This document shows, one piece after another, positions 1 to 64,000 of a stretch of DNA of 64,000 nt (positions are counted from its first letter, which is position 1; each line of letters starts with the position of its first letter). A model generated the notes under the pieces. It saw nothing but the letters and a program-made list of their open reading frames with translations. It was not told the origin of the DNA and searched no databases. The stretch is taken from assembly GCA_022750435.1 (NCBI GenBank), contig JAKIVS010000008.1, forward strand, positions 1-64,000, in the 5' to 3' direction. A program made the position numbers and the translations under genes. This DNA is from Thermoplasmata archaeon (GTDB lineage: Archaea > Thermoplasmatota > Thermoplasmata > Lutacidiplasmatales > UBA184).

Positions 1-55
1 CCTACGAGACCAGGACCTCAACCTGGCGCCTTTGACCAAGCTGGGCCACCCCTGC
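1..55 (-). tRNA. tRNA-Leu(GAG), 3' part beyond window edge
   Basis: The minus strand from base 55 reads as the first three quarters of a tRNA: acceptor GCAGGGG, then T8 and G9, a short D-stem GCC/GGC, and a perfect five-pair anticodon stem CCAGG/CCTGG closing the loop TTGAGGT. The anticodon GAG (bases 19-17) decodes CUC/CUU leucine. The long variable arm and T-arm lie outside the window. An AT-rich box around 86-97 on the minus strand sits about 35 bases before the 5' end and is a plausible promoter. Confidence 0.88.
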
Positions 56-186
56 GCGACCGCGGCCGCGGATGGCTCCTCGCGCATAACCTTTGCTCGG
101 AGGCCGGCGGGTCGGCTGGTTCCCCCACCGAACGAATGGGTTCGGCGCGAGAAAAAGGCTTGTACGGCCGCCCGCATCGGCCGCCG

Positions 187-597
187 ATGCCCGAACCGGT
201 TCGCGCGGAGCCCATCGGCGACCGGGCGACCGTCTACATCGGTCCGAAACCGGTGATGAGCTACGTCTTCCAGGTCGTCGCCGAATTGAACTCCGGCGCC
301 GGCCCGGTCGTCGTCAAGGCCCGGGGGAATGCGATCGCGAAGGCGGTCGACGTCGCCGAGGTCGTGCGACGGCGGTTCCTGACCGGGCAGGTCGACGTCG
401 GGCCGGTGACGATCGACACCGAGCGGCTCGTGAACCGCGACGGCCGGGAAGCGAACGTCTCGTCGATCGCGATCCGCCTCACGCGGACCGGGGAGTTGCC
501 GCCGCGGCCGCCCCCGGTGGCACCCCCGCCACCGGGCGGTCGTTCAGCACCCAAGTCCCCGCCAGCAGGTCCCCGAGCCGCTGGTTCTCCGAGCTGA
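187..597 (+). CDS. alba: Alba-family DNA/RNA-binding chromatin protein
   Basis: The core matches Alba closely: a VYIGPKPVMSYV strand-helix start, the VVKARGNAIAKAVDVAEVV helix with the conserved lysine region that contacts nucleic acid, and a C-terminal NVSSIAIRLTR strand. Alba is a small dimeric protein that coats DNA and RNA in archaea. An upstream in-frame ATG at 136 would add a basic 17-residue leader unlike the family, and an AT-rich box near 152-162 fits a leaderless start at 187. The reading frame continues about 30 residues past the usual end with a Pro/Gly-rich tail that overlaps the 3' end of the convergent RDD gene by about 120 bases. Whether that tail is translated as read is uncertain. 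Confidence 0.88.
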   Translation: MPEPVRAEPIGDRATVYIGPKPVMSYVFQVVAELNSGAGPVVVKARGNAIAKAVDVAEVVRRRFLTGQVDVGPVTIDTERLVNRDGREANVSSIAIRLTRTGELPPRPPPVAPPPPGGRSAPKSPPAGPRAAGSPS

Positions 598-2290
598 ACG
601 ACATCCCGAAGGCGCCGGCCGCCGTCGGGATGCCGACGCCGAGGGTCAGCAGCAGCAGGATCGCGAACACCACGGTCACCTCCGGGAGGAGGGAGGCGGC
701 GGTTCGGAGGCCGAGTCCCCCGAACCCGCGCAGAAGGAGAACGACGCTCTCCGCTCCTACGACCCCCGCCACGGTGAGCGGGATCAGCTTGGGGGTGTTC
801 CGGAGCAGCGCGGGGATGGCGGCCGGACGGCGGAGCGATCGGTCGGTGACGGCGAGGTGGAACAGTCGCTTGCCGAACGTCGTGCCGTACCAGTGCTCGG
901 CGAGGACGAAGTAGCCGAACCCCCACGCCGCGTAGCCGATGGCGGCGGCGTTCAACGGGACGCCGGTGAGCACGGTGGTGACCGGGCCGCCGGTCAGGAG
1001 GACGATGGAGACCCAGACGACGGTCGCGGGCACGGCGATCAGGAGGAAATCGGCGAGCCCGGCAAAGAATCGTCGTCCCGGAGTGGCGAATCGGCTTCGG
1101 GACATGTCCCGGGCCAGGCGGACGAGCCATCGCGCCGTCCACCACGCGCGCGCCGCGTCCCGGGGTCGGCGCTCCTTCGAGACGACCAGCGCGCGCAGGT
1201 TCCGGTGGTCCATGTCGACCCAGGGTGGGACGGGGAGCCCGCTCCAGGGGCTCCCGGTCGGCTCGGGGGGAGCGTCCAGCAGCCGGCGGGTTCGGTCGAG
1301 GGCGGCGTCCGCCGCCGCCCCGGCCATCCGGACGGCCCCCGCCGAATCGCCGTCGAGGGAAAGTTGGACCGAGCTCCGCAGGAGCGATTCGGGGGTCGCG
1401 GGGGGAGGGGAGGCGGTCGAGGCGGAGCGGGGCAGCCGCCGGTGCACGAGCCAATCGAACGCCCACGCTCCGACGACGGCCATCAGGCCGGAGAGATAGA
1501 GGAGGTCGAGCGGGCCGGCGCCCCCGATGACGTAGATGGCCGGAGTTCCGTTGCCATACAGGGGCGGCTGACGGAGGACGTCGGCTCCGATCAGGACCCC
1601 GATGGTCGCGGTCGCGTAGGCGAGGGGGAGCGAGGACATCGGCGGGAGCTTGAGCTGCTCGACGATGGCGACGGCGAGGATACCCACACCTAGCGGGGTG
1701 AGCAGGTAGTACGGGAACGCCGAGACGATCCCCAGGCCCGGGAGCGATTCGGTGGCGAGGAACGTCACGGCGATCCCGCCCGAGACGAGTCCGACGGCTC
1801 CCGTCATCACCCAGTCCGAAATCCCGGGCACGGGAGTACGGCCCCGGAGGAGGAGGACCGCGGTGACCGTCATCGCGCCGGCGATGGTCACGATGGCGAT
1901 CGTGGCGTAGGGGTCGGGAAGGAAGATCGCCGCGAGCAGAGCGACCGCGGTCTCGCCAACGACCAGGGCCAGGAAACGCCCCTGGGCCGGGAGATCCCCG
2001 GGGCTCAGGCGACGAAGGAACAGACCCGAGAGGACGAGCGGGATGACCCCGCCCCCCACGCTGATGGCGAGGATGTCGTGACGGATCGGTACGAACGGGA
2101 GGTCGCCGAGGTAGCCGAGACTTCCCCCGACAACGAGCAGCCAGAACGTCCGTCGTCCGAACCCGGCCTCGCGCGCTCGCTCGGGATCGCTCCAGGCGAA
2201 CAGGTAGAGGAACAGCCACAGGAGCGGGAGCTCGGCGAGGAAGGCGATCGTCTGGACGACGTTCGACCCGACCAGCCAGCCATCGACCAC
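479..2290 (-). CDS. DUF1614-RDD fusion membrane protein
   Basis: This 603-residue protein has two membrane halves. Residues about 10-260 carry roughly seven hydrophobic segments and a region typical of DUF1614 (LPLAYATATIGVLIGADVL followed by the IGGAGPLDLLYLSG loop). A soluble linker of about 130 residues follows. Residues about 395-590 form an RDD domain with its AEHWYGTTFGKRLF motif and the late QRLGDLLAGTWVL stretch. RDD proteins are poorly understood and some have been linked to ion or small-molecule transport. I know of no function for this fusion. It diverges from aspA across a short intergenic region with an AT-rich GGTTATATCC element near 2345. Its C-terminal tail overlaps the alba tail. 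Confidence 0.75.
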   Translation of the reverse strand: MVDGWLVGSNVVQTIAFLAELPLLWLFLYLFAWSDPERAREAGFGRRTFWLLVVGGSLGYLGDLPFVPIRHDILAISVGGGVIPLVLSGLFLRRLSPGDLPAQGRFLALVVGETAVALLAAIFLPDPYATIAIVTIAGAMTVTAVLLLRGRTPVPGISDWVMTGAVGLVSGGIAVTFLATESLPGLGIVSAFPYYLLTPLGVGILAVAIVEQLKLPPMSSLPLAYATATIGVLIGADVLRQPPLYGNGTPAIYVIGGAGPLDLLYLSGLMAVVGAWAFDWLVHRRLPRSASTASPPPATPESLLRSSVQLSLDGDSAGAVRMAGAAADAALDRTRRLLDAPPEPTGSPWSGLPVPPWVDMDHRNLRALVVSKERRPRDAARAWWTARWLVRLARDMSRSRFATPGRRFFAGLADFLLIAVPATVVWVSIVLLTGGPVTTVLTGVPLNAAAIGYAAWGFGYFVLAEHWYGTTFGKRLFHLAVTDRSLRRPAAIPALLRNTPKLIPLTVAGVVGAESVVLLLRGFGGLGLRTAASLLPEVTVVFAILLLLTLGVGIPTAAGAFGMSFSSENQRLGDLLAGTWVLNDRPVAGVPPGAAAAATPRSA

Positions 2291-2418
2291 GGAGCGTCCC
2301 GAGGCGCCGCGGGGGCGCCGACGTGGGGTCCGGAGAGCCGGGGGCGGTTATATCCCGCCCCGGGGCGCGCGGTTGCCGCGCCGCAAACGATTATGCGCCG
2401 ACCTCACTCGACGGTCCG

Positions 2419-3819
2419 ATGGCATCGACGCGCACCGAAACGGACTCCCTCGGCCCGCGCGAGGTGCCGGCCGACGCGTACTACGGGATCCAGACCCTGC
2501 GGGCGGTCGAGAATTTCCCGGTCAGCGGACTGATTGGCTCGCCCCACCTCCGCCGCGCCTACGCGTTGGTCAAGCTCTCCTGCGCCCGGGCCAACGTCGG
2601 TCTCGGTGCCCTCGACGCCCGACGTGGGAAGGCGATCGAGCAGGCGGCCGAAGAGCTCGCGGCCGGCCGGTTCGCGGACCAGTTCGTCGTCGATGTCTTC
2701 CAAGCAGGGGCCGGGACCTCCTACCACATGAACGTCAACGAGGTGCTCGCGAACCGGGCGCTCGAGATCCTCGGCGAGCCTAGGGGTCACTACGAGTCGG
2801 TGAGCCCGAACGACCACGTCAACCTCGGGCAGTCGACGAACGACACCTTCCCCACGTCCGCGCAGGTGGCCACGCTGTTGGCGCTCCGCGAACTCGTTCC
2901 GGCCGTCCGCATCCTTGCGGACAGCTTCCGGGCGAAGGGCCGGGAGTTCGCGGCGAACCCGAAGGCCGGCCGCACCCACCTGAAGGACGCGATGCCGGTC
3001 AGCCTCGGCGCGGAGTTCTCGGCCTACGCCACGGCCCTCGAGCATCTCCTCGAGCTCCTTCCCCCCGTCGAGCACGGCCTCGGCGAGGTTCCGCTGGGCG
3101 GCAGCGCGGTCGGAAGCGGGATCAACACGATTTCCGGGTTCCGCTCGAAGTCCGTCCAAGAGCTCGCCGGGCTGAGCGGCCTCCCCATCACCGTCGCTCG
3201 GGACCCGTTCGAGGCGATGCAGAGCCGCTGGCCGCTGGGCGCGGCGTCGGCCTGGCTGCGGAGCCTCGCGCAGGAGCTCGTCCGCATCGCAAACGACCTC
3301 CGGCTCCTCTCAAGCGGACCGGCAACCGGGTTCGACGAGATCCGCCTTCCGGAGATCCAGCCCGGCTCCTCGATCATGCCGGGGAAGGTCAACCCATCGG
3401 CGGCCGAGTGCCTCGACCAGGTGGCGTTCCACGTGATCGGGGCGGACCTCGCGACCTCCCTCGCCATCCAGGCGGGCCAGCTCGAGATCAACGTCATGAT
3501 GCCGCTCGCCGCCTACGAGGTCCTGTTCTCCGCCCAGATCCTCACGAACTACCTCCCCGTCTTCGCCCGGACCTGCGTGGACGGCATCCAATCGAACGCG
3601 CCGGCGATGGAGCGCTACCTCCTCGAGTCGACGGCGCTCGCCACGATCCTCACTCCGCGCTTCGGCTATCCGAAGGTCGCGGAGCTGATCCACGAATCGG
3701 CCCGCACCGGGACCCCAGTCCGGACGCTCCTGGTCGAGCGGGGCCTCCTTCGCCCGGACGAGGTCGAGAGCCTCCTCGGGAAGGCCGCGCTGCTCGCCCT
3801 GACGAAACCGGTCCCGTGA
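2419..3819 (+). CDS. aspA: aspartate ammonia-lyase (aspartase)
   Basis: A 466-residue member of the fumarase/aspartase superfamily, which deaminates L-aspartate reversibly to fumarate and ammonia. The N-terminal stretch REVPADAYYGIQTLRAVENF resembles aspartases more than class II fumarases. The superfamily signature GSSIMPGKVNP, the mobile loop with the catalytic serine, is at about residues 316-326. The GQSTNDTFPT and GRTHLKDAMPVSLG motifs are also present. An in-frame ATG at 2323 would add 32 residues with no family match, so I start at 2419. The gene links amino-acid catabolism to fumarate and fits with the glutamate dehydrogenase and arginine deiminase in the same window. Confidence 0.88.
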   Translation: MASTRTETDSLGPREVPADAYYGIQTLRAVENFPVSGLIGSPHLRRAYALVKLSCARANVGLGALDARRGKAIEQAAEELAAGRFADQFVVDVFQAGAGTSYHMNVNEVLANRALEILGEPRGHYESVSPNDHVNLGQSTNDTFPTSAQVATLLALRELVPAVRILADSFRAKGREFAANPKAGRTHLKDAMPVSLGAEFSAYATALEHLLELLPPVEHGLGEVPLGGSAVGSGINTISGFRSKSVQELAGLSGLPITVARDPFEAMQSRWPLGAASAWLRSLAQELVRIANDLRLLSSGPATGFDEIRLPEIQPGSSIMPGKVNPSAAECLDQVAFHVIGADLATSLAIQAGQLEINVMMPLAAYEVLFSAQILTNYLPVFARTCVDGIQSNAPAMERYLLESTALATILTPRFGYPKVAELIHESARTGTPVRTLLVERGLLRPDEVESLLGKAALLALTKPVP

Positions 3820-3881
3820 GCGGCCCGTTCGACCGGCCTCCGGCGAGAAATTAAGAGCCACGTCCTCGTCGGGAGCTATCG

Positions 3882-4634
3882 ATGCCGTCGATCGAGGAAG
3901 TGGCGGCGTCGCTCGGGAACGACACCTCCCAGGAGTACCGGCGCGCAGTCGAGGTCCTCGGGAAGGTCGGACTTACGGTCTACGAGGCGCGGGCGTACAT
4001 CGCGCTCGTCGCGCGCGGTGTGGGGGACGCCTCCACGCTCGCCCAGACGGCGCGCATCCCGCGCACTTCCGCCTACAAGGTGCTCGAGTCGCTCGCCGAG
4101 AAGGGGTACGCCGTCCCCGGCGGGGGGAAGCCGATCCTGTTCCGGCCGAAACCTCCCCTCGAGGTCGCCGAGTCGCTGAAAGGGTCGATCGCGGAGGTGT
4201 TCGACAAGCTCGAAGCGCTGCACCGGGCCGTCGCCGAGCACGGCGAACCGCAGCTGGTCTACCTGCTCTCGGGACGCGAGCGCGTCGTCGGGAAGATCGC
4301 GGAGCTGCTCGACCAGTCGACGAAGACGTTCATCCTGACGACGCCCCAGGTCGCCGACCTGCGCGACGACCTCGGCAAGAAGGTCCTCTCCGCGCTGAAG
4401 CGCGGGGTGCTCGTGACCTACGTCACCGCGGCCCTCCAGAAGGTCCCCGAGGGCGTGCAGTACGTTCCGCGGGGCAACCTGATCGCAACCGAAGTACTCG
4501 CCGACGGGCAGCACGCCCTCCTGGCGGCCCCCGGTCTCGACGCGTGCGGCTTTACCGACAACCCGATCCTGACGGCGCACCTGAAGCAGTTCCTCGAAGT
4601 GATCCTGACCCCCGGCATCGAGCCGTCCTCGTAG
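3882..4634 (+). CDS. TrmB-family transcriptional regulator
   Basis: A 250-residue protein. Residues about 20-95 form a winged helix of TrmB type: GLTVYEARAYIALV, then a recognition-helix region IPRTSAYKVLESLAEKGYA. A short coiled linker and a C-terminal domain follow (FILTTPQVADLRDDL and an effector-like fold), as in TrmB regulators that sense sugars or other metabolites. The protein is shorter than sugar-binding TrmB, so the ligand cannot be named. An AAATTAAG box at about 3848-3855 lies about 30 bases before the ATG, consistent with a leaderless transcript. taw2 begins 18 bases downstream, so the two are probably cotranscribed. Confidence 0.82.
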   Translation: MPSIEEVAASLGNDTSQEYRRAVEVLGKVGLTVYEARAYIALVARGVGDASTLAQTARIPRTSAYKVLESLAEKGYAVPGGGKPILFRPKPPLEVAESLKGSIAEVFDKLEALHRAVAEHGEPQLVYLLSGRERVVGKIAELLDQSTKTFILTTPQVADLRDDLGKKVLSALKRGVLVTYVTAALQKVPEGVQYVPRGNLIATEVLADGQHALLAAPGLDACGFTDNPILTAHLKQFLEVILTPGIEPSS

Positions 4635-4652
4635 GCGTCGGTCCCTGCACCG

Positions 4653-5510
4653 ATGGTCCGGGCGAAGGGGCCACCGGCCGAGCGGGTTCGCGCCCTCGTC
4701 CGGAAATCCTCGGGTGACGCGGTCGCGGACGCGTTGCCCGTCGGCTTCCAGCGGGTCGGCCGCGTCCTGCTCCTCCGTCTTCCGGTTTCGCTCCGCCCCC
4801 ACTACCGGGCGATCGGCGCCGCGTGGCGCACCGTTCCGGGAGTGGAGACGGTGCTCGCACACCGGGGGCCGATCCGGGGGGACCGGCGGATCCCCGACGT
4901 CGAGGTGATCGCGGGTTCGGGCACCGAGACCGAGGTCCTCGAGCACGGGATCCGGTACCGGTTCGACGCCGCCCGCGTGCTGTTCAGCCGGGGCAACGAG
5001 ATCGAGCGCGCCCGGGCCGGCGAGGTGACCCGCCCCGGCGAAACCGTCGTGGACCTGTTCGCCGGGATCGGCTACTTCGTGCTCCCGGCGCTGAAGGTCG
5101 GCGGGGCGGCCCACGCCTACGCCGTGGAGGAGAACCCAACGTCGTACCGGTACCTCCTCGAGAATCTCCGGCGGAACGGCGTCGCGGACCGGGCGACCGT
5201 GCTTCTCGGGGACAACCGGACCGTCGAGCTTCCCGTGCGCGGAGCCGACCGGGCGTTCCTCGGCTTCCTGCCCTCCGCGGTCCCGTGGATCCCCGTCGCT
5301 CTTCCGCTGGTCCGGGACGGCGCCACGCTCCATGTCCATCTCGTCGTCGATGCGCGAGGGGACGTCGGACACGGGGTCGCGGAGGTTTCTCACGCGGTCG
5401 TGGTCGCGGGGGGCCATCTGGTGGGCGCCTCGGGTCGGTTCGTGAAGGCGTACGGACCCGGCCGTTCCCACGTCGTCGTCGACGCGGTGGTCACGCCGCC
5501 CGGGGCGTGA
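4653..5510 (+). CDS. taw2: tRNA wybutosine aminocarboxypropyltransferase (Taw2/TYW2-type)
   Basis: A class I SAM-binding protein of the Trm5/TYW2 family, 285 residues. Motif I VDLFAGIGYFVLP is at about residues 132-145, followed by the AYAVEENPTSYRYL acidic strand. At the position where Trm5 methyltransferases carry an NxP-type motif, this protein has FLGFLPSA, which is the TYW2/Taw2 pattern. That points to transfer of the aminocarboxypropyl group of SAM to 4-demethylwyosine at position 37 of tRNA-Phe. No wyosine partner (Taw1, Trm5) lies nearby. Its last 20 bases overlap the end of the convergent aminotransferase. Confidence 0.78.
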   Translation: MVRAKGPPAERVRALVRKSSGDAVADALPVGFQRVGRVLLLRLPVSLRPHYRAIGAAWRTVPGVETVLAHRGPIRGDRRIPDVEVIAGSGTETEVLEHGIRYRFDAARVLFSRGNEIERARAGEVTRPGETVVDLFAGIGYFVLPALKVGGAAHAYAVEENPTSYRYLLENLRRNGVADRATVLLGDNRTVELPVRGADRAFLGFLPSAVPWIPVALPLVRDGATLHVHLVVDARGDVGHGVAEVSHAVVVAGGHLVGASGRFVKAYGPGRSHVVVDAVVTPPGA

Positions 5511-6621
5511 CGGCGCTCGCCCGAAGACGGTCCACGGCCTTCGGGAACGCCGCCGCGAACCGCGCCACGTCGCTCGGCGGGTTCGAGAACGAGGCGCGGA
5601 CGAACCGGCCGCCGAACTTCGGGGAGAGGTAGTTCCCCGCGCGGACGAACACGCCGTCGTCGCGGAGCAGCGTCTCCTGCAGGCGTTCCGGGGCGATGCC
5701 GGTGGCGGAGATGTCGATGGCGAACATGTTCGCCTGGGACGGGTAGACGGGGAGGAACGTCCCGGGGGTGCTCTCGACGGCGCTGCGGATGGTCGCCTGG
5801 TTCGCGCGGGTGGTGGTTCGGACGGAGTCGATCCACCCCGGCTTTGACGTGAGGTCGGCGACGGCGGCGACCTGCGCGAGGATGTTCACGCCGAGGTCGT
5901 TCGTGTTGTACTTGCCGACGGTCTTCGCCACGTCGGGGCGGGCCGCGAGGCCGCCGATGCGGAGGCCCGCGAGTCCGCAGTTCTTCGAGACCGACCAGAC
6001 GGTGAGCGTCTGCTCGGGGTGGAACGGGTAGGCGAGGGTGTGCCGGTCGGCGAAGTCCCGGTACGTGATGTCGTTCAGGAGCCAGAGGTGGTGGTCCTTC
6101 GCGATCTCCGCGATCGCACGAACCTCCTCGGGGGGGTACCCGGAACCGAGCGGGTTCAACGGGTCGATCAGGAGGATCATCTTCGTCTTCGGGGTGATGG
6201 CGGCCTGGATCCGGTCGGCCGTGAGGCGGTAGGGAGGCGCGTAGATGTCGAGGGGCACGGGGCGCGCCCCGGAGAGCTCGATGAACTTGTGGATGATCAG
6301 GTAGCTCGGGTCGCTCGCGAGGACTTCGTCCCCGGGCCCGAGGAGGGCGCGGGCCAGCATGTACAGCGCCTCGGTGCCGCCCGCGCTGACGAGGCAGCCC
6401 ATATCGGCCGGGAGGCCCAGGTCGGCCAGGACGAGGGACTTCAGTTCCGGCAGACCGGACCCGATGGGGTACCCCTCGTACCGGCGCTCCTCGAGGGCGA
6501 GACGGATCGCCGCCGTGGCCGGTTCCGGCGGGACGAGATGGTTGGTGTTCTGGCACATCCAGACGATCTCGCGTCGGTTCGCGTGGGCGTACGCGAACGG
6601 GTCGAAGCCGTCGCTCGTCAT
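5491..6621 (-). CDS. class I/II PLP-dependent aminotransferase
   Basis: A fold-type I aminotransferase with the glycine-rich SAGGTEALYMLARALL phosphate-side segment, the DPSYLIIHKF region, an LIDPLNPLGSGYPPEE stretch corresponding to the NPxNPTG motif, and the Schiff-base lysine in WSVSKNCGLAGLRIGG (Lys near 215). This pattern is common to aspartate-, aromatic- and histidinol-phosphate aminotransferase groups and does not settle the substrate. Two in-frame ATGs exist at 6627 and 6621. A TTTAAC box at about 6647-6653 on the opposite strand is about 29 bases from 6621, which favours the second. Confidence 0.82.
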   Translation of the reverse strand: MTSDGFDPFAYAHANRREIVWMCQNTNHLVPPEPATAAIRLALEERRYEGYPIGSGLPELKSLVLADLGLPADMGCLVSAGGTEALYMLARALLGPGDEVLASDPSYLIIHKFIELSGARPVPLDIYAPPYRLTADRIQAAITPKTKMILLIDPLNPLGSGYPPEEVRAIAEIAKDHHLWLLNDITYRDFADRHTLAYPFHPEQTLTVWSVSKNCGLAGLRIGGLAARPDVAKTVGKYNTNDLGVNILAQVAAVADLTSKPGWIDSVRTTTRANQATIRSAVESTPGTFLPVYPSQANMFAIDISATGIAPERLQETLLRDDGVFVRAGNYLSPKFGGRFVRASFSNPPSDVARFAAAFPKAVDRLRASAVTPRAA

Positions 6622-6862
6622 GGGCATCCGAGGACCCGGACGGTCAGTTTAACCCCTGCGCCTCCGATCGAGGCCCGCGTTCTTCGGAAAGTCCGGCCCT
6701 CGGCGACGGGTCCCGATTCCGCTCCCCGATCGGCCGGCCCAAGGTTCATATGGGGCGGGGAACGTCGTTCAATTCCCAGGGGATGAAGCTCCCCTTCGAC
6801 CGCCCGGCGCGGGCTGATAGCTTCTACTTCGCCGAACCGCGCCACCCCAGAAGGGCGGACCG

Positions 6863-7990
6863 ATGGTCGAATGGGCGCTGCTGACGATCCTCCTGGGACT
6901 CGCCGTTCTCGCCTCCTTCGTTTCTCTCCGCCTCGGAGTCTCGGTCGCCATCGTGGAGATCCTGCTCGGGGTCGTCGCCGGGAATTACCTCGGTGTCTCC
7001 AGCGCCGGGCAGGATTGGCTTCCCTTCGTCGCGGGCATCGGGAGCGTGATGCTGACGTTCCTCGCCGGGGCGGAGATCGACCCGGTCGCCATGCGCGCGA
7101 CCTGGAAGGAGTCCCTCAGCATCGGGGTCGTCTCGTTCCTCGCTCCGTTCCTCGCGGCGTGGTGGTTCACCTACCTGGTGCTGGCGTGGAGCTGGCAGGC
7201 GTCCCTCCTCGCGGGGGTCGCGCTCTCGACGACCTCGGTCGCCGTGGTCTACGTCGTCCTCGTGGAGAGCGGCTCGAGCCGGACGCCCACGGGGAAGCTG
7301 ATCCTCTCCGCCTGCTTCGTCACCGACCTCGGGACGGCCCTCGCGCTCAGCGTCCTGTTCCTCCGCCCCAACGAGTACCTGTTCCTCCTCCTGGCCGCCG
7401 TCATCGGCGCGACCCTCACCGTCCCGAAGCTGTTCGACCGGCTGTTCGCCGGGCTGAAGGGTCGGGCCGGCGAGACCGAAGTGAAACTGCTGTTCTTCCT
7501 CGTGGTCGTCCTCGGGGCGACGGCGCAGCTCTCTGGAGTTCCCGCCGTCCTCCCCGCCTACATCCTCGGGCTCGCGCTCGCGAGCGTGCTCGACCAGAAC
7601 CGCGCGATCTTGCTGAAGCTGCGGTCGCTCACCCTCGCGCTCCTCACGCCGTTCTTCTTCCTGAACGCCGGACTCAACGTCTCGACCGCGGCGATCGCGA
7701 CGGGAGCGGTGCTCATCGTCGCGCTGTTCGGCGTGAAAGTCGGGGCGAAGCTCGCCGGTCTCCTCCCGACGGTGCGGAGCCTCGTCGGGCACGACGCCAC
7801 GTACATCGCCCTCCTGATGAGCACCGGACTCACGTTCGGCACGATCTCGTCGATCTACGGCCTCGACGCCGGCATCATCGACCAGTTCCAGTTCTCCGTC
7901 CTCCTGACCGTCGTGATCGCCTCCGCGATCGTCCCGACGGTCATCGCACAGACGTGGTTCCGGCCCCTTCCCCCGGACTCCCCCACCTGA
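6863..7990 (+). CDS. CPA2-type cation/proton antiporter
   Basis: A 375-residue integral membrane protein with about eleven to twelve hydrophobic segments. It has the layout of Kef/NapA-like monovalent cation:proton antiporters: GLAVLASFVSLRLGVSVAIV at the N-terminus, FLAGAEIDPVAMR in the fourth-fifth helix region, and SACFVTDLGTALALSVLF with an acidic residue in the transport core. It ends soon after the last helix and lacks the C-terminal TrkA-N domain found on KefB/C, so it is a transporter-only form. It probably serves pH or sodium/potassium homeostasis. The 240-base gap upstream is shared with the divergent aminotransferase. Confidence 0.85.
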   Translation: MVEWALLTILLGLAVLASFVSLRLGVSVAIVEILLGVVAGNYLGVSSAGQDWLPFVAGIGSVMLTFLAGAEIDPVAMRATWKESLSIGVVSFLAPFLAAWWFTYLVLAWSWQASLLAGVALSTTSVAVVYVVLVESGSSRTPTGKLILSACFVTDLGTALALSVLFLRPNEYLFLLLAAVIGATLTVPKLFDRLFAGLKGRAGETEVKLLFFLVVVLGATAQLSGVPAVLPAYILGLALASVLDQNRAILLKLRSLTLALLTPFFFLNAGLNVSTAAIATGAVLIVALFGVKVGAKLAGLLPTVRSLVGHDATYIALLMSTGLTFGTISSIYGLDAGIIDQFQFSVLLTVVIASAIVPTVIAQTWFRPLPPDSPT

Positions 7991-8031
7991 ACGGCGAGCC
8001 GGGGGCTTCGAGGACGGGCTCGGACGGCCCG

Positions 8032-8814
8032 TCAGCGACGGGATGCGGCTTCGGCGAGGTAGGTCGTGACGATCCCCTGGGACTGCGGGACCGCGACGAC
8101 CGGGTCGAACCCCGCCGCGCGGAGGCGCCCCAGCATCTCCGAGCGCGGAGGCAGGTGTCGGAGGGATTCGGGGAGGTAGCGGTACGGGCCGCTACGGCCG
8201 ACCGCAACCCCCAGCCACGGGACCACGGCGTCGAAGTAGGCGTGGAACAGACGGGCCACCGCGGGGCTCGACGGCTCGGTGATCTCGAGCGTGAGGAGAG
8301 TCCCGCCGTCGGTGAGGACGCGGCGCAGTTCCCGGAACGCGTCGTCGAGGCGTGGGAGGTTGCGCACAACGAAGGCGGAGAGGACGACGTCGAACGTTCC
8401 CGATTTGAACGGCAGTCCGAGGGCGCTCGCGCGTCCGTAGCGGACCGACCGACGTTCCACCGGACCCCGACTTCGATGGGACGCGAGCGTGAGCATGCGG
8501 GCCGTGAAGTCGGCGCCGACGACGTCGGCCCCCCGGTAATGGCGGGCGGTGAGCCGGGTGAGGTCCCCCGTGCCGCAACCGACGTCGAGCGCCCGGCGGA
8601 CCGTGGGCTTTCCCGTCCGGAACCGGTCGAGGGCCCAGAGGGCGCGGGGACGCCACAGGAGGTCCTGCCCGAGCGAAGCCACGTGGTCGAAGGTGTCGTA
8701 GCCGTCCGCGATCGCGTCGAACATGGCGCGGACGTCGTGCTCGAACGCCGGGTCGGTCCGGTCGGGATACGGCGAGCCATCGGCCGCCGTCCGGTGCGCC
8801 CCCGGGGCCGACAC
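8032..8814 (-). CDS. MenG/UbiE-type quinone C-methyltransferase
   Basis: A SAM-dependent methyltransferase of the UbiE/MenG group. The N-terminus MFDAIADGYDTFDHVASLG matches the family's start signature, motif I is ALDVGCGTGDLTRL, and FDVVLSAFVVRNLPRLD with an R-V-L-T-D-G-G loop follows. Enzymes of this family methylate demethylmenaquinone or a related quinone, implying a membrane quinone pool. I choose the GTG at 8814 (260 residues). A GGTTAAG box at 8836-8845 lies about 26 bases upstream on this strand, and the longer reading frame has a non-homologous Arg-rich leader. The box overlaps the stop codon of the preceding ATPase gene, so this gene has its own promoter inside the operon's end. 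Confidence 0.82.
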   Translation of the reverse strand: MSAPGAHRTAADGSPYPDRTDPAFEHDVRAMFDAIADGYDTFDHVASLGQDLLWRPRALWALDRFRTGKPTVRRALDVGCGTGDLTRLTARHYRGADVVGADFTARMLTLASHRSRGPVERRSVRYGRASALGLPFKSGTFDVVLSAFVVRNLPRLDDAFRELRRVLTDGGTLLTLEITEPSSPAVARLFHAYFDAVVPWLGVAVGRSGPYRYLPESLRHLPPRSEMLGRLRAAGFDPVVAVPQSQGIVTTYLAEAASRR

Positions 8815-8837
8815 GCCCCGTCGACCCGTGGTCGGGC

Positions 8838-11273
8838 TTAACCCTGCGTGGCGAGGGCGGCGAGCTTCTCCTCGAGAGCGCGGAGCTGACCGGTGAGGTC
8901 GCCGCGGAGTTCCAAGATCCCGGCCTCCCGCGCTCCCGCGAACCATTCGCGCGCGGCCGCCGGGTCCTTCCGGGCCACGGCGAGTCCACCGAGCCGCAAC
9001 TGCATCTCGGCGATCTCCGGGCCGAGCCCGAGGTCGCGGGCGAGCTTCAGCGCCTCCGCGTACGCCGAGGCGGCGTCGTCGAACTTCTCCTCGACCTCCG
9101 CGATCATCCCGCGGGCCATGGTCGCTTGCTGGTCGGCGAGCTGATCCCCGAGCGGCGCCAGTTGGGCCACCGCGCGGTCCAGGGAGGTCCGGGCGGCCGG
9201 GACGTTCTTCAGCTCGGCCTGGAACTGGGCCATGTTGAGGTGGCAGTAGCCGATCCAGATCCGGGAGCGGCTCCGCTCGGCCGCCTCGATCGCTTCGCCC
9301 ATGTCCCGGACGGCCTCCTTCATTCGCCCGCCGTTGTGGGAGAGGAGGGCGCGGTTCATCAGCACCCGTGCGCGCGCCGAGTGATTGTGCGTCTGGGCGA
9401 AGACGTCGACCGCCTGGTCGTACAGCTCGGTCGCTTCGGTGAGCCTTCCCGCGCCGCGGACGACGAGGGTATTCGCCAGATCGATCAGCGCGTGGCCCCG
9501 TTCGGTCGCGGAGCCGGATTTCTCGGCGAGCCGGATCGCCTCGCGCTGATGCCCCTCGGCCTCATCGAGGTCGCCCAACCGCCAGCAGTCGACGCCGAGG
9601 ACCCGATGGGCCACGAGGAGCCCGCGGTCGTTCTTCAACCGCTCCATCAGCTGGAACGCCTCGGTGGCGAGCTCCCGCGAGGAGCCGTAGCGGCTCAGGT
9701 CGGAGCGGGTCCGCGCGAGCCCCAGGAGGGCGAGGGCGAGCTCCGCCTCCCGCGCCGGGTCGGATCGGGCCCGCGTGACGGCATCGAGGAGCAGCTCCTC
9801 GGACCGTCGCAGGTCCCCGAACTCGCAGAGGACCCCGCCGAGCTCGATCAACATTCGGACCTCGAGCGGGCTGTCCCGCGGGACCAGCCGACGCGCACTC
9901 TCGAGGGCGCGTTCCAAGTGGACGATGGCCGAGTCGAACGCGAACGCCGCCGACGCGAGGTCGGCGGCCCTCCGGTTGTATTCCACGGCCCGGGAGTCGT
10001 CGTGGCCGAGGTACGATTGGCGGGCAAGCTCGAAGATCGCGGACGGCGTGCCGGTCCGCTCCTCGAGGGCGATCGCGGCCTTCCGGTGGAGGATCCTCCG
10101 CCGGGTCTCGGTCAGCTCGGCGTACACGTCCGCGCGGGCCCGCTCGCTGACGAATTCGTACACCTCGCCGCCCTTCTCGCGGAGGAGTCCCCCTTGCACG
10201 AGCCGGTCGAGGCTCTCGCTGAGCCGCTCCTCCTCCTGGGCCGACGCCTGCACGAGGGTGGTGAAATCGAACTCCTTGCCGAGGACGGCGGCGTGCACGA
10301 GCACGCGACGCTCCCCCTCGGCGAGCGCGTCGATCCGCGCCTTCAGCACGGCGTCGAAGTCCGCCCCGGCGCCGCCGCTGGGGGCATTCGGGCTCCCGAA
10401 CCCCATCGAGGCGCGGACCAGGTGTTCGACGAACAGCGGGTTCCCTTCGGTCTGCGTGAACCAGCGCATGACCGCGTCCCGGCCGGGGTCCCGTCCGTTC
10501 AGGATCCACCGGACGAACTGAGCCACGTCCGGCTCGGCCATCGCCCGCAGGGAGATCCGCGTCGTCTCCGGCGCATCGACGAGGTGCTCCAGGGCGGCCT
10601 GAGAACGGGCCGGGGCGGTGGAGAGGGGGAGAGTCGTACCGACGACGAGCACGCGGCTCTCGAGGGTGACGGGCCCGAACTGCTGGAGGAATTCCAGCGA
10701 CGAATCGTCCGCGAAGGCGAGGTCATCGAGGGCGACGAGCAGCGGCTGATCCTCCCCCAGCTGGAGGAGGAAGTCGGTGAGCTGGGCGTGCAACGCGGCG
10801 CGGTTCGCCTGCACCCGCTCGACCGGGTTCTCGAGCCGGCTGAGGAGACGGTTCGCCTCCTCGGCCTCCCGTCGATCCTCGCGGCCGGCCGAGGTGGCCG
10901 GGCCGTCCTCCAGGGGAGAGGCCCCGAACGGGGCGAGGAACATCGGGAGGACGGAGTCGGTCCCGAGCTCGGCGTCGGGCTCGACCGGTCGGACGTCGCC
11001 CGCGGAGCGGACGACGTCCCCCAGGAGCGCGAACGGCTGCGGAAGGTCCGTCGGGAGGGCCCGTCCCCGTACGACCGCGTAGCCAAGGCTCTCCGCGGTC
11101 CGCTCGAGGTTGCGGAGCATCGCGGACTTGCCGACGCCCCCTTCGCCGACGAGGACGACCAGGCCGCCTTGGCCGTCCCGGGCCGCCTGCAGACGGCGGT
11201 GGAGCGACTCGACGGTGTCGGTACGTCCGAAGATCGGCGCCGCCACTTCGGGCGGTTTCGCATCGGAGGCCAC
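8838..11273 (-). CDS. AAA-type ATPase with C-terminal TPR array
   Basis: An 811-residue signalling-type ATPase. Residues 43-50 are a Walker A motif GEGGVGKS, and LLVALDDLAFADD (about residue 178) is Walker B. A winged-helix-like segment at about 330-420 (ALAEGERRVLVHAAVLGKEF) follows, and then about ten degenerate TPR helices to the end. This is the layout of MalT/LuxR-type STAND or orc-like regulators, but no C-terminal DNA-binding domain is visible. The start is a GTG at 11273, nine bases after the stop of the paralogous TPR gene, so the two form an operon. The central and C-terminal parts are homologous to that neighbour. Confidence 0.78.
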   Translation of the reverse strand: MASDAKPPEVAAPIFGRTDTVESLHRRLQAARDGQGGLVVLVGEGGVGKSAMLRNLERTAESLGYAVVRGRALPTDLPQPFALLGDVVRSAGDVRPVEPDAELGTDSVLPMFLAPFGASPLEDGPATSAGREDRREAEEANRLLSRLENPVERVQANRAALHAQLTDFLLQLGEDQPLLVALDDLAFADDSSLEFLQQFGPVTLESRVLVVGTTLPLSTAPARSQAALEHLVDAPETTRISLRAMAEPDVAQFVRWILNGRDPGRDAVMRWFTQTEGNPLFVEHLVRASMGFGSPNAPSGGAGADFDAVLKARIDALAEGERRVLVHAAVLGKEFDFTTLVQASAQEEERLSESLDRLVQGGLLREKGGEVYEFVSERARADVYAELTETRRRILHRKAAIALEERTGTPSAIFELARQSYLGHDDSRAVEYNRRAADLASAAFAFDSAIVHLERALESARRLVPRDSPLEVRMLIELGGVLCEFGDLRRSEELLLDAVTRARSDPAREAELALALLGLARTRSDLSRYGSSRELATEAFQLMERLKNDRGLLVAHRVLGVDCWRLGDLDEAEGHQREAIRLAEKSGSATERGHALIDLANTLVVRGAGRLTEATELYDQAVDVFAQTHNHSARARVLMNRALLSHNGGRMKEAVRDMGEAIEAAERSRSRIWIGYCHLNMAQFQAELKNVPAARTSLDRAVAQLAPLGDQLADQQATMARGMIAEVEEKFDDAASAYAEALKLARDLGLGPEIAEMQLRLGGLAVARKDPAAAREWFAGAREAGILELRGDLTGQLRALEEKLAALATQG

Positions 11274-11282
11274 GAACGGTAT

Positions 11283-12881
11283 CTAGGCCGAGTCGGGGTT
11301 AATATCGCTCTCGGACGAGCGCGCGGCCGCTCCGGTCGACGTCTCCGCGGCTGTCAGCTGGCGCCCGAGTTCCTGGAACGGCTTCGTGAGGCTCGGCTTG
11401 AGTCCCGGGAGGTCGCTCTTCTTCGCCACCTCGTAGGCCGCGCGTGCGCCGGGGAAGTCCCGGGTCTTGTACAGGAGCCGGGCGAGATGGAACTGGCTCT
11501 CGGCCGCCTCGGGGGTGAGCTCAAGCCGCACGGCGTTCTCGATGGCGCGCCGGTAGGCCGTCTCGGCTTCTTCCCACTGGGCCCGGCGTTCGTGGATGAG
11601 GCCCGCGTTCATCGCGACCTGCTGATTTCCGAGCGGGTCGGAGGCGCGCTCCAGGAGGCGTCCCGCCTGCTGATTCTCCCACTCCGCCGCCTCGAGCTGC
11701 CCGAGCGCGAGATGCATCTCGACGCCGGCGAACAGGGCCCATCCGGCGAGCCGGAGCTCGTGCGCCCGCTCGGCATACTCGCGGGCCCGGACCAGCTGCT
11801 CGAGGCCGCCGGCCGGGTCGACCTCCCCGAGCGTGATGCCGAGGTTGAGGTGCGCCCGGGCGACCTCGACCCAGTCCCCGACCTCGACGAGATGGTCGAT
11901 CGCCCGCTCGTACCACGTGATGGCGTCCTCCCGAACGTTCGGGCCGAGCATGCTGAACGAGTTGCCGATGTCGGTGCAGAGCCGACCGAGCACGCGCGGG
12001 TCGCTCGACCGTTGGAGGACGTCGAGGGCGGCCATCTCCTCCTCGAGCGCCTCGAGGTACTTTCCGGAGTGGAAGGCGATCCTCCCGAGGGTCCGATGAA
12101 CCGAGGCGACCCCCGGGAGATCCCCGAGGCTCGAGAACATGTCGAGGGCCTGACGGGCTCCGCGCTGCGCCACCGGGACCTCCCGGTTCTCGCGGGCGAC
12201 CTCGGCCCGGGCGAGGACCAACCGTGCCTTCGTCCGGGAGGGTCGCGATCCGACGAGGTCGAGCCCCTCCCGGTAGAGGCGGTCCGCCGCCCGGGTGTCG
12301 CCCATCGCGTAGTACACGTTGCCGAGGCGCTCGGCGAGGTCGGCCTCGTCGACCCGGTGGTCGCCGTCGAGAGACTTCAGGTCGATGCGTGCCCGCTCGA
12401 GGTGGTGGGCCGCCTCTTCCGGGTCGCCGGCCAGCTCCGCGATGTCCGCCGCGCGCCGGTTGAACTCGTACGACTTCGCGGGGACCTTCCCGAGGAAGTA
12501 GTGGCGGCCGAGCTCGGAGAGGATCTCGTCCGGGGTCTCCGGGTGGAGCCGCTCCATCGCCTCCGCGATCTTGCGGTGGAGGACGCGCAACCGGCTGGCG
12601 GTGAGCGATTGGTAGACCTGCGTCCGAACCTCATCGAGGGCGAAGCCGAACCGCTCGCCCCCGCTCCGCTCCCGCAGGATCCCCAGGTGCACCAACCGTT
12701 CGGCATCCTCGGCCAGGGCCTCTTCGTCGGCCTCCATTGCGGCGACCAATAGGGCAAAATCGAACTCCCGGCCGATGGCGCTCGCGTACGCGAGGATCCG
12801 CCGCTGCTCCGGTCCCAGCTGGTCGAGCACGGCGAACCGTGCGTCCCCGTCGGTCCGGGCATCCACGCTCGCGGGGGACAT
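11283..12881 (-). CDS. TPR protein, paralogue lacking the ATPase domain
   Basis: A 532-residue protein that aligns with residues about 320-811 of the downstream AAA-TPR protein. The segment QLGPEQRRILAYASAIGREFDF matches ALAEGERRVLVHAAVLGKEFDF there, VRTQVYQSLTASRLRVLHRK matches the corresponding ADVYAELTETRRRILHRK segment, and a TPR array with LGNVYYAMGDTRAAD-like repeats follows. No P-loop is present. The ATG at 12881 is preceded by a TAAAT-containing box about 30 bases upstream. Likely role: a regulatory or scaffold partner of the ATPase. The acidic C-terminus contains no recognisable domain. Confidence 0.75.
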   Translation of the reverse strand: MSPASVDARTDGDARFAVLDQLGPEQRRILAYASAIGREFDFALLVAAMEADEEALAEDAERLVHLGILRERSGGERFGFALDEVRTQVYQSLTASRLRVLHRKIAEAMERLHPETPDEILSELGRHYFLGKVPAKSYEFNRRAADIAELAGDPEEAAHHLERARIDLKSLDGDHRVDEADLAERLGNVYYAMGDTRAADRLYREGLDLVGSRPSRTKARLVLARAEVARENREVPVAQRGARQALDMFSSLGDLPGVASVHRTLGRIAFHSGKYLEALEEEMAALDVLQRSSDPRVLGRLCTDIGNSFSMLGPNVREDAITWYERAIDHLVEVGDWVEVARAHLNLGITLGEVDPAGGLEQLVRAREYAERAHELRLAGWALFAGVEMHLALGQLEAAEWENQQAGRLLERASDPLGNQQVAMNAGLIHERRAQWEEAETAYRRAIENAVRLELTPEAAESQFHLARLLYKTRDFPGARAAYEVAKKSDLPGLKPSLTKPFQELGRQLTAAETSTGAAARSSESDINPDSA

Positions 12882-12943
12882 TGGCCCTCGGAACGAGCGT
12901 GGGTCGGCGCTAAATGGGTTCGGTCCGGGGGGCCGTCGGTGGA

Positions 12944-13216
12944 ATGCAGGATCGAATTCGCCCTCCGACGTGCCCGGCCGTCGACGTCGGTGGCTCCTGC
13001 GAACTCGTCGGGGCGGTCCCGGCAATCGTGGTCGGCGACCGGCGGCTCGTCGCGGTCGGGACGTTCCGGACCATCGTCGCCGGGCTCCTGGCGCGCGGCC
13101 AGTGGTTCCGCTCGGGGAGACGGGTCACCATCGAGCACTCGACCGAAGCGGTCGGGCGCGGTGACTCCTCGTGGGTCCGAGGGCCGGCACCCCCGAGCCG
13201 GCGGCCCACTCCGTAA
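12944..13216 (+). CDS. small hypothetical protein
   Basis: A 90-residue frame in the 369-base gap between the TPR gene and the next small membrane gene. The central part (CPAVDVGGSCELVG, then VPAIVVGDRRLVAVGTFRTIVAGLL) reads like a beta-rich small domain with two cysteines. The last 20 residues are Pro/Arg-rich and unconvincing. The ATG at 12944 lies about 31 bases after the same AT-rich box (about 12909-12917) that is about 30 bases from the divergent TPR gene start, so one box could serve both directions. I do not recognise the family. Confidence 0.35.
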   Translation: MQDRIRPPTCPAVDVGGSCELVGAVPAIVVGDRRLVAVGTFRTIVAGLLARGQWFRSGRRVTIEHSTEAVGRGDSSWVRGPAPPSRRPTP

Positions 13217-13250
13217 GGGTTAAACCGCGAGCCGGGTGGAACGCCTCGAG

Positions 13251-13496
13251 ATGCCGGAGGAACGGTCGACGTCGACGATGCCGACCGCCCGGTCGGTCTC
13301 GTTCTTCGCCTTCGCCGCGCTCGTCGTCCTGGCGATCGCCTTCTACCTCTGGTGGGGACTCTCCTTCGGGGTCTGGGTCGACAACGGAGTCTACGCGATC
13401 GTGATCGTCCTCCTGCTGTTCGGCCTCGCCGGGATGTGGCTGGTCCTGCCCAACCCGCCGGTCGTCGTTCCCGACGACAAGGCGAAGTCCGCCTGA
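13251..13496 (+). CDS. small two-helix membrane protein
   Basis: An 81-residue protein with a short hydrophilic N-terminus, two hydrophobic helices (SVSFFAFAALVVLAIAFYLW and YAIVIVLLLFGLAGMWLVL) and a short charged tail. A GTTAAAC box at about 13219-13225 lies about 28 bases before the ATG at 13251. This favours that start over an in-frame GTG at 13236. No family is recognised. It lies tail to tail with proS. Confidence 0.6.
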   Translation: MPEERSTSTMPTARSVSFFAFAALVVLAIAFYLWWGLSFGVWVDNGVYAIVIVLLLFGLAGMWLVLPNPPVVVPDDKAKSA

Positions 13497-13512
13497 CGTC
13501 GGCCGGGCGGAC

Positions 13513-14937
13513 TCAGAGCGGCTGGCCCGCGAGGGCCCAGCGGCTGTTCGCCGCGCCGCAGCCGATGCATCCCCCCGGCGCGCCCGGGTCGATCGGGAGG
13601 GGCCCCTCGGGGGTCCCGAGGAGCGCGCCGTCGATCGCTTCCTCCACTCGGTGGCCGCAGGCTTCCGTCCCGCACCACGCGAGAAGGCGGACCGTCGTGC
13701 TGTCCTTCAACTCGTCGAGCCGGTGGGCGACGGAGAACGAACTGGCGAACGCCGCGTGGGCCTTCTCCCGGAGACGGCGGTCGTAGTCGGCGAGCGCCCC
13801 CACGATCGCGTCGTCCAGGTTCTCGGGCCCGACGGAGCGCTTCTCCCCGAGGCGGTCCGCCACGGTGACGGTCCCCTGGGCCGCCTCTCTCCGCCCGATT
13901 TCGAGCCGGACCGGCACGCCGTGCGTCTCCCAGCGGTAGTACTTCGCGCCCGGTCGCTCCTCGGAGTCGTCGACGTGGACCCGGAGCCCCCGCGCCAGGA
14001 GCCGCTCGGCGAGTCGCGCCGCGTAGTCGGCGACCCCGGCCGCACCGTCCCCGGAGAGGATCGGGACGACCACGATCTGGTAGGGGGCGAGCGAGGAAGG
14101 GAAGACGACTCCCTTCGCGTCGCCGTGCACGCTGACGACCGCGCCGACGAGCCGCTCGGAGAGGCCGAACGTCGTCTGGTGGACGAGTTTCGAGCTTCCG
14201 TCCGGCGCCTCGTAGTGGATCCCGTACGGGCCGGAGAAGTTCTCCCGGTAGTGGTGGATGCTGCCGATCTGGAGCGTGCGGGCGCCGCCGACGGGGATGT
14301 CGAGCGCGATCGAGTAGAACGCGCCCGGGAACTTGTCCCACTCGGGCCGTCGGATGGCCACGAACGGGAGCACGAACGCCTCCGCCATGGCGCCGAACGC
14401 CGACAGGTTCGAGCCGACGCGCGCGGTCGCCGCCGCCTCGTCGACCTGGCAGGTGTGCTCCTCGAAGAAGTGGATCTCGCGGACCCGGAGGAACGGGCGC
14501 GTCGTCTTGGTCTCGTACCGGAAGGTGTTGACGATCTGGTAGACGTTGAGCGGGAGGTCCTTGTGCGACCGGATCCAGAGGGCGAAGACCGGGTACATCG
14601 CGGTCTCGCTCGTCGGCCGTAGGACGAGCGGCACGTCGAGGTCGGTGGCGCCGCCCTTGGTGACCCAGTACACCTGCGCGTCGAACCCTTTGATGTGTTC
14701 CTTCTCCTTCTGGAACTCCGTCTGCGGGATGAGGGTGGGGAACTCGACCGGGACCGACCGGGTTTTCTCGATCTCGCGGATCATCACCGCGTCGAGCTGC
14801 CGCCGCGCCTGGAAGCCGTACGGCGTCCAGACGTTCATCCCCTTCACCGGGTAGCGCTTGTCCGTCAGCTCCGCCGCGTCGAGGACCTCGAGGTACCAGT
14901 CGATGAACTTGGAGGTCTTGTCCGGGAAGGTCGGCAT
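13513..14937 (-). CDS. proS: prolyl-tRNA synthetase, archaeal/eukaryotic type
   Basis: A 474-residue class IIa synthetase that charges tRNA-Pro. Motif 2 is seen in LVLRPTSETAMYPVFA and the following VNTFRYETKTTRPFLRVREI stretch. QIGSIHHYRENFSGPYGIHY lies in the active-site region, and the anticodon-binding domain begins near LAPYQIVVVPIL. The C-terminal zinc-binding subdomain characteristic of the archaeal form is visible as CGTEACG and GGCIGCGAAN. The length matches the family. A CCTTATGG box at about 14963-14970 is about 29 bases upstream of the ATG on this strand, supporting the start at 14937. Confidence 0.94.
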   Translation of the reverse strand: MPTFPDKTSKFIDWYLEVLDAAELTDKRYPVKGMNVWTPYGFQARRQLDAVMIREIEKTRSVPVEFPTLIPQTEFQKEKEHIKGFDAQVYWVTKGGATDLDVPLVLRPTSETAMYPVFALWIRSHKDLPLNVYQIVNTFRYETKTTRPFLRVREIHFFEEHTCQVDEAAATARVGSNLSAFGAMAEAFVLPFVAIRRPEWDKFPGAFYSIALDIPVGGARTLQIGSIHHYRENFSGPYGIHYEAPDGSSKLVHQTTFGLSERLVGAVVSVHGDAKGVVFPSSLAPYQIVVVPILSGDGAAGVADYAARLAERLLARGLRVHVDDSEERPGAKYYRWETHGVPVRLEIGRREAAQGTVTVADRLGEKRSVGPENLDDAIVGALADYDRRLREKAHAAFASSFSVAHRLDELKDSTTVRLLAWCGTEACGHRVEEAIDGALLGTPEGPLPIDPGAPGGCIGCGAANSRWALAGQPL

Positions 14938-15008
14938 CGGTCGGGGAGGGGAGACCCTCCCGCCATAAGGGTGGTGGGGGGGCCAGGGCCCGGGCTTTGC
15001 CCGACGTC

Positions 15009-16442
15009 CTACGGGTCCGACGCGAGCGCTTCGAGGACCGGCAACAGGTCCGGGTCGTCGATGTCCCGGACGAGCTCGAGGACGTGAAACCCGTTCGCCG
15101 CGAGAAGGGTTTCCTGCTGATGCCCGGGGCGGAAGTCGAGCCGGGAGGTCAGTACCGTCAACGACGAGGCGTGCGTGCGGTGGTCGAGCCGCCGCGTCGC
15201 CCACCCGCCGGAACGCGACCAGAAATGCGGGTTCGGCTCCGCCGACGGGTCGCGAGCATCGAGTCGAAGTTCGACGGACCTCGACCCACCGGCCGTGCGA
15301 ATCGTCACGATGGCCGACCGAGGACCCCCGGTCTCTGTCCCCTCAATGGGAAGGGAGATCGAAAGGGGCGTTCGCGGCGCGTCCGGGGGCGAGCGCCGTC
15401 CGGTTCCCACGGGCGGGCGGACCGAGACGCGCTGCGCGGAGGTTCGTTCGGACGGCGTTGGGGCCAGGGTCCGCTCGAGAAGGGCGGCGATCCGCCCGGC
15501 CTCGCTCGATCCGGAGACCGGCCATTCCCCGAGCGGGCCGGGTCCACTGAGCGCCAGGGCGATGGACACGAGGTCTCGACCCCACGAGCTTCGGGTCCGA
15601 ACGGTTCCCGTGACGGTAGGCCCGGGGCGCGCCTCGCGGACGATCGTGCGAAGGATGCGGGTCCCGTCCCGGAAGGCGCGGAGCTTCGCTTCGCCCAGTC
15701 GTTCGTGGTACGAGACGGGGATCTGATGGACGGAGTAGCCCCGGCGGATCGATTTGAGAACGAGTTCCGCCTCGATGGCGAAGCTCGTGTCGTCCAGCTG
15801 CAGCTCGAGGAACCGCGGCGTTGAGACTCCCCAGAAGCCACTGCAGAGGTCCAGGATCGGGCGATGGCTGAGGACGCTCGCGGCGTAGCTCAGGGAGAGA
15901 TTGCCGACGCGGTGAACCAGGTCGGTCAGGTCGGCTGGTGGACCCCAGGCCCGTCGTCGCACGCCCACGACGAGGTCGGCGCCGTGCGCGAGGAGTTCGA
16001 CGGCGGGGAGGATGCGGTCCGGCGGGTACGTGGCGTCCGCGTCGAGAACAACGACGTGGGGGATCCCGCGCCGGTGCACCCAGGCGATCGCCTCGAGCAT
16101 CGCCCCGCCCTTGCCGCGACTCGTCTGCGACAGAACGGGCACATCCCACTCGCGCGCCACCGCGAGCGTCCCGTCGATCGAACCCCCGTCGATGATCAGC
16201 GGCTGCAGCCTCCGACCGGCGTCGTGGAATCGTTCGGCCGGCAGATCGCTCAGGGTGCGCGCAAGTCCCGCCTCCTCGTTGAGGGTCGGGAGCAGCACGA
16301 CGGCGAAGACGTCCCGGAACCGGCGGAGGTCGATCCCGTCCGCAAGTCCGGGGGCTCCCACCGGGTCGTCGGAACGGGGCGTCGGCGGCGTTCCCGCCCC
16401 GTGAGGCACTGATCCCATCGGTGTGCCTGCCACCCGTTCCAC
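15009..16442 (-). CDS. family 2 glycosyltransferase with extra C-terminal domain
   Basis: Residues about 45-260 form a GT-A glycosyltransferase like dolichol-phosphate sugar synthases: VVLLPTLNEEAGLARTL, LIIDGGSIDGTLAVA, the DADATYPPDRI metal-binding motif, and the later GFWGVSTPRFLELQL acceptor region. It probably transfers a sugar from a nucleotide donor to a lipid carrier or surface glycan. Residues about 300-477 have no domain I can name and include an arginine-rich beta-like stretch. The GTG at 16442 is about 26 bases from an AATAAAG box at 16467-16473 and is favoured, and an ATG at 16418 is the alternative. Confidence 0.75.
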   Translation of the reverse strand: MERVAGTPMGSVPHGAGTPPTPRSDDPVGAPGLADGIDLRRFRDVFAVVLLPTLNEEAGLARTLSDLPAERFHDAGRRLQPLIIDGGSIDGTLAVAREWDVPVLSQTSRGKGGAMLEAIAWVHRRGIPHVVVLDADATYPPDRILPAVELLAHGADLVVGVRRRAWGPPADLTDLVHRVGNLSLSYAASVLSHRPILDLCSGFWGVSTPRFLELQLDDTSFAIEAELVLKSIRRGYSVHQIPVSYHERLGEAKLRAFRDGTRILRTIVREARPGPTVTGTVRTRSSWGRDLVSIALALSGPGPLGEWPVSGSSEAGRIAALLERTLAPTPSERTSAQRVSVRPPVGTGRRSPPDAPRTPLSISLPIEGTETGGPRSAIVTIRTAGGSRSVELRLDARDPSAEPNPHFWSRSGGWATRRLDHRTHASSLTVLTSRLDFRPGHQQETLLAANGFHVLELVRDIDDPDLLPVLEALASDP

Positions 16443-16624
16443 CGGTGGACACGGCGCCGCCGGGAGAATAAAGGCCTGCTGACCTGGATTACAGTGACGT
16501 GACCTGCCTCGCGGCGTGCCGTCTCGCTTCGGGTGGACGGCGGCCGTGAGGGGCATTCGGACACCCCCCCCGGCACCACCCGGTGACGGGTCAGTGCGCG
16601 TTCGAGCCGGGGGAGTCGGCCCCC

Positions 16625-16640
16625 GTCAACGCCGGTTGAC
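16625..16640. promoter_or_regulatory. palindrome GTCAAC-N4-GTTGAC upstream of permease promoter
   Basis: A perfect 6+6 base inverted repeat with a four-base spacer (GTCAACGCCGGTTGAC). It ends seven bases before a TACATAT box (16647-16653), which is itself about 36 bases before the permease ATG. The same arms recur at 30506, 32063 and 35340. The placement directly upstream of the BRE/TATA region suits an activator or regulator site. Confidence 0.6.
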
Positions 16641-16685
16641 GGCCCGTACATATCGCGTCACACGCGTCCGAACGTTGGACGCATC

Positions 16686-18533
16686 ATGACCGCAGGGGCA
16701 CCGAAGCTCAAGCGCGAGATCGGCATGCTCGGACTGACCTCGATCACCGTCGGGGGCATCATCGGTTCCGGGATCTTCGCCCTCGCCGCGACGATGGGGT
16801 CCACTGCCGGTCCTGCGGCGCTCATCGCCCTTCTGTTCCTCGGCGTCATCGTCGTCCTGCTTGCCCTGCCGTACGCGGAGTTGTCGGCGGCCTACCCGAT
16901 CACGGGCGGACCGTACTCCCTCCCGAGGCGCGCCCTCGGGAACTTCGGCGGGTTCCTGATCGGGTGGGGATACTTCCTCTACGCCTTCATCGGCACGGCG
17001 GCGATCATCGACGTCTTCGTCGAGTACCTCGGCACGTACGTCGGCCACTTGACCTCCACCTCGGGGAGTGGAGCGCTCGTCCTCACAGTCTATGGGGTCG
17101 GCGTCGCCCTCGTGTTCCTCGCGGGCTACACCCTCCTCAACATTGCCGGAGCCAAGTGGGGGAGCGCCTTCGCCATCGTGACGACGTTCTCGAAGCTCAT
17201 CCCTCTCGTCTTGTTCGGCCTCATCGGCCTGTTGTTCCTGCGCGTCGGGAACTTCACCGCCTTCGGTCTCACGCCGTTCGGCTGGACCGGTGTCGCCTTC
17301 GCGATGTCGCTCGGATTCTTCGCCTTCACCGGTTTCGAGGCGGCCACGATCCCGGCGGAAGAGGTCCGCAACCCGAAGCGGACCCTGCCCCGCGCGACCA
17401 TCCTGAGCGTCGGGATCGTCACGGCGATCTACGCGCTCGTCGCCGTCGCCTTCCTCGGCGGGATCCGATGGATCTCGCTCGGGATCGCGCCGGGCGACTG
17501 GGGCTCGACCGGTTCGCTCCTGCTGAACAACGTCGCCGGGGCCTGGGGACTCCCCCTCCTGGGCACGATCGTGGTCGCGGGGGCGATCCTCTCGACCCTC
17601 GGCGCCGGAGGGGACTGGGTGCTCTTGCAGGGCCGGATGCCGTACGCGATGGCGCGCGACAACCTGTTCTTCCGGTCGATGGCCCGGATCCACCCCCGAT
17701 TTGGAACCCCCGTCGTGGCGCTGACGTTCGCGAGCGTCCTGACCGGGATCGTCCTCATCGCCCTCCCGAGCTTCCCGGAGGTCGCGCTCGTCGCGTCGAT
17801 CACCACTTTGCTCCCCTACGGGGCCGCCGCACTCGCCCTCCTCGTCCTTCGGCGCACGGACCCCACCACCGAGCGACCGTACCGCCTGCCGTACGCCACG
17901 ATCCTCACTCCGCTCGCCTTCGTGTTCGCGACGGTGCTGATCTACTGGGCCTCCTGGCCGTGGACGCTGGTCGGCGTCCTCCTGATGCTCGTCGGGGTGC
18001 CGCTGTACTTCCTGTTCACCCTCCCCGAGTTCCGGGGATGGGCCAAGGTGGTCGAGCTCGTCGGTGCCGCGGGTGGCCTCGCCGTCGTGGGGCTCGCCCT
18101 CGTGTTCCTCGCCCCGGCCGGAGGAACCCTCCTCGGGGTGGCCGCCGCGCCCTTGCTCGGGTCGCTGCTTCTGTTCGTCGGCATTCCGGCGTACTTCGTG
18201 ACCTTGCTCCTTCGCCGGACGACCTACCAAGAGTCGAAGGGGATCCTCTGGATCGTCACCTACCTTGCCGGCCTCGGCGTGATCTCGTACATCGGCGACC
18301 AGTTCTTCATCTTCGACAATTTCCTCCAGCCCCCGAGCTACCCGATCACGCTCCAGCCGATGGGGCTCCTGACCACCCCGTACGACTTGGTCGTCCTGGT
18401 CGTCTTCGGACTGGGGATGTTCGCCTGGGGATACTTCTCCGCCCTGCCGCGTACGACGCCCCACCCGGCCGATGGCACGATGCCGCGCGGCGCCACCTTG
18501 CCGGAGGCGGCTCCGTCGACCGGACGGAGCTGA
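16686..18533 (+). CDS. APC-superfamily amino-acid permease
   Basis: A 615-residue transporter with the family's unwound first helix ITVGGIIGSGIFALA and the PYAELSAAYPITGGPYSLPR and FFAFTGFEAATIPAEEVRNP loops. It has the usual 12 membrane helices plus about two more near the C-terminus, making it longer than the typical 450-500 residues. Arginine deiminase starts 16 bases after its stop, so arginine uptake or arginine/ornithine exchange is the most likely role. That assignment rests on context, not on the sequence. A TATA-like TACATAT and a palindromic site precede it. Confidence 0.85.
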   Translation: MTAGAPKLKREIGMLGLTSITVGGIIGSGIFALAATMGSTAGPAALIALLFLGVIVVLLALPYAELSAAYPITGGPYSLPRRALGNFGGFLIGWGYFLYAFIGTAAIIDVFVEYLGTYVGHLTSTSGSGALVLTVYGVGVALVFLAGYTLLNIAGAKWGSAFAIVTTFSKLIPLVLFGLIGLLFLRVGNFTAFGLTPFGWTGVAFAMSLGFFAFTGFEAATIPAEEVRNPKRTLPRATILSVGIVTAIYALVAVAFLGGIRWISLGIAPGDWGSTGSLLLNNVAGAWGLPLLGTIVVAGAILSTLGAGGDWVLLQGRMPYAMARDNLFFRSMARIHPRFGTPVVALTFASVLTGIVLIALPSFPEVALVASITTLLPYGAAALALLVLRRTDPTTERPYRLPYATILTPLAFVFATVLIYWASWPWTLVGVLLMLVGVPLYFLFTLPEFRGWAKVVELVGAAGGLAVVGLALVFLAPAGGTLLGVAAAPLLGSLLLFVGIPAYFVTLLLRRTTYQESKGILWIVTYLAGLGVISYIGDQFFIFDNFLQPPSYPITLQPMGLLTTPYDLVVLVVFGLGMFAWGYFSALPRTTPHPADGTMPRGATLPEAAPSTGRS

Positions 18534-18549
18534 GGGAGGCCGGGGGTCC

Positions 18550-19854
18550 ATGACGAACACCGCACGCGCCGAGTGGCAGCGCCTCCGCGAGGTGCTGGTC
18601 CATCGGCCGGGGATCGAGATGTTCTTCGGCCTGATGGAGCCGTATTCGTTCCTCTACGAGCGCGCCTTCAGCGTCACCGGAGCGATCTACGAGCACGCCG
18701 CGCTCGAGCACGCCCTGACGGATGCGGGCGTCGCGGTCCACCGGTTCAAGCGATTCGCCGTCGAGGTCGGGTCCACCCGCCCCGAGTTCGTCGAGCAGGT
18801 GCGCGAGTACGCCGAGCGGCTGGTCCAGTACACCGGCCCGAAGGAGATGGTCGCCCTCTCCCGTCAGGCCCTGCGCCGCAACCTCCCGTCGTTCGATGCG
18901 GAGACGCTGTTCAACATCCTCCTGCTGCGCCCGTCCGTCCACCTGCAACGCCACGCCGGCACCCGCGTGATCCTGCCGAAGGTGACGCTGGACGGTCCGC
19001 TGGCGAATCTGTACTTCCTGCGCGACCAGCAAGCCCTGACGGCGGGCGGGTTCGTTCTCGGACGGATGGCGAAGCCCCAGCGGCGGAACGAACCGTTGCT
19101 GACGGGGACCCTCCTCCGAACCTCCGGCGCCACGATCGCCGGCGCCGTCCAGCCCCCCGGGACGTTCGAGGGGGGGGATTTCCTGCCCCTCGGGTCGTTC
19201 GCCCTCCTGGGAACGGGGGACCGGACCAACGCGAGCGGTGTCCGACAGGTCCTCGGCATGCCGATCGGCTTCGACGAGGTCGGTGTGGTCCACCAGCCGG
19301 CGCATCCGGCGGTCCCGGGCCGCTCGCCCGACCCGATGATCGATATGCACCTCGACACCTACTGCAACATTCCCGGCGAGGGGATCGCGGTCGGGTGCGA
19401 GGTGCTCCTGAAGGCCGCCCGGGTCGAGGTGTACCGGCGGCGGGCGCGCGGGGCGATGGTGCGGGACCCGAAGACCCGCTCGTTGAGCGACTTCCTGGTC
19501 GAGAAGGGGTTCGAGATCGTTCCGCTCTCTACCCTCGAGCAGATGAGCTACGCCTCGAACTTCCTCTGCCTCTCCGACCGGAAGATCCTCGCTGTGGAGG
19601 TCGAGCAGGAGCTCGACGGGGTCGTGGCCGGACTGGCGGCCGCGGCGCATCGCGACCGCGCCCGATACGGCGCCCTGTTGGCTCTGGTCCGACGCGAACG
19701 GGGGGAGCTGCGCGACGGGAGAGGGTTTTTCCCGCACATTGCGGCCCTCCGGGACCGGGGGGTCACGGTCGTCCCCCTGAGCCTCCAGGAGATCACCGGC
19801 GGCTACGGCGGTGCCCACTGCATGACGTGCGTGATGAATCGCTCCTCGACCTGA
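18550..19854 (+). CDS. arginine deiminase family protein
   Basis: A 434-residue guanidino-modifying enzyme resembling arginine deiminase, which converts L-arginine to citrulline and ammonia. Visible motifs in family order are LANLYFLRDQQALTAGGFV, the FEGGDFLPLG loop (acidic ligand of the guanidino group), MIDMHLDTYCNI with the catalytic histidine, and near the end GGAHCMTCVMNR with the nucleophilic cysteine. The ATG at 18550 is 16 bases after the permease stop, so they are one operon. The classical partners ornithine carbamoyltransferase and carbamate kinase are not in the window. Citrulline may be exported or used elsewhere. Confidence 0.85.
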   Translation: MTNTARAEWQRLREVLVHRPGIEMFFGLMEPYSFLYERAFSVTGAIYEHAALEHALTDAGVAVHRFKRFAVEVGSTRPEFVEQVREYAERLVQYTGPKEMVALSRQALRRNLPSFDAETLFNILLLRPSVHLQRHAGTRVILPKVTLDGPLANLYFLRDQQALTAGGFVLGRMAKPQRRNEPLLTGTLLRTSGATIAGAVQPPGTFEGGDFLPLGSFALLGTGDRTNASGVRQVLGMPIGFDEVGVVHQPAHPAVPGRSPDPMIDMHLDTYCNIPGEGIAVGCEVLLKAARVEVYRRRARGAMVRDPKTRSLSDFLVEKGFEIVPLSTLEQMSYASNFLCLSDRKILAVEVEQELDGVVAGLAAAAHRDRARYGALLALVRRERGELRDGRGFFPHIAALRDRGVTVVPLSLQEITGGYGGAHCMTCVMNRSST

Positions 19855-20062
19855 CGCCTCCGGGAAGGAGAGGGGGGAGGAGCCGCGTGGGCGACGACCC
19901 GGCCCTGGCCGCGGAGGTCGATATGCCGCCCACCGAGGGCGCGCGACCCCCCGAGGGCGGCCAACCCCCGGAGGGAGTTCCCGGGGACCGGGGCCGCCCG
20001 GAAGACTCGGGGGGCCGGCGCACCCCCCACTCTCCGTGGGACGACGCAGGAGGGGTCGGAGG

Positions 20063-20070
20063 AATTAAGC
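20063..20070 (+). promoter_or_regulatory. TATA-like box of the DUF373 gene
   Basis: AATTAAGC lies about 27-30 bases before the ATG at 20097 in otherwise GC-rich DNA. It argues against the longer open frame that reaches back across the 240-base gap after arginine deiminase. That upstream stretch is Pro/Gly-rich and I see no gene in it. Confidence 0.5.
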
Positions 20071-20096
20071 GACCACGAAACCTTGTACTCAGCCCC

Positions 20097-21242
20097 ATGC
20101 GGCTTGTGGTCTGCGTCGACCGGGACGACGACCTCGGCCGGAAGGCCGGAGTCGTAGGGCCCGTCGTCGGGCGGGCGAGCGTCCTCGACGCCGCCATGAA
20201 GCTCGGCACGGCCGACCCCGAGGACGCGGACACGAACGCGATGTTCGCGGCGCTCCACCTGCTCGACCAGCTCCGCGAGGCGGGGGAGGAGGCGGAGGTC
20301 GTGATCCTCACGGGCTCCCCGAAGGTCGGCGTCCTCTCCGACCGGAAGGTCGCGGACCAGTTCGACCGGGTTCTCCGGGAGCATCCCGCCTCCTCCGCGC
20401 ATCTCGTCTCGGACGGCGCGGAGGACGAGTACCTGTTCCCGATCCTCGCCTCGCGGATCCGGATCGACGGCGTCCGGCGGGTGTTCATCCGGCAGAGCGC
20501 GAGTCTCGAATCGACGTACTACACCGTGGTGCGGGCCCTCAAGGACCCCAAGCTCCGCGCGAAGACGGTCCTCCCGTTCGCCATCGTCCTCCTGATCCTC
20601 GGGATCGCCGCGGCGAGCGGCGTGATCTGGTGGGGGGTCATCGGCCTCTCGATCCTGCTCGGGATCTACCTGATCTTCTGGACGTTCGACATCGACGAGG
20701 CGGTCATCGAATCGATCCGCGCGGCGTCCACGGACATCCGCCAGGGAGCGGTCGCGATCGGGTTCGGCCTCGTGTCGATCGCCCTCGTCGGCGTCGGGTT
20801 CCTGACCGGCTACAACCTCTACGTGGGCCACCCGTCGGACACCCCGCTCGACCGGGTGCTCCTGTTCGCGGCGACCGGGCTCATCTGGTGGCTGTTCGGC
20901 GCGGAGGCGTGGGAGAGTGGACGCGCCATCCGGCAGTACCTGATGCGCGGCCGGCTGCCCCGCTCCTACCCGGTCGCGACGATCTCGATCATCGGCATCG
21001 GGTTCGTCAGCTTCGGGATCGTCGAGTCGATCGCCTATCTGGAGGGCCTCGTCCTCCGGGGGTACCTCGGGACGGCCACGCTCCCGCTCATCGTCACTCT
21101 CATCGTCGTCGGTCTCGCCCTCGTCATCGGGGCCGGGGCGTTCTACCAGTACCGCAAGGTGCGGGTCGCGGGCCCGACCTCGGGCGAGTCCCCCGACGGA
21201 GCCGAGGAACTGAGCCCGACCGGCGACCACGGCGCTCTGTAG
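20097..21242 (+). CDS. DUF373 membrane protein
   Basis: A 381-residue archaeal DUF373 protein. The N-terminal soluble domain (about 1-150) opens with MRLVVCVDRDDDLGRKAG and contains DTNAMFAALHLLDQL and DGAEDEYLFPILASRI, features typical of the family. Six or so membrane helices follow from FAIVLLILGIAAASGVI to the C-terminal VVGLALVIGAGAFYQY, then a short hydrophilic tail. The family is widespread in archaea but has no established function. The acidic CVDRDDD segment may bind a nucleotide or metal, which is inference. Start chosen by the TATA-like box 27 bases upstream. Confidence 0.82.
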   Translation: MRLVVCVDRDDDLGRKAGVVGPVVGRASVLDAAMKLGTADPEDADTNAMFAALHLLDQLREAGEEAEVVILTGSPKVGVLSDRKVADQFDRVLREHPASSAHLVSDGAEDEYLFPILASRIRIDGVRRVFIRQSASLESTYYTVVRALKDPKLRAKTVLPFAIVLLILGIAAASGVIWWGVIGLSILLGIYLIFWTFDIDEAVIESIRAASTDIRQGAVAIGFGLVSIALVGVGFLTGYNLYVGHPSDTPLDRVLLFAATGLIWWLFGAEAWESGRAIRQYLMRGRLPRSYPVATISIIGIGFVSFGIVESIAYLEGLVLRGYLGTATLPLIVTLIVVGLALVIGAGAFYQYRKVRVAGPTSGESPDGAEELSPTGDHGAL

Positions 21243-21269
21243 CCCGGACCCGGGCCGTCGATCCGCACC

Positions 21270-21881
21270 CTACCGGGCCGTTCGCGCGAGCGCGCGCGCG
21301 ACGTCGTCGAGCGAGACATCGAGGCCACACCGAACCCGAAGCAGGCCCTGCACGCCGGCCGCGTCCTGGCCCTCGGGGAGCGCCTGCCGGACGAAGTGGT
21401 CGAGGTCCTCCCAGTAGTTCCACGGGAAGACCACCCACACCCAGGCATCGCGGGGGATCTGCTCGGCGAAAAAGTCGGGGACGAATTTCGAGTGGGCGAT
21501 GTGGAGACAGGCGGCCGACTCCACCCGCGCGGCCCCCGCCTCCCGGACCGCCTTCGTCGCGAGGGCGAGGCTCTCGCCCGTGTCGGTGATGTCGTCGACG
21601 ACGAGGACCGTCTCCCCCTGCACCGGGCCGCTCAGCCCCTCGGTGAGCTCCGCCTTCTGGCTGGGCTGGGCGGTCACGCCCCAGTGCTGAAGCCGAATGG
21701 AGACAAGGCGCTTCACGCCCAGGCGGTCGGCGAGCAACCGGGCCGGAACCCATCCCCCCCGGGTGAGCGCAACGATCGTCTGCGGGACGGAGCCGCGGGC
21801 GCGCACTGCTTCCGCGATCCGGTCGGCCCACGCGTCGGCCTCGGACCAGGTCGTCCGACGGCACTTGGGGAAGTCGGCCAT
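21270..21881 (-). CDS. phosphoribosyltransferase
   Basis: A 203-residue type I phosphoribosyltransferase. The PRPP-binding motif VLVVDDITDTGESL is complete, and the early IVALTRGGWVPARLLADRLG strand-loop is also typical. Hypoxanthine, guanine or xanthine salvage is likely. The pattern resembles archaeal GPT/HPT-like proteins but the base specificity cannot be read from sequence. The C-terminal VVFPWNYWEDL segment lies where such enzymes have their purine-contact loop. It sits between gdhA and the convergent DUF373 gene. Confidence 0.83.
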   Translation of the reverse strand: MADFPKCRRTTWSEADAWADRIAEAVRARGSVPQTIVALTRGGWVPARLLADRLGVKRLVSIRLQHWGVTAQPSQKAELTEGLSGPVQGETVLVVDDITDTGESLALATKAVREAGAARVESAACLHIAHSKFVPDFFAEQIPRDAWVWVVFPWNYWEDLDHFVRQALPEGQDAAGVQGLLRVRCGLDVSLDDVARALARTAR

Positions 21882-21926
21882 CGGGACCGAAGCGTCCGAC
21901 GACGGAAGTGGTTGGCGAACGACGCT

Positions 21927-23189
21927 CTACGGGTAGATGCCGCGGATGTTGATCGCGTCGACGACCCGCTGGATGGCGAGGACGTACGCCGCCGTCCGGT
22001 TGTGGACATGGCGCTCCTCGGCGACCTTGTGGACGTCGGCGTACGAGCGGACCATGACGTTCTCGAGCTTCTGGTTGACCTCGGCGAGCGGCCAGAAGTA
22101 GCCGGAGATGTCCTGCGCCCACTCGAAGTAGCTCACCGTGACACCGCCCGCGTTCGCGAGGATGTCCGGCAGCACCGTCACCTTCCGCTCGTGGAGGATC
22201 GTGTCGGCCTCCGGGAGCGTCGGGCCGTTCGCGGCCTCGGCGACGATCTTCGCCTGGACCTTGTCCGCGTTCTTCTTCGAGATCTGGTTCTCGAGCGCGG
22301 CGGGGATCAGGATGTCGCACTTCGTCTCGAGGATCTCTTCGTTGGTGATCGACTTCGCGCCGGGGAACCCGACGACGGAGCCGGTCTTGTGCTTGTGCTC
22401 CTCGACGGTGTGGGGGTTCAGGCCGCCCGCGTTGTAGATCCCGCCCTTCGAGTCGGAGACGGCGACGATGACCGCGCCCTGCTCATCGTGGAGCAGCTTC
22501 GCAGCGATGGACCCGGCGTTGCCGAATCCCTGGACCGCGACCGTCCCGCCCTTGACGCGGATCCCGGCGTGGGGAGCCGCCTCGCGGATGACGTAGGAGC
22601 AGCCGCGCCCGGTCGCTTCCCCGCGGCCCTCCGAGCCGCCGAGGCTGATCGGCTTTCCCGTGACGACGCCCGGCACGGAGTAGCCCTTCTGCATCGAGTA
22701 GGTGTCCATGATCCACGCCATCGTCTGGCTGTCGGTGTAGACGTCGGGCGCGGGGATGTCCATCTCCGGGCCGATGATCGGGGCGATCTCGCTCGCGTAG
22801 CGGCGGGTGAGCCGCTGGAGCTCGTCCTGGCTCATGTGCTTCGGGTCGCAGATGACGCCGCCCTTCCCCCCGCCGTACGGGAGGTTGACGACGGCGCACT
22901 TCCAGGTCATCCAGGCCGCGAGCGCGCGGACCTCGTCGAGCGTGACCTGCGGGTGGTAGCGGATGCCCCCCTTCGTGGGGCCCCGGGCCATGTTGTACTG
23001 GACGCGGTAGCCGGTGAAGACCTTGTACCCGCCCTTGTCCATCCGGACGGGGAAGTTGACGGTCAGCTCCCGCTTCGGATGCTTCAGAATCTCGCGGACG
23101 CCGGAGTCGAGGCCGAGCAGGTCGGCCACGATGTCGACTTGGCGCTTGGCGGTCTCGAACGGATTGATCGTGGATGCCTCGGTTGCCAT
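21927..23189 (-). CDS. gdhA: glutamate dehydrogenase
   Basis: A 420-residue hexameric-type Glu/Leu/Phe/Val dehydrogenase. The catalytic-lysine motif is NLPYGGGKGGVICDP, preceded by ARGPTKGGIRYHP. The nucleotide-binding fold has GGTVAVQGFGNAGSIAAKLL, and NAGGVTVSYFEWAQD follows late in the chain. It interconverts glutamate and 2-oxoglutarate with NAD(P)H. The length matches archaeal homologues. An AT-rich GGTTAGG element about 47 bases before the ATG (near 23232-23240) may be its TATA box, which would give a leader of about 20 bases. Confidence 0.93.
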   Translation of the reverse strand: MATEASTINPFETAKRQVDIVADLLGLDSGVREILKHPKRELTVNFPVRMDKGGYKVFTGYRVQYNMARGPTKGGIRYHPQVTLDEVRALAAWMTWKCAVVNLPYGGGKGGVICDPKHMSQDELQRLTRRYASEIAPIIGPEMDIPAPDVYTDSQTMAWIMDTYSMQKGYSVPGVVTGKPISLGGSEGRGEATGRGCSYVIREAAPHAGIRVKGGTVAVQGFGNAGSIAAKLLHDEQGAVIVAVSDSKGGIYNAGGLNPHTVEEHKHKTGSVVGFPGAKSITNEEILETKCDILIPAALENQISKKNADKVQAKIVAEAANGPTLPEADTILHERKVTVLPDILANAGGVTVSYFEWAQDISGYFWPLAEVNQKLENVMVRSYADVHKVAEERHVHNRTAAYVLAIQRVVDAINIRGIYP

Positions 23190-23238
23190 GTGTAAATCCC
23201 CCCGGGTGGCGCGGCCACGCAGGGTGGCCTACTTGAGC

Positions 23239-24249
23239 CTAACCGGGCGATTGCGACGGTTCGACATGGGTGAGAGCCCAGCCGAACGGGTCCCACCCAC
23301 CCGTGGGAAGCGGGGTGGGGATTCCTCGTCGGCGGAGCCACGCTCCGGACCCCCTTCGGAGCCCCCCGATTTCCTGGGCCCGGCCGCCTACGGCCGTCAC
23401 CGCGGCGAGAGCCGGCCCGACCCGTCCCGGAGGCACGGCGGCCAGGAGCTCATAATCTCCGCCAAAGAATAGCGCCCTCTCCCGCTCCGGTCCCGCGGGA
23501 ACCGCTCGCAGGGACGGGTGGCCCGGGACCTTCTCGAGGTCGAGCTCCGCCCGCACTCCGCTCGCCTGGGCGAGCAGCCGCGCGGCCTCCCCGAGGCCGT
23601 CGGACGTGTCGAGCATCGCGTGGGCGTACCGGACGAGCGTGGCCCCCTCGAAGAGCCGTGGCTCCACGTGAAGGAGCCCCCGCAGAACGGCGGGGGTGGG
23701 GCCGTCCTGCTCGAGGGCTCTCGCCGCGGCTCCTCCGCGCCCGGCGGACCCCGTCAGGATGAGTCGGTCCCCCGGGCGTCCGGCCCCGCGCGGAGCCAGC
23801 CGGCCGGGGTCTGCTTCCGCGAGGATCGTCCCGACGACCGCGCGGGTCCCGGACGGCTTCGTGTCCCCGCCGACCAGCTCGCCCCCCCATCGGCGGACCT
23901 CCGCGCGGGCTCCGGCCGTGACCGATCGAGCCCAGCCGACCGGCGTTCGTGGGGGGAGGAGGAGGTCGAGGAGGAGCGCGACCGGTCGACCGCCCTTGGC
24001 CGCGATGTCGCTGAGGCTGACCGCCGCCGCGGCCCGGCCGACGGCCGCCGGGGGTGAGGCGGCGAGGAAGTGGGTCCCTTCGACGAGGGCATCGGTCGTC
24101 AGGAGGCCGAGCCGTCCGGACCGAAGCCGGACGGCCGCCGCGTCGTCCCCGAGGGGCAGAGGGATCTGGGAGGACCGACGGGCGTCCCGCGACAACCAGG
24201 CGTGGAAGCGACGCTCGGAGAACGCCGACGGCCCCGCCTTCCGCGTCAC
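23239..24249 (-). CDS. thiL: thiamine-monophosphate kinase
   Basis: A 336-residue ThiL, which phosphorylates thiamine monophosphate to the diphosphate. It has the family's metal-binding PLGDDAAAVRL, TDALVEGTHFL, LSDIAAKGGRPVALL, GGDTKPSGTRAVVGTIL, MLDTSDGLGEAARLL and FFGGDYELL motifs. The GTG start at 24249 shares its G with the TAG stop of the acyl-CoA dehydrogenase, so the pair is translationally coupled. The longer open frame upstream is only the opposite-phase shadow of that neighbour. The two coupled genes have no obvious metabolic link. Confidence 0.88.
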   Translation of the reverse strand: MTRKAGPSAFSERRFHAWLSRDARRSSQIPLPLGDDAAAVRLRSGRLGLLTTDALVEGTHFLAASPPAAVGRAAAAVSLSDIAAKGGRPVALLLDLLLPPRTPVGWARSVTAGARAEVRRWGGELVGGDTKPSGTRAVVGTILAEADPGRLAPRGAGRPGDRLILTGSAGRGGAAARALEQDGPTPAVLRGLLHVEPRLFEGATLVRYAHAMLDTSDGLGEAARLLAQASGVRAELDLEKVPGHPSLRAVPAGPERERALFFGGDYELLAAVPPGRVGPALAAVTAVGGRAQEIGGLRRGSGAWLRRRGIPTPLPTGGWDPFGWALTHVEPSQSPG

Positions 24250-25439
24250 TAGTACGGGGCGAACTCTTTGCCGAGCAGCTCGCGGCCGATGATGATCCGC
24301 ATGATGTTGAGACCGCCCTCGGCCCCGACCAGGTAAGACATGACGCCCCGAAGGCCGAGCTCGAGCCCGACGTCCTTGGTGTACCCGGCGGCGCCGAACC
24401 ACATCATCACGCGCTTCACCGTCTCGAAGGCGATGGGGGGCGCGGTGAGCTTCACGGAGGCGACCGCCTTGATGACCTCCGAGCGGTGGGAGTCGTCCCC
24501 GCGCAGGGTGTACCGGTCCAGCAGCCAGGCGGCGCGCCGGCACTGCCACTTGACGGCCTCGATCTGGGCGTACAGGTCGACCGCCTCGAACTGGATCCCC
24601 TCGAACTTCGCGAGCGGCTGCCCGAATGCCGGCCGCTCCTTGATGTAGGCGAGGCCGACCTCGAGCGCCCGCTCGGCCGCCCCGACGCACGCCGCACTGA
24701 CGAACGTGCGCGCGACCGTGAACCCCTCGAGGGCGTACTCGAATCCATGGCCCTCCTCCCCGAGAAGGTACTTCCGGTCGACGTGGGTGTCCGCGTAGGT
24801 GATCGCGCCGGTGGAGATCCCCATCCGGCCCATGTTGGTGAACTTCTGCGTCGAGTTCCCGGGCGCCGACGTCGGCACGTAGAGGAAATTGAATCCATCC
24901 GAGTCCGACGACTTGGTGAGGGTCAGGTGGCCGCCGCCCATCGTCCGGGCCTCCTCGACGCCGGAGAGGAACGCCTTCTCCCCGCGCACGGAGAAGCCGG
25001 TCCCGTCGCGCTTCGACTTCGTCCGCATCCGGGCGAGGTCGCTGCCGCCCGTCGGTTCGGTGGTGGCGATGCCGAGGAATGTCTTGCCCTGGCAGACCGG
25101 CGGGAGGATCTCCCGCTTCGCCTCCTCCGTGCCGTGCTTCGCGAGGCTCCAGCCCCAGCCGGCCTCGAGAAGGAAGAAGACCGCCGTCGCCATGGAGAAG
25201 TCGCCGCGGCCGATCTCCTCGGCGGCGAGTTCGGTGAGCACCGCCGAGCCACCCATCCCACCGTACTCCGTGGGCACCGGCATCGCGAGGAGCCCGAGCG
25301 CCGCCATCTCGTCGAGGACTTCGCGGGGGATCCTCCCCTCCGCGTCGATGCGTCGCTCGTTGGCCCGGAGCGTCTTGTCTCCGAACTTCCGGACGGCCTG
25401 CTGGAACGCCCGTTCCTCGTCGGAGAGCTCGAACTCCAT
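24249..25439 (-). CDS. acyl-CoA dehydrogenase
   Basis: A 396-residue FAD-dependent acyl-CoA dehydrogenase. It has the N-terminal LLAMPVPTEYGGMGG helix-loop, the FLGIATTEPTGGSDLARM motif at the flavin/substrate cleft, an ERPAFGQPLAKFEGIQF segment, and a late VGAEGGLNIMRIIIGREL segment with the glutamate that occupies the catalytic-base position in many members. It oxidises an acyl-CoA to the enoyl-CoA, passing electrons to an electron-transfer flavoprotein. No other beta-oxidation genes are in the window. A GTTTAG box about 27 bases before the ATG supports the start. Confidence 0.88.
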   Translation of the reverse strand: MEFELSDEERAFQQAVRKFGDKTLRANERRIDAEGRIPREVLDEMAALGLLAMPVPTEYGGMGGSAVLTELAAEEIGRGDFSMATAVFFLLEAGWGWSLAKHGTEEAKREILPPVCQGKTFLGIATTEPTGGSDLARMRTKSKRDGTGFSVRGEKAFLSGVEEARTMGGGHLTLTKSSDSDGFNFLYVPTSAPGNSTQKFTNMGRMGISTGAITYADTHVDRKYLLGEEGHGFEYALEGFTVARTFVSAACVGAAERALEVGLAYIKERPAFGQPLAKFEGIQFEAVDLYAQIEAVKWQCRRAAWLLDRYTLRGDDSHRSEVIKAVASVKLTAPPIAFETVKRVMMWFGAAGYTKDVGLELGLRGVMSYLVGAEGGLNIMRIIIGRELLGKEFAPY

Positions 25440-25553
25440 CGGTGGTCCGGGACCCTCGCTGGGCTAAACGTTGGTGGGAGTCGCGTCCGGACGGCTGCGA
25501 CGACGACGAAAATCCCTTATGGGGGGGCCGAGTCGCGACCCCCGGTCGGCTCC

Positions 25554-26579
25554 GTGGCGAAGGTCAAGGTCGCGGTCAACGGGTACGGGACGATCGGCAA
25601 GCGCGTCGCCGACGCCGTCACCCTCCAACCCGACATGGTGCTGGTCGGCATCGGCAAGACCCGCCCGAGCTTCGAGGCGCGCCGGGCCGCGGAGCGGGGC
25701 TACCCGATCTTCATCGCCGGGAACGGCTCCAAGGCCGACTTCGATGCGGCGGGCCTCGCCACCGCCGGGCCCGTCGACGCGATGATCGCCTCGGCCGACG
25801 TGGTCGTCGACTGCGCCCCGGAAAAGGTGGGGCGCGAGAACGCGAAGAAGTACCTGGCGGCGGGAGTGCGCGCCATCTTCCAGGGCGGCGAGAAGGCCGA
25901 CATCGCCGAGATGTCGTTCAACGCCCTCGCCAACTTCGACCGGGCGCGGGACCGCAAGACGGTACGCGTCGTCTCGTGCAACACCACGGGCCTCGCCCGG
26001 GCCGCGTCGGTCATCGTCCCCCACTGGGGCGTCACGGCCTGGGAAGCGACGATCGTGCGCCGCGCCGCCGACCCGGCCGAGTCGAATCGCGGTCCGATCA
26101 ACGGCATCGTACCAACGTTCGAGTTGCCGTCGCATCACGGACCCGACGTGCGGACGATCTTCCCGGACCTTCGGATCGCCACCACGGCGGTCGTCGTCCC
26201 GACGACCCTGATGCATGTCCACGTCAACCACGTCATCCTGACCCGTCCGCCCGCCGACGCGGGCGCGGTCATCGCGCGCTTCCGCCAGACCGCTCGCTTC
26301 CACCTCTTCGCCCCGTGGGAGCACGTCGACGGTACGCCGCAGGTGATGGAGTATGCCCGCGACCGCCCGAACGGACGGCCCGACATGATGGAGAACGTCC
26401 TGTGGGACGCGGGCGTCCGCGTCGACGGCTCCGACCTGTACTTCTTCCAGGCGATCCACCAGGAGTCGATCGTCGTCCCGGAGAACATCGACGCGATCCG
26501 CGCGATGTTCGGGCTCGCCGAGAGCGGCGCCGCGTCGATCGCGACGACCGACCGGGCGCTGTCGATCCCGACACCCTAG
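25554..26579 (+). CDS. gap: glyceraldehyde-3-phosphate dehydrogenase, archaeal type II
   Basis: A 341-residue archaeal GAPDH. It begins with VAKVKVAVNGYGTIGKRVAD (nucleotide-binding loop), has VVDCAPEKVGRENAKKYL, and carries the catalytic cysteine in SCNTTGLARAA (about residue 142), followed by IVRRAADPAESNRGPINGI. The archaeal enzyme acts in gluconeogenesis or glycolysis with NAD(P). The start is GTG at 25554, and a CCCTTATGG box at about 25513-25521 precedes it. Its TAG stop overlaps the stop of the convergent peptidase gene in the tetramer CTAG. Confidence 0.93.
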   Translation: MAKVKVAVNGYGTIGKRVADAVTLQPDMVLVGIGKTRPSFEARRAAERGYPIFIAGNGSKADFDAAGLATAGPVDAMIASADVVVDCAPEKVGRENAKKYLAAGVRAIFQGGEKADIAEMSFNALANFDRARDRKTVRVVSCNTTGLARAASVIVPHWGVTAWEATIVRRAADPAESNRGPINGIVPTFELPSHHGPDVRTIFPDLRIATTAVVVPTTLMHVHVNHVILTRPPADAGAVIARFRQTARFHLFAPWEHVDGTPQVMEYARDRPNGRPDMMENVLWDAGVRVDGSDLYFFQAIHQESIVVPENIDAIRAMFGLAESGAASIATTDRALSIPTP

Positions 26580-28102
26580 CGGGCCGCGTCCACCGTCGCC
26601 ACGAACGGCTCCGCCGACAGGGGGGCCCCCGTCACGTCGCGGAGGCGCTCGTTCCAGTCGAACCGGGCACCGTTCGAGAGGAACGCTCCGGTCAGCCAGG
26701 GTCCCGCGCGCCGGTTCGGCCAGAGCGGGCCGTCGGTCTCCCTCCGCATCGCCGCACTCACCTGGGCGCGGAACAGGTGCGAGACCAGGTAGCTCTGGTA
26801 GTAGACCGGGTGCGTGACGAAGAACGAGTCCGCCCAGGAGCGGGACGCGTACGCGTCGTAGCCGAACCACGACCGCGCGAGGCGCTGCACGGCGGCGCGC
26901 GGGTCCCCGTCGGGGTGCTCGTACAGCCGAAGCTCGGACTCGATTCCGAGCGCCGTCGACGCGGCCGCGAAGACGGCGTCCTCCGACTGGCGCCGGCAGA
27001 ACTCCTCGACAGCGTGGGGGTCCAATCCGCGCACCGTCCCCAGCCAGGCGGCGTCGCTCGCGACCTGCTCGAAGACCCCGGCAAGTCCCTCGGCGAACCC
27101 CGCGAAGCCGAGGTCCGGATTCCGCAGGAGGTGGGTGGGCTGGTCGACGGAGCGGAAGTGGACCGCGTGACCGTATTCGTGGAAGAGGACCATGTAGTAT
27201 TCCCAGCCGCCCGACGGGTGCACCAGGATCCGGACGTCGTCCGGGATCTCCGGAGCCACCGTGAGGCCGCCGAACGGGAGGTCGCACCGAACGATCCGGA
27301 CATCGAGGCGGGCCGGCGGAATCCCCCACTGTCGCAGAGCCCGCTGGACCGTCTCGACCATCAGGTCTCCCGGGAACGGCTCCTTGGGGAGGGGGGCGCG
27401 AGACTCGCCGGCGAACCGGAGGTCCCATGGGGCCCACCCCGCCTCGCCCGTTCGCTCCGCGGTCTCGATTCGCAGCTCGCGCGCCAATCGACGGAGCGGT
27501 CGGGCGGCATCGTGGGCCAGGGCGCGCAGACGCCGCGGAGGAACTCCCTCGTAGCTCAGCCGAAGCTCCGCGAACGACCGGAACCCGACCGCGCGTGCGC
27601 GGTCGTTCCGGAGTCCGATCAATCGGCGGAGGGGCGCCTCGAGGGAGCGGTGCAGGGGCTCGTGAGCCCGCCAGGCTCGCTCCCGCTCCCGTCGGTCCGT
27701 CGAGCAGCGCAGGGCGTTGTACACCTCCGCCCGACCCACCCGCTTCCCCTTCCAGAGTGGGCGGTACCGGACGATCCGGGCTTGGAGGCGGGAGCGGAGC
27801 CGCACGATCTCCGGTGCCTGCTCGACGGCGGCGTCGAGGACGGAGCGGCGGAGGAGTTCGGTGCGGCGGGCCACGGTCGCGGACGCGGCAGTCTCCGCGA
27901 GTCGCTCCACGAGCCGCGGCTGGGCCGGGTCCCGGAGGAACTCGGCCCGTTCGGTTTGCCAGCGAACGAGAACGCGTTCGTCCCCCCGGCCGGTGTACAT
28001 CGCCCAATCGGCGAGACCGATCCCTCGATCGAATCGGGCGAGTCGTCGTTCGACGGTGTCCAAGGCCCGCGTCGCCTCTCGGACGTCGAGCGCAGGGACC
28101 AT
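26576..28102 (-). CDS. M3-like zinc metallopeptidase
   Basis: A 508-residue mostly helical gluzincin. The zinc motif HEYGHAVHF is at about residue 305, and glutamates in GFAGFAEGLAGVFEQ about 29-36 residues later can supply the third ligand. The flanking VLFHEYGHAVH and VTHPVYYQSYLVSHLF resemble M3 oligopeptidases and oligoendopeptidase F relatives more than M32 carboxypeptidases, which use HEGGH. No signal peptide is visible, so it is probably a cytosolic peptide-degrading enzyme. It overlaps gap by four bases at CTAG. Confidence 0.72.
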   Translation of the reverse strand: MVPALDVREATRALDTVERRLARFDRGIGLADWAMYTGRGDERVLVRWQTERAEFLRDPAQPRLVERLAETAASATVARRTELLRRSVLDAAVEQAPEIVRLRSRLQARIVRYRPLWKGKRVGRAEVYNALRCSTDRRERERAWRAHEPLHRSLEAPLRRLIGLRNDRARAVGFRSFAELRLSYEGVPPRRLRALAHDAARPLRRLARELRIETAERTGEAGWAPWDLRFAGESRAPLPKEPFPGDLMVETVQRALRQWGIPPARLDVRIVRCDLPFGGLTVAPEIPDDVRILVHPSGGWEYYMVLFHEYGHAVHFRSVDQPTHLLRNPDLGFAGFAEGLAGVFEQVASDAAWLGTVRGLDPHAVEEFCRRQSEDAVFAAASTALGIESELRLYEHPDGDPRAAVQRLARSWFGYDAYASRSWADSFFVTHPVYYQSYLVSHLFRAQVSAAMRRETDGPLWPNRRAGPWLTGAFLSNGARFDWNERLRDVTGAPLSAEPFVATVDAAR

Positions 28103-28285
28103 CGGCGTCCGGTCGTCAAGGGGACGACTCCCAAAGAAGTTCCGTCAGGCCCGGGTGACCACCCTGGCGGCGGGTGCGGAATTGAGCTGTTCGACGGGGG
28201 CTTCGGCGTTGTTCGGGCCCGCCGGGACCGCCCAAACGGGTCGCCGGGCAATCATCTTATAGAGGGCCCGGGTGCGCGCTCCCGC

Positions 28286-28948
28286 ATGTATTATCTCGAC
28301 CACCGGCGGGACGTCGTTCGAATCCCCCCGGAGCGTCTCGGCCCGAAGCTCGAGACCGTCCTGACCGAGCTGGCGCAGCAGCAGTTCGAGGGGAAACTGT
28401 TCGACGGCCAGAACCTCACGGTCCTGATCCAAGGGGTCCGCCCCATCGGGGAGGGCCACATCATCCACGGCGACGGCGGCGTCTACCAAGAGGTCGAGTA
28501 CGACTCCCTGATCTTCCGCCCGGAGATCCAAGAGGTCGTCGAGGGCTCGATCGTCGAGATCCGGAAGTTCGGCGCGTTCGTCCGGTTCGGGCCGTTGGAC
28601 GGCCTGCTCCACGTCAGCCAGATCATGGACGACCGGGTGAACATCGACGAGCACAACCAGCGGCTCGTTGGCGTGGAAACGAAGCGCGACCTGAAGGTCG
28701 GCTACAAGGTCCGCGCTCGGGTCGTGTCGCTCTCCCTCTCCGAGATCTCGCCCCGCGACAGCCGCATCGGACTCACGATGCGCCAGCCCGGCCTCGGCCG
28801 CCTCGAGTGGGTCGTCGATGCCCACAAGAAGGCCGACGAGAAGTCGGGGAAGCGCCCGGCGACCAAGGGGACCGGTAAGCCGGCGGCCGCGCCGGCCGGC
28901 AAGCCGGCGGCGGCGCCCGCCGCCAAGCCGGCGGCGAAGGCGGCCTAG
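28286..28948 (+). CDS. rpo7: RNA polymerase subunit Rpo7 (RpoE')
   Basis: A 220-residue Rpb7 homologue. The N-terminal RNP-like domain begins MYYLDHRRDVVRIPPERLG. The C-terminal S1/OB domain includes GSIVEIRKFGAFVRFGPLDG and LLHVSQIMDDRV. Rpo7 forms the polymerase stalk with Rpo4. The last 40 residues are an unusual KPAAAPA-type Ala/Pro/Lys tail not found in most homologues. A TCTTATAG box at about 28255-28264 is about 26 bases before the ATG. It heads the conserved euryarchaeal cluster rpo7-spt4-DUF359-eS24-eS31. Confidence 0.93.
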   Translation: MYYLDHRRDVVRIPPERLGPKLETVLTELAQQQFEGKLFDGQNLTVLIQGVRPIGEGHIIHGDGGVYQEVEYDSLIFRPEIQEVVEGSIVEIRKFGAFVRFGPLDGLLHVSQIMDDRVNIDEHNQRLVGVETKRDLKVGYKVRARVVSLSLSEISPRDSRIGLTMRQPGLGRLEWVVDAHKKADEKSGKRPATKGTGKPAAAPAGKPAAAPAAKPAAKAA

Positions 28949-28961
28949 GGAGGGAACGAGC

Positions 28962-29147
28962 ATGATCAACCTGAAGGCGTGCAAGAACTGCAAATCGATC
29001 GTCGACGGCAACAAGTGCACCCGATGCGGCGGCGAGACCTCCCGCGAATGGCAGGGGTACCTCATCGTCATCGACCCCGAGAAGTCCGAGATCGCTCGGA
29101 AGATGGGGATCCATGCGAGCGGGCGGTACGCGCTCCGGGTCAAGTGA
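28962..29147 (+). CDS. spt4: transcription elongation factor Spt4
   Basis: A complete 61-residue Spt4 (formerly RpoE''). A four-cysteine zinc site is formed by CKNCKS and CTRCGG, followed by the EWQGYLIVIDPEKSEIARK core and the end GIHASGRYALRVK. It pairs with Spt5 to keep RNA polymerase processive. The ATG is 13 bases after the rpo7 stop. The downstream kinase gene overlaps its end by 35 bases. Confidence 0.93.
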   Translation: MINLKACKNCKSIVDGNKCTRCGGETSREWQGYLIVIDPEKSEIARKMGIHASGRYALRVK

Positions 29148-29679
29148 GCAGCGCGTCTGGGTCGTCCCCGAGTCGCTGCGCGGCGCGCTCGCGGAACGGT
29201 ACGGCCCGGTCTACGCCGGGGCCGAGGCCGAACGCCGGATCCAGGCGCTCGGCGTCTTCGGGAGCGCGGGCGACCGAGTCACGGAGCTCGCCATCCGGCT
29301 CGGCAACCTTCCGCTCGTCGGGCTCGTGGATTTCAAAACGCAGCGGAACGAGCCGGTCGACCCGACCGTGTTCGCCCCGCTGGCCGCCCGCGGCCGGCGT
29401 CGCGTCGTCAACCCGGCGGGGATGCTCACGGAGCGGCTGCGCCGGACCGTCCGGGAGATGGTCGCCTCGGGCGGCGGACTGCTCGAAGTCGACGGCGAAG
29501 AGGACCTCGGAGCGCTCGCGCTCGTCGAGGCGCTCCCCGCCGGAGCGACCGTTATATACGGCATCCCGGGTGCGGGGGTCTCCTTCGTCGGGGTCGACGC
29601 CGCGACGCAGGAACACGTAAAGGCACTCGTCGCCCAGATGGAACTTCGGAGGCTGGACCTTGGACCTGAAGATCGTTGA
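29113..29679 (+). CDS. GTP-dependent dephospho-CoA kinase (DUF359)
   Basis: A 188-residue DUF359 protein. Members have been shown to phosphorylate dephospho-CoA with GTP as the last step of archaeal CoA synthesis. The VGLVDFKTQRNEPVD motif, RRVVNPAGMLTERL, EEDLGALALVEALPAG and VIYGIPGAGVSFVGVDA are the family's hallmarks. No start codon follows in frame near the domain, so the ATG at 29113, inside spt4, is used and gives a 35-base overlap. Its 3' end overlaps the eS24 start by 20 bases. Confidence 0.88.
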   Translation: MRAGGTRSGSSEQRVWVVPESLRGALAERYGPVYAGAEAERRIQALGVFGSAGDRVTELAIRLGNLPLVGLVDFKTQRNEPVDPTVFAPLAARGRRRVVNPAGMLTERLRRTVREMVASGGGLLEVDGEEDLGALALVEALPAGATVIYGIPGAGVSFVGVDAATQEHVKALVAQMELRRLDLGPEDR

Positions 29680-30025
29680 GGAGCGGAAGAACCCGCTCCT
29701 GAAGCGCACGGAATACCGCTTCGAGATGAGCCACCCGACCGCCGCCACACCGAAGCGCGACGAGGTCCGCCAGGAGCTCGCGAGCCAGCTGAAGGTCCCG
29801 AAGGAGCGCGTGATCATCGAGCGCATGCACGCGAAGTTCGGAACCCCCATGAGCGTCGGCGAGGCCGCCGCGTACACGTCCAAGGACGCCGCGCTCGCCA
29901 CCGAGCGCGAGCACATTCTGATCCGCAACGGGCTCAAAGAGAAGCCGAAGCCCGCGACCCCGGGCGCCGAGCCCGAAGCCCCCGCCGCCCCGGCCCCGGC
30001 CACGCCTCCCGCAAAGGGAGCCTAG
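29660..30025 (+). CDS. rps24e: ribosomal protein eS24
   Basis: A 121-residue small-subunit protein of the archaeal/eukaryotic set. MDLKIVEERKNPLLKRTEY and the SHPTAATPKRDEVRQELA segment match eS24, and RVIIERMHAKFGTPMSVGEA follows. The start codon is TTG at 29660, within the end of the DUF359 gene, implying coupled translation. After the core, about 30 residues of Ala/Pro/Lys-rich tail extend the protein beyond the usual length of about 100. Confidence 0.92.
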   Translation: MDLKIVEERKNPLLKRTEYRFEMSHPTAATPKRDEVRQELASQLKVPKERVIIERMHAKFGTPMSVGEAAAYTSKDAALATEREHILIRNGLKEKPKPATPGAEPEAPAAPAPATPPAKGA

Positions 30026-30028
30026 GCC

Positions 30029-30253
30029 ATGGCGAAGGCGCGCGTCGGGTTGTACACTACGAAGGGCGATCAGCTCACGCGCACCCACAAGTCGTGCCCG
30101 AAGTGCGGGCCCGGCGTCTTCCTCGCCGAGCACCCGAACCGGCGCTCGTGCGGAAAGTGCGGCTACTCCGAGGCGAAGTCCGCCTCCGCCCCGGCCCCGG
30201 TCGCGGCCCACCCCCCGAAGGGGAAGGGCGCCAAGGCTGCGCCCGCCGCGTGA
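30029..30253 (+). CDS. rps27ae: ribosomal protein eS31 (S27ae)
   Basis: A 74-residue zinc-ribbon ribosomal protein. [20 protein letters not shown] and SCGKCGYSE supply the four cysteines of the zinc site. It follows eS24 directly, as in most euryarchaea. Like Rpo7 and eS24 in this cluster, it ends in an Ala/Pro/Lys-rich tail of about 25 residues. The Kae1-Bud32 gene that often comes next is replaced here by a tRNA gene. Confidence 0.92.
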
Positions 30254-30320
30254 GGGCGGCACCGTCGTCGGTGCCCGCCATCGCAACCCTTACGTAGCGT
30301 CGCCCTAAGGCCGCGCGACT

Positions 30321-30394
30321 GGGCCCGTAGTATAGCTTGGACATCACAGAGGCCTCCGGAGCCTCGAACCCGGGTTCGAATCCCGGCGGGCCCG
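30321..30394 (+). tRNA. tRNA-Arg(CCG)
   Basis: A 74-base tRNA. The acceptor GGGCCCG pairs with CGGGCCC and the discriminator is G. The anticodon stem is GAGGC/GCCTC with loop CTCCGGA, giving anticodon CCG for CGG arginine codons. The T-arm CCGGG-TTCGAAT-CCCGG is perfect. The D-arm starts GTAT and pairs weakly. No CCA is encoded. A possible promoter box CCCTTACG lies about 30 bases upstream. Confidence 0.85.
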
Positions 30395-30505
30395 TTGCGA
30401 TCGTCCCGACCTCGGCTCGCGCCCCGACCGACATGCGTGCTGTGTCCATTCCCGAAGACACCGTGGGCTTCCGTGGTGGTGTCGGGAGTGTCCCCCGCCT
30501 CGACT

Positions 30506-30521
30506 GTCAAAGCCAGTTGAC
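30506..30521. promoter_or_regulatory. palindrome GTCAA-N6-TTGAC, second copy
   Basis: GTCAAAGCCAGTTGAC has the same GTCAA/TTGAC arms and spacing as the site at 16625. A CTTATGG box (about 30528-30535) follows within eight bases, and the small zinc-binding protein gene begins downstream. Confidence 0.6.
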
Positions 30522-30593
30522 CCCTGCCTTATGGGGCCTGTCCCGAATCCTTCCTCGGCCCCCGTACGGGCGGCCGCCGAGGAGTGGGCGAAG

Positions 30594-30824
30594 ATGAACG
30601 CGAGGGAACATCGGACGTGCGAGTGGCTCGTCACCGGGGAACGCCAGGATTCGGTCGCCGTCTGCGGTCGTCCTCCGCTCGGCGTCGTCCTCGACACGTT
30701 CGGGGCCCGGCATTTTGCCTGCCGGGACCACCTCTCCTTGGTGAAGGCCCGGTTCGGGACGGGCGCGTGGACCTCCGAGGTCGCTCGTCCGCCGGTCCGT
30801 CCGTACCCCGAAGCGTTGCTGTAG
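30594..30824 (+). CDS. small Cys/His-rich hypothetical protein
   Basis: A 76-residue protein with a possible zinc site. A cysteine lies in HRTCEWL, another in AVCGRPP, and a cysteine and histidine in HFACRDH, a spacing seen in small treble-clef-like proteins. An earlier in-frame ATG at 30531 would add 21 residues, but the TATA-like box at about 30528-30535 overlaps it, so I favour 30594. I do not recognise the family. The upstream palindrome suggests it belongs to the shared regulon. Confidence 0.55.
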   Translation: MNAREHRTCEWLVTGERQDSVAVCGRPPLGVVLDTFGARHFACRDHLSLVKARFGTGAWTSEVARPPVRPYPEALL

Positions 30825-30836
30825 GGCAAAGGGCCC

Positions 30837-30890
30837 GGCGGTCGGACGGCAACGGTCCGACCGCCGTTGGGGCCCGCCGTGGGCGGGCCC
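30837..30890. terminator. two adjacent hairpins between convergent genes
   Basis: An 11-pair stem (30837-30847 with 30855-30865, loop of seven) is followed at once by a nine-pair stem GGGCCCGCC/GGCGGGCCC (30870-30878 with 30882-30890, three-base loop). They occupy most of the 79-base gap between two convergent genes. A bidirectional terminator or an RNA-stabilising structure is likely, though no long T-run follows. Confidence 0.5.
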
Positions 30891-30903
30891 GTTCTTGGTC
30901 GAT

Positions 30904-31338
30904 CTACTTCGAGCCCGCCATCTTGCGGATGCCGGCCGAGTCCTCTTCGAACGCGTGCGTGAGCGACGCCATCACCGTCTCGTGCAGCTTGTCGGCGGGG
31001 ACCATCTTCGACTGGAAATCGCCGATGACGTTCACACCGGTCTTGTCGCCCTTCGGGGAGTAGACCATCATGAACTTCGAGCCCGCGAGCGGTCCCTCGA
31101 TCGAGTGGACCAGCATCGCCACGGGCGCGAACATCGTGACGCGGTTCGTGACCTTGACCCAGTTCCCCTGCATGTTCTGCTCCCAGGAGGTCTTCATCCC
31201 GTTCTCCCCGTCCGGCTCCGCGTGGACGTTCCGGCGGTCCGCGTGGGACGCGCCGTGGTCGACGGGCGACTGGATGAACTTCCAGACGGTTTCGATCGGC
31301 GCGTCGAAGTGACTTCCGAGATCCTCGATATGGACCAT
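30904..31338 (-). CDS. SRPBCC-fold protein
   Basis: A 144-residue START/Bet v1-like protein. MVHIEDLGSHFDAPIETVWKFI is the typical first strand and helix, WVKVTNRVTMFAPVAMLVHS supplies central strands, and the long C-terminal helix KLHETVMASLTHAFEED closes the cavity. Such proteins bind hydrophobic ligands or act as cyclases and hydrolase activators, but the ligand is unknown here. A GGTATACTT box (about 31383-31390) lies 45-50 bases upstream, giving a leader of about 20 bases. Confidence 0.72.
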   Translation of the reverse strand: MVHIEDLGSHFDAPIETVWKFIQSPVDHGASHADRRNVHAEPDGENGMKTSWEQNMQGNWVKVTNRVTMFAPVAMLVHSIEGPLAGSKFMMVYSPKGDKTGVNVIGDFQSKMVPADKLHETVMASLTHAFEEDSAGIRKMAGSK

Positions 31339-31505
31339 GCCTGTCGCACGCCGCGGGAGTACATGAACCGGGTCGGCACGAAAGTATACCGCGCCGTCCG
31401 GACGCGCGTTTCCGTCCCTCGGCGGGCCGCGCGCACCGGCGCGACCGAGGTACCGCCGCCCGCCAAGGGACGGGTTGGCCGTCCTCCCTCCCGGGCGTCG
31501 CCGCG

Positions 31506-32027
31506 TTAGGCCCTCGGGGGGGACGCCCGCGGTTCCAGGATCGTGTCCAGCTCGAGATCCCGGCCCGGGGGGGAGACCGGGCGAAGGTGGGGGGAGGTCG
31601 CCTCCTCCCGGTGCGGTGGAGTCACGTCGGGACCGACCCGAACCGCGCCCGTGTCGCCCGTCCGTCCCCGGACCGGGATGCCCAAGAGGGAGCGGACGAG
31701 GTCGAGGAACTGGACCGGGTCGAGCGGGAGCGGAACGACGTGGAGTCGAGCCCGGGACGTCGGGTCGAGATCGCGGGCGCCGACGACGACGAGCGGGGCC
31801 TCCCGGAGCGAGCTGTGGGGCCATCGCTCCACGGTCTCGCACTCCCGGCCGCTCGCCGCGGCGACAAGGACGAGTCGGTGCTTCGCGCGAATCATCGCCG
31901 CCTGATGCTCCGCCTCGGCCAGGTCGCGGACGAGCGGGGCGTCCAACCCGTCGCTGACGAGCAGCTCGGAGACCGCGGCACCCAGACTGCGGGTCTCGGC
32001 GACCACGATCACCCGTCGGGCGGGCAT
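31506..32027 (-). CDS. degenerate receiver-like protein
   Basis: A 173-residue protein with the alternating strand/helix pattern of a receiver domain in residues 1-115: RRVIVVAETRSLGAAVSELL, then RLVLVAAASGRE where the phospho-acceptor aspartate normally stands, APLVVVGARDL, and VVPLPLDPVQFLDLVRSLLG where the K-P-F/Y region is expected. The acidic pair after strand one and the acceptor aspartate are both missing, so it cannot be phosphorylated in the usual way. The last 55 residues are disordered. It diverges from the histidine kinase across a gap with a palindromic site. Confidence 0.55.
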   Translation of the reverse strand: MPARRVIVVAETRSLGAAVSELLVSDGLDAPLVRDLAEAEHQAAMIRAKHRLVLVAAASGRECETVERWPHSSLREAPLVVVGARDLDPTSRARLHVVPLPLDPVQFLDLVRSLLGIPVRGRTGDTGAVRVGPDVTPPHREEATSPHLRPVSPPGRDLELDTILEPRASPPRA

Positions 32028-32062
32028 GCCGGATTCACCCCAGGGCGGGGGATGAAGGCCTC

Positions 32063-32078
32063 GTCAACCGACGTTGAC
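32063..32078. promoter_or_regulatory. palindrome GTCAAC-N4-GTTGAC between divergent signalling genes
   Basis: GTCAACCGACGTTGAC is a perfect 6+6 inverted repeat with the same arms as the site at 16625. It starts 36 bases from the ATG of the pseudo-receiver gene and ends 55 bases before the kinase ATG, so it could control both directions. Confidence 0.6.
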
Positions 32079-32132
32079 GGACGCCCACGGGTGGCCCGAA
32101 AGCTTTGGAGCCGTCGTCGCTTCCGGTCGTCG

Positions 32133-33599
32133 ATGACCGACCTCCCATCCGCGGCCGACGGCGTGGCCGCCCTCGTCGCCTCGCGCGGACTCGGGGTCGT
32201 CCTTCTCGACGGGGACGGGGCCGCCCTTTGGTCCAACGAGACCCTGCGGGAATGGTTCGGAGTCGGCGACGTTGGAAGCGAACCTCACCTCCCCCGTCTG
32301 GAGCCGCTACTCGGGGAGGAGGGGACCCGCCAGTTGGTCGGGGACCTCCGGGCCGGGAAGGCGAGGGTGCTGCGCTCAGTCCCCACGGACCGGTCGGGAA
32401 CGGGCGCGACGCGGTTCCTCGACATCGAACTCGTTCCGCTGCCCTCCGGCGGAGCGATCCGGGGCGCCCTCATCGCCACCGACGTCACCGTGCGCGTCGA
32501 GGAGCGGAGTCGGGCGGAGCTGTTCTACACCTCGTTCCTCACGTCGAACAACCCCATCGAGGTCACCGACCGGTCCGGCGTGATGACGGACGTCAATCCC
32601 GCCTTTGTCGCCACGTACGGGTACACCCGGGAGGAGTGCATCGGGCGCCGGCCGAGCCTCGTCCGCGGACGCACGACGCCGCCGGAGCTCTACGACCGGA
32701 TGTGGGCCGACCTGCTCGACCCAGCGCGCGGTCACTGGTCCGGGGAGCTGATGAACCGGGACCGGAAGGGCCGGGAACGCCCCGTCTTCCTCACGATCAC
32801 CGCCATCCGGGACGAGTCGGGAACGCCGACGCACTTCGTCGGCGTGGCGGTCAACTTGGCCGAACAGAAGACCTGGGAGAGGAAGGCCGAGCACTCCGAA
32901 AAGCTGGCCTCCCTCGGCCAGATGGCGGCCGGGGTCGCGCACGAGATCAACACCCCGCTCGCGAACGTCATGCTCATCACCGAGAGCCTGCGACGACGCA
33001 CGCACGACGCCTGGGTCCAACAACGCCTCGACCGGATCACCGGTCAGGTCGAGGTCGCCGGCACCATCGTCCGGGGGCTCCTCGATTTCGCGCGACGCGG
33101 CGAACCGCGGGTTCGGAGGGTGGAGCTGGCCGAGGTCGCCGGCGCGGCGGTGGAGTTCCTGCGCGGGAAGCAGTCGGCGAACATCGAGTTCGTCGAGCAC
33201 TGGCCGGCCGAAGCTCTCCCCGTGTGGGGGGACCGAGGCCAGCTGGTGCAGGTGTTCACCAATCTCCTCAACAACGCCTGCGAGGCGCTCGGCGGAACCG
33301 GCCGCGTCACGGTGGAGGCCCGGAGGATGGGCCCGGACGTCGAGGTCGTGGTCTCGGACAATGGGCCGGGCATCCCCGCTTCCGCCATGCCCCATCTGTT
33401 TGAGCCGTTCTTCACGACGAAGCCGGAGGGCCTGGGTACGGGTCTCGGCCTCGCCGTGTGCGCAGGGATCGTCCAGGCGCATCATGGGACCATCACGGCC
33501 CGGAACGGTCGGGACGGCGGCGCGGCGTTCTCGGTGGTGCTCCCGGTGAGCACGGCCGAGCCTCCGCCACCGCTCTCCGGTTCGGCGTCGGGCCCCTAG
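32133..33599 (+). CDS. PAS-domain sensor histidine kinase
   Basis: A 488-residue kinase with no membrane helix. An N-terminal PAS-like sensor (about 1-125) precedes a second PAS domain (NNPIEVTDRSGVMTDVNPAF to FVGVAVNLAEQ). The dimerisation domain has SLGQMAAGVAHEINTPLANV with the phosphorylated histidine near residue 270. The ATPase domain has NLLNNACEAL, VSDNGPGIP and GLGTGLGLAVC boxes. The cognate response regulator begins 54 bases after its stop. Sensing is cytosolic, and the ligand is unknown. A weak AAAGCTTT element lies about 30 bases before the ATG. Confidence 0.9.
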   Translation: MTDLPSAADGVAALVASRGLGVVLLDGDGAALWSNETLREWFGVGDVGSEPHLPRLEPLLGEEGTRQLVGDLRAGKARVLRSVPTDRSGTGATRFLDIELVPLPSGGAIRGALIATDVTVRVEERSRAELFYTSFLTSNNPIEVTDRSGVMTDVNPAFVATYGYTREECIGRRPSLVRGRTTPPELYDRMWADLLDPARGHWSGELMNRDRKGRERPVFLTITAIRDESGTPTHFVGVAVNLAEQKTWERKAEHSEKLASLGQMAAGVAHEINTPLANVMLITESLRRRTHDAWVQQRLDRITGQVEVAGTIVRGLLDFARRGEPRVRRVELAEVAGAAVEFLRGKQSANIEFVEHWPAEALPVWGDRGQLVQVFTNLLNNACEALGGTGRVTVEARRMGPDVEVVVSDNGPGIPASAMPHLFEPFFTTKPEGLGTGLGLAVCAGIVQAHHGTITARNGRDGGAAFSVVLPVSTAEPPPPLSGSASGP

Positions 33600-33653
33600 T
33601 CGCGCTCCCCGGTCCGCGCAATCCCTATCTCCCCACCCCCGCCTGCCGGCACC

Positions 33654-34691
33654 GTGCGGCTCCTGGTCGTGGACGACGACCCGGTGTTCCGAGACGAGCT
33701 CGCCGAGCTGCTCCGGGACGACGGGCACGAAGTCGGGGTCGCCGGATCGGTGGCCGCCGGGGTGGCGGCCCTCGAGGCCGGCGAGGTCGATGTGGTGTTC
33801 ACCGACCTCAAGATGCCCCGCCACGGGGGGCTCGAGCTCCTCGCCGAAGTCCGTCGACGCTGGCCCTCGACGATGACCGTCGTGATCACCGGGTTCGCCA
33901 CCGTCGAGACCGCCGTCGAGGCGATGAAGCTCGGCGCGTTCGACTACCTCCGCAAGCCGTTCCGCATCGAGCAGATCCACCGGATCCTCGAGCTGGCGCG
34001 GGACGAGGCGAAGTTCCAGGGGGGCGGCGCCGCACCGGCGACCGTCGACCAGACCGTCCGCCGGTGGATCGACCGGGACGGACTCGCGGTTCTCCACCTC
34101 ACCGACCGCCCCGTACGGTCGCGGCCGGGCCTCGACGTCGTCCGGGTCGGCCCGGGCGGCGCCGCGGTGGCGAACGACGCGGTCGCGGCGTTCCTGGGCG
34201 GCAAAGAGAAAGTCGGCGTCGTCGTGGAGGGGGTCGACCGGCTCTTCGAGAGCGCACGTGCCTCCGACCTGGTCGCCTTCGTCGGCGCGCTGCGCGTCCG
34301 TCTCGAAGGGCGGGGCCCCGTCCTCGTGACCTACGACCCAGCCCGAACCCCGGAGTCCACCGCGCAGGACCTCCGCGCCGCCCTCGTCGGCCTCCGAACC
34401 CGGGCGATCCTCGAGGCGCTCTCGAACCCCATCCGCCGGGCCGTGCTGCGGCGGAGCGGCGCGGGTCGGATCACGTTCGGCCAGGCCCTGGAAGCCGCGG
34501 GCCTCGACGACTCCCCGAAGCTTTCGTTCCATATGCACCGGCTCGTCGAGGAGGGTCTCCTCGCCCACGTCGGAGACGAGTACCGGATCACTCCCGAGGG
34601 CGAGCAGTCGCTGCGCCTCCTGGCCGCCTGGGACGCCGTCGCCTCCTCCGGGACGGCCGCCAACGCGGCCATCGCCCAACGGGCAGACTGA
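33654..34691 (+). CDS. response regulator: receiver, DUF835-like and winged-helix domains
   Basis: A 345-residue protein starting with GTG. Residues 1-120 are a complete receiver domain: LLVVDDDP acidic pocket, Asp51 in VVFTDLKMP, the later VVITGFATVE and YLRKPFR. Residues about 140-250 (GLAVLHLTDRPV, then VGVVVEGVDRLFESAR and a PVLVTYDPAR end) resemble DUF835, a domain often attached to archaeal signalling proteins. Residues about 260-330 are an ArsR-like winged helix: LRTRAILEALSNPIRRAVL, with FGQALEAAGLDDSPKLSFHM as recognition region. It is therefore a probable DNA-binding output, unlike most archaeal regulators, which lack one. Confidence 0.85.
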   Translation: MRLLVVDDDPVFRDELAELLRDDGHEVGVAGSVAAGVAALEAGEVDVVFTDLKMPRHGGLELLAEVRRRWPSTMTVVITGFATVETAVEAMKLGAFDYLRKPFRIEQIHRILELARDEAKFQGGGAAPATVDQTVRRWIDRDGLAVLHLTDRPVRSRPGLDVVRVGPGGAAVANDAVAAFLGGKEKVGVVVEGVDRLFESARASDLVAFVGALRVRLEGRGPVLVTYDPARTPESTAQDLRAALVGLRTRAILEALSNPIRRAVLRRSGAGRITFGQALEAAGLDDSPKLSFHMHRLVEEGLLAHVGDEYRITPEGEQSLRLLAAWDAVASSGTAANAAIAQRAD

Positions 34692-34746
34692 CGGTCGGGA
34701 CGAGCGTGCGCCCGTCCCGACCGGAAGGGGTTCGGCTGGTCGTGGC

Positions 34747-35301
34747 CTACGCGACGAGGAGGCGGAGCGCCCGGTCGGTGAGGGAGCTGCTTCCCCACCG
34801 CTCGCGGAGTCCGAGGCGAGAGGCGACGCCGTACGCCGTCGGGGCGAAGGCGAGCACGACGAAGACGAGCGCGAGCATCAGGTCCCCGCCCGGGTCGGTG
34901 TAGCCGGGCTGTCCCCATCCGCCGTAGCCGCCGACCGCCCAGATCAGTCCCATGATCGCGGCGGCGCTGAGCGCCGCGGGTCGCTGGAAGATCCCAAGCA
35001 GCAGCGCCGCGCCGGCGGCGGTCTCGCCGATCCCCACCACGACGCCGACGAGGAGCCAGTTCGCGCTCAGGGAGTCGATCCCGAAGCCCTGGACCACGCC
35101 CTGAAGCTGTCCCTGCTGGAGCAAGTACCACTTCAGGCATCCATCGAAGAGGAAGATCGCGCCGAACAGGATCCGGGCCGCCGAGACGAGGCGCAGGCTC
35201 GTGGCCCCCGACTGGGCCGTGGCCGTGGCCGACGCCGTCTCGTTTGCATTGGACCGCCACAGGGCGCTGAGACCTCCATACCGACTGGACATGGGATTCA
35301 C
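34747..35301 (-). CDS. DoxX-family membrane protein
   Basis: A 184-residue protein with four membrane helices in the DoxX/DoxD pattern: RILFGAIFLFDGCLKWYLL at helix one, a GETAAGAALLLGIFQRPAAL middle region, and GDLMLALVFVVLAFAPTAYG at the end. Some members form part of thiosulfate:quinone oxidoreductase, and most are uncharacterised. The start is GTG at 35301, since a TTGATAGC box lies about 27 bases upstream on this strand. An ATG at 35292 is the alternative. A palindromic site abuts the promoter. Confidence 0.78.
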   Translation of the reverse strand: MNPMSSRYGGLSALWRSNANETASATATAQSGATSLRLVSAARILFGAIFLFDGCLKWYLLQQGQLQGVVQGFGIDSLSANWLLVGVVVGIGETAAGAALLLGIFQRPAALSAAAIMGLIWAVGGYGGWGQPGYTDPGGDLMLALVFVVLAFAPTAYGVASRLGLRERWGSSSLTDRALRLLVA

Positions 35302-35339
35302 CGAGAGGACCGAGCCAACGTCGGCGCTATCAAGCGTCC

Positions 35340-35355
35340 ATCAAGTTTCCTTGAC
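35340..35355. promoter_or_regulatory. palindrome ATCAA-N6-TTGAC upstream of doxX-like gene
   Basis: ATCAAGTTTCCTTGAC matches the shared site except for the first base, and its arms TCAAG/CTTGA are self-complementary. It begins about seven bases beyond the TATA-like box of the minus-strand DoxX gene and 39 bases from its GTG. Confidence 0.55.
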
Positions 35356-35444
35356 GGGTTCCGGGGGGAGGCGCGCGGACCGGCGGGAAAAAATTGGCCT
35401 ATATGTAGAGCCGCAAGTTTTCCGGCTCCCCGAGGGGCCTCACC

Positions 35445-36035
35445 ATGCGAAAGATCACCGCCAGTCTGTACATGACGCTCGACGGCCGCGGCGCGTTCCC
35501 GAAGTACCCGGGCTGGGACCGGGAGACGACGGAGGCGAACGACATGTGGCGGAAGATGTGGTTGGACCGGTTCGACGATGTCACGACCGTCATCATGGGC
35601 CGTCGGTCGTTCGTCGGGCACCGGCGCGTGTGGACCGAGAAGGCGCGCAAACCGACGGACGCGCAGTACTTGATCGATTACTCCCGGTGGCTCGACCACG
35701 TCCAGAAGGTCTGCCTGTCGAGCCGCCTGAAGACGCCGGGATGGGAGAACTCCCGCATCATGAAGGGCGACTTGTCCAAGATCGTGGCGAAACTGAAGCG
35801 AGAGAAGGGCGGGAACATCATCGCGGAAGGGGGTCCGCGACTGATCCATGAGTTCCTCCAGCGGGGGCTCGCGGACGACTACTGGCTAGTCGTGCAACCC
35901 GTGGTGTACGGAAAGGGCCCTCAGTACTGGGGTCCGATGAAGGCGCAAGCGACGCTCAAGCTCCTCTCCTCGACGACGATGGAGGACGGCGAGCTGATGC
36001 TGCATTACGAGACCGTTCGGGGGTTCCGCGCCTAA
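35445..36035 (+). CDS. dihydrofolate reductase/RibD-C family reductase
   Basis: A 196-residue NADPH-binding reductase-like protein. MRKITASLYMTLDGR opens the fold, TTVIMGRRSFVG is the cofactor-binding segment, and GGNIIAEGGPRLIHEFLQRG matches the G-G-G-x-L motif of RibD C-terminal domains. LADDYWLVVQPVVYGKG is the usual next strand. These stand-alone proteins are common accessory reductases with unknown substrates. True DHFR activity is not implied. A CTATATGTAG box (about 35399-35408) precedes it by some 40 bases. Confidence 0.8.
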   Translation: MRKITASLYMTLDGRGAFPKYPGWDRETTEANDMWRKMWLDRFDDVTTVIMGRRSFVGHRRVWTEKARKPTDAQYLIDYSRWLDHVQKVCLSSRLKTPGWENSRIMKGDLSKIVAKLKREKGGNIIAEGGPRLIHEFLQRGLADDYWLVVQPVVYGKGPQYWGPMKAQATLKLLSSTTMEDGELMLHYETVRGFRA

Positions 36036-36218
36036 CGCGGTCCCGGGACCCTCGGAACCTCGGATTGTACCGGACGGCCGAGGCGGGGCCGGATGCCGCC
36101 GGGAGGGGGAGAGTTTCCGTGAGGAGAACCGCGCTTCCAAACCCCGCAAGTCGGCTGGAGCGCTCGGTCCACTCGCCACCCGTGGGAATTCCGCGCCGAC
36201 GGAGTTCGCCCCGCCCGT

Positions 36219-37868
36219 CTATTCGACCCCGACGATCCGCCCGTCGGGGAGGAGGTCCATCTGCTCGGCCCGCGGCCGCTTCGGGAGCCCTGGCATCGTC
36301 TCGACATCGCCGAGGTAGACCACTGTGAAACCGGCGCCGGCCGACCGTTCGACCCTCCGGACGGTGACGCGGAACCCCGTGGGTCGTCCGAGACGCTTCG
36401 GGTCGTCCGAGAGGGAGAGCGCCGTCTTCGCGACGCAGATCGGCACCGTACCCTCCCCAATCCGGGCGAGTTCCTCGAGCTGCGCTTGGGCGAGCTCCGA
36501 CCAGTCGGCTCCCGCACCGCCATACACCCGCCGGACGAGCTCGTCGAGAGCGTCGGGGATTGAGCTGTCGGCGGGGTAGAGGGGAGCGCTCTCCCCTCCT
36601 CGTTGGGTGGCCTCGACGACGCGGTCGGCGACTTCGGAGGCTCCGGCGGCCCCCTCGGCGAATGCGGTCGAGAGGGCAAATCCCGCAGCCTCCGCTCCGG
36701 CCGTCGTTCGTACCAGGTCGACTTCCTCGGGCGTGTCGCCCGGAAATCGGTTGAGGACCACCACGGGGGTCACCCCATACGCCCGTAGATTGGCGATGTG
36801 GGCGCGCAGGTTGTCGAGGCCGCGGGTGACGGCCGCGGGATCCGGTTCGCCCAGCCGATCCTCGCCGACGCCGCCCTGGTGCCGGAGGCCGCGCACGGTG
36901 GTCACGAGGACCCCGGCGGCGACCGTGAGCCCCGCCTGGCGGGAGACGATGTCCACGAACTTCTCGGCGCCGAGGTCGCTCGCGAACCCGGCCTCCACGA
37001 CGCAGTAATCGGCCGCCGCGAGCCCGAATTCGATCGCGAGGCGGCTCGCGGTCCCGTGCGCGATGTTCCCGAACGGCCCCCCATGGACCACAGCAGGGGT
37101 CCCGTCCGCGCACTGGACCAGATTCGGTTCGAGGGCGTCGCGGAGGAGCGCCGCCATGGCGCCCTCGGCCCGAAGGTCGCGGGCGCGCACCGGTCGACCC
37201 TGGGTGTCCGTGGCGATGAGGATCCGGCCGAGCCGGTCCTTCAGGTCCGCGTAGTCGCGGGCCAGGCCAAGGACCGCCGTCACTTCGGAGGCCGCTGTGA
37301 TGACGAACTGGCTCGCCCGTGTCACGCTCCGGCGAACGCCGCCGCTCGCGGCGGTGACCTGCCGGAGGGCTCGGTCCTCCATGTCCACGGTCCACGGCCA
37401 TCGGATCCGGTTCGGGTCGATCCCGAGTTCGTTCCCGAAGTAGAGGTGGTTGTCCAACAGGGCGGAGAGGAGGTTGTGCGCCGCGGCGACCGCGTGGAGG
37501 TCGCCCGTGAAGCCGAGGTTGATCGCATCGGACGGTTCGACGGTCGCCCGTCCGCCGCCGGTGGCGCCGCCTTTGACGCCGAAGACCGGACCCAGAGATG
37601 GTTGACGGAGGACCGCTACGACCGTGTGGCCGGCCCGTCGGAGGCCCATCGCCGTGCCGATCGTGGTGACCGTCTTTCCCTCCCCATGGGACGTTGGAGT
37701 CATCCCGGTGATGAGGATGAGTCGCCCTCGGCGGCCGAGTTCGGCCCGGCGGCGAATCATCGCGACCGAGAGCTTGCCGACCTCCCTCCCGAGGGGCCGG
37801 ACCTCGTCCGGTGCGACCCCGAGTTCCGCGCAGATCTCGCTCAGCGGTCGAACGGGTCCCGGCACCAT
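36219..37868 (-). CDS. fhs: formate-tetrahydrofolate ligase
   Basis: A 549-residue formyl-THF synthetase that joins formate to tetrahydrofolate using ATP. The P-loop is in ITGMTPTSHGEGKTVTTIG (about residues 53-70). LRQPSLGPVFGVKGGATGGG, AINLGFTGDLHAVAAAHNLL and the GFASDLGAEKFVDIV stretch are family signatures, and NRFPGDTPEEVDLV follows. The length is normal. It implies tetrahydrofolate-based C1 metabolism. The 183 bases after its stop and about 140 bases before its start hold no gene I can see. Confidence 0.92.
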   Translation of the reverse strand: MVPGPVRPLSEICAELGVAPDEVRPLGREVGKLSVAMIRRRAELGRRGRLILITGMTPTSHGEGKTVTTIGTAMGLRRAGHTVVAVLRQPSLGPVFGVKGGATGGGRATVEPSDAINLGFTGDLHAVAAAHNLLSALLDNHLYFGNELGIDPNRIRWPWTVDMEDRALRQVTAASGGVRRSVTRASQFVITAASEVTAVLGLARDYADLKDRLGRILIATDTQGRPVRARDLRAEGAMAALLRDALEPNLVQCADGTPAVVHGGPFGNIAHGTASRLAIEFGLAAADYCVVEAGFASDLGAEKFVDIVSRQAGLTVAAGVLVTTVRGLRHQGGVGEDRLGEPDPAAVTRGLDNLRAHIANLRAYGVTPVVVLNRFPGDTPEEVDLVRTTAGAEAAGFALSTAFAEGAAGASEVADRVVEATQRGGESAPLYPADSSIPDALDELVRRVYGGAGADWSELAQAQLEELARIGEGTVPICVAKTALSLSDDPKRLGRPTGFRVTVRRVERSAGAGFTVVYLGDVETMPGLPKRPRAEQMDLLPDGRIVGVE

Positions 37869-38008
37869 TCAGCCCGACCCCACGTGCCCGTTTGACTCCT
37901 CGCTCACGGCGATGCGTCTACCCGTCCCGCCGGAACGTGTCCGTGCCGGAACCCTGGATAGGGTTCCCCTTCGGCCCCTAGGGAGGGGACCACGGAGCGT
38001 GGGGCCGG

Positions 38009-38587
38009 TCACACGTCCGCGTACGGGTCCGGGGGCTCCCGCCGGGCCTTCGACGACCTCGTCGGTCTCTCCGGGGCCGGCGCCGGGGTCAAGCTGCCCT
38101 TCGGGCCGATCGTCCGGCCCTCGATCGCCTGGACAATGTCGGTTCGGGTAACGATCCCGACAACGTGGTGGCGACTATCGACGACCGGGAGGCGGCTGAT
38201 TCCGTGCTGGGTCAGCAAACGCGAGGCTTCCCGAATCGTCGTTTCCGGGTCGATCGTCACCGGTCGGGACGTCATGAACTCCGAGACCCTGGCGTTCTTC
38301 AGCCGAGCCTGGGAGGCTTCCAACGGGCCCGCCCCCGAGCGGGGCGTCGAGTCGAGGAGGATGTCGAGGAAGCCCCGGGCGCTCATCGCCCCCGTTGCCC
38401 GATGGATCCCCCGCACGAGGTCAATCTCGCTGACAACCCCGACGAGCCGACCGGCGGGGTCGACGACCGGCAGCCCGGAGACGTGGTTCGACCGCATCAG
38501 GACCGCCGCTTCGTGGGCGCTCGCCGTCGGCTCGACCCGGGCGACGACCCGGGTCATGATTTCCGCGACGTAGGCGTGTTCGTCCAT
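38009..38587 (-). CDS. tandem CBS-domain protein
   Basis: A 192-residue Bateman-type module. The first CBS motif spans TASAHEAAVLMRSNHVSGLP to VGVVSEIDLVRGIH, and the second spans the TIREASRLLTQHGISRLPV segment to VGIVTRTDIVQAIEG. Such modules bind adenine nucleotides and regulate a partner. There is no catalytic domain. The C-terminus is a short basic tail. A GTATGTAG box about 25 bases before the ATG supports the start, and a weak copy of the shared palindrome lies just upstream. Confidence 0.85.
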   Translation of the reverse strand: MDEHAYVAEIMTRVVARVEPTASAHEAAVLMRSNHVSGLPVVDPAGRLVGVVSEIDLVRGIHRATGAMSARGFLDILLDSTPRSGAGPLEASQARLKNARVSEFMTSRPVTIDPETTIREASRLLTQHGISRLPVVDSRHHVVGIVTRTDIVQAIEGRTIGPKGSLTPAPAPERPTRSSKARREPPDPYADV

Positions 38588-38623
38588 GGGAGTCCCACCG
38601 AACCCGAGCTACATACCCCGCGC

Positions 38624-38639
38624 GTGAAGCGCCCTTGAC
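38624..38639. promoter_or_regulatory. degenerate copy of the shared palindrome before the CBS gene
   Basis: GTGAAGCGCCCTTGAC differs from GTCAAG-N4-CTTGAC by one base in the left arm. It starts 37 bases from the CBS gene's ATG, next to its TATA-like box, which is the same position as in the doxX and pseudo-receiver promoters. Confidence 0.35.
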
Positions 38640-38690
38640 TTCGGCCCGCCGGGGCGACCGGAGAGATTTCGGTGAGAGTCCCGCCGCGGG

Positions 38691-39176
38691 CTACTCCGAA
38701 CGGGGTGGGGAGCTGGTCTCGGACTCCCGGCGCCCCACAGCGAGGCCGACGACGACGACCAGGACCCCGAGACCGAGAACGCCGACGCCTACGAATCCAC
38801 CCGCGACGGGCTCGACGTAGCTGACGGTCACCGTGGCGTCGGGCGATGGGACGAGCAGGTAGTACTGGCCGGCTTTGCTCGACCAGTCGATGGAGCCGGA
38901 CATACCGGAGCCGTGGGCGACAACGGTCCCGTTCGTTTCGGCGGCGCACGCCGAACTCGTCCCGCAGGCATACACCGTGACGTTGGCGTCCACGGTCGAG
39001 GTCCAACTGGCCGTGAACGGGATTGGCCCGATGATCAACGTCCCGCTCACGCCGAAGTCGTACGCATGCCCGACCGGGACCGAGATGCTCGTCGAGGAGG
39101 AAACCAACGGAGCGTACCAGAGCGCCACGCCGACGACCGCCACTGCGAGACCGAACACCACGAGACTCGTCCGCAC
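38691..39176 (-). CDS. membrane-anchored extracellular hypothetical protein
   Basis: A 161-residue protein with an N-terminal hydrophobic helix (TSLVVFGLAVAVVGVALWY), an outside domain of about 95 residues rich in Ser/Thr and beta strands with a CGTSSAC cysteine pair, and a C-terminal helix (GFVGVGVLGLGVLVVVVGL) before a short charged tail. This is the topology of many archaeal surface proteins with one domain held between two anchors. No family is recognised. A CCTAAATAC element about 39 bases before the ATG is a possible TATA box. Confidence 0.62.
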   Translation of the reverse strand: MRTSLVVFGLAVAVVGVALWYAPLVSSSTSISVPVGHAYDFGVSGTLIIGPIPFTASWTSTVDANVTVYACGTSSACAAETNGTVVAHGSGMSGSIDWSSKAGQYYLLVPSPDATVTVSYVEPVAGGFVGVGVLGLGVLVVVVGLAVGRRESETSSPPRSE

Positions 39177-39318
39177 GCGAGGGTCCTACCTGGCCCCGGA
39201 CCGCCCTTCGGTATTTAGGCGTCCGAGAACCCGGGCGCCCGGCGGGTCGCGTCCGAGCCTCCGGGGGGACCGCCGACAACGTTGAAGTAACGGGGGCCGG
39301 TGCCGGAGACGGTGTGAC

Positions 39319-39714
39319 ATGCCGTTTGCAAAGAGCCCGCCGACGGCGCCGGAGCCGGAGCTCCCGGGCGCCGGCGATACGCCCCAACTGGTCGACCGGA
39401 TCGCGGGCGAGCTCGACCTTCTCGCCCGCAACGTCGACATCCTCGAGCGCCTCGGCGGGAACCCGCCCATGGGGATCATCCGCCTCAGCGAGGCGATGCA
39501 CCTCCCGATCCACAAGGTCCGCTACTCCCTCCACCTGCTCGAGCGCGAGGGTGTCATCCAACCATCCGCCGATGGCGCCGTCGTGACGGACCGTGCGAAG
39601 GAGTACTTCGCCGCCCTGGACGCGTCGCTCAGCCGGATGACTTCGGTCATCCAACACCTCCAGGAGCGGGCCGCGGAGTACAAGGGCCGTTCCGCCGCTC
39701 GGAAAGGCTATTAG
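39319..39714 (+). CDS. winged-helix transcriptional regulator
   Basis: A 131-residue protein. A helix at residues 25-45 is followed by a winged helix: GIIRLSEAMHLPIHKVRYSL with HLLEREGVIQPSADGAVV as wing. A C-terminal helix (DASLSRMTSVIQHLQERAAEY) probably dimerises as a coiled coil. It resembles small archaeal HTH proteins of unknown target. A possible promoter element GTTGAAGTAAC lies about 30 bases upstream. The tRNA-Asn promoter appears to overlap its stop codon. Confidence 0.72.
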   Translation: MPFAKSPPTAPEPELPGAGDTPQLVDRIAGELDLLARNVDILERLGGNPPMGIIRLSEAMHLPIHKVRYSLHLLEREGVIQPSADGAVVTDRAKEYFAALDASLSRMTSVIQHLQERAAEYKGRSAARKGY

Positions 39715-39740
39715 AGCCACCCGGCGTCGGCGCCGCCGGT

Positions 39741-39845
39741 GCCGCCGTAACTCAGCGGTAGAGTGCTCGGCTGTTAACCGAATGGTCAGCGGTTCGAACG
39801 GTCGCCCGGTCGTTCCGGAGCGCCCCGAAAGTCCGCTCGGCGGCG
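39741..39845 (+). tRNA. tRNA-Asn(GTT) with an intron in the T-loop
   Basis: Acceptor GCCGCCG pairs perfectly with CGGCGGC (39838-39844) and the discriminator is G. The D-arm is ACTC/GAGT, the anticodon loop CTGTTAA gives GUU for asparagine, and the anticodon stem CTCGG/CCGAA has one mismatch at its base. The T-stem AGCGG (39788-39792) finds its partner CCGCT only at 39833-39837, after a 33-base insertion. Removing bases 39799-39831 gives a normal T-loop TTCGAAT. A CTATTAGAG promoter element lies about 32 bases upstream. Confidence 0.85.
39799..39831 (+). other. 33-base bulge-helix-bulge intron in tRNA-Asn
   Basis: The boundaries fit a full archaeal splicing motif. The outer helix is the T-stem AGCGG/CCGCT. 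The central four-pair helix is TTCG (39793-39796) with CGAA (39826-39829). The three-base bulges are AAC (39797-39799) and AGT (39830-39832). The intron-side stem starts at GG (39800-39801) opposite CC and contains an inner CCGG/CCGG hairpin. Cutting after the second base of each bulge yields the canonical T-loop. The location corresponds to position 59/60, not the usual 37/38. Confidence 0.8.
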
Positions 39846-39881
39846 CCTCCCCATCCTTTCCAGCGAGGCGAACGCCGGAGC

Positions 39882-39955
39882 GGGCCCGTAGCTTAGCGGA
39901 CTAGAGCGTCCGGCTCATAACCGGTCGATCGACGGTTCGAATCCGTCCGGGCCCA
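39882..39955 (+). tRNA. tRNA with CAU anticodon (Ile2 or elongator Met)
   Basis: A 74-base tRNA. Acceptor GGGCCCG pairs with CGGGCCC and the discriminator is A. The D-stem is GCTT/GAGC, the anticodon loop is CTCATAA, and the T-arm is GACGG-TTCGAAT-CCGTC. A CAT anticodon can mean elongator methionine or the modified isoleucine tRNA for AUA. The acceptor resembles archaeal tRNA-Ile, so Ile2 is somewhat favoured. Its last 22 bases plus flanking sequence recur at 43879. Confidence 0.82.
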
Positions 39956-39999
39956 GGTCCGGGCTTGCACCCGTGAGGGTTCGGGTCCGAGGGGCGGCC
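39934..39999. repeat. direct repeat A: tRNA 3' end plus flank
   Basis: The first 24 bases of this segment, the T-loop to just past the tRNA's 3' end, are identical to 43879-43902. The similarity continues for about 40 more bases with scattered mismatches. This arrangement, a whole tRNA at one end and only its 3' end at the other, is typical of att sites of elements that integrate into tRNA genes. Confidence 0.7.
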
Positions 40000-40137
40000 C
40001 TCTGGTCCATCCGCCGATTCGGGGTGGGGTCCGGATCGGTCCCACGTTCTGGCGCTCCGACGATCCCAGCGGCATGGGACGCATCGAAGGAGTTGCGAGA
40101 GCGGGCACCTCGAGACCCACGGCTGAGCTCGAGGTGT

Positions 40138-43100
40138 TCAGGTTCCGTCCTCTGACATGGAGGGCACGAATTCGTCGACCGGCGTCCCATCGGGCGCGAC
40201 CGGTGACGCATCGACGCTCGACTCTCCGACTCGGGCCGGGTCGTCGAACCCCTCGGCGGGCGGTCCCCCCTTCGCCCGCCGACGGGAGAGCCAGAGCAGA
40301 GCCACGGCGGCCGCCAGCACGACCACGAGAACCAGCAGCGCCGGCTCGAACTCCGTCCACTCCCTTCCCAGAGCCGTGGTCGCCGCCCCCACGGTCAGGT
40401 TGAGCACCGTTTCCACCGACCCGTTGGCGCTGTCGTTGACCCATAGAGCAACGGTGTACGTGGCCGCCCGCCCAAACGAATGATGGGCGGTGGCCCCCGA
40501 ACCCGTCGACCCATCGCCGAACACCCACGCGAACTGGAGGCCACCGGAGCCGCCGGTGGCGTTGGCGGTAAACACAATCTGTTGGCCGGAAGCGGGAGAG
40601 GACGGAGACGACGAGAATCCGGCGGTGAGGGCGTCCGCGACGACGAACGATACCGGGGAGGAGAGGGCCGTTCCGCCGTTCGAATCCATCACCTCCACGG
40701 TGACCTGGTAGGTGCCGGGCTGGCTGGGAGCGCAGTCTAGGAGCGCGAGCGCCCGCCCGCAGCCGCTCGGGAGCCCGGTCCAGGCGTAGGCGTACCCACC
40801 CGAACCGAGCGCAGGGTCGGCGCGGAGATGGACCGTTTGGCCCACGTCGAGCGCGATCCGGTCCTCCGTGAGGTTCACTGTAGGGGCCGGATACACGGTG
40901 AGGGTCGACGCTGGGCTCGTGACGCTGAGTAGGTTCGAGTCGGTCACCCGCAATTGAATGGCGTAGTGACCCGGTGCCGAGAGAGGGCAGATCACAGGGT
41001 CGGTCGTGGTGGCGCAGCCGCCGGGGAGGCCGATCCAGGCGTACGAGTACCCCCCCGACCCCAACGTGACGACCGCGGCAACCGTCGCCTTCTGGCCGAC
41101 ATCGGCCGACGCCGGGGAGAGGGACGGCGTCGTGACGACGGGGTCATCCAGAACCAGGAACGAGAGGAATCCACTCGCCGGCGACGTGAAATTGTTCGAG
41201 TCCGTGACGGTCACCGAGATCGAGAACGTACCGGCGGGAAGGACAGGCCCCGCGCAGGTGACCGAGGCGCCGGTCCCCGCGCAGCCCCCCGGAAGGCCGG
41301 TCCAAGTGTACTCTTCGTAGGTGCCGGTCCCGAGACTCGCCGTCGTCGTGAACGTCGCATTGGCACCCGCGTCCACCCGCCCCGAGACGTGGTCGCTCGT
41401 CGGAACCGCGGCCTCCGCGTCCGAGTCCACCGTGAAATTCAGGTCGCCGCTGGTGGTGGAGAGTCCGTTGGAATCGGTGGCCCTCACCGAGATGGCGAAG
41501 GTGCCGGTCGCGTTCGGCGTACAGCGAACCGAACCGGGAGCGCTGCGGCACGGGGTTGGGAGGCCCGACCATGCGAACGAGTAGTTCCCGCTACCGGACG
41601 TCGCCATCGGGGAGAACGTGACGGGCTGGCCAAGGTCGATCGAGGAGGGAGAAGCCCTCGGCGTCTCCGCCGTGGGGTCGGTGTTCACCGTGATCACCGT
41701 CGTGCCGGTGTTGCCCGCCGAATCGAGAAGTCGGAGCTGGAACGGCCCGGACGAGGGCTCGGTGGGCGCCGTGAACCTTGCGACGACCGATCCCGAAGAG
41801 TTGGTGTGCATCGTGCCTCCTACGCACGTGCCGACGGTCGCGGAGGTGCAGTTGAGCGAGATCGAACCGAGCGTGAACGTACCGACGGCCACCGAATCCC
41901 CAAACCCGCTTGCCGTCACGCTGACGTTCTCTCCCGAGTCTACGCTCCCCGTGGCGGCGGGGACGGCGACCGTGGAGTTGACCGTGAACGAGTCCGAGGC
42001 CTCCACCCCATCGGAGAGGACGGTCGTGGTGTTCCCTCCCGAGTTCGCGACGAACACCTCGCTCTGACCGGCATCGTAGGCGACGCCCGCCGGGGAGGGT
42101 CCCACGCCGACCGTGGCAACCACCGCGTCGGTGGCGTCCGAGACCACACTGATGTTGTTCCCTCCGAGGTCAGCGACGAAAATCTCGCCGAGGCGGCTGT
42201 CGTAGGCGAGCCCGACGGGTTCGACTCCGACGGGGATTGAGGCGACCGCGTTGTCCGTCCGGTCCGCGATCACCGTCAAGTTCGAGGAGTTGTAGTCCGC
42301 CACGAACATCTCGTCCCGGGCGGGGTCGTAGGCGAGACCGTAGGGGTACCCGCCGACCTGGACGCTCGCGACCACGGTGTTGTTCGTGCCGGAGATTACA
42401 CTGACATTATCCGAGAGGAGGTTCCCGACGAACACCTCTCCTCGGTCGGGGTCGTACGCGACGCTCGCGGGATAGTCTCCGACGGGGATGCTTGCGACCA
42501 CGGTGTTGTTCGAGTCGGCGATCACGCTGACGTTGTGCGAGTTGGAGTTCGCGACGAACACCTCCCCCAAGGCCGGATCGTAGGCGATCCCAAACGGGTC
42601 CCCTCCGACGGCAATGGTGGCGACGACGGTGTTGTTGGTATCGGAGATCACGCTCACGTTGCTCCCGTCGTAGTTCGCGACAAACACCTCACCGGCGCCG
42701 GAATCGTAGGCGAGGGTGGCCGGGGAGCATCCGACCCTCACCGTCGCCACCACGGAGTTGTTGGAGTCCGAAACCACGCTCACGTTGTGGGTACCGCAGA
42801 GCGTCGTCCCCGAGTCCGCGACGAACACCTCGTTCTTGACCGGGTCGTAGGCGATGCCGAACGGGGAGATCCCGACGTCGGTTCCGCCGACAATCCTGGC
42901 TCCGTCCGAAGCCGCGACTGGCTCGACCCCCCCGGGGGCCGCGGGGACGGTGAAGGAGCACGCCGTTCCCGTCGTCCCAGGGACCGTACCGCTCGAATCG
43001 GAGGAACACCCGGAGATCATGGCCCCACCCGCAAACCCGAAGGCGATGGGGGAGCTCGCGGCAAAGCCCGTTCCCGTCGCGCGCGCCCCCGACCCCACGA

Positions 43101-43650
43101 CGCCGCTCATGGGAACAAGAGACAAACTCGAATTCACCGTGAAGGCGGTCGTCGCGTTCGTCACTCCATCGGAGGCCACGACGACCTGCGCTCCCCTCGG
43201 AGTCGCCGGTATCGTCAATGCGCAGGCCGTGCCCGTACTTCCCGGGAAGCTGCCGTTCGAGTCCGAGGAGCAGGTCCAGTTCACTGCGAGACTCGCGAAC
43301 GAGACGGTAATCGAGGCGTTCGCGGCAAACCCGCTCCCCGTCGCGTTGACGCGGTCCCCAACGGTCCCGGACGTGGCCGAAAGCGAGAATGTGGCAATGA
43401 GCGGCCGAGAAGCGTCGACCGCGGAGCGGACGCCGAGCCCGACCGACCCCGTCGCGGCCCCCATGGTGGACGCGAGTGTCGACAGGATGAGGATCGCAAT
43501 CAGCATCAAGAGCGAGAACCGGGAGGCGGGGCGCGGGAAGCGTCTACCCGGGGTTCGGTCTGGATCGACCGGAATCTTCGTCGCCCGCGGTCTGGTCCGG
43601 CGGTGGGAGGTTCCGAATCGCGGCGACCAACCCGTCATCCGTGCCGTCAC
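40138..43650 (-). CDS. giant surface protein: YVTN propeller plus PKD-like repeats
   Basis: A 1,170-residue exported protein. A basic N-terminal stretch of about 42 residues leads to a signal/anchor helix (SLLMLIAILILSTLASTMGA). Then come two IPT-like repeats with paired cysteines (about 90-250), seven 42-residue propeller repeats of the form AYDPxxGEVFVANxxSxNVSV (about 255-545), and a linker domain. Four PKD-like repeats follow, each with GLPxGC and a second cysteine and ending in VTDSN. A standard PKD domain with FVFGDGS-like WVFGDGSTGS comes next, and a C-terminal helix (PALLVLVVVLAAAVALLWLS) with a basic stop anchors it. Many NxS/T sites suggest N-glycosylation. The start is GTG at 43650 (ATG at 43638 possible). 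It fills the first tRNA-bounded insert. Confidence 0.82.
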   Translation of the reverse strand: MTARMTGWSPRFGTSHRRTRPRATKIPVDPDRTPGRRFPRPASRFSLLMLIAILILSTLASTMGAATGSVGLGVRSAVDASRPLIATFSLSATSGTVGDRVNATGSGFAANASITVSFASLAVNWTCSSDSNGSFPGSTGTACALTIPATPRGAQVVVASDGVTNATTAFTVNSSLSLVPMSGVVGSGARATGTGFAASSPIAFGFAGGAMISGCSSDSSGTVPGTTGTACSFTVPAAPGGVEPVAASDGARIVGGTDVGISPFGIAYDPVKNEVFVADSGTTLCGTHNVSVVSDSNNSVVATVRVGCSPATLAYDSGAGEVFVANYDGSNVSVISDTNNTVVATIAVGGDPFGIAYDPALGEVFVANSNSHNVSVIADSNNTVVASIPVGDYPASVAYDPDRGEVFVGNLLSDNVSVISGTNNTVVASVQVGGYPYGLAYDPARDEMFVADYNSSNLTVIADRTDNAVASIPVGVEPVGLAYDSRLGEIFVADLGGNNISVVSDATDAVVATVGVGPSPAGVAYDAGQSEVFVANSGGNTTTVLSDGVEASDSFTVNSTVAVPAATGSVDSGENVSVTASGFGDSVAVGTFTLGSISLNCTSATVGTCVGGTMHTNSSGSVVARFTAPTEPSSGPFQLRLLDSAGNTGTTVITVNTDPTAETPRASPSSIDLGQPVTFSPMATSGSGNYSFAWSGLPTPCRSAPGSVRCTPNATGTFAISVRATDSNGLSTTSGDLNFTVDSDAEAAVPTSDHVSGRVDAGANATFTTTASLGTGTYEEYTWTGLPGGCAGTGASVTCAGPVLPAGTFSISVTVTDSNNFTSPASGFLSFLVLDDPVVTTPSLSPASADVGQKATVAAVVTLGSGGYSYAWIGLPGGCATTTDPVICPLSAPGHYAIQLRVTDSNLLSVTSPASTLTVYPAPTVNLTEDRIALDVGQTVHLRADPALGSGGYAYAWTGLPSGCGRALALLDCAPSQPGTYQVTVEVMDSNGGTALSSPVSFVVADALTAGFSSSPSSPASGQQIVFTANATGGSGGLQFAWVFGDGSTGSGATAHHSFGRAATYTVALWVNDSANGSVETVLNLTVGAATTALGREWTEFEPALLVLVVVLAAAVALLWLSRRRAKGGPPAEGFDDPARVGESSVDASPVAPDGTPVDEFVPSMSEDGT
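42000..42900 (-). repeat. seven tandem 126-base coding repeats (beta-propeller blades)
   Basis: Within the surface protein gene, a unit of about 126 bases recurs seven times, encoding 42-residue YVTN/NHL-type blades. The shared core reads GEVFVAN, then NVSVISD, then NNTVVA in most copies. Seven copies match a closed seven-bladed propeller. Boundaries are approximate. Confidence 0.75.
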
Positions 43651-44020
43651 GGTGCCCTACCCACGACCGTCGGTGGAGGTTCCGCGGTGTATGTAGCTCC
43701 ACGGACAGTCCCAATCCTTGGAGGAGCTACCCACCGACCCCGAGAACGTTCGGCTCAGTCGGTTCCAACTCAGAGGATGGGTTCCTTCCTGAGGCCCCGG
43801 GGGGGCCGATTGTATAGACTACGCCCTCGTCCGGAAGGGGTTGGAAGGCCGAGAATCGGTGGGTTTTGAACCCTTCGAGGTTCGAATCCGTCCGGGCCCA
43901 GGACCCGGCTTGAACCCTTGAGGGTTCGGGCCCAGAGGTCGGAACACTGTCCCACGGACGTTGCCGAGTTGGATCACGGCCCACTCTACGCTTCGGGTTC
44001 ACGACGAGGTCGCTCCGCCC
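43651..44020. other. intergenic stretch with promoter and tRNA remnant
   Basis: I see no protein gene here. A GCTACATAC element at about 43687-43697 on the minus strand is a plausible promoter for the giant surface protein. The segment 43879-43944 is direct repeat B. Open frames across it only translate the tRNA-derived repeat. Confidence 0.6.
43879..43944. repeat. direct repeat B: tRNA 3'-end fragment
   Basis: Bases 43879-43902 equal 39934-39957 exactly (T-loop, T-stem, acceptor strand and discriminator), and the following 40 or so bases are similar. There is no 5' half of a tRNA here. It marks the far boundary of the surface-protein insert. Confidence 0.7.
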
Positions 44021-44329
44021 CTAGTCCACGAGTCGGGATCGGAGGCGGCTGAGTTTCCGGTAGAACCCCGGTCTGAGTCCGAAGGCCCCGAATCGGACGG
44101 TCTGGCCATCGACCACGAACCAGGCACGATAATTTCCGACGTGAACCGACCATACCTCCTGCTTCCAGCCTCGGGGCGGTTGAAGTTGGTCCACGGAATA
44201 CCCGGGCCCGGGAGAGAGCGGCTGGACACGCATTCGTGCGAATGCCTCTTCATACACCTCCCGGACATCGGGCGGGAGAGCTAGGAACTCGGGACGCGCC
44301 TCGCGGCGCATGGTGAGGGTGTAGACCAC
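44021..44329 (-). CDS. RelE/ParE-type toxin
   Basis: A 102-residue toxin-like protein. MRREARPEFLALPPDVREVY and EAFARMRVQPL form the two N-terminal helices, and WKQEVWSVHVGNYRAWFVVD with VRFGAFGLRPGFYRKL supplies the beta sheet of the RelE/ParE fold. Such toxins cleave ribosome-bound mRNA or poison gyrase, and the subtype is not decidable. The GTG at 44329 begins one base after the antitoxin stop, so translation is coupled. Confidence 0.75.
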   Translation of the reverse strand: MVYTLTMRREARPEFLALPPDVREVYEEAFARMRVQPLSPGPGYSVDQLQPPRGWKQEVWSVHVGNYRAWFVVDGQTVRFGAFGLRPGFYRKLSRLRSRLVD

Positions 44330-44330
44330 T

Positions 44331-44561
44331 CTACCGCCCTCGGGCTCGCAACGCCTGAGATTCGGCAATCACGTGTTCGATAGGAATGTCCTCTCCGCTC
44401 CGGAGACGACGTCCCAGCTCAGCCCAGGTGAGGCGGTTCGGGTGGGCGGCGAGGAGGGACTCGATGACTTCGTCGTACGTCTGATCGCCCTCCTTGAGCG
44501 AACCGAGTCTCTTCCGGGTCGCTTGGCTGACCGTGATCGTCGTCGCGGTGGAAGCACTCAT
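44331..44561 (-). CDS. antitoxin, ribbon-helix-helix/VapB-like
   Basis: A 76-residue protein. TTITVSQATRKRLGSLKEGD and QTYDEVIESLL resemble archaeal VapB-like antitoxins (a DNA-binding beta strand and helix-turn-helix pair). The C-terminal half (LTWAELGRRLRSGEDIPIEH) probably wraps the toxin. A CTATTAAG box (44588-44595) is about 30 bases before the ATG at 44561, and a nine-base inverted repeat sits between them. It precedes the toxin in the usual order. Confidence 0.77.
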   Translation of the reverse strand: MSASTATTITVSQATRKRLGSLKEGDQTYDEVIESLLAAHPNRLTWAELGRRLRSGEDIPIEHVIAESQALRARGR

Positions 44562-44564
44562 GGC

Positions 44565-44592
44565 AATAGCCGCTATGGCAATGGCGGCTATT
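44565..44592. promoter_or_regulatory. inverted repeat operator of the toxin-antitoxin operon
   Basis: AATAGCCGC (44565-44573) and GCGGCTATT (44584-44592) are exact reverse complements ten bases apart. They lie between the antitoxin ATG and overlap its TATA-like box. Type II antitoxins commonly repress their own promoter from such sites. Confidence 0.6.
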
Positions 44593-44665
44593 AAGCCGTC
44601 CGGGGCCGAGGGCGCAGAGGCCCATTTTAGCGGGAAATTCGCACGGTTTCGCACCGCGAAGAGTC

Positions 44666-44685
44666 CGAACCGGTCCGGGCCCAGG
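44666..44685. repeat. degenerate third copy of the tRNA 3'-end repeat
   Basis: CGAACCGGTCCGGGCCCAGG matches the tRNA 3' end CGAATCCGTCCGGGCCCAGG at 18 of 20 positions. It lies beyond the toxin-antitoxin operon, so that operon is also bracketed by tRNA-derived sequence. Confidence 0.45.
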
Positions 44686-44761
44686 CCAGGCGTGAGTGCC
44701 CGGGCCCGGATTCCTTGGGCGTTCGGGTTCGATCCCGCCCCGATCCCTGGGGGCGGGGCGT

Positions 44762-45466
44762 CTAGCTCGTCGCGGCCACCACCGATGCTTCGCCCCGGGG
44801 TGAGACGGACGATGCGTCCGTCTCCCGGGTCACCGCCCGGCTGGACGGGGGAACCGCCGCCAGCAGTTGGAAGAGCTTCTGGACGAGCTCCTCGCCTGAG
44901 GAAGGTGGGTCGGCAATGTACGAAACCCGAACGCCGAAGGATCCCACGTCATCGCGCAGCTGCTCGCAGAGCGACTCGATCGCGGCGCTCGCAATCCTCT
45001 GGCCAGCCAGGTCCCCTCCCGGATAGCCCGCCTCCGGAACGGCCATCGCCAGAATGATCCCTCGACCTTGGTACGCCATTTTTCTCGCCGCGGCGGCGGC
45101 CGTAACGAAGTTCGTGCGCACCCGGGTGAACGTCGCCGCATCGAACTGCTGGTCGGTCAGGTTGCAGAGGCGCGCCGGCCCCAGGACTCCCTGAAAGGCC
45201 ATGTTGAGACTGACGTCGACCGACCCGTGCTGGACATAGACGTCGTGCAGGTGCTCCGAGACCGACTTCGGATCCAGAGGGTCCACCCGGGCGACCACGG
45301 CTGCCCCTCCCGCGCTCACGATTTCGTGGGCGAGCGGTTCGAGACGGCAGGGGGAACGACCGGCCAGGTAGACCGTCGCTCCCGCCGTGGCGAACGCACG
45401 CGCGACGAAGGCTCCGGCCGGGCTGTTCGCGCCGTAGACGACTGCACTTTTTCCACGAAGCTGCAT
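44762..45466 (-). CDS. SDR-fold protein with altered active site
   Basis: A 234-residue Rossmann protein of the short-chain dehydrogenase family. AVVYGANSPAGAFVARAF is a variant of the TGxxxGxG nucleotide loop, VYLAGRSPCRLEPLA follows, and MAVPEAGYPGGDLAGQRIAS lies where the YxxxK catalytic pair should be. That pair is not evident in the expected spacing, so it may bind a nucleotide without acting as a normal dehydrogenase. A GTTAAGTAG box (about 45498-45507) and an upstream TTAGG-TG-CCTAA element precede it. Confidence 0.68.
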   Translation of the reverse strand: MQLRGKSAVVYGANSPAGAFVARAFATAGATVYLAGRSPCRLEPLAHEIVSAGGAAVVARVDPLDPKSVSEHLHDVYVQHGSVDVSLNMAFQGVLGPARLCNLTDQQFDAATFTRVRTNFVTAAAAARKMAYQGRGIILAMAVPEAGYPGGDLAGQRIASAAIESLCEQLRDDVGSFGVRVSYIADPPSSGEELVQKLFQLLAAVPPSSRAVTRETDASSVSPRGEASVVAATS

Positions 45467-45520
45467 GAGGGCTCACTCGAAGAGGACGAAGGCCGAACCC
45501 CTACTTAACGCGGGCTATTT

Positions 45521-45532
45521 TTAGGTGCCTAA
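45521..45532. promoter_or_regulatory. TTAGG-TG-CCTAA inverted repeat in an AT-rich gap
   Basis: Five-base arms TTAGG/CCTAA flank two bases, about 15 bases beyond the TATA-like box of the minus-strand SDR gene, within an unusually AT-rich stretch (45505-45570). It is a possible regulator site. The nearby GTACTAAAA (45558-45566) recurs at 45964-45972 before the AbrB-like gene. Confidence 0.35.
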
Positions 45533-45657
45533 TTTAGTCAAATGTACCGGCGTTAGAGTACTAAAACATGGCGGGTTTCGGGACTCCGCAGGCCGACGGG
45601 CGCAGGTCCGGTCGACGCGGCCAAGCTCGGCACGTCCCTTCCGTCGGCGGGCGGCCG

Positions 45658-45945
45658 CTAGTCCGGGCGGCGCGAACGATCGAGCGCATCTCTCGGGGGA
45701 CCGAGGGACCGTCGACGCACGCTTCCTTCCAAGTCTGACGAGCGGGACCCCCGCCGGGCCGGTCCATTGACCACCCCTGGCTCGATCGTCAGCGTGGAGC
45801 CCCGGACGTACGCCTTCAACGGCTGGCCGTCCACCCAGCCGAGCTGTTGGATTTCCTTGGGGGAGATGGAGAGAAGCCATCGGTAGTAGGTCCGGCCCTC
45901 GTAGACCCGGTTGACGACTTTCCTCGCCCGCATGGGTGCCCGCAT
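45658..45945 (-). CDS. AbrB/SpoVT-like small DNA-binding protein
   Basis: A 95-residue protein. Residues about 8-50 match a swapped-hairpin AbrB domain: VYEGRTYYRWLLSISPKEIQ, then LGWVDGQPLKAYVRGSTLTI. These domains act as transition-state regulators or antitoxins. The C-terminal 40 residues are Arg/Ser-rich and poorly conserved-looking. The ATG at 45945 is about 24 bases after a TTTTTAGTA box (45965-45973), and an earlier ATG at 45954 is possible. No toxin gene adjoins it. Confidence 0.58.
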   Translation of the reverse strand: MRAPMRARKVVNRVYEGRTYYRWLLSISPKEIQQLGWVDGQPLKAYVRGSTLTIEPGVVNGPARRGSRSSDLEGSVRRRSLGPPRDALDRSRRPD

Positions 45946-46014
45946 TGCCGCCATCCAATTAGGGTACTAAAAATCCTTCGGACTATATAGACGACCGAAC
46001 CCTTGGGGATTCCC

Positions 46015-47157
46015 ATGCTGCCGGAGTATCCGGAGCCCGTCCGACGGGCGTTCGCCCGGAACGTCCTTCGGAACTCGCTGCTCCTGCGGCGCGGGGAGAA
46101 CCTGCTCGTCGAGACGTGGAGTGGGACGATGCCCTGGGCCGAGAGCCTCGTTCTGGAAGCTCGCCTCGTGGGTGCGCGACCGGTGCTGTTCGTCGAAGAC
46201 GAGGCCACCTATTGGAAGGGCGTCGAGGAGGCTCCCGCTTCCAACCTCGGACAGATTGGAGCCCACGAGTGGGCGGCCCTGAAGGCGTCGGACGCTCACG
46301 TCTACCTCTGGGGCCCGTACGACACCGCCCGGGAGGAAGCGCTCCCGGCGTCGATCCGGCACCGGATCATGGCCAACGACCACGAGTGGTTCCGGCTGGT
46401 GGGACGATCCGGCATCCGATCGATCCGGTGGGATCTCGGGCGCAGCAACGAGGTGTGGGCCGAGCGGTACGGCGTCGACTTGGCGAAATGGAGATCCGAA
46501 CTCATCGAGGGGGCCACGGTCGACCCGGGTCCGATGCGACGGGAGGGCCGGGGCTTGGCCGAGCGGCTCCGGACCGGCAAGTCCATCCGAATCACGCACA
46601 AGAACGGTACCGACCTGACCCTTCGGCTCGCGGGGCGACGTCCGCGGGTCGACGATGGAGTCATCGATGCCGAGGACGTTCGGGCCGGGAACGTCGTCTC
46701 GGTCCTCCCCAGCGGCGTGACCGTCGTCACAGTGGACGAGCAGTATGCGGAAGGGACGTTCTTTGGCGAGGGGGCCGGGGACGTGGCCTTCTCCTCGACC
46801 TTCCGGAGCCAGATCCCGCTCGGCGGCGGCCGGTGGAGCTTCCGGAACGGGAAGCTAACGGAGTACTCGTACGATCGAGGGGGCGCCGAGTTCCGTCGAG
46901 CGTTCAAGGCCGCCGGGCCGGGCAAGGATCGCCCAGGGATGATCTCCGTCGGCCTGAACCCCACGACGACCTCGATCCCCCTCCTCTTCGACCAGGAGCG
47001 TGGCGTGCTCTCCGTCTCCATCGGGCGGAACTCGGAGATGGGAGGGCACAACCGCGGCTCCCGGTTCGTGGCGTACTCCTCGATTCGCAAGGCCACCCTT
47101 GCCGTCGACGGTACACCCGTTCTCCAAGACGGTGAATTCGTCCCCGCTCGTCAGTGA
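46015..47157 (+). CDS. M29-like aminopeptidase-family protein
   Basis: A 380-residue protein resembling thermophilic M29 aminopeptidases: an N-terminal FARNVLRNSLLLRRGENLLV and MPWAESLVLEARLVGARPVL domain, then GKSIRITHKNGTDLTLRLAG and a C-terminal GMISVGLNPTTTSIPLLFD region with GRNSEMGGHNRGSRF near the end. The metal-binding E and H/D set of true M29 enzymes is only partly recognisable, so activity is uncertain. A GACTATATAG box (45980-45990) lies about 29 bases before the ATG, implying a leaderless transcript. Confidence 0.65.
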   Translation: MLPEYPEPVRRAFARNVLRNSLLLRRGENLLVETWSGTMPWAESLVLEARLVGARPVLFVEDEATYWKGVEEAPASNLGQIGAHEWAALKASDAHVYLWGPYDTAREEALPASIRHRIMANDHEWFRLVGRSGIRSIRWDLGRSNEVWAERYGVDLAKWRSELIEGATVDPGPMRREGRGLAERLRTGKSIRITHKNGTDLTLRLAGRRPRVDDGVIDAEDVRAGNVVSVLPSGVTVVTVDEQYAEGTFFGEGAGDVAFSSTFRSQIPLGGGRWSFRNGKLTEYSYDRGGAEFRRAFKAAGPGKDRPGMISVGLNPTTTSIPLLFDQERGVLSVSIGRNSEMGGHNRGSRFVAYSSIRKATLAVDGTPVLQDGEFVPARQ

Positions 47158-47263
47158 TCCGGTCGACCCTCGGAGGGATTGTCGGACCCCCTCCACTCGC
47201 AGGGGCGGACGGAAGGCCCCGAGTGATTGAGTCGCAAGTCGGCCAATGGGGGCGTGTCCGGCC

Positions 47264-48229
47264 TCAGACGGTCACGACGATCTTTCCCCGGGCGTGCCCG
47301 CCGATCAGTTCCCGCAAGGCATCGGGGACGTGGTCGAGCGGATAGCGGTGGTCGATGACCGGTGTCACCCGGCCATCCTGGAGCATCTCCGCGAGGACGA
47401 CCAGGTCGTCCCGCCGGACCTTGGCAATGAAGAACTTGGTTCGGGGACCGACGAACTTCGAGGCGATCGTCCTCCCAATGAGGCCGAGCAGGATCCGGGT
47501 GATGCTGCCCTGGCCCGCCCCGACGACCAACAAGAGGCCGCCCGGCTTCAGCGCCCGTCGGAAGGCGCGGAGGGAGTGGTTGACCTGCATGTCGAGGATG
47601 ACGTCGTAGCGCTCGCCGCTCCGTGTGAAGTCCTCCCGAGTGTAATCGAACACTCGAATCGCCCCCAACGATTGAACAAGCGCGACGTTGCGGGTGCTGC
47701 ACACCGCACTGACCTCGGCCCCAAGGGCGCGAGCAATCTGCACGGCGAACGTCCCCACGCCGCCCGCGGCGCCGTTGACCAACACCCTCTGGCCGGGGCC
47801 GACGTTCGCGTGGTCGCGGAGCGCCTGCAGCGCGGTGGTCGCGGCGATCGGCACGGCCGCGGCCTGCTCGGAGGAAAGTCGGGCCGGCGGGGTCGCCACT
47901 TGGGTCTCATCGGCGACGGCGAATTCGCCGAAGGCCCCCCGGCCGACGCCAAACACTTCGTCCCCGACCTGAATCCCCCGAACTGCCGTCCCAACACCCT
48001 CCACACGTCCGGCGAGGTCGAGACCGATCCGACCCTCCTTGGGCCGGAGGAACCCTTGGCCGCCGCGGAGGAACACGGGCGGCCGGAGGTTGTGACGGTC
48101 GGCCGGATTGACGGAAGAGTGCCGGACCCGTACGAGGAGTTCGTGCTCGTCCCGAAACGTTGGCATTGGGACGTCGCGAAGCTCGAGGTCGTCCACGGAT
48201 CCGTACCGTCGGAGAATCCAGGCTCTCAT
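47264..48229 (-). CDS. zinc-independent MDR oxidoreductase (quinone reductase-like)
   Basis: A 321-residue medium-chain reductase. MRAWILRRYGSVDDLELRDV opens the family, SVNPADRHNLR and GLDLAGRVEGVGTAVRGI follow, and the cofactor site is GQRVLVNGAAGGVGTFAVQI. The zinc-binding cysteines of alcohol dehydrogenases are absent, as in quinone reductase-type members using NADPH. The substrate is unknown. I start at the ATG at 48229, since the 11 upstream in-frame residues have no homology. Confidence 0.85.
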   Translation of the reverse strand: MRAWILRRYGSVDDLELRDVPMPTFRDEHELLVRVRHSSVNPADRHNLRPPVFLRGGQGFLRPKEGRIGLDLAGRVEGVGTAVRGIQVGDEVFGVGRGAFGEFAVADETQVATPPARLSSEQAAAVPIAATTALQALRDHANVGPGQRVLVNGAAGGVGTFAVQIARALGAEVSAVCSTRNVALVQSLGAIRVFDYTREDFTRSGERYDVILDMQVNHSLRAFRRALKPGGLLLVVGAGQGSITRILLGLIGRTIASKFVGPRTKFFIAKVRRDDLVVLAEMLQDGRVTPVIDHRYPLDHVPDALRELIGGHARGKIVVTV

Positions 48230-48382
48230 CGTCCCCGGTCCCTCCGCGATAGAGTTCGGCACCGCTGGACCCGAGAGGCAGGAACCGCCGGTGGACTTAC
48301 CGATGCCGACACAAGCCCCGGTCGAATGCAGGGGGACCCCGGATCCGCCGGGCGGCGGGGCGCGCGCACCAAGTTCAGGAGC

Positions 48383-51112
48383 TCACCGTTCTCGTCGCCA
48401 CAGCACGACGAGGGCGACGGCGGCCCCGGCCATCAGTCCCACGGAGCCGAGCGCCAGATCCATCGGAGAGAGGCGCGAGGCGATTTCGGCCGCGGGGCAG
48501 GCCCGCACGACGGGGGTCGGGCCGCTCGCCGTGGTAAGGTTCGCGTACGTGAGGGCCCCCGCCGAATCGGTCACGACCAGGCGGGCGACCCACCCGCCCG
48601 TCAGCGTCGCATACGTGTGGTTGACGAACGGACCGGAGGCGAACGCCCCATCCCCGAAGTTCCAGTAGTAGGAGTACGGCGCCGTCCCGCCCGCCCCCCG
48701 GGCGGAGAAGAGGATCTTCGCCGAAGTGACCCCGCAGTCGTTGGTGCCGTCGTACGCGGCGGTCGCGGTCACGGAGAGATTCGATGGGGTCTGGGCCGTG
48801 GCGGCCGGAGTGACGTTCACCGGGACCGTCGCGTTCAGTGTCCCCCCGACTGCGTCACTCACCTCGACCTGGACGTCGTAGGATCCGGGCTGGACGAAGG
48901 TGAAGTAGGTCAACGAGCCGGCCGCCGTGCTGCCGTTTCCGAAGTTCCAGAGCACCGAGTACGGCCCCTCTCCTCCGGAGGGGGTCGCGGAGAAGGTAAC
49001 GAACAACGGGGCCCCGCCGGAGGCATTCGTCGGCGAGACGGTCGCCTCGATCGCCGGGAAAATCGTGACCCACGCGTGCAGTCGGACGGTCGCACCGGCC
49101 GAATCGCCCACCGTAACTTCGACCTGGTACAGGCCCGGATCCGGATACGCGTGCGAGATGTTGAGGGACCCGGAACTGTTGGCGAGCGTGCCGTCGCCAA
49201 ACTGCCAGCGGGCGACGTACGGGGGATACCCCCCGGCGGTCGAGACCCCGAATCCGACCAGGGCCGGGGCATCCCCCGTGGCGTCGGGGACGTGGATGGC
49301 CGCGGAGAGGTTGGCGGGAGCCGCGATGGAGAGGTTTCGCAGGGGGAACGACTCGGCGACCACGAGGGCGCCGCCGTCGACGGCAAAGGACACCGCGCTC
49401 AGGAGGTCGGGGACGGAGCCGTTCTCCGCCGCGAGACACTCCGGGGTCGCGCACTCGTCGAGGGCGGTCGCGTTCGACGGGCCCTCGGCCGCGACCAGGT
49501 TGAAGGAGGCCGACCACGAGTCCCCAAACTGCAGGGCCGAGTGACCGGTCGCGTTCGACCAGTTCCAGGCGAGGACCGTGCTCCCGTTCGCCTCCTCTCG
49601 GGAGGGGACGGAGAGGCATCCCGGGACCGGGCCCTCCGGTGAGGAGCAGGTCACGGTCGCTTGGAGGGAGGGAGCGGCGGCGAAGCCCGGGGTGGTGACG
49701 AACCGGAACATCGGGGTCCCTGTCGGTGGGGCGGCCGCGACGCCGGTCCTGGATGGGGTTCCGAAGGAGATGTTGGCGAGCGCGCTCAGCAATTCGGGGT
49801 TGGTCGTGTTCCCGGAGTACCCGAGGGTCCCGGACGCGTTCCCGCAGGTCGAATTGCGGGGGCCGTCCCACGAGCCGCCCGTGGCGGCCGCGATGTCGCA
49901 TCCGGCCGCCACCACGTGCCCGGTGTCGTTCCGCACGTCGGAAAGCCGGTACGCGGAGACGTTCTTGGGAGCCCACCCGGGCGATCCCGGGTCGCTCGGG
50001 GTGGCGTTCGCGACGATCGTATCGACGGTGCAGTGGCCCAAGCTCGAGTTGAGACACGCGGCCCCGGTATAGGCCAAGGAGGCCACGGAATCGAGGGGGT
50101 TCCCGTTCTGGGACGAGACCCACCCCTCGCAGGTGGGGACCGCCCCGCCGGAGAAGTTCGTTTGGACCTCGCACGTCGGCAGAGTGCCGTTGCCGCCCGG
50201 GCAACCCCAGGGGCTGTCGGTGAGCGGACAGACGTCCTCGGAATAGTTCGAGTCGACCGGCGCAGAAGCGCCCACCCAGACGACGACCCGGTCCGACCCC
50301 GGGGTCCAATTGGCCGGGCCCCCCGCGACGTCGGCGGAGACACCCGCCTGACCCGTGAAGAGGCCGTACAGCGCCGCGATATCCCCTGTCTGGAGCGGAT
50401 TGTCCGCGAAATCGATGTCCCCCGGCGGCTCCGGGAGCGTTCGATTCACCACCGTCCCAAACTGCGAGGAGTTCGTGAAATTGCCGATTGGGACGGCAAG
50501 CATGGACCCATCGTCGTCATCGAACGGCCCGTACGTCGCGTCGGTCACGGCCAGCCCGAAGGAGAGGTTGGTCCCGGGGTGACGGTGCGCCAAGGTCGAG
50601 GCGATCGTTCCCGCGGAGGAAAGGAACGTCCAGTCAATCGGAGAGGAGCCGGGCAGGGGGGGGGATTGGTTCGAGGAGGCGTAGACCGTGAACTCGGAGA
50701 CGTCGAGGAGATAGAGGATGTCCACCGGGGTCGCGTTCCCCGTCGGCCGCTCGGGCGCGGAGACGGTGAGATTGACGCGGACGGTGCTCGGCGCGGTGGC
50801 GCAGGTCGAAAAGCCAAACGCACAGATGGAGGGGCTCGACGTCGAGAGGGAGAGCACGAGCGGGCCGTCGGTCAAGGGGGGCGAGGTGGCAGGTCGCGGG
50901 GCGGCCGCCACGTCAAGGACGTGGACTCCCGCCGAGCCGGCTTCGAATGGGGCCGAAACTGGGGAAACGCCGATCGCGGACGGGAAGGATCCGCCAGAAA
51001 GTACCAAGACGGCGGTCAGGGCCACCAAGGCCCAGCCGATCCCGAACGAGCCCCGGCGCCCGCCGCGGAGGTGCGGGATCCGACGTACCGGTCGGGAGAA
51101 CTCGCCCATCAC
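48383..51112 (-). CDS. large PKD-domain surface protein
   Basis: A 909-residue exported protein. A signal/anchor helix (WALVALTAVLVLSGG) near residue 30 is followed by a VWA-like region starting VDILYLLDVSE with DRVVVWVGASAPVDSNYSED later. Many cysteine pairs (for example CPLTDSPWGC) occur in the middle. Three PKD domains follow, seen as WQFGDGT, WNFGNGS and WNFGDGA cores, and a C-terminal helix (LGSVGLMAGAAVALVVLW) ends with Arg residues. Abundant NxS/T sites suggest glycosylation. The layout parallels the surface protein at 40138 but lies outside the tRNA-bounded inserts. A GTTTATAGCC box (51150-51159) is about 40 bases before the ATG. Confidence 0.78.
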   Translation of the reverse strand: MMGEFSRPVRRIPHLRGGRRGSFGIGWALVALTAVLVLSGGSFPSAIGVSPVSAPFEAGSAGVHVLDVAAAPRPATSPPLTDGPLVLSLSTSSPSICAFGFSTCATAPSTVRVNLTVSAPERPTGNATPVDILYLLDVSEFTVYASSNQSPPLPGSSPIDWTFLSSAGTIASTLAHRHPGTNLSFGLAVTDATYGPFDDDDGSMLAVPIGNFTNSSQFGTVVNRTLPEPPGDIDFADNPLQTGDIAALYGLFTGQAGVSADVAGGPANWTPGSDRVVVWVGASAPVDSNYSEDVCPLTDSPWGCPGGNGTLPTCEVQTNFSGGAVPTCEGWVSSQNGNPLDSVASLAYTGAACLNSSLGHCTVDTIVANATPSDPGSPGWAPKNVSAYRLSDVRNDTGHVVAAGCDIAAATGGSWDGPRNSTCGNASGTLGYSGNTTNPELLSALANISFGTPSRTGVAAAPPTGTPMFRFVTTPGFAAAPSLQATVTCSSPEGPVPGCLSVPSREEANGSTVLAWNWSNATGHSALQFGDSWSASFNLVAAEGPSNATALDECATPECLAAENGSVPDLLSAVSFAVDGGALVVAESFPLRNLSIAAPANLSAAIHVPDATGDAPALVGFGVSTAGGYPPYVARWQFGDGTLANSSGSLNISHAYPDPGLYQVEVTVGDSAGATVRLHAWVTIFPAIEATVSPTNASGGAPLFVTFSATPSGGEGPYSVLWNFGNGSTAAGSLTYFTFVQPGSYDVQVEVSDAVGGTLNATVPVNVTPAATAQTPSNLSVTATAAYDGTNDCGVTSAKILFSARGAGGTAPYSYYWNFGDGAFASGPFVNHTYATLTGGWVARLVVTDSAGALTYANLTTASGPTPVVRACPAAEIASRLSPMDLALGSVGLMAGAAVALVVLWRRER

Positions 51113-51274
51113 CGCGTTCCTTCGAACGGGGCCTTCGAAGGAAATCTAGGCTATAAACTTAGTGAGGACGGCGACCGCTCCTGCCGTGCCGTCAGGCCGC
51201 TCCGCCTCCAAACGCCCCACACTGTGGGCAAGCTCGAGGGAGGCGGAGGCCGACCCTGCCCTGCCCGTCCCGAC

Positions 51275-53383
51275 TTACGACGAACCGGCCGGCGGTGACA
51301 CGGAGGGCGCGAGGGTCGATGACACCGAAACACTGGGGGGCGCGCGCACCATCGGAAGGGCTACGCCGCGATTGGGGACGTCCGGGCGACCGAGGCGGCG
51401 GCGAATCCAGTGCCGGACATCGTGGACGTAGAGATTGCCGTACGGACACGCGCCCACGCAGTTCCCGACGCCGCAGCACTTGGTGCTTCGGAACTCCCCC
51501 TTGGTGCGGAAGTGTCCCGGCATGTCGACGAGTCCGACCGGGCAGCTCTTCGCACAGTCCAGCGTCGTGCACGCCTTGCAGACGTCCTTGCTGCGCACCT
51601 TCAACTTGAAGAAACTGACGTTTTGGAACGCCTGGGCGACCGTGCCGGTGTAGCACCAGCCCATCGTGACGCAGTTGTAATTCCCCGTGTACGGGATCGT
51701 GACGAACATCACGTACCAGAGAACCCCGAAGTAGAGCGCGAACAGGAAGGCCGTCGGGTCGGCCCCCGCAATCGTCACGTGCAACACGCCGACCTGGTCG
51801 AAGTACGAGAGGAACGATGCCCCCACGAGCGAGCCCATCGTCACGGCGGTCGTGACCGAGTACGCCTGCGAGAACCGGCTGCCGAGGTACTTTCGTCCGA
51901 CCGGTCCGGACCGATTGAACGACTTCATCGCGTCGATGGTCGTTCCTTGGTACATCAGCGCCGCCGTGCAGAACGTCGAGCACACGACGCGTCGACCAAA
52001 CAGGACGACGAGCACGCCCGTGATCGCGTAGGTCACGAACACGACCAGGAACACCGAGGGCCCGAGCGGCGCCGAACCGATCCCCATGCTCCATCCGAGC
52101 ACCGGAACCGCCGTCCCGTTCGGGGCGTTCGGGAACAGCGCCGCATAGTAGATGCTTGGGAAGAACACCGCGAACGCCGCGTACGACCCCATCATGAGTC
52201 CGAGCCGGACCCGGGTCTCCAGGCTCTTCGTTTCCCGGAACTTGAACAGGACGAGGATCCCCATCTCGGTCCCCATCATCGCGAGGAACCAGGTCGAGCC
52301 GGCGACGTCGGCAAAGAACCAGAACCCGTTGAGGAGGGCGTTCTGGAGGACGACGAGTGGGGCTCCGGCGAGTGGTAGGGCGAAGAAGGTCCCCGCGAAC
52401 TGTCCGGGCTGCAGTTGCAGGTCGAGGACCGCCCCCATGAACAGCTCGCCGACGAGGACGAGGCCGAGTAGGGAGAACGCCCAGGCAGGGCGGAGCTGCC
52501 AGGAGAATCGCTCGGAGGACTGGAACTGGTCCGGGCGCAGGACCGCGGCGAAGTATACGATCATCTCGAGCACGACCGAGCTCGCCAGGACGACGGGGCT
52601 GCCGTCGAGGAGCCAGAGGAGAAGGCCGACCATCATCAGGGCGTAGGCGGCCAAGATCTGGAGGAGGTAGCCGCCGAGCGCCGTCGGGATCTCCCGGTGG
52701 CGGTAGATGTGCTCCATCGCGTAGACGATGAGCGCGATCATCCCGGCGCTTCCGAGGAGGATCGACGCCTCGAGCCACGTCGAGGAGGCCACGGCGGTCG
52801 GCGTCAGCGCCATGATCGAGGCCTGGAGTGGCAGGATGACCCGCATCGGTCGGGAGAGGCGGCCCCAGAGGAGCGCCGTGGCAATCGCCATCTCGGCCCC
52901 CATCGGGAAGACGAACCACGGCGAGACGACAATCGCGGCGACGCCCCCGAGAGCTCCACCGCCGCTGGGGGCCAGAAGGGGGGTGGCCGAGACGGTCGCG
53001 AACGCGAACGCCATCAACCCCTCGCTCAGCAGGACGATGGCGACCGCGACGGCGCGGTACCATGCTGGCGGCTCCAACGGGCTCTCGCGCGGTGTCGTCT
53101 CGGGGCCGGACGGCCGCGCTCGGAGCAACGCGACGAAGACGACGACCACCGTCGCCGCCATCATCGCGCCCATGGCCGCGAGCGCGGCGACCAGCGAGCC
53201 GACCGACGGTGCGCGGGCGTACACCGCGGCCCCGACCCACATCTCGGCCATCATCGCGAGTAGGAACAGGGTGATCCACGCCTGTGGCCGTCGGCGGGCC
53301 TCCACCGAGAGCTTCACGAGGTAGGCGGTCGGGACCGCCATAAGGAGGGCCACCAGCCCGAGGACCAGGTCCGTCCCGTTCAC
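51275..53383 (-). CDS. multi-pass membrane polyferredoxin
   Basis: A 702-residue protein with about a dozen membrane helices followed by a cytosolic iron-sulfur end. A cysteine pair in RRVVCSTFCTAALMYQ (about residue 467) resembles the NapH/FixG type. CKACTTLDCAKSCPVG (about 598) and CCGVGNCVGACPYGN (about 634) provide two four-cysteine clusters, and CVTMGWC adds further cysteines. It probably carries electrons to or from the quinone pool or a membrane partner. I do not know a named family for the whole. The N-terminal half is homologous to the next gene upstream, so the two arose by duplication. Confidence 0.68.
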   Translation of the reverse strand: MNGTDLVLGLVALLMAVPTAYLVKLSVEARRRPQAWITLFLLAMMAEMWVGAAVYARAPSVGSLVAALAAMGAMMAATVVVVFVALLRARPSGPETTPRESPLEPPAWYRAVAVAIVLLSEGLMAFAFATVSATPLLAPSGGGALGGVAAIVVSPWFVFPMGAEMAIATALLWGRLSRPMRVILPLQASIMALTPTAVASSTWLEASILLGSAGMIALIVYAMEHIYRHREIPTALGGYLLQILAAYALMMVGLLLWLLDGSPVVLASSVVLEMIVYFAAVLRPDQFQSSERFSWQLRPAWAFSLLGLVLVGELFMGAVLDLQLQPGQFAGTFFALPLAGAPLVVLQNALLNGFWFFADVAGSTWFLAMMGTEMGILVLFKFRETKSLETRVRLGLMMGSYAAFAVFFPSIYYAALFPNAPNGTAVPVLGWSMGIGSAPLGPSVFLVVFVTYAITGVLVVLFGRRVVCSTFCTAALMYQGTTIDAMKSFNRSGPVGRKYLGSRFSQAYSVTTAVTMGSLVGASFLSYFDQVGVLHVTIAGADPTAFLFALYFGVLWYVMFVTIPYTGNYNCVTMGWCYTGTVAQAFQNVSFFKLKVRSKDVCKACTTLDCAKSCPVGLVDMPGHFRTKGEFRSTKCCGVGNCVGACPYGNLYVHDVRHWIRRRLGRPDVPNRGVALPMVRAPPSVSVSSTLAPSVSPPAGSS

Positions 53384-53500
53384 CGAGTTCCCCTCACGGA
53401 TTCCCCGAGCGGCCGTCGAGCGCCGTTCCCCTCATCCTACCACGGTACGAACTACGGGCGTCGTAGGAGAACCGCTCGCGGCGGATCATCGGCGGGTCGC

Positions 53501-54439
53501 TTACGATGAGGCGCCGGACGGCGTCGTGGTCGTGGGCCGGTCGGACTCCTCCGAAGTCGTCGAGGTCCCGTACGCTTCGGGGACGACGATGGCGGTGAAG
53601 AACACCGCGCTCTGAACGATGACGGCGAGGGCGAACACCAGCGCGGAGCCCGTGATCGCCCATACGAAGACGGCGGCCGCCATGAACGCGAACGCCGCGA
53701 GGACTCGGGCCGAGTAGGAGGCCACCGGTCGGGGGAGCCGCGCTCCCCGGTAGACGAGGAGGAGGAGGTAACCCACCAGGGCGGCCATGACGGTGCTCGA
53801 GGCAATCGAGCTTCCTACGAGCCAAGCGGTGCCGGCAATGGCCGGCGGCGACGCGAACATGACCGCACTCTGGGCCAGGAGGATGCCGACCATCGGTCGG
53901 GAGAGACGGGGGCGAACCCAGAGCGTCGCGAGCGACATCTCGAGCGCCATGGGGAAGAGGAACCACGACGAGGTGACCGTGGTCCCGAACCAGGTCAGAA
54001 CGTCGCTCAGGGAGCGGACGGCGGGGGCCGTGACAGCGCCCGACGCGACGTCGAACGTTCGCCCCATCCAGAGCTCGCCGACCAGGACGAGGGCGGTCAC
54101 CCAGAGGGCGAGAACGATGGGGGAGGGAAGGTGTCGCGGGACGTAGCTGGGCCCGGCCTCCATCTGGATGCGGGCCTCTCGGAGCGCGATGGCCGCGATC
54201 GGGAACACGCTCGCCGACATCGCGAGAGCCCCGGCCCAGAGCCCAAGGACGTCGGCGCCCGGGCCTGGCCAGGAGACGGCCACCAGCGCCCCGAGGAACA
54301 TGGCGGCCATCATGGCGAGGAGGAACACGACGAACGCCGCACCGAGCACGGTGCGGCTGTGCGTGCTGTAGCGGACGAGCCAGGCGATGACGAACGCCAT
54401 CAGCGCCGCAATCGGCCAGAGGAGCCACGCGGGGTCCAC
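53501..54439 (-). CDS. membrane paralogue of the polyferredoxin's N-terminal half
   Basis: A 312-residue protein with eight or nine membrane helices and no cluster-binding cysteines. SSWFLFPMALEMSLATLWVR and RLSRPMVGILLAQSAVM align with SPWFVFPMGAEMAIATALLW and RLSRPMRVILPLQASIM in the polyferredoxin, and the AALVGYLLLLVYRGARLPRP region also matches. The GTG start at 54439 follows an AGATACC element by about 24 bases. The longer open frame has a non-homologous leader. It probably forms a complex with its larger neighbour, about 117 bases downstream. Confidence 0.66.
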   Translation of the reverse strand: MDPAWLLWPIAALMAFVIAWLVRYSTHSRTVLGAAFVVFLLAMMAAMFLGALVAVSWPGPGADVLGLWAGALAMSASVFPIAAIALREARIQMEAGPSYVPRHLPSPIVLALWVTALVLVGELWMGRTFDVASGAVTAPAVRSLSDVLTWFGTTVTSSWFLFPMALEMSLATLWVRPRLSRPMVGILLAQSAVMFASPPAIAGTAWLVGSSIASSTVMAALVGYLLLLVYRGARLPRPVASYSARVLAAFAFMAAAVFVWAITGSALVFALAVIVQSAVFFTAIVVPEAYGTSTTSEESDRPTTTTPSGASS

Positions 54440-54578
54440 GGTAGGGCGCGAATCCCCCGGGGTATCTGACCTTCCCCGGCGGAGCCCGGGGCCCCGCCGG
54501 GGCGGTCGGGGGCGCCCGCGGACTCCCTCGCAGGTGCCAACGGTATAATCTCGGTCCGCTCGACCCCGAGGATTCTCG

Positions 54579-55715
54579 ATGCCGGTCATCGTCGCGGTGC
54601 CGAAGGAAGTGGCCCCGGGGGAGCGGAGGGTCTCCGCCGTCCCCGAGGTCGTCCAGAAGCTCGTGAAGTCGGGGGTCACCGTCCGCGTGGAGCAGGGGGC
54701 GGGGGTCGCCTCCAACTATCCGGACGAGGCGTTCGTCGCCGCGGGCGCCTCCGTCGTCGACCGCGGGACTCTGCTGGCCAGCGCCGGAATCCTCCTTACG
54801 GTCCTCCCCCCGCCCGCGGCCGACCTGGCGAAGCTCCCGAAGGGGGCGATCGTGGTCGGCTTCCTCAGCCCCGGGCGCAATCTCGAGGCGGCCGCGGCGA
54901 TGCGCGATGCGAAGCTGACGGGGTTCTCGGTCGAGCTGATCCCCCGGATCAGTCGGGCCCAGAGCATGGACGCTCTCAGCTCGCAGGCGACGGTCGCGGG
55001 CTATCGGGCCGCCCTAATCGGCGCGGACCACTCCCCCAAGTTTCTTCCCATGCTCACCACCGCCGCCGGCACGATCCGGCCCTCGAAGGTCCTGATCCTC
55101 GGTGCCGGCGTGGCCGGCCTGATGGCCATCGCCACCGCGCGGCGCTTGGGCGCCGTGGTGGAGGGGTACGACGTTCGCCGCGCCGCCGGGGAACAGGTGA
55201 GAAGTCTGGGGGCGAAGTTCCTGGAGCTCCAAATCAACGCCGAGGGTCAGGGCGGCTACGCCCGCGAGCTCACGGACGCGGAGAAGGCGCAGGAGGCGGA
55301 GATGGTCGCGAAGGCGGTCTCCGAGGCGGACATCGTGATCACGACCGCCAACATCCCGGGCAAGAAGGCGCCCCGCCTCGTCACGAAGGAGATGGTGGCC
55401 CGGATGCGCCCCGGCTCCGTGATCGTCGACCTCGCGGCCGAGACCGGGGGCAACTGCGAGCTCACGCAAGCGGGGAAGTCCGTCCGCGCGAACGGGGTCG
55501 AGGTCGTCGGACCGCTCAACCTCGCGAGCGACCTCGCCTTCCATGCGAGCTCGATGTACGCGAAGAACCTCGCCTCGTTCCTCGGCCTGCTGGTCGGCCC
55601 GACGGGCGAGCTCGTCGCGTCGTTCGACGATGAGATCCTGAAGGCGAGCGGTCTCGTCGTGGCCGGCGAGGTCAAGCACGAGGCGACCCGGGTCGCCTTG
55701 GGAGCCCCCGCGTGA
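54579..55715 (+). CDS. pntAA: proton-translocating NAD(P) transhydrogenase, NAD-binding subunit
   Basis: A 378-residue domain I subunit. VAVPKEVAPGERRVSAVPEV and the ISRAQSMDALSSQATVAGYR signature match the alanine dehydrogenase/transhydrogenase family, and the dinucleotide fold has VLILGAGVAGLMAIATARRL. ETGGNCELTQAG lies where transhydrogenases have it. It works with the two following genes to reduce NADP using NADH and the proton gradient. A GGTATAATC box (about 54541-54550) precedes it. The next start codon overlaps its stop. Confidence 0.92.
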   Translation: MPVIVAVPKEVAPGERRVSAVPEVVQKLVKSGVTVRVEQGAGVASNYPDEAFVAAGASVVDRGTLLASAGILLTVLPPPAADLAKLPKGAIVVGFLSPGRNLEAAAAMRDAKLTGFSVELIPRISRAQSMDALSSQATVAGYRAALIGADHSPKFLPMLTTAAGTIRPSKVLILGAGVAGLMAIATARRLGAVVEGYDVRRAAGEQVRSLGAKFLELQINAEGQGGYARELTDAEKAQEAEMVAKAVSEADIVITTANIPGKKAPRLVTKEMVARMRPGSVIVDLAAETGGNCELTQAGKSVRANGVEVVGPLNLASDLAFHASSMYAKNLASFLGLLVGPTGELVASFDDEILKASGLVVAGEVKHEATRVALGAPA

Positions 55716-56014
55716 TCAGCACCACCTGGGCCGTCCTGTACGTCGCGGTCCTTGCCGCGTTCGCGGGCTATGAGGTAATCCGGCGCGTGCCGGTTCTCCT
55801 TCACACGCCGCTGATGAGCGGCTCGAATTTCATCCACGGGATTGTGCTCGTCGGGGCGATGTTCGCCCTTGGCACGGCGACGACGCTTCCGGAACAGATC
55901 CTCGGCTTCGTCGCGGTCGTGATGGGTGCGATGAACGTCACCGGCGGCTACGTCGTGACGGAGCGGATCCTCGAGATCTTCGACCGGTCGAAGGCGAAGA
56001 AGGGGCCGCCGTGA
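55712..56014 (+). CDS. pntAB: transhydrogenase small membrane subunit
   Basis: A 100-residue three-helix subunit. YVAVLAAFAGYEVIRRVPVL and LMSGSNFIHGIVLVGAM match PntAB, with MGAMNVTGGYVVTERIL near the end. It forms part of the proton channel with PntB. The GTG start overlaps the pntAA stop in GTGA, and its own stop overlaps the pntB start in the same way. This split three-gene form is found in several bacteria and some archaea. Confidence 0.92.
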   Translation: MISTTWAVLYVAVLAAFAGYEVIRRVPVLLHTPLMSGSNFIHGIVLVGAMFALGTATTLPEQILGFVAVVMGAMNVTGGYVVTERILEIFDRSKAKKGPP

Positions 56015-57384
56015 TCTCGTTCTCGATCACGGACGCGATCGAGGGGGTCTACCTCCTCACGGTCGTCTTCTTCGTCCTCGGACTGCAACGGATGAGCTCG
56101 CCGGCGACGGCGCGCTCCGGGATCGTCGCCGCCGGCGTCGCGATGCTGATCGCCACCCTCGTCACGTTCCTCACCCCGGGGCTCTCCAACCTCCTCTGGA
56201 TCGCCGCCGGCATCGCCATCGGCGGCTCGCTCGGCTTCGTCGCGGCGAAGAAGGTCGCGATGACCGACATGCCGCAGATGGTCGCTATCTACAACGGGAT
56301 GGGCGGCGGCGCGGCCGCGGGGATCGCGATCGTCGAGCTCCTGACCGGCCCGAATTTCTCGACGACCGGCGGCCTCTCCGTCGCGGGCGGCCTCATCGGC
56401 GCGGTCTCCTTCTCGGGGAGCGTCATCGCATTCCTCAAGCTGCAGGGCTGGATGCGCCAGCGGCCGATCACCTACCCGCTCCAGCAGCCCACGAATCTGA
56501 TTGTGCTCGGCGCCGCGATCGTCGCCGGTGCCCTCGTCGTGAGCTACTCCGGGATGTTCCTGCTGCCGTTCGTCCTCCTCGCGCTCGGGTTCGGGCTCCT
56601 CATGACGCTCCCCATCGGGGGCGCGGACATGCCGGTGGTCATCTCGCTCTACAACGCGCTCACGGGCATCGCGGTGGCGATGGACGGCTTCGCCCTCGGC
56701 AACTACGCGATGGTCGTCGCTGGCACTTTGGTGGGCGCGGCGGGCTCGTTGCTCACGCTCGTGATGGCGAAGGCGATGAACCGTTCGATCTCCAACGTCC
56801 TGTTCTCGGCGTTTGGGGCGACCGAGGAGACCGGGACGACCATCGCCGGCGCGATGAAGCCGATCGAGGCGGACGACGTCGCGGTGATGATGGCGTACGC
56901 CCAGAAGGTCGTCATCGCCCCGGGGTACGGGATGGCCGTTGCCCAGGCCCAGGGGAAGGTCAAGGAACTGGCGGACCTGCTCGAGGCGCGGGGAGTGGCC
57001 GTGAAGTTCGCGATCCACCCGGTCGCCGGCCGGATGCCCGGCCACATGAACGTGCTCCTAGCGGAAGCAGGGGTCCCCTACGACCGGTTGTTCGACCGCG
57101 ACGAGATCAACCCGGAGTTCCCCACCGCCGACGTGGTCCTCGTGATCGGTGCGAACGACGTCGTCAACCCGGCGGCCCGCCGGGCGGGAAGCCCGTTGCA
57201 AGGAATGCCCATCCTCGACGTCGACCAGGCGAAGAACGTCATCGTGCTGAAGCGCGGCCAGGGGAAGGGGTTCGCCGGGATCGAGAACGATCTCTTCTAC
57301 AAGGACAACGCGCGGATGCTGTACGGAGACGCACAGGCGACCGTCGGCCAGCTGATTCAGTCGCTGAAGGCGATGAAGGAATAG
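56011..57384 (+). CDS. pntB: transhydrogenase NADP-binding/membrane subunit
   Basis: A 457-residue subunit with eight or nine N-terminal membrane helices (from YLLTVVFFVLGLQRMSSPAT) and a C-terminal NADP domain. VIAPGYGMAVAQAQGKVKEL, HPVAGRMPGHMNVLLAEAGV and VIGANDVVNPAARR are the NADP-site motifs, and VLKRGQGKGFAGIENDLFY closes the domain. The start is GTG overlapping pntAB. All three subunits are intact. Confidence 0.93.
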   Translation: MISFSITDAIEGVYLLTVVFFVLGLQRMSSPATARSGIVAAGVAMLIATLVTFLTPGLSNLLWIAAGIAIGGSLGFVAAKKVAMTDMPQMVAIYNGMGGGAAAGIAIVELLTGPNFSTTGGLSVAGGLIGAVSFSGSVIAFLKLQGWMRQRPITYPLQQPTNLIVLGAAIVAGALVVSYSGMFLLPFVLLALGFGLLMTLPIGGADMPVVISLYNALTGIAVAMDGFALGNYAMVVAGTLVGAAGSLLTLVMAKAMNRSISNVLFSAFGATEETGTTIAGAMKPIEADDVAVMMAYAQKVVIAPGYGMAVAQAQGKVKELADLLEARGVAVKFAIHPVAGRMPGHMNVLLAEAGVPYDRLFDRDEINPEFPTADVVLVIGANDVVNPAARRAGSPLQGMPILDVDQAKNVIVLKRGQGKGFAGIENDLFYKDNARMLYGDAQATVGQLIQSLKAMKE

Positions 57385-57430
57385 AGGCCGGCCCCGCCGC
57401 TCCGCCGGCCTCCGGGACCCCTCTCGCCCG

Positions 57431-58540
57431 CTAGGTCGCGGTCATCGTCCCGGTCATGTAGCCGGCGACGTCCATCGGTGGCGAGTTGTACGGGTCCATC
57501 CCCGTTCCGCACGGGGCGAAACAATACCAGATGTACTCGCCCGGTTGGCTCACGGCCACCGAGAATTGAACGGTGCTTTGACCCGGGCTGAGGACCTGGA
57601 CCCCAAGGGCGGGGATGTTGAACGTGTGGGCCACGTTCGCGCTCGGGATCGACGTCATCGGGGTTCCGTTCAGGAGCTCGGTGCCCCCGACCGTTCCCCG
57701 GACGGGACACGGACAGGCGGTCCAGTTCATCGGAGAGTCGTTGTCGACGATGGTGAACACGACCGTCCCCGCGGGGATCGTGAAGTTCGCCGGCGAGTAC
57801 TGGGGCCAGCCGTTCAACGGATTGATCGACACGGTGAGGTTCACGTAGCTGGTGGGGCCCGGTGGGGCGGCCGTCGAGTTGGATGCCGGTACGGGGATCG
57901 CGAGGACCAGCCCGAAACCGAACCCCAGGGAGACCAGGGTGCCGACGACGAACAGGGTGACAAGTTCCCGGGACGGCATCGCGGCGGCCCACGGGCGGGG
58001 CGTGAGGACCGAGGGAACCGCGTGGGCTCGTCGACGGGCGGCGAGGGCGTTTCGGAGCCACACGTCGAGGGAGAGCCACCGGCCCGCTCCGCCCACCAGG
58101 AGCACCGCATAGACGAGGATATACAGCGGGTGGGCGCCGACGTCGGTCCCTCCCGGGAACAGGAACGTCGTGCCGAATTGCGTCGCGAGGAGGACGGCGG
58201 AAAAGCAGCTCCCCACGAAACAGGCCAGCCGGGTGGTGAGCCCGAGAATCAGCGCGATCGCAAGGTACGTGGTCACGAGGGCGATCGTCCACGAGAAGAA
58301 GAGCGGATGCGCGGCGACGTACTCGGCGAGACCGGGACCGCCGATGGTGGTAGGGGCAAACGAGCGCGCCGTGCTCGAGAACGTCGTCCAGTACTGGTTG
58401 GCCGGGTTGACGATGAACAGGAGGTTCACGAGCCAGACGATCCCGACCCCGATCCGAAGGACGTCGATCGCGTGACCCGGGCCCCAGGCCTCGTTCGGAC
58501 GCGTCGCGGGCTCCGGAGTGGGTGCGCCGGCTGCGGTCAT
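57431..58540 (-). CDS. DoxX-like membrane domain fused to a cupredoxin domain
   Basis: A 369-residue protein. Residues about 20-165 form a DoxX-like helical bundle (IDVLRIGVGIVWLVNLLFIV, then ALVTTYLAIALILGLTTRLA). A further helix (LVTLFVVGTLVSLGFGFGLV) leads to an external domain at about 225-365 with a cupredoxin pattern: VVFTIVDNDSP, a histidine in NVAHTFNI, and YIWYCFAPCGTGM near the end. The usual C-x-x-H-x-x-M copper loop has a second cysteine in place of histidine. It may be a redox or copper-handling membrane protein. A TATAATTG box precedes it by about 34 bases. Confidence 0.68.
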   Translation of the reverse strand: MTAAGAPTPEPATRPNEAWGPGHAIDVLRIGVGIVWLVNLLFIVNPANQYWTTFSSTARSFAPTTIGGPGLAEYVAAHPLFFSWTIALVTTYLAIALILGLTTRLACFVGSCFSAVLLATQFGTTFLFPGGTDVGAHPLYILVYAVLLVGGAGRWLSLDVWLRNALAARRRAHAVPSVLTPRPWAAAMPSRELVTLFVVGTLVSLGFGFGLVLAIPVPASNSTAAPPGPTSYVNLTVSINPLNGWPQYSPANFTIPAGTVVFTIVDNDSPMNWTACPCPVRGTVGGTELLNGTPMTSIPSANVAHTFNIPALGVQVLSPGQSTVQFSVAVSQPGEYIWYCFAPCGTGMDPYNSPPMDVAGYMTGTMTAT

Positions 58541-58882
58541 TCAACTCGACGAGCCAGCCGAGGGAGGGGGCTATAATTGAATGGTCAAGAGGGATTCACG
58601 GAGGCGCCCGCGGCACGATGGGCGCCAAGAGCCTGGGGCCGCGGACCCCGATCCCTGACGTCACACGGGGCACGATGTCGCCGGACTCGAGCGATGCCAA
58701 GGGATGGGGATTGCCGGGATCGAGAACGACCCGGTCTCCGAGGGCCCGGCGCGGAGGCTCGCCGGCGAGCCAAAGTCGGCGGTCGGCAAGCTCGTCGAAT
58801 CGGTGGGCGAACTCAACGAGGAGGTCGGCGGGCTCCGCGCGCTCCCCCGGCCCCTCCGGGGCAGGTCCTCCGCTCGGTCTAG
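58541..58882. other. gap with ambiguous reading frames
   Basis: This 342-base stretch has no confident gene. On the minus strand a contiguous open frame down to 58596 reads plausibly (LVEFAHRFDELADRRLWLAG, then GDRVVLDPGNPHPLASLES) but lacks a start codon after the upstream ATPase's stop. On the plus strand, frames from 58619 and 58704 would need to be joined by a frameshift. TTGA-N4-TCAA at 58577-58588 is a different motif from the shared palindrome. Confidence 0.35.
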
Positions 58883-60409
58883 CTACACGATCCGGAGCAG
58901 GTCGTACGGCCCCGCGTTCGAGGGTTCCGCGAGTACGAACCCGGTGGTCCACGGTTTCAGTCCGTAGACCAGGACCCGACCCTGCCGGTTGAGCAGCCGC
59001 AGATGGATGGTCGCGAGGGACTTGATCGGGCGAAAGAGCGGAGTGTCCGCCCTGCCTACGGCGATCAGGTGGAGCCCGGTGCCGAGGGTGTTCTGGATCG
59101 CGGCCGGTAGGCCGGCCGCGGCCTCGGAGGTCAACGGAAGCTTCATGGTGGCCGCCAGGGACTCCAGCCCGGCGCCGTACATCGTCAGCAAACCGGGATG
59201 CCCTCCGGTGACGCCCCCCCGGAGCCAACGGGTAATCTCGTTGTCGTCCGGGTCCTGACCCGGCGACGGCGTGGGGAGGGCCTTGATCGGAATCAGGCTG
59301 GCGATCCGGTCCTTCTTTCCCCCCTTGAGCGCGCGTTCGAGCTGGCCGCTCACGTCGAGGACTCGAAAGGACTCCGCGAGGTGTCCGGGCGGGCGGGCGG
59401 ATTCCACCGGTCCCCAAATCTCATCGGGCGAAAGTCCGGGGGAAGGGATCACCAGGACGCGTCCGCCGTTCCGGACCGCGTGCACCTTTGCCGGGGTCAG
59501 CATGTGTTGCACCACGTAGTCCGGGACGTCGTCCTCGATCTCGATCAGCGTCATCCGACCGATGGCGAGGCGCCCGAACGCCTCCGCGAAACTCCTCGAT
59601 CCCGGCCAGATGAATCCCGGCAGGGCATCGGGCTCCGGGTCGGCGTCGCCATGCCGGATCTCCGCGTACGCGCGGAGAGGCTCGATGCACTGAAACCTCG
59701 CCCCTTCGACGGTGTAGGGGTAGCTGGCGTTGGCGATTCGGATGCCCCGCAACTTGGGAAGGTGGAGCCACCGCTCCAGGCGATCGTTGACCATCTCGCG
59801 GCGGGTGACCACGACTCCGTTCACGAGGTAATCGAGTTGCGACTGCTGGTCCGTCTCGAGCACCAGGACGAGGTGCGCCGGGGATCGTCCCATCCAGTGA
59901 AGGAGCACGCGCTCGAGTTCCGCGCGGTCCAGGGGCTGCTCCGGTCGGGGCGTGCTGCGTCCGAGGAAGTGTTCGACCAACGCGTCCCACGAATCGACCA
60001 CGACGGTCGACGGAGAGTCCGCGGAGAGTCGACTCCAGGCCTCCTGGACGGGAGGCGGCAATCGGAGAAACTCGATCAGACGCTCCCTCTCGTCGGAGTT
60101 GGGCTCGTGGACGAGGGAGGCGTCTGCCACCGCGTTCGCAATCCCGTGGAGGGAGGGGCCCCGATCGCTGGAATCGACGACTTGGATGGTGGAGCTGCCG
60201 TTCGCCCCGAGCCAGGGGAACTCGCGTGAGAGCTCGGTGGCCGCGACGCGATTGGTGACCAAAATCCTCTGGCCGGCGGAGGCCTCGAGCAACGCTAGAC
60301 CGAGGGTTGTTTTTCCCGATCCCGGTGGTCCCCGCACGATCAGGGACTGGGGTCCGGGGAGCTGGAGGAACTGTCGAAGTTCGAGCGGAAGGCGGACCGC
60401 GGAGCTCAT
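58883..60409 (-). CDS. RecA-fold ATPase, KaiC/GvpD-like
   Basis: A 508-residue protein. Walker A GPPGSGKTTLG (about residues 27-37) and Walker B STVVVDSWDALVEHF (about 133) form a KaiC-like ATPase in the first 230 residues. The rest (DDVPDYVVQHMLTPAKVHAV, then RVLVIPSPGLSPDEIWGPVE) resembles the C-terminal part of archaeal GvpD-like regulators. No gas-vesicle genes are nearby, so a signalling or regulatory ATPase is more likely than a role in gas vesicles. It stands alone, transcribed away from the IscA-like genes. Confidence 0.65.
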   Translation of the reverse strand: MSSAVRLPLELRQFLQLPGPQSLIVRGPPGSGKTTLGLALLEASAGQRILVTNRVAATELSREFPWLGANGSSTIQVVDSSDRGPSLHGIANAVADASLVHEPNSDERERLIEFLRLPPPVQEAWSRLSADSPSTVVVDSWDALVEHFLGRSTPRPEQPLDRAELERVLLHWMGRSPAHLVLVLETDQQSQLDYLVNGVVVTRREMVNDRLERWLHLPKLRGIRIANASYPYTVEGARFQCIEPLRAYAEIRHGDADPEPDALPGFIWPGSRSFAEAFGRLAIGRMTLIEIEDDVPDYVVQHMLTPAKVHAVRNGGRVLVIPSPGLSPDEIWGPVESARPPGHLAESFRVLDVSGQLERALKGGKKDRIASLIPIKALPTPSPGQDPDDNEITRWLRGGVTGGHPGLLTMYGAGLESLAATMKLPLTSEAAAGLPAAIQNTLGTGLHLIAVGRADTPLFRPIKSLATIHLRLLNRQGRVLVYGLKPWTTGFVLAEPSNAGPYDLLRIV

Positions 60410-60551
60410 GCGACGAACGCCCCCTCCGGGGCGGCCCAGCTAGTGAAAGGCCATGTCAAAGTCTATCAAGCTTTCGAGAGGGTCGGCGGAGGCGTCGCCC
60501 GCCGGGGACGGGATCGCCACCCATGGAGGGTGGAAAGGGTTGGTCGGGGGC

Positions 60552-60983
60552 TCAGCAGCAGCCGCCGCCACCGCCCGCGCCGCAGCCGCATCCCCCGCCA
60601 CCTTCCGAGTGGCTGGGAGCGGGCACGGCACCGGCGGGAACGATCGTGAAGCCGCTCGAGTCGAGCTCCTGGACGAAGTCGATCTTCGCCCCCTCGAGGA
60701 GGGGAACGCCCGCAGGGTCGACCACGACCTGGAACCCGTCGACCGGGACCACGACGTCGCCGGAGCGAGGTCGGTCGAACGCGAGGCCGAACGACGGACC
60801 GGAGGGTTCTCCCCCGCCCCCTTCGCCGCACCCGCATCCGCCGCCGGCTCCGCCGCCACCGCAGCAACCCCCGCCTCCGCCCGCTTGGACGAAGACACGG
60901 ACCGCGGTGCCGGGCTTCTGCGACTTGATGAGTTCCCGAACCTGGGATCTCGCTTCCTCTGTGACTTCCAACTTCAGCTGCAT
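60552..60983 (-). CDS. IscA-like Fe-S carrier with Cys-Gly clusters
   Basis: A 143-residue A-type carrier fold: MQLKLEVTEEARSQVRELIK, VRVFVQAGGGGGCC, FGLAFDRPRSGDVVVPVDGF and GVPLLEGAKIDFVQELDSSG match the paralogue next door. The two places where IscA/ErpA proteins have single Cys ligands are expanded. A 24-residue Gly/Cys insert with CC and CGC follows the first ligand position, and the C-terminus is a Gly/Cys run with CGC and CC. The gene may bind extra iron-sulfur or other metals. A GTTAAATACG element is about 45 bases upstream. Confidence 0.72.
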   Translation of the reverse strand: MQLKLEVTEEARSQVRELIKSQKPGTAVRVFVQAGGGGGCCGGGGAGGGCGCGEGGGGEPSGPSFGLAFDRPRSGDVVVPVDGFQVVVDPAGVPLLEGAKIDFVQELDSSGFTIVPAGAVPAPSHSEGGGGCGCGAGGGGGCC

Positions 60984-61059
60984 TCTTGGGGCCCTCCTTG
61001 GCAACCCCGAGAGTACGAGGGGTTGGGCCGTATTTAACCCAGTGGCGAAGGCGACGTTC

Positions 61060-61389
61060 TCACGCCGAGAACGACTTGCCGCAGGAGCACGTCTCCTTGG
61101 CATTCGGGTTGAAGATCTTGAACCCCGACTGCTCGAGACCGAGCAGGTAGTCGACCTTCAGTCCCTCCAGGAGCGGTGCGCTGGAGCGGTCGACGACGAC
61201 CGTCACCCCGTCGTGGCGGAATGCGACCTCGTCGCCCGTCTCCTCGTGGTCGAACGTCATGCCGTAGGTCAGGCCGGAGCAACCGCCGCCCTGGACGTAG
61301 AGGCGGAGCGCTTGTCCGTCCTTGCCCTGGCGCTGCATGATCTTGCGGACCTGCTCCTCAGCGGCCGCCGTCACCTCAACCTGCACCAT
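61060..61389 (-). CDS. A-type Fe-S cluster carrier (IscA/ErpA-like)
   Basis: A 109-residue IscA/ErpA family protein with all three ligand cysteines: GGGCSGLTYGMTF and ETCSCGKSFSA at the C-terminus. FDHEETGDEVAFRHDGVTVV and GLKVDYLLGLEQSGFKIFNP are typical. It delivers iron-sulfur clusters to apo-proteins, such as the polyferredoxin encoded upstream in the window. A GGTAAATAG element lies close to the start. The second IscA-like gene begins 76 bases downstream, so the pair may be cotranscribed. Confidence 0.88.
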   Translation of the reverse strand: MVQVEVTAAAEEQVRKIMQRQGKDGQALRLYVQGGGCSGLTYGMTFDHEETGDEVAFRHDGVTVVVDRSSAPLLEGLKVDYLLGLEQSGFKIFNPNAKETCSCGKSFSA

Positions 61390-61508
61390 CGGTGGTTCCT
61401 CCAGACTATTTACCGGACGTTGCCGTAAAAGCCTTGCCGGGTCGACTGGCGTCGAGGCAACCACCGATTGCGGAGGCTTATCATCGGGGGGTCGGTCTCC
61501 CGTCGTCC

Positions 61509-62369
61509 ATGTGCCGGCTGTTCGGCCTGCTCGGAAACGGGGTGACCCCGGCCGAGCCGTGGCTCGTCGACACGGACCGCTCCCTGCTCCGCCAGGCGGA
61601 CGTTTCCGAGGTCGAACGGCAGTCCGACGGCTGGGGGATCGGCTGGTTCACGGAGCGCCGGACGGTCCACCTCGAGAAGGGGTCCGGGGGCGCCTCCACG
61701 CCGGGAGAGATCGCCCAATTCCGGGCGGCGGCGCGCTCGGCCCACGGCCCGCTCGCCGTCGGCCACCTCCGGAAGGCGAGCAACCCGATGGGCCTCCCTC
61801 CAGAGCGGCTGCTGGGGCGGGAGAACACGCAGCCCTTCTCCCACGGCAGCACGCTGTTCGCCCACAACGGGATGATCCCGTTCCCGCGCGAGACCCGACC
61901 GCTGCTCGGCAAGTACGAGTCGATGGTGCAGGGCGTCAACGACAGCGAGGTGCTGTTCTGGCTGCTCGCGAAGCACCTCGACAGCTCCGCCGACCCCGTG
62001 CAAGCCTACTCACGGGCCGTGGCCGACCTGCTGTGGGTCTGGACCGAGCAGGGCTCGCCCTCGGAGGGACCGTACTCCGGCCTCAACGTGGTGTTCTCGC
62101 GCGGTCCGAACGAGCTCTGGGCGTTCTGCCAGTACCTCGGGGAACACGGGCCCGGGCTGCTCGACCGGAATCGCCCGTACTACCAGATGGCCTACCTGTC
62201 CGACGCGAAGCAGCTCGTGGTCGGGAGCGAGCCGTTCGACAGCACGCGGAGTGACTGGCGGGCGCTCTCAAACGGGGAGTACCTCTGCGCCCAATCGTCG
62301 CACGGGCTCGTCGCCGTCCGCACCGGCGCCGTCCCCGCGGCGGTCGTTCCGCCCGCGACCCGGCGGTAG
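61509..62369 (+). CDS. class II glutamine amidotransferase
   Basis: A 286-residue Ntn-type amidotransferase. MCRLFGLLGN places the catalytic cysteine at residue 2 after methionine removal. RQSDGWGIGWF, VGHLRKASNP and NTQPFSHGSTLFAHNGMIP are the glutamine-binding loops, and GVNDSEVLFWLLAKHL follows. It resembles YafJ-like stand-alone members, which hydrolyse glutamine or act as gamma-glutamyl hydrolases. The acceptor is unknown. A CTTATCATC box (about 61475-61485) is about 29 bases before the ATG. Confidence 0.85.
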   Translation: MCRLFGLLGNGVTPAEPWLVDTDRSLLRQADVSEVERQSDGWGIGWFTERRTVHLEKGSGGASTPGEIAQFRAAARSAHGPLAVGHLRKASNPMGLPPERLLGRENTQPFSHGSTLFAHNGMIPFPRETRPLLGKYESMVQGVNDSEVLFWLLAKHLDSSADPVQAYSRAVADLLWVWTEQGSPSEGPYSGLNVVFSRGPNELWAFCQYLGEHGPGLLDRNRPYYQMAYLSDAKQLVVGSEPFDSTRSDWRALSNGEYLCAQSSHGLVAVRTGAVPAAVVPPATRR

Positions 62370-62418
62370 CGCCCCATCACGTCTTTATGGGCTCTCCAAG
62401 CGTCCGGGGGTGGCTGCG

Positions 62419-62688
62419 ATGGTCTCCGTCCGCCTCGACGCCATGCTGAAGGAGTTCGTGCCGCGCCGCACGGTCACGACCTCGGCGACGACCGTGCGCG
62501 CGATGATCGAGGAGCTCGAGACGAACTACCCACGGATCCGGTGGCGTTTGCGCGACGAGACCGGCGCGCTGCGCCGGTACGTGAAGGTGTTCGTCAACGG
62601 CGACGAGCTCGACCACCAGTCCGGCCTGTCGACCCGCCTCGCGGCGGACGACACGGTCGATATCTTGCATTCCATCCAAGGAGGGTAA
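62419..62688 (+). CDS. MoaD/ThiS-like small protein
   Basis: An 89-residue ubiquitin-fold protein. VSVRLDAMLKEFVPRR is the first strand region, TVRAMIEELETNYPRIRW the helix, and VFVNGDELDHQSGLSTRL with DDTVDILHSIQGG the end, finishing in the diglycine needed for adenylation. Such proteins carry sulfur for molybdopterin/thiamine or act as archaeal SAMP modifiers. A GTG at 62410 is an alternative start. The BNR-repeat gene begins eight bases after its stop. Confidence 0.85.
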   Translation: MVSVRLDAMLKEFVPRRTVTTSATTVRAMIEELETNYPRIRWRLRDETGALRRYVKVFVNGDELDHQSGLSTRLAADDTVDILHSIQGG

Positions 62689-62695
62689 CGAAACC

Positions 62696-63820
62696 ATGGC
62701 GAAGGCGAAGGTGGCGGTCTGGCTGGGGACGCGGAAAGGGGCCTACGGGCTGACGAGCGACGCCCGGCGTCGCACCTGGTCGGTCCGGGGACCGTTCCAC
62801 GCGGGCACCGACGTCTTCCACGTCACGGCGGACGCGCGAGACCCGAGGTACGTGTACGCGCTCGCCAACTCCGGCTGGTTCGGCCCCCGCGTGTTCCGCT
62901 CGAAGGACGGGGGACGAAAGTGGGCCGAAGTCGCCCCACCGATGATGGCGCTCGCCAAGGACCGGGAGCACGACGAGATGGGGGGGACCAAGCCCGGGCC
63001 GATCGTCAACCTCTGGCATCTCACCATGGGGCCGGAGAACGAACCCAGCACCCTCTTCCTCGGCGTCGACCCGGCCTCGCTGTACCGGTCCGACGACCGG
63101 GGCGAGAGCTGGACTCCCATGAACGGGCTCAACCAGCACCGGACCCGCCCAAAGTGGAATCCGGGGGCCGGCGGCATGTGCCTCCACTCGATCGTCCTCG
63201 ACCCAACGCGGCCGAAGCGGATGTACGCCGGGATCTCCGCCGCCGGCGTCTTCCGGAGCGACGACGGCGGGGAGCACTGGACCCCGAAGAACACGGGCGT
63301 CGTCGTCAGCTTCCAGCCCGAGAAGCGCCCGGAAGTGGGTCAGTGCGTCCACAAGATCGCGCTCGACCCGGCGAACCCGTCCGTCGTCTACCGCCAGGAC
63401 CACGACGGGATCCACGTGAGCCGGGACTCCGCCGACAGCTGGACGAGGGTCGGCAAGGTGCTCGACACCGACTTTGGCTTCGTCGTGACGGCGCCGAAGT
63501 CGATGCCGGGCGAGGCGTTCTTCGCGCCCGTCGAGGGGATGTCGCGACTCGCGCCGGGAGGTCAGTTGCAGGTCTACCGGTGGAGCGAGCGGACGCGGAA
63601 GTTCTCTCCGACCGTGAAGGGCCGACCGTTCCCGGGCGACCTCGGCACCCACCGGGACGGAATGGACTCCGACTGGCTCGACCCGGCCGGGATCTACGTC
63701 GGGACGACGACCGGCCAGCTCCTGATCTCCCCCAACGGGGCGAAGAGCTGGAACGAGGTACCGTACCGGTTCCCCTCGATCCACTCGGTCTCGGTCGCAC
63801 CCGCCGGACCGGCCGCGTAG
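62696..63820 (+). CDS. BNR/Asp-box repeat protein (sialidase-like propeller)
   Basis: A 374-residue predicted beta-propeller. Asp-box motifs of the S-x-D-x-G-x-x-W type recur: SKDGGRKW, SDDRGESW, SDDGGEHW and SRDSADSW. Between them are VYALANSGWFGPRVFRS and MYAGISAAGVFRS blades. Despite likeness to sialidases there is no catalytic set or signal peptide, so it is probably a cytosolic propeller. It is adjacent to the MoaD-like gene, a pairing also seen in bacterial genomes. Its exact job is unknown. Confidence 0.85.
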   Translation: MAKAKVAVWLGTRKGAYGLTSDARRRTWSVRGPFHAGTDVFHVTADARDPRYVYALANSGWFGPRVFRSKDGGRKWAEVAPPMMALAKDREHDEMGGTKPGPIVNLWHLTMGPENEPSTLFLGVDPASLYRSDDRGESWTPMNGLNQHRTRPKWNPGAGGMCLHSIVLDPTRPKRMYAGISAAGVFRSDDGGEHWTPKNTGVVVSFQPEKRPEVGQCVHKIALDPANPSVVYRQDHDGIHVSRDSADSWTRVGKVLDTDFGFVVTAPKSMPGEAFFAPVEGMSRLAPGGQLQVYRWSERTRKFSPTVKGRPFPGDLGTHRDGMDSDWLDPAGIYVGTTTGQLLISPNGAKSWNEVPYRFPSIHSVSVAPAGPAA

Positions 63821-63836
63821 GCGGCGCCGCCCCCCG

Positions 63837-64000
63837 ATGGCGTCCTCGGGGGGCTCCGGCTTCGAGCTCCTCAGCGGCCCCGACCTCGGCGGCGGATATC
63901 TCCACCAGTTGACGGTCGAGCGGTTCTCCGGAGTGAACCGGTTCCTCTACCACGCGCAGGACGGCGGGCCGGACGCGAACGGCCCACCCATCGGCACCCT
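63837..64000 (+). CDS. partial gene running off the window end
   Basis: An ATG 16 bases after the preceding stop opens a frame that stays open to the last base (54 codons). It begins MASSGGSGFELLSGPDLGGG, then YLHQLTVERFSGVNRFLYH. It is not recognised with confidence. It appears to be the third gene of the MoaD-BNR operon. Confidence 0.45.
   Translation, partial: MASSGGSGFELLSGPDLGGGYLHQLTVERFSGVNRFLYHAQDGGPDANGPPIGT

Follow-up and report, generated by a model that had tools for sequence, protein, structure and literature searches.

Co-occurrence of a canonical T-loop intron in tRNA-Asn and a loop-less α′2 splicing endonuclease in a Lutacidiplasma-related archaeon with many T-loop-interrupted tRNAs

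Euryarchaeota are described as having few tRNA introns, all of them at position 37/38 (PMC4090602). Non-canonical introns have been tied to splicing endonucleases with an extra loop (PMC12397907), and α′2 endonucleases are considered narrow (PMC6379350, PMC12397907). Another source, however, states that substrates of the bulge-helix-loop kind are cleaved by homodimeric enzymes as well (PMC8707768), and for the α′2 enzyme of A. fulgidus such cutting was reported on full-length pre-tRNA (PMC6379350). Candidatus Lutacidiplasma is placed in the Thermoplasmatota, Candidatus Lutacidiplasmatales (NCBI taxonomy); the paper on this order mentions tRNAs, but not introns (PMC9287336).

We analyzed a stretch of 64,000 nucleotides (the window) from the MAG of a soil-dwelling Thermoplasmatota archaeon that belongs to the genus of Candidatus Lutacidiplasma silvani, in line with the phylum that the first-pass annotation had proposed for the host. 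The tRNA-Asn sequence is identical in Candidatus Lutacidiplasma silvani AcS3-62 and in another genome (G177) of the same genus as the source genome. Elsewhere in the window we found a fluoride riboswitch and a 1170-aa ORF with PKD domains and NHL/YNCE-like β-propeller repeats, which probably encodes a surface protein (Table 1).

Table 1. Positions of the tRNA-Asn gene, its splice-motif elements and further loci named in the text. Plain numbers are window positions; G000 is the source genome.
Feature	Position	Strand	Remarks
Fluoride riboswitch	6770-6833	+	Rfam RF01734, 39.4 bits
tRNA-Asn(GUU) exon 1	39741-39798	+	tRNA positions 1-59, final letters TTCGAA
Outer helix, 5′ strand AGCGG (T-stem)	39788-39792	+	pairs with 39833-39837
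Central helix, 5′ strand TTCG (T-loop 54-57)	39793-39796	+	from folding
5′ bulge AA|C	39797-39799	+	putative 5′ splice site, from folding
BHB intron, 33 nt	39799-39831	+	tRNA position 59/60
Inner intron hairpin	39800-39825	+	39800-39809 against 39815-39825; from folding and covariation
Central helix, 3′ strand CGAA (intron)	39826-39829	+	from folding and strand match across the 13 T-loop introns of the genome
3′ bulge AG|T	39830-39832	+	putative 3′ splice site, from folding
tRNA-Asn exon 2	39832-39845	+	T60, T-stem 3′ strand, acceptor 3′ strand, discriminator G
Outer helix, 3′ strand CCGCT	39833-39837	+	from folding
tRNA with CAT anticodon	39882-39955	+	Met per ARAGORN; 36 nt downstream of tRNA-Asn
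1170-aa ORF	40138-43650	-	PKD and NHL/YNCE-like repeats
EndA gene	G000:C28:243700-245500	-	single copy
tRNA-Lys(UUU)	G000:C15:1602-1738	-	D-loop and T-loop introns
tRNA-Leu(UAG)	G000:C1:3777-3881 region		D-loop and T-loop introns
tRNA-Trp	G000:C6:41800-42200		long anticodon-loop intron
tRNA-Asn, another family of the order	G038:C20:22550-22850		anticodon-loop and T-loop introns
tRNA-Asn, Bathyarchaeota	JAOZHM010000159.1, 2463-2529		26-nt T-loop intron

The sequence at 39741-39845 reads directly as a tRNA-Asn(GUU) gene interrupted in its T-loop, with the acceptor stem GCCGCCG/CGGCGGC, the D-stem ACTC/GAGT, the anticodon loop CTGTTAA (anticodon GUU) and the T-stem AGCGG/CCGCT. The interruption had been assigned to a 33-nt intron at about position 59/60, and this assignment holds: upon its removal all 12 T-stem and acceptor pairs are formed, the T-loop becomes the 7-nt TTCGAAT, i.e., TTCGAA plus T60, and the cloverleaf is complete. 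The mature tRNA is expected to have 72 nt, and its CCA end is not encoded by exon 2. ARAGORN called only a tRNA-Arg and a tRNA-Met in the window and missed tRNA-Asn, for which the Rfam tRNA model also gave only a partial match (39741-39794, 32.1 bits). With finders of the ARAGORN type missing the gene, genomes of this lineage can seem to be without tRNAs such as Asn. As in the window, several genus members carry another tRNA closely downstream of tRNA-Asn.

Folding of 39788-39837 produced a canonical 3-4-3 bulge-helix-bulge (BHB) motif as both the MFE and the centroid structure (-23.5 kcal/mol, z = -2.6, equalled by 2 of 200 shuffles). It consists of an outer exon helix of 5 bp and a central helix of 4 bp set between two bulges of 3 nt each, and is flanked on the intron side by an inner helix with small bulges. 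The complete BHB described in the first-pass annotation, including the bulges AAC and AGT, was thus recovered, with a slightly different register of the inner helix: in the MFE fold this helix begins with an unpaired C39825 and T39802 is bulged, and the other register has one T-C mismatch. In the MFE fold of the full 105-nt precursor, a single-sequence prediction, the BHB was retained and other arms were misfolded. The cut position was placed from the known cleavage of BHB motifs together with the restored 7-nt T-loop.

We consider it highly probable that tRNA-Asn(GUU) is encoded here by a working gene present in one copy, that its 33-nt intron at 59/60 lies in a canonical BHB and is cut out by EndA, with RtcB joining the exons, and that the intron forms part of a lineage-wide expansion. 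In the transcript, the T-stem, exon TTCG and intron CGAA would form the 3-4-3 motif. The α′2 EndA would then excise the 33-nt intron from pre-tRNA-Asn, and RtcB would ligate the exons, restoring the TTCGAAT loop. Judged from the sequence, these are the probable cut sites and enzymes for tRNA-Asn.

To count introns in the source genome, we combined a covariance model of T-loop-interrupted tRNAs with cloverleaf parsing and pattern searches; for Trp, Arg-GCG and Pro-GGG the gene was interpreted by visual inspection. This census, a lower bound, gave 21 introns in 19 of the 40 detected tRNA genes, 17 of them at positions other than 37/38. Thirteen are T-loop introns at 59/60, i.e., in Asn, Gln-CUG, Ala-GGC, Lys-UUU, Asp, Arg-UCG, His, Ser-GGA, Ser-GCU, Glu-CUC, Gly-UCC, Arg-UCU and Leu-UAG. 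Four more lie in the D-loop (Lys-UUU, Leu-UAG, Arg-GCG and one CAT tRNA) and four in the anticodon loop (Tyr, Leu-UAA, Trp and one Met). The Lys-UUU and Leu-UAG genes hence carry two introns each. The double intron of tRNA-Lys(UUU) was also seen at four loci from other families of the class. C/D box guides are found in the tRNA-Trp intron of other archaea, and the long anticodon-loop intron of tRNA-Trp may hold one here as well.

Across the class Thermoplasmata, at least one T-loop intron match (E <= 1e-12) was found in 111 of 200 genomes. Matches numbered 3-9 per genome in all 41 members of the source family that had any, and 0-2 in the genomes listed from other families; with the best 19 candidates scored per genome these counts are lower bounds, and the matches were in part individually parsed. 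The T-loop introns are therefore a lineage-wide expansion and not a lone curiosity. A general and recent transposition of introns between tRNAs is not supported, as intron cores from different tRNAs show little similarity (78 pairs, mean z 0.9). The most similar cores in the source genome, those of Arg-UCG and Gly-UCC (z 5.3), may be an exception to this lack of recent copying.

As tRNA function demands T54, T55, C56 and A58, the central helix is always built from exon TTCG or TTCA and the intron must end in the matching strand. Accordingly, 44 of 52 central pairs were formed in the 13 T-loop introns of the source genome, compared with 23.1 expected for random 4-mers from the same introns; 44 pairs were reached in 0 of 5000 trials. 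All four pairs, with wobble counted, were present in Asn, Gln, Lys, Asp and Arg-UCG, and three pairs in the other eight introns, where pairing failed at position 57 in seven cases. For several of these three-pair introns the central helix was absent from the single-sequence MFE structure. A similar spread was found within tRNA-Asn: of 60 distinct sequences, 22 had four central pairs, 29 had three and nine had two. Most of the weaker helices have a C-C mismatch at position 56, which is seen in most genus members, although the copy in the window is fully canonical. We conclude that a canonical central helix is not required throughout the lineage.

The source genome has an RtcB ligase gene and a single EndA gene. 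The latter encodes, in one 353-aa stretch, PF02778 and PF01974 twice each in the order N-C-N-C, and the catalytic Tyr, His and Lys are intact in the second, C-terminal repeat when aligned to the A. fulgidus and M. jannaschii enzymes. The type of endonuclease had been proposed as a check on the intron. By its two fused repeats EndA is of the α′2 type, and this architecture predicts a homodimer; it differs from the αN-α-βC architecture of the ε2 enzymes (ARMAN). At the site of an insertion like the Crenarchaea-specific loop (CSL), i.e., before the LSL(I/V/L)E helix and with its Lys, all 19 of 19 aligned Thermoplasmata sequences showed a gap relative to the CSL-grafted 3P1Y. A loop-less α′2 EndA together with many T-loop introns conflicts with the view that links varied intron positions to CSL/ASL enzymes.

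One could add to the preferred reading, rather than replace it, that the expansion depends on an altered α′2 EndA which has broad specificity without CSL or ASL and cuts imperfect motifs. The incomplete central helices, in 8 of the 13 T-loop introns and in the 29 and nine tRNA-Asn sequences with three and two pairs, point in this direction, as do near-active-site residues that are common to the family and unlike those of the other Thermoplasmata aligned. In Lutacidiplasma-family EndA, YPRNP or YPRSP follows the catalytic Tyr, where the other aligned sequences mostly have YE[DG]-x-P, and VAQGVRK is found near the catalytic Lys in place of the mostly occurring LAHGV[RK]K. We regard YPR[NS]P and VAQGVRK as candidate specificity changes. 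However, the residue differences may be drift, and some substrates of the bulge-helix-loop kind are reportedly cleaved by ordinary α′2 enzymes (PMC8707768, PMC6379350), so that a change may be needless. We hence propose an altered EndA only tentatively and find it somewhat doubtful. An earlier suggestion that the tRNA-Asn intron could bear on endonuclease specificity needs an addition: the canonical motif in the window makes no special demand on the enzyme, whereas several other T-loop introns of the genome and family are imperfect, and the enzyme is of the α′2 homodimer type and without a CSL-like loop.

Of 106 genomes from the order Lutacidiplasmatales, 79 carry the T-loop-intron form of tRNA-Asn, and a pattern search found no intronless tRNA-Asn among all 106; the remaining genomes are partly incomplete, or their genes are possibly divergent from the search pattern. 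The intron is thus fixed in the lineage. Compared with AcS13-54, the closest relative found, 6 of 105 nucleotides differ, all within the intron, and the exons are unchanged. Over 40 tRNA-Asn genes with 32-nt introns, mean identity was 97% for exons and 55% for introns. Nevertheless, covariation in the inner intron helix is strong, with z = 11.0 over 38 introns and z = 8.1 over a non-redundant set of 19, a level reached by 0 of 2000 partner shuffles. In one relative, a change of T-loop G57 to A is matched by an intron change of C to T (TTCA/TGAA). The site occupied in 79 of the 106 genomes and the covarying inner helix argue that the motif in tRNA-Asn is not due to chance. A chance resemblance to the splice motif is ruled out by the fold, the covariation and the recurrence in other tRNAs of the genome.

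We searched GTDB r220 for tRNA-Asn genes with an interruption following the T-loop sequence and obtained 69 contigs, of which 55 are labelled Thermoplasmata, including Candidatus Lutacidiplasma silvani AcS3-62, and one, labelled just 'bacterium', has the identical arrangement. Twelve bacterial contigs were discarded, those parsed being intronless tRNAs or unrelated matches. A Bathyarchaeota contig carries tRNA-Asn with a T-loop intron and a TTCG/CGAA central helix, apparently of independent origin (Table 1). In other families of the class, outside the order, tRNA-Asn is intronless at five loci and has an anticodon-loop intron at two. A genome from another family of the order (G038), one of those without a match to the search pattern, appears on visual reading to have a tRNA-Asn with both an anticodon-loop intron and a T-loop intron of about 14 nt (Table 1).

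These data also bear on two readings without splicing. The insert could be retained in mature tRNA-Asn as an enlarged T-loop hairpin; the hairpin is stable. The T-loop/D-loop contacts of the tRNA elbow, however, need a 7-nt T-loop, the splice motif is preserved while the hairpin sequence turns over, and EndA and RtcB are present, which makes retention very improbable. Equally hard to credit is a pseudogene, i.e., a spare tRNA-Asn copy broken by insertion with an accidental likeness to a splice motif: standard finders do miss the gene, but an intact copy was found in 0 of 106 genomes of the order, exons are 97% conserved while the intron helix covaries, and 13 tRNA genes share the identical intron position. 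An intact tRNA-Asn elsewhere, which the first-pass annotation had named as counterevidence, was found neither in the source MAG nor in near-complete relatives; the MAG is 84% complete, and a further copy in the same strain is formally possible.

With the spliced, functional tRNA-Asn as the preferred reading, the intron itself is of a known kind and its family-wide expansion is the notable part. We see an even balance for the proposal that Lutacidiplasmatales underwent a large-scale gain of T-loop (and D-loop) introns with a CSL/ASL-less α′2 EndA, either through another active-site change or because α′2 enzymes are more permissive than held. If true, tRNA intron diversity would not be fully explained by the loop-acquisition model. 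The family is species-rich, and nearly half of the detected tRNAs in the examined genome are interrupted, mostly at 59/60, with an enzyme that has no such loop, so that the co-evolution model can be probed directly by biochemical means; the family-wide introns make the disagreement over narrow or permissive α′2 enzymes testable. In the literature searched, we did not encounter the combination of many T-loop introns and a loop-less α′2 enzyme for Thermoplasmatota, which is weak evidence of novelty, and an earlier mention of T-loop introns in Thermoplasma is possible. Mobile elements often integrate into tRNA genes, and an interrupted T-loop may be of benefit by removing the tRNA-gene stretch used for this integration.

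Short BHB introns at T- and D-loop sites, with several per tRNA, are likewise known from Thermoproteales, Thaumarchaeota, ARMAN and Korarchaeum (PMC8450103, PMC4033280). Those lineages have (αβ)2, ε2 or CSL-bearing α2 endonucleases (PMC8450103, PMC4033280), in contrast to the α′2 enzyme without a CSL-like insertion found here. The soil Asgard lineages Atabeyarchaeia and Freyarchaeia show a comparable expansion at non-canonical positions, where 92-95% of tRNA genes are interrupted (PMC11291895); the present one occurs in a different phylum, affects 19 of 40 detected tRNA genes and is mostly confined to one position, 59/60. Closest in enzyme type is Korarchaeum cryptofilum, which likewise combines a two-repeat homodimer-type endonuclease with non-canonical introns and was called the only such archaeon (PMC4033280). 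The korarchaeal endonuclease, however, has the specific loop, whereas EndA of the source genome is without one.
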